Shown piece by piece: positions 1 through 5,775 of a DNA stretch of 5,775 nt (position 1 is its first letter; every line of letters begins with the position of its first letter). The notes beneath the pieces are model-generated. The model ran no database searches and was not told where the DNA came from. It saw only the letters and a list, made by a program, of their open reading frames with translations. Both the position numbers and the translations under genes were made by a program. Source of the stretch: Candidatus Odinarchaeota archaeon (GTDB lineage Archaea > Asgardarchaeota > JAGGXT01); NCBI GenBank assembly GCA_021162905.1, contig JAGGXT010000003.1:1-5775 (forward strand), in the 5' to 3' direction.

Positions 1-158
1 AGATATCCGTAAGAGTAAGAAAAAGCGGGGAAACCATACAAATGAACGTCAATGAACTCATAAATCGCCTTCGCGAAGAAACAAAAGGATATCCAAAGAA
101 ACCGTTATATTTCTCAAAATATCTTTCAAAACGTCCAAGATTTATGCATCTAGATTAA
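1..158 (+). CDS. thrS: C-terminal end of a probable threonyl-tRNA synthetase (5' partial)
   Basis: The open frame enters from the left edge (first full codon at 3) and ends at TAA 156-158, leaving 51 residues. Visible elements are a beta-strand ISVRVRKSGE, a helix-like stretch NVNELINRLREETKGYP, and a basic end with KPLYF and LSKRPRF. The strand followed by 'M.vneli..lreE' resembles the end of the anticodon-binding domain of class IIa aminoacyl-tRNA synthetases, and threonyl-tRNA synthetase fits best. In the complete enzyme this domain would read the tRNA-Thr anticodon, while catalysis (charging tRNA with threonine) lies upstream, outside the window. No catalytic motif is visible, so the assignment rests on a short match. 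Another class II synthetase is the main alternative. The gene is on the same strand as the transporter operon but 212 bases away, with a separate promoter between them, so a functional link is not implied. Confidence 0.55.
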   Translation, partial: ISVRVRKSGETIQMNVNELINRLREETKGYPKKPLYFSKYLSKRPRFMHLD

Positions 159-302
159 CTTCACTATGCTATAATTCAACATCAACTTTAACCTATTTAA
201 TAGTACTCTCATTTATTTAATATCTCAACTTACCAGTAAAACTAGCTGCTTTAGTATGCTTTGCTTGTAAGTCAAGTAGTTTTCGTCGTTAAAAGAGTAT
301 TT

Positions 303-320
303 CGAAAATTTTTTATATAT
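303..320 (+). promoter_or_regulatory. Archaeal core promoter (BRE plus TATA box) of the transporter operon
   Basis: The TATA element TTTATATA lies at 312-319, within an A/T run, and is preceded by a purine-rich CGAAAA (303-308) that could serve as the BRE bound by TFB. Transcription would be expected to start about 25 bases downstream, near 338-343, giving a leader of roughly 30 bases that contains the ribosome site. It is the best TATA match in the intergenic region and is well placed for the first gene. The start site is inferred from spacing only. Confidence 0.65.
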
Positions 321-360
321 ATTTTAGTTTTTCAGTATAATACAAATAAAATTTAAAGAA

Positions 361-368
361 GGGGTGAT
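361..368 (+). promoter_or_regulatory. Strong Shine-Dalgarno for the binding-protein gene
   Basis: GGGGTGAT contains GGTGAT, which pairs perfectly with the usual 16S rRNA 3' end (AUCACCUCC). It sits two bases before the ATG at 371 and supports that start. Later operon genes have shorter versions (GGGTGA, AGGTGA, AGGTG), so this is the best ribosome site in the window, as expected for the most abundant component of an importer. Confidence 0.7.
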
Positions 369-370
369 AA

Positions 371-2134
371 ATGAGAGGGAATCGGAGGGTTAAAGTAGCA
401 GCAATTGTAGCAGTAATAATCATAGTTATTGGTATCGCCGCTGGCATATACTATTATTATGTAACAAGACCAAAGCCGCTACATCTACTTCTAACGTATG
501 GGGCTGGTGATCCTATCGAAATGAAAACGGCAGAAATACTTAAAACAACATGGGCAGAGTTAGGCATAGATTTAGAAGTTAGAAGCATGGAATGGGAAGC
601 TCAGTGGGAATTAGCTAGAGGAGATCCTCTAAAAGCTCAAGATATTTTCGTAATGTACTATTGGCCAGGTATTATTACAGCGTATAGTTATTTATACGAT
701 CTCTTCCATACGCAGGAAGAAGTGTTATTTAACTTGGCTTATTGGAGCGATCCAGAGGTCGATGAGTTAATGGATGAAGCATTCAGAACAGAGGCTTTAA
801 ACATGACGAAAGCTGTAGAACTTTACGAAGAAGCTCAAAACAGAATAATGGAAGAAGCTCCAGTGATATGCTTTTTTGATCTTATGAGTATTCATATAAT
901 AAAGAAAGGAATTAAAGGTTACGTCGATAATCCAATCTATACGCACGTTGTACGTTGGTACGAACTACAACCACCAACTGATACTGAAAATGATACATTC
1001 ACTTACGCATGGGATTCTGTTATCTTTACTACGCATGATCCAAGTGAATCCTTCTCCAATGAAATAATAGCTTTACAAAATATGTATGAACCATTAGTGA
1101 GAATTTATCCCAATGGAACAGTTGTTGGTGTACTAGCTACAAACTGGACGGTATCTGATGATGGATTGACTTGGACTTTTTGGCTTAGAAAAGGTGTTAA
1201 ATTCCACGATGGAACGCCATTTAATGCAACAGCAGTTAAATACTCAATTGAAAGAACAAAAGAACTAGGTATGGGACCATCATACTATTGGGATTGCGTA
1301 GATAGTATCACAACATTCCCTGATAACCCGTATAAAGTTCAATTTAATCTAAAATACCCAGCTCCATTGTTAACTGCTATTGCAAGTGCACCTTATGGCG
1401 CATACATATTCAGTCCTTCGCTGAAGAAAATAGGTAACCATACAGAAGTATGGCAATGGCTTAATGAAGGAGTATTTGAGGGAAACCCACCATATAGTTA
1501 CGGTACTGGACCTTACTACCTTGCAAAATGGGTAGAGGGACAATATGCAATATTTAAGAAATTTGATGAGTACTGGGGTGGATGGGACGGTCCGCACTAC
1601 GAGATGGTAATAATAAAGGTAATGCCGGAACCAACTACAAGAGAAGCAGCATTATTGGCTGGGGAAATCGATTTCACATATAATTTACCGCTAGAACACT
1701 TAGAAAATATTAACGCGAGTGGTAAGGCTGTTGTTGTAGCCGAGCCAGCACCTATGAATCTGATTGGGCTAATAAATACTAAAAAGCCACCATTAGATAA
1801 TAAATTAGTACGTCAAGCTTTATCATACGCGGTGCCATATGAAAAAATTATAGATGAAGTCATGTTAGGCTACGCTACTAGATCTTACGGTCCAGTTCCT
1901 CCGGGTATACCCGGTCACTCCAAGAACGTATTTCAATACCCCTATAATATAACTAAAGCTAAAGAACTCCTTGAACAAGCAGGGATAAAAACACCGAAAA
2001 AAGCAGCATTGACCATCGCATATTCAAGTGTTATGTTGCCATGTTTTCTCGCACTTACTTATCCACCACTCGCCTTAGAGAATACCAGAGAAGGTGTTAG
2101 AAAACAGAAATATGAAGAGAAATGCGATGAGTAA
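371..2134 (+). CDS. Family 5 ABC solute-binding protein with circularly permuted domain order
   Basis: This 587-residue extracytoplasmic binding protein would capture the ligand (peptide, oligosaccharide or similar) for the DppBCDF-type transporter encoded downstream. Residues 1-8 are basic (MRGNRRVK) and 9-30 form a hydrophobic signal-anchor with no lipobox cysteine. Normally the N-terminal lobe follows. Here residues 35-199 match the usual C-terminal part (AEILKTTWAELGIDLEV, then AVELYEEAQNRIMEEAP, then IKGYV.NP near its end). Residues 208-542 match the usual N-terminal part: YEPLVR..PNG at 239-249, WTVSDDGLTWTFWLRKGVKF at 259-278, GTGPY at 378-382, KFDEYWGG at 397-404, KKPPLDNKLVRQALSYAV at 471-488 and AKELLEQAG at 530-538. 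The two parts sum to about 500 residues, a full family complement. Residues 543-587 do not match the family. There are eight N-X-S/T sequons. The start is fixed by a strong ribosome site. The family assignment is firm; whether the permuted order exists in the genome, rather than being an assembly or cloning artefact, is less certain. Confidence 0.9.
   Translation: MRGNRRVKVAAIVAVIIIVIGIAAGIYYYYVTRPKPLHLLLTYGAGDPIEMKTAEILKTTWAELGIDLEVRSMEWEAQWELARGDPLKAQDIFVMYYWPGIITAYSYLYDLFHTQEEVLFNLAYWSDPEVDELMDEAFRTEALNMTKAVELYEEAQNRIMEEAPVICFFDLMSIHIIKKGIKGYVDNPIYTHVVRWYELQPPTDTENDTFTYAWDSVIFTTHDPSESFSNEIIALQNMYEPLVRIYPNGTVVGVLATNWTVSDDGLTWTFWLRKGVKFHDGTPFNATAVKYSIERTKELGMGPSYYWDCVDSITTFPDNPYKVQFNLKYPAPLLTAIASAPYGAYIFSPSLKKIGNHTEVWQWLNEGVFEGNPPYSYGTGPYYLAKWVEGQYAIFKKFDEYWGGWDGPHYEMVIIKVMPEPTTREAALLAGEIDFTYNLPLEHLENINASGKAVVVAEPAPMNLIGLINTKKPPLDNKLVRQALSYAVPYEKIIDEVMLGYATRSYGPVPPGIPGHSKNVFQYPYNITKAKELLEQAGIKTPKKAALTIAYSSVMLPCFLALTYPPLALENTREGVRKQKYEEKCDE
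473..967 (+). other. Displaced C-terminal part of the family 5 binding protein
   Basis: Residues 35-199 of the binding protein begin at a beta-strand (PLHLLLTYGAGDP) that in E. coli DppA and relatives comes after the AKxLLxxAG helix. They run through the helix 'aeilkttWAELGI' and the 'YEEAQNRIMEEAP' helix to the final IKGYV...YEL strand region, which is normally the end of the protein. In this gene the block directly follows the N-terminal anchor. The comparison with DppA is from memory of the family, not from an alignment program. Confidence 0.8.
992..1996 (+). other. Displaced N-terminal part of the family 5 binding protein
   Basis: Residues 208-542 start with the first strand of the family (TFTYAWD), which would normally follow the signal peptide and its linker. 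They end after the AKELLEQAG helix, exactly where residues 35-199 would be expected to continue. No signal peptide or internal ribosome site precedes the block; it is joined to the previous one by residues 200-207 (QPPTDTEN). It spans the strands and helices usually assigned to domain I, domain II and the first part of domain III. Confidence 0.8.
1997..2131 (+). other. Non-family C-terminal tail, possible second membrane anchor
   Basis: Residues 543-587 follow the AKELLEQAG helix. A lysine pair (543-544) leads into a hydrophobic stretch, AALTIAYSSVMLPCFLALT (545-563). A proline-containing segment and a strongly charged end rich in Lys, Arg and Glu follow. By hand hydropathy the stretch is borderline to good for a transmembrane helix. 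Its first residues, ALTIAYSS, also resemble the strand that normally opens the C-terminal part, so it may instead be a remnant. Neither other forward frame gives a better family match. Confidence 0.4.
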
Positions 2135-2140
2135 GGGTGA
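2134..2140 (+). promoter_or_regulatory. Shine-Dalgarno of the DppB-type gene, overlapping the previous stop
   Basis: AGGGTGA starts in the last base of the upstream TAA stop and lies seven bases before the ATG at 2148. It selects that ATG over the ATG at 2141, which is out of frame and directly abuts the site. The overlap suggests re-initiation by ribosomes finishing the binding-protein gene. Confidence 0.6.
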
Positions 2141-2147
2141 ATGCTGA

Positions 2148-3167
2148 ATGGGGTTCAAAAGTTACTTAGTGAAACGGCTTATACTGTCAGTTGTGGTAAT
2201 ACTTGGCGCTATTACCCTTACTTTTTTTGTTTCACGAATTATACCTTCAGATCCCGCTGCTTTATGGGCAGGTTCCCGTCCAAGGCCTGAGCAAATAGAA
2301 AGGGCCCGGAAATTTCTAGGTCTAGATAAACCCCTACATATTCAATATATAATATACATTAAAAAGCTATTTTCTGGAGATTGGGGTTACTCGATAAAGT
2401 TTAAGAGGCCTGTACTATCGGTAATTTTTGACCATCTACCCGCAACCCTTGAACTTGTTATTATCAGCTACATAGTTGCAATACTTATAGGTATACCCTT
2501 GGGTGTTATTTCTGCAGTTAAGGAGAATAAATTGACCGACCATGTTACTCGAGTTATCTCAGTCATTGGCGCGTCTATGCCTACTTTCTGGCTTGGAATA
2601 GCTTTACAACTTATTTTTTATGGTAAACTTGGTATTCTTCCTCTGTCAGGTAGAATAGATCCCATGATAATGCTTGAAAATCCGTTAGAAGAAATAACTG
2701 GTTTTTACCTCATTGATAGCATATTAACTAGGAACTGGGTCGCATTTAGAAGTTCACTTACACATATAATATTACCAGCTCTTTGCATTGCTACGTACCC
2801 CATGGGGCTTTGTACAAGAATGATTAGAGCTTCTATGATAGAAATTTTAAGAGAGAACTATATTAGGGCTGCCAAGGCAAGCGGTCTTCCAGAAAGGTTT
2901 ATAACGTTTAGATACGCTTTGAAAAACGCAATAATACCCGCAATGACTACTTTAGGTTTATCCTTCGCATACTCCATCACGGGTGCATTTCTTGTCGAAA
3001 TAATATTTGACTGGGGTGGAATTGGAACCTATACAGTTTATGCGATTCAGACCATGGATTATCCTCTTATTATTGGTATAACTGTTTTTATGAGTATATT
3101 TTACGTTTCTATCAATCTCCTTTTAGACATATTACAAGCCATAATTGATCCGCGTGTAAAATACTAA
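2148..3167 (+). CDS. dppB: ABC importer permease, DppB/OppB family
   Basis: One of two membrane subunits forming the translocation channel of the importer. At 339 residues it has the normal family length. The N-terminal basic segment VKRL precedes a first membrane helix at about 11-31, followed by the usual external loop with LGLDKPLHIQY (57-67) and GDWGYS (77-82). Further helices begin at the LPATLEL region (97-103) and at the GASMPTFWLGI stretch (141-151). The family insert with TGFYLIDSILT precedes the EAA-type cytoplasmic loop at about 240-260 (RAAKASGLPERF...), which docks on an ATPase subunit. The protein ends in the typical IDPRVKY. It starts 13 bases after the binding-protein stop and pairs with the DppC-type subunit that follows. 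The symbol denotes the family; substrate is unknown and could be peptide or oligosaccharide. Confidence 0.92.
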   Translation: MGFKSYLVKRLILSVVVILGAITLTFFVSRIIPSDPAALWAGSRPRPEQIERARKFLGLDKPLHIQYIIYIKKLFSGDWGYSIKFKRPVLSVIFDHLPATLELVIISYIVAILIGIPLGVISAVKENKLTDHVTRVISVIGASMPTFWLGIALQLIFYGKLGILPLSGRIDPMIMLENPLEEITGFYLIDSILTRNWVAFRSSLTHIILPALCIATYPMGLCTRMIRASMIEILRENYIRAAKASGLPERFITFRYALKNAIIPAMTTLGLSFAYSITGAFLVEIIFDWGGIGTYTVYAIQTMDYPLIIGITVFMSIFYVSINLLLDILQAIIDPRVKY

Positions 3168-3170
3168 TCA

Positions 3171-3177
3171 AAGGTGA
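3171..3177 (+). promoter_or_regulatory. Shine-Dalgarno that fixes the GTG start of the DppC-type gene
   Basis: AAGGTGA lies seven bases upstream of GTG 3185-3187. The GTG start would otherwise be uncertain, since the next in-frame ATG is well inside the first membrane region at about residue 46 and has no comparable site. The spacing matches that of the DppB-type gene. Confidence 0.6.
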
Positions 3178-3184
3178 AAAAATC

Positions 3185-4111
3185 GTGAAGAATGATGATA
3201 GCTCTGATACTATTTCAATACCAGTAACGAGAAGATATGAACACAGATTTAGAGAACTTAAAATAATTATCCAAGTAATTAGAAATGATCCCCTTTCACT
3301 AGGTTCATTAATTATTATAATGTCGCTTATATTTATAGCAATATTTGCCCCTATAATCGTCCCCTACCCAGAAGATGTGAAGGGTATTCCACGCTTTGGG
3401 GAGAAGTTTCTTCCACCCTCGTGGAAACACCCTTTTGGTACAGATTATTTTGGCAGAGATGTTTTTAGCTTGGTAATTGCAGGCGCCAGAATTTCCCTGT
3501 CAGCAGGAGTAGTTGTAGTAGGTTTATCGTTGGCCATTGGAGTTCCGTTAGGCATAATAGCGGGCTACTTTGGAGGAACTATGATAGATGAGACTATAAT
3601 GAGGATAACAGATATGTTTCTTGCTTTCCCACCTCTTCTACTTGCTATACTTATTGCAGCAACACTTGGACCAAGTTTAATAAACGCTATGATAGCTACA
3701 GCTTTAACTTGGTGGCCATGGTACACAAGGTTAGCGCGTGCACAAGCGATTTCTATAAAGGAGCAATCTTTTGTCGAAGCTGCAAGAGCATTAGGATTGA
3801 GCAACTTAACGATTGTTTTTCGACATATTCTTCCTAACACCCTTGCTCCAATCATTGTTCAAGCTACCATGGATCTTGGTTCAGCTATATTAATGACCTC
3901 CTCTCTAAGCTTTCTAGGTTTAGGTGCGCAACCACCCACTCCGGAATGGGGATTAATGGTTTATCTTGGTAGAGTTTATCTCTTAACTTACTGGTGGTAT
4001 GCGACATTTCCGGGTTTAGCCATCTTTATTACAGTTTTAGCGTTTAACACATTTGGAGATGGTTTGAGAAAGGCATTGGATCCGAGGCTTAGAAGGATAA
4101 GACAGGCTTAA
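3185..4111 (+). CDS. dppC: ABC importer permease, DppC/OppC family
   Basis: Second channel-forming membrane subunit, 308 residues, typical family length. A hydrophilic cytoplasmic N-terminus (about 1-36) with RNDPLSLGSL leads into the first helix at about 37-57, the short OppC N-terminal domain. The family signature HPFGTDYFGRDVFS occupies 82-95. Several helices follow (LSAGVVVVGLSLAIGVPLG, ITDMFLAFPPLLLAIL). The EAA loop is at about 198-218 (EAARALGLSN..IVFRHILPN), with an intact glycine, and contacts an ATPase subunit. Near the end are SFLGLGAQPPTPEWG and the terminal GDGLRKALDPRLR, both family hallmarks. The start is GTG, supported by a ribosome site seven bases upstream. It lies 17 bases after the DppB-type gene and 10 before the first ATPase gene. 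Substrate cannot be deduced. Confidence 0.93.
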   Translation: MKNDDSSDTISIPVTRRYEHRFRELKIIIQVIRNDPLSLGSLIIIMSLIFIAIFAPIIVPYPEDVKGIPRFGEKFLPPSWKHPFGTDYFGRDVFSLVIAGARISLSAGVVVVGLSLAIGVPLGIIAGYFGGTMIDETIMRITDMFLAFPPLLLAILIAATLGPSLINAMIATALTWWPWYTRLARAQAISIKEQSFVEAARALGLSNLTIVFRHILPNTLAPIIVQATMDLGSAILMTSSLSFLGLGAQPPTPEWGLMVYLGRVYLLTYWWYATFPGLAIFITVLAFNTFGDGLRKALDPRLRRIRQA

Positions 4112-4115
4112 GGTG
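4111..4115 (+). promoter_or_regulatory. Shine-Dalgarno of the DppD-type gene, overlapping the stop of the previous gene
   Basis: AGGTG begins in the last base of the TAA stop of the DppC-type gene (4109-4111) and lies six bases before ATG 4122, an arrangement suited to translational coupling. Confidence 0.5.
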
Positions 4116-4121
4116 TAAATT

Positions 4122-5096
4122 ATGAGTCAGAATGATGTTCTTTTGTCAGTTAGGGATCTTGTGATACATTTTGTTACGTATGATGGCATTGTTAAAGCTC
4201 TTGATGGAGTTAGTTTTGATATTTATAGAGGTGAGGTTTTTGGGCTTATTGGGGAAACTGGCTGCGGGAAAACTGTTACTTCTCTTTCAATCTTAGGGCT
4301 TCTTCCAGAAAATGCTAGAATTATAAGTGGGAAAATATTTTTTAAAGGAGAAAACTTACTCGAAAATCCTGAGAAATTAAGAGGTATAAGAGGTAAGGGT
4401 ATTTCTATGATTTTTCAAGATCCAGCTACATCTTTAAATCCCCTCTATAAGGTTGGAGATCAAATAACGAAAGTTATACTTACGCATCAAAATGTTAGCA
4501 AAGAAAAAGCTAGAAAGAAAGCTATTAATCTTTTAAAGTCTGTTGGTTTGCCCGATCCTGAAAGAATTATGAATTTTTATCCTTTTGAGCTAAGTGGAGG
4601 TATGCAGCAAAGAGTTATGATCGCTATTGCTTTATCTTCTAACCCGGATTTGCTTATTGCCGATGAACCCACAAGCGCTCTTGATGTTACTGTTCAAGCT
4701 CAGATTTTAGATCTTTTGAAGAAAATTAGAGATGAAAGAAACATTTCCATACTTTTTATTACGCATAATTTTGGTATTGTTGCCGAAATATGCGATAGAG
4801 TAGGTGTTATGTATGCTGGAACTGTTGTTGAAATAGGAAGTGTGGAAAATATTTTGAGCAATCCGATGCACCCGTATACGAAGGGTCTGTTGGCTTCTAT
4901 ACCTATGCCCGGTAGACGACAGAAACTTGCTATAATTAGGGGCACTATCCCGAGTCTTCTCGATCCTCCTCCAGGGTGTAGATTTCACCCTAGATGTCCG
5001 AATGCTATGGATATTTGTCGAAAAGAGAAGCCTGAGAGCGTTGAGGTGGAGGATGGACATTTTGTGGCTTGCCATTTATTTAGGCGGGGGATGTAA
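4122..5096 (+). CDS. dppD: ABC importer ATPase, DppD/OppD family, with Fe-S type cysteine motif
   Basis: Cytoplasmic ATPase subunit, 324 residues, full length for the family. It would hydrolyse ATP together with the DppF-type partner to drive import. Walker A is GETGCGKT at 44-51; the Q-loop is FQDPATSLNP at 98-107; the signature is LSGGMQQR at 157-164 (Met in place of Gln, usual in DppD proteins). Walker B with the catalytic glutamate is LLIADEPTSALD at 177-188, and the H-loop histidine is H215. The C-terminal oligopeptide/dipeptide extension starts near HPYTKGLLASIP (250-261). It carries cysteines 286, 292, 299 and 317 in the arrangement GCRFHPRCP...C...C, which in a characterised bacterial DppD binds a [4Fe-4S] cluster. 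The gene ends three bases before the DppF-type gene. Codon use is more T-ending than in the binding protein and DppC genes. Confidence 0.94.
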   Translation: MSQNDVLLSVRDLVIHFVTYDGIVKALDGVSFDIYRGEVFGLIGETGCGKTVTSLSILGLLPENARIISGKIFFKGENLLENPEKLRGIRGKGISMIFQDPATSLNPLYKVGDQITKVILTHQNVSKEKARKKAINLLKSVGLPDPERIMNFYPFELSGGMQQRVMIAIALSSNPDLLIADEPTSALDVTVQAQILDLLKKIRDERNISILFITHNFGIVAEICDRVGVMYAGTVVEIGSVENILSNPMHPYTKGLLASIPMPGRRQKLAIIRGTIPSLLDPPPGCRFHPRCPNAMDICRKEKPESVEVEDGHFVACHLFRRGM

Positions 5097-5099
5097 CAA

Positions 5100-5775
5100 G
5101 TGAACAAAGTTTTAGTTGAAGTCCATAATTTGAAGAAGTATTTTCCAATTAGAGGTTGGCTTTTCAAAACGGTTGGCTATGTTAAGGCTGTTGATGGTGT
5201 AAGTTTTTGCATCGGGGAAAAAGAGACTTATGGTCTTATTGGGGAATCTGGATGTGGCAAAACAACTTTAGGAAGAACTATATTACGTCTTATCGAACCA
5301 ACTGCTGGTAAAGTTATTTTTGATGGAATAAACTTAATGGAATTGGATAGTAGAAAGTTAAAGAGGATGAGGCGTTATATGCAAATTGTTTTTCAAAATC
5401 CCTTTTCTTCATTAGATCCAAGGATGTGCGTTAGAGATATTATTGCTATAGGTCTTAAAGCGCATACAAATTTAACTGATCAAGAAATCGACCAAAAAGT
5501 TTTAAGATTGCTGAAGCTTGTAGGCTTAAAGGAAGAGCATATGTGGCGTTACCCGCATGAGTTAAGCGGCGGTCAGAATCAAAGAATAGCGATAGCCAGG
5601 GCAATATCTTTGGATCCACGCTTCATAGTTTTAGATGAACCTACTTCAGCTTTGGATGTTTCCGTTCAAGCCCAAATACTTAACCTACTTAAAGATCTGC
5701 GGGAAAAATTAAAGATTTCATATTTGTTTATTTCTCACGATATAAGTGTTGTAGGATATATTAGCGATAGAATTG
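5100..5775 (+). CDS. dppF: ABC importer ATPase, DppF/OppF family (3' partial)
   Basis: Second ATPase of the importer, cut by the right edge after 225 codons; families of this type are usually 310-330 residues, so roughly a third is missing. It opens with the family-typical LKKYFPIRGWLF (11-22) and VKAVDGVSF (28-36). Walker A is GESGCGKTT at 48-56, the Q-loop FQNPFSSLDP at 98-107, the signature LSGGQNQR at 155-162, Walker B FIVLDEPTSALD at 175-186, and the H-loop histidine H213 in LFISHDISVV. All catalytic elements are present. Asparagine 160 replaces the Arg or Gln common after LSGGQ. The start is GTG at 5100, three bases after the DppD-type stop. A G-rich stretch at 5083-5090 is the only candidate ribosome site and is weak, so translation probably depends on coupling with the upstream gene. 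It would form the heterodimer with the DppD-type protein. Confidence 0.92.
   Translation, partial: MNKVLVEVHNLKKYFPIRGWLFKTVGYVKAVDGVSFCIGEKETYGLIGESGCGKTTLGRTILRLIEPTAGKVIFDGINLMELDSRKLKRMRRYMQIVFQNPFSSLDPRMCVRDIIAIGLKAHTNLTDQEIDQKVLRLLKLVGLKEEHMWRYPHELSGGQNQRIAIARAISLDPRFIVLDEPTSALDVSVQAQILNLLKDLREKLKISYLFISHDISVVGYISDRI

What the first reader, a model, noticed from the sequence alone, without database searches (positions are those of the whole stretch)
371..2134. Circularly permuted family 5 solute-binding protein heading an otherwise ordinary importer operon
Seen in sequence: motifs that close canonical DppA/OppA-type proteins (helix ending WAELGI, YEEAQNRIMEEAP, IKGYV near the end) occupy residues 35-199. 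Motifs that open the family (TFTYAWD, YEPLVR, WTVSDDGLTWTF.LRKGVKF, GTGPY, KFDEYWGG, VRQALSYAV, AKELLEQAG) occupy 208-542. The order is swapped in one uninterrupted frame, and the blocks add up to about 500 residues, a full protein. Established: in OppA/DppA structures the chain begins and ends in the same domain (I), so joining the native ends is structurally plausible, with new ends created inside domain III. Inference: the protein can still fold into a two-lobed binder, with the anchor now attached at domain III instead of domain I, which would change how it is presented to the permease. I know of no described example of a permuted cluster C binding protein, but could not search.
Basis: partly seen in the sequence, partly recalled or inferred. 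Interest (0 to 1): 0.9.

Follow-up and report, generated by a model that had tools for sequence, protein, structure and literature searches.

The report
Naturally rearranged (circularly permuted) nutrient-binding protein
This archaeal gene makes a nutrient-capturing protein whose back part has been moved in front of its front part; relatives in other microbes are rearranged too, from more than one origin, so it is real and not an assembly error.

Summary
Confirmed, and wider than thought. ORF 371-2134 (587 aa) is a family-5 (cluster C) solute-binding protein in swapped order: membrane helix, canonical C-terminal part (37-199), linker, canonical N-terminal part (209-540), short tail. It heads a DppBCDF importer operon. 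It is no chimera: a Baldrarchaeota (Asgard) MAG has the same gene (559 of 580 residues identical, dN/dS 0.19), and three more proteins (51-68% identical) are collinear with it. Order changed recently: P0003 (permuted) and P0005 (canonical) are 82-85% identical half by half. The same cut recurs in Hodarchaeales/Heimdallarchaeota and Deinococcota families; one origin for the window's family and the Hodarchaeales family is rejected (AU p 8e-6). A different cut, in lobe I, marks a Chloroflexota family matched in 38 of 301 genomes. Permuted binding proteins are known in other clusters (TpMglB-2; glycine-betaine-binding proteins); ten searches of an open-access library gave no report for cluster C. 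Ligand binding, docking and any benefit of moving the anchor are inferred; the bacterial permuted families, which lack a C-terminal anchor where I looked, speak against a general anchor explanation.

The parts
371..2134 (+). permuted family-5 solute-binding protein, 587 aa
395..451 (+). N-terminal hydrophobic helix (residues 9-27), probable membrane anchor or signal
   Evidence: hydropathy 2.91 over 19 residues; predicted helix 5-32
479..967 (+). canonical C-terminal part placed first (residues 37-199)
   Evidence: C-half profile 38-199; 5u4o 373-509
968..994 (+). linker joining the native C- and N-ends (residues 200-208, QPPTDTEND)
   Evidence: alignment A1; sequence
995..1990 (+). canonical N-terminal part placed second (residues 209-540)
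1991..2134 (+). C-terminal tail with a weak hydrophobic stretch (residues 541-587) and stop codon; resembles the tail of canonical-order relatives P0005/P0006; hardly constrained here
2148..3167 (+). DppB-type permease
   Evidence: PF00528, PF19300
3185..4111 (+). DppC-type permease
   Evidence: PF00528, PF12911
4122..5096 (+). DppD-type ATPase
   Evidence: PF00005, PF08352
5100..5774 (+). DppF-type ATPase, cut by the window end
   Evidence: PF00005; complete in L001 10728-11702

Best explanation
The protein is a natural circular permutant of a cluster C (DppA/OppA/NikA-type) solute-binding protein and serves as the substrate receptor of the DppBCDF importer encoded next to it. Shown: both canonical parts are present once each, in swapped order, in an intact, conserved gene under purifying selection, with matching importer genes. 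Inferred: the chain folds into the usual two-lobed binder, with the native ends joined in lobe I by a short linker and new ends in lobe II at the helix-strand boundary after AKELLEQAGI; it binds in the cleft and docks on DppBC as usual, but its membrane tether pulls on lobe II, not lobe I. Inferred origin: in-frame duplication of the mature part inside the gene (anchor-N-C-N-C-tail), then loss of the first N and the last C part, keeping the original anchor and tail. Ligand, weakly inferred from the operon in L001: a hydantoin-like or amino-acid-derived compound.
Against: No binding or transport data. The aligners used matched the N-half only, so placement of the C-half in the fold was not checked against solved structures; only pTM speaks for it. 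The tail is evolving almost freely (dN/dS 0.75 over 40 codons). For family E loci L088-L090 no importer gene was seen in the stretch held. No anchor-N-C-N-C-tail intermediate of this family was seen. The ligand guess rests on neighbours alone.
Confidence: 0.9

Rival explanations
1. The order is an artefact: a chimeric assembly of two paralogous binding-protein genes.
For: No whole genome is held for the window, and the near relative G001 has six further matches to family-5 genes.
Against: The same three novel joins occur in L001 from another assembly and in P0002-P0004 at 51-68% identity; other families with the same order lie in contigs of 3.1-4.9 Mb (P0121; P0250 and P0251).
Confidence: 0.01
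2. The gene is a decaying pseudogene or fusion by-product that no longer feeds the importer.
For: The last 40 codons compared evolve almost freely (dN/dS 0.75) and the C-terminal ends of window and L001 differ.
Against: Both halves are under purifying selection (0.15 and 0.12, one pair of sequences); the frame is open in the collinear relatives P0001-P0004 and L001; importer genes are intact.
Confidence: 0.04
3. One ancient permutation gave all families with the window's cut; canonical order returned in some branches.
For: The cut falls at the same place, within a few residues up to about a linker's length, in families A-E and G. In the quick tree C, E and G group (SH-aLRT 97) together with canonical L050, so these three at least could share an origin; the tool warns of long branches there.
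Against: Family A sits among canonical proteins and family B among other canonical proteins; one clade is rejected with both halves (AU p 8.4e-6), with the N-half alone (7.6e-49) and with the C-half alone (3.6e-4).
Confidence: 0.05
4. Permutation is neutral with respect to anchoring; cuts fall where the fold tolerates them, and the anchor correlation is a by-product of archaeal lineages.
For: Deinococcota family G: the frames of the 8 loci examined end shortly after the N-half, leaving no room for a C-terminal anchor. Chloroflexota family H: 6 of 6 loci examined have no hydrophobic C-terminal segment and their cut is in lobe I.
Against: A C-terminal hydrophobic segment is present in 22 of 22 family B and 111 of 113 family E proteins of near full length, against 6 of 25 canonical Asgard frames and 2 of 205 canonical proteins of the first two searches.
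Confidence: 0.55

Closest known systems
Cluster C solute-binding proteins DppA, GsiB/YliB, NikA (PF00496)
   Same: Both halves, motifs, predicted N-half fold and DppBCDF operon
   Different: Order of the two halves swapped; ends in lobe II instead of lobe I
TpMglB-2 (Tp0684), 'Type Ic / Cluster Bc' (PMC4990184, passages read)
   Same: Natural circular permutation of a tethered ABC solute-binding protein; its authors raise tethering as a possible reason
   Different: Cluster B glucose-binding fold, different cut; crystal structure and binding shown there
Circularly permuted glycine-betaine-binding proteins (PMC2395249, passages read)
   Same: Circular permutation among ABC binding proteins
   Different: Another kind of binding protein; found by structure comparison
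Tandem fused family-5 chains in Asgard genomes (L087, L094, L095)
   Same: Same domain, fused in one chain; possible kind of intermediate
   Different: Canonical order repeated, not permuted

Membership tests
Cluster C / SBP family 5 (PF00496) | Match to PF00496 above the curated score | tested here: met
   293.3 bits against cut-off 32.4
Cluster C / SBP family 5 (PF00496) | Canonical order of the two parts along the chain | tested here: not met
   C-half 38-199 before N-half 206-540; two swapped stretches on 5u4o
Cluster C / SBP family 5 (PF00496) | Genes for DppB, C, D, F-type importer adjacent | tested here: met
   complete in L001
Cluster C / SBP family 5 (PF00496) | Two-lobed fold | tested here: inconclusive
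   Model pLDDT 80, pTM 0.77; N-half matches; C-half placement not compared
Cluster C / SBP family 5 (PF00496) | Binds a ligand in the cleft | not testable with these tools
   needs purified protein
Natural circular permutant of cluster C | Each part present once, order swapped, in one frame | tested here: met
Natural circular permutant of cluster C | Order conserved in independent genomes | tested here: met
   P0001-P0004 and L001
Natural circular permutant of cluster C | Gene under purifying selection | tested here: met
   dN/dS 0.19, one pair only
TpMglB-2 'Cluster Bc' | Belongs to the cluster B sugar-binding fold | tested here: not met
   Only PF00496 matched at E 0.001 in Pfam

The most novel reading that the evidence does not exclude
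Cluster C solute-binding proteins are circularly permuted again and again, at three or more sites, in Asgard archaea, Bathyarchaeia, Deinococcota and Chloroflexota, with order changing even between proteins over 80% identical; chain order is an evolvable trait of this family, and in archaea the change is favoured because it moves the membrane tether from lobe I to lobe II.
Probability: 0.3. Interest if true: 0.8.

Novelty: new variant of a known kind. Interest (0 to 1): 0.69.

Why it matters
Natural circular permutation with repeated origins in one family is a rare kind of case (my judgement), and here close relatives in both orders (82-85% identical per half) give a ready natural pair for asking how order, tether position and permease docking relate. 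It also matters for annotation: standard profiles see two swapped fragments. Of the PDB chains matched by the permuted profiles (60 shown of 114 for A5, 60 of 102 for A6), none has a best stretch that runs through both halves, and no NCBIfam model reaches its cut-off on four permuted proteins.

Tried and rejected
Chimeric assembly: rejected by independent contigs. Viral carriage: 57 stretches matched a pattern in viral contigs, none encodes a relative by tblastn. One common origin of families A and B: rejected. Positions of families C, D, E and G relative to one another: unresolved, long branches. A second cut site: L092 (G053) has order end-of-N, C, start-of-N, with an anchor-like end; among 227 Asgard genomes only G053 itself matches that protein end to end in one piece at E 1e-40, and its relatives in G042, G045-G049 and G052 match as two pieces in canonical order, so it is one unreplicated case. 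The structure aligners confirmed the N-half only. The general anchor explanation is weakened by families G and H. Literature: ten searches gave no report of a permuted cluster C protein; for most papers I saw the listing only, and the library is open-access without preprints. Bathyarchaeia genomes could not be searched, as I reached no handle for them.

Full report
What is there. The open frame 371-2134 encodes 587 residues: a hydrophobic helix (residues 9-27), the part that normally ends a family-5 solute-binding protein (37-199), a nine-residue linker QPPTDTEND (200-208), the part that normally begins one (209-540), and a 47-residue tail. The eleven motifs looked up are at the stated places. 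PF00496 scores 293 bits in two stretches, and against solved structures the two query pieces align in swapped order, e.g. 233-544 on 5u4o 70-364 and 48-188 on 373-509. Downstream lie DppB, DppC, DppD and a cut DppF.

It is not an assembly error. Of the 120 best proteins listed of 2560 found, four (P0001-P0004; 97, 68, 51, 51% identical) align to the window nearly from end to end and 116 have canonical order. P0003 bears the name Candidatus Bathyarchaeia archaeon. A genome scan found the near-identical gene in MAG Candidatus Baldrarchaeota Yap30.bin4.67 (L001): 559 of 580 residues identical, 97% DNA identity over the window, and the same operon. dN/dS of this pair is 0.19 for the gene, 0.15 in the C-half, 0.12 in the N-half, and 0.75 in a 40-codon tail. 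So the two halves are kept by selection and the tail is hardly constrained.

The order has changed recently in this family. P0005 and P0006 have canonical order but the same odd tail (..SLIPCF.. or a close variant) as permuted P0003 and P0004. P0003 and P0005 are 82% identical in the N-half and 85% in the C-half, though differently ordered. In the tree of both halves the canonical pair is nested among permuted proteins; holding the five permuted ones together is rejected (AU p 5.5e-7; with four of them 0.0017 for the N-half and 0.00056 for the C-half). The tree of both halves needs three changes of order; starred branches of the N-half tree force two. Their direction is not resolved, and gene conversion between paralogues of both orders could mimic this.

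The same rearrangement recurs elsewhere. I call the window's family A. Scans of 227 Asgard genomes and two more protein searches gave: family B, DppA-like proteins named Hodarchaeales/Heimdallarchaeota (of 120 listed of 1925, 26 have the C-half first, 91 are canonical and 3 are shorter proteins with the N-half only), one in a 4.9 Mb contig; family C, a second permuted gene in the Baldrarchaeota genome (L057); family D, L059; family E, in 33 of 227 Asgard genomes at E 1e-100 or better, 32 of them with a match spanning both halves and one at a contig edge (my count), including proteins of Candidatus Heimdallarchaeum endolithica and aukensis in contigs of 3.3 and 3.1 Mb. In family E the first part is too diverged for my C-half profile, but an alignment of it from 115 of the 120 proteins listed (of 445; the other five are 441-524 residues long) matches the canonical C-half at 97.8% probability (E 1.3e-12) and the N-half at 0.7%. 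In bacteria, family G: 10 of 111 Deinococcota genomes have a match at E 1e-40 to the permuted Trueperaceae protein L131 that spans both halves, three of these matches with one stop codon inside; of 8 loci examined by profile 7 show C before N and one the N-half only. In families A-E and G the cut lies at nearly the same place, after the helix ending ..LLxxAGY.

Other cuts. Family H: in a Chloroflexota (Anaerolineae) genome, L150 3303-5036 has the order canonical 169-552, then 51-168 (numbers of P0158), the middle segment matching the canonical C-half at 98.5% and the N-half at 0.2%, with DppB and DppC genes after it and DppD and DppF before it on the other strand. Of 301 Chloroflexota genomes 38 have a match at E 1e-70 in the same order; 37 of the 39 matches cover at least query 48-546 of 553, one begins at 91 and one ends at 408. 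Six of six loci read out show the swapped order. Its cut lies well inside the N-half, thus in lobe I. Family F is one Asgard protein, L092, cut elsewhere in the N-half. Among the four bacterial genomes these two, L131 and L150, were the rearranged ones that I noticed in the list; I did not read out every match.

More than one origin. With A, B and canonical relatives in one tree, A lies among canonical proteins akin to P0007-P0120 and B among canonical DppA-like proteins akin to P0150-P0240; one clade for A and B is rejected (p 8.4e-6; N-half 7.6e-49, C-half 3.6e-4; in the C-half tree B itself is not one clade). C, D, E and G are on long branches and cannot be placed; C, E and G group with canonical L050 in the quick tree. 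F and H are cut elsewhere and so need events of their own. That makes at least four events: A, B, F, H.

How it works, and why. Most likely it is an ordinary receptor for the neighbouring importer with an unusual chain order and the tether on the other lobe. Importer genes stand beside the permuted gene in the window and in L057, L086, L096, L097, L098, L099, L092, L131 and L150; for the family E loci L088-L090 no such gene was seen in the stretch held. Origin by duplication and loss is the textbook route (recalled); tandem fused N-C-N-C chains in Asgard genomes (L094, four units in 2781 residues; L087; L095) show that such fusions occur. The ligand is unknown; in L001 the operon continues with a protein matching S-Me-THD_N/C and an Asp/Glu/hydantoin racemase, followed by a second racemase, hinting at hydantoin-like or amino-acid-derived compounds.

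What is known. Natural permutation of binding proteins has been described for TpMglB-2, a tethered cluster B glucose-binding protein whose authors propose the name Cluster Bc and raise tethering as a possible reason (PMC4990184, passages), and among glycine-betaine-binding proteins (PMC2395249, passages). Ten searches of the open-access library found nothing on permuted cluster C proteins (listed under Tried and rejected); subscription papers and preprints were not searched. I file it as a new variant of a known kind.

Noticed in passing
window 1-158: 3' end of a threonyl-tRNA synthetase gene, complete in L001 3962-5800.
   Followed up: yes
L150 3303-5036; L151-L156: Chloroflexota binding-protein family permuted at another site, in lobe I; 38 of 301 genomes matched.
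   Followed up: partly
L094 2625-10967; L095 1575-12440 (-); L087 1423-4389: Long Asgard frames (2781, 3622, 989 aa) with two to four family-5 binding domains fused head to tail in canonical order.
   Followed up: partly
L092 2756-4915 (-): Asgard binding protein permuted at yet another site, before the RKAFAMSF helix of the N-half; one genome only of 227.
   Followed up: partly
L131 6469-8124: Permuted binding protein in a Trueperaceae chromosome, with a racemase-like gene upstream and DppBCDF downstream.
   Followed up: partly
L001 11721-13627; L055 13805-14575 (-): S-Me-THD-like protein and two Asp/Glu/hydantoin racemases after the importer genes.
   Followed up: partly
L090 958-7298 (-): Three family E binding-protein genes in a row in one Asgard genome.
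   Followed up: no
window 1991-2134: Tail of the permuted protein evolves almost freely and its last residues differ from L001.
   Followed up: partly
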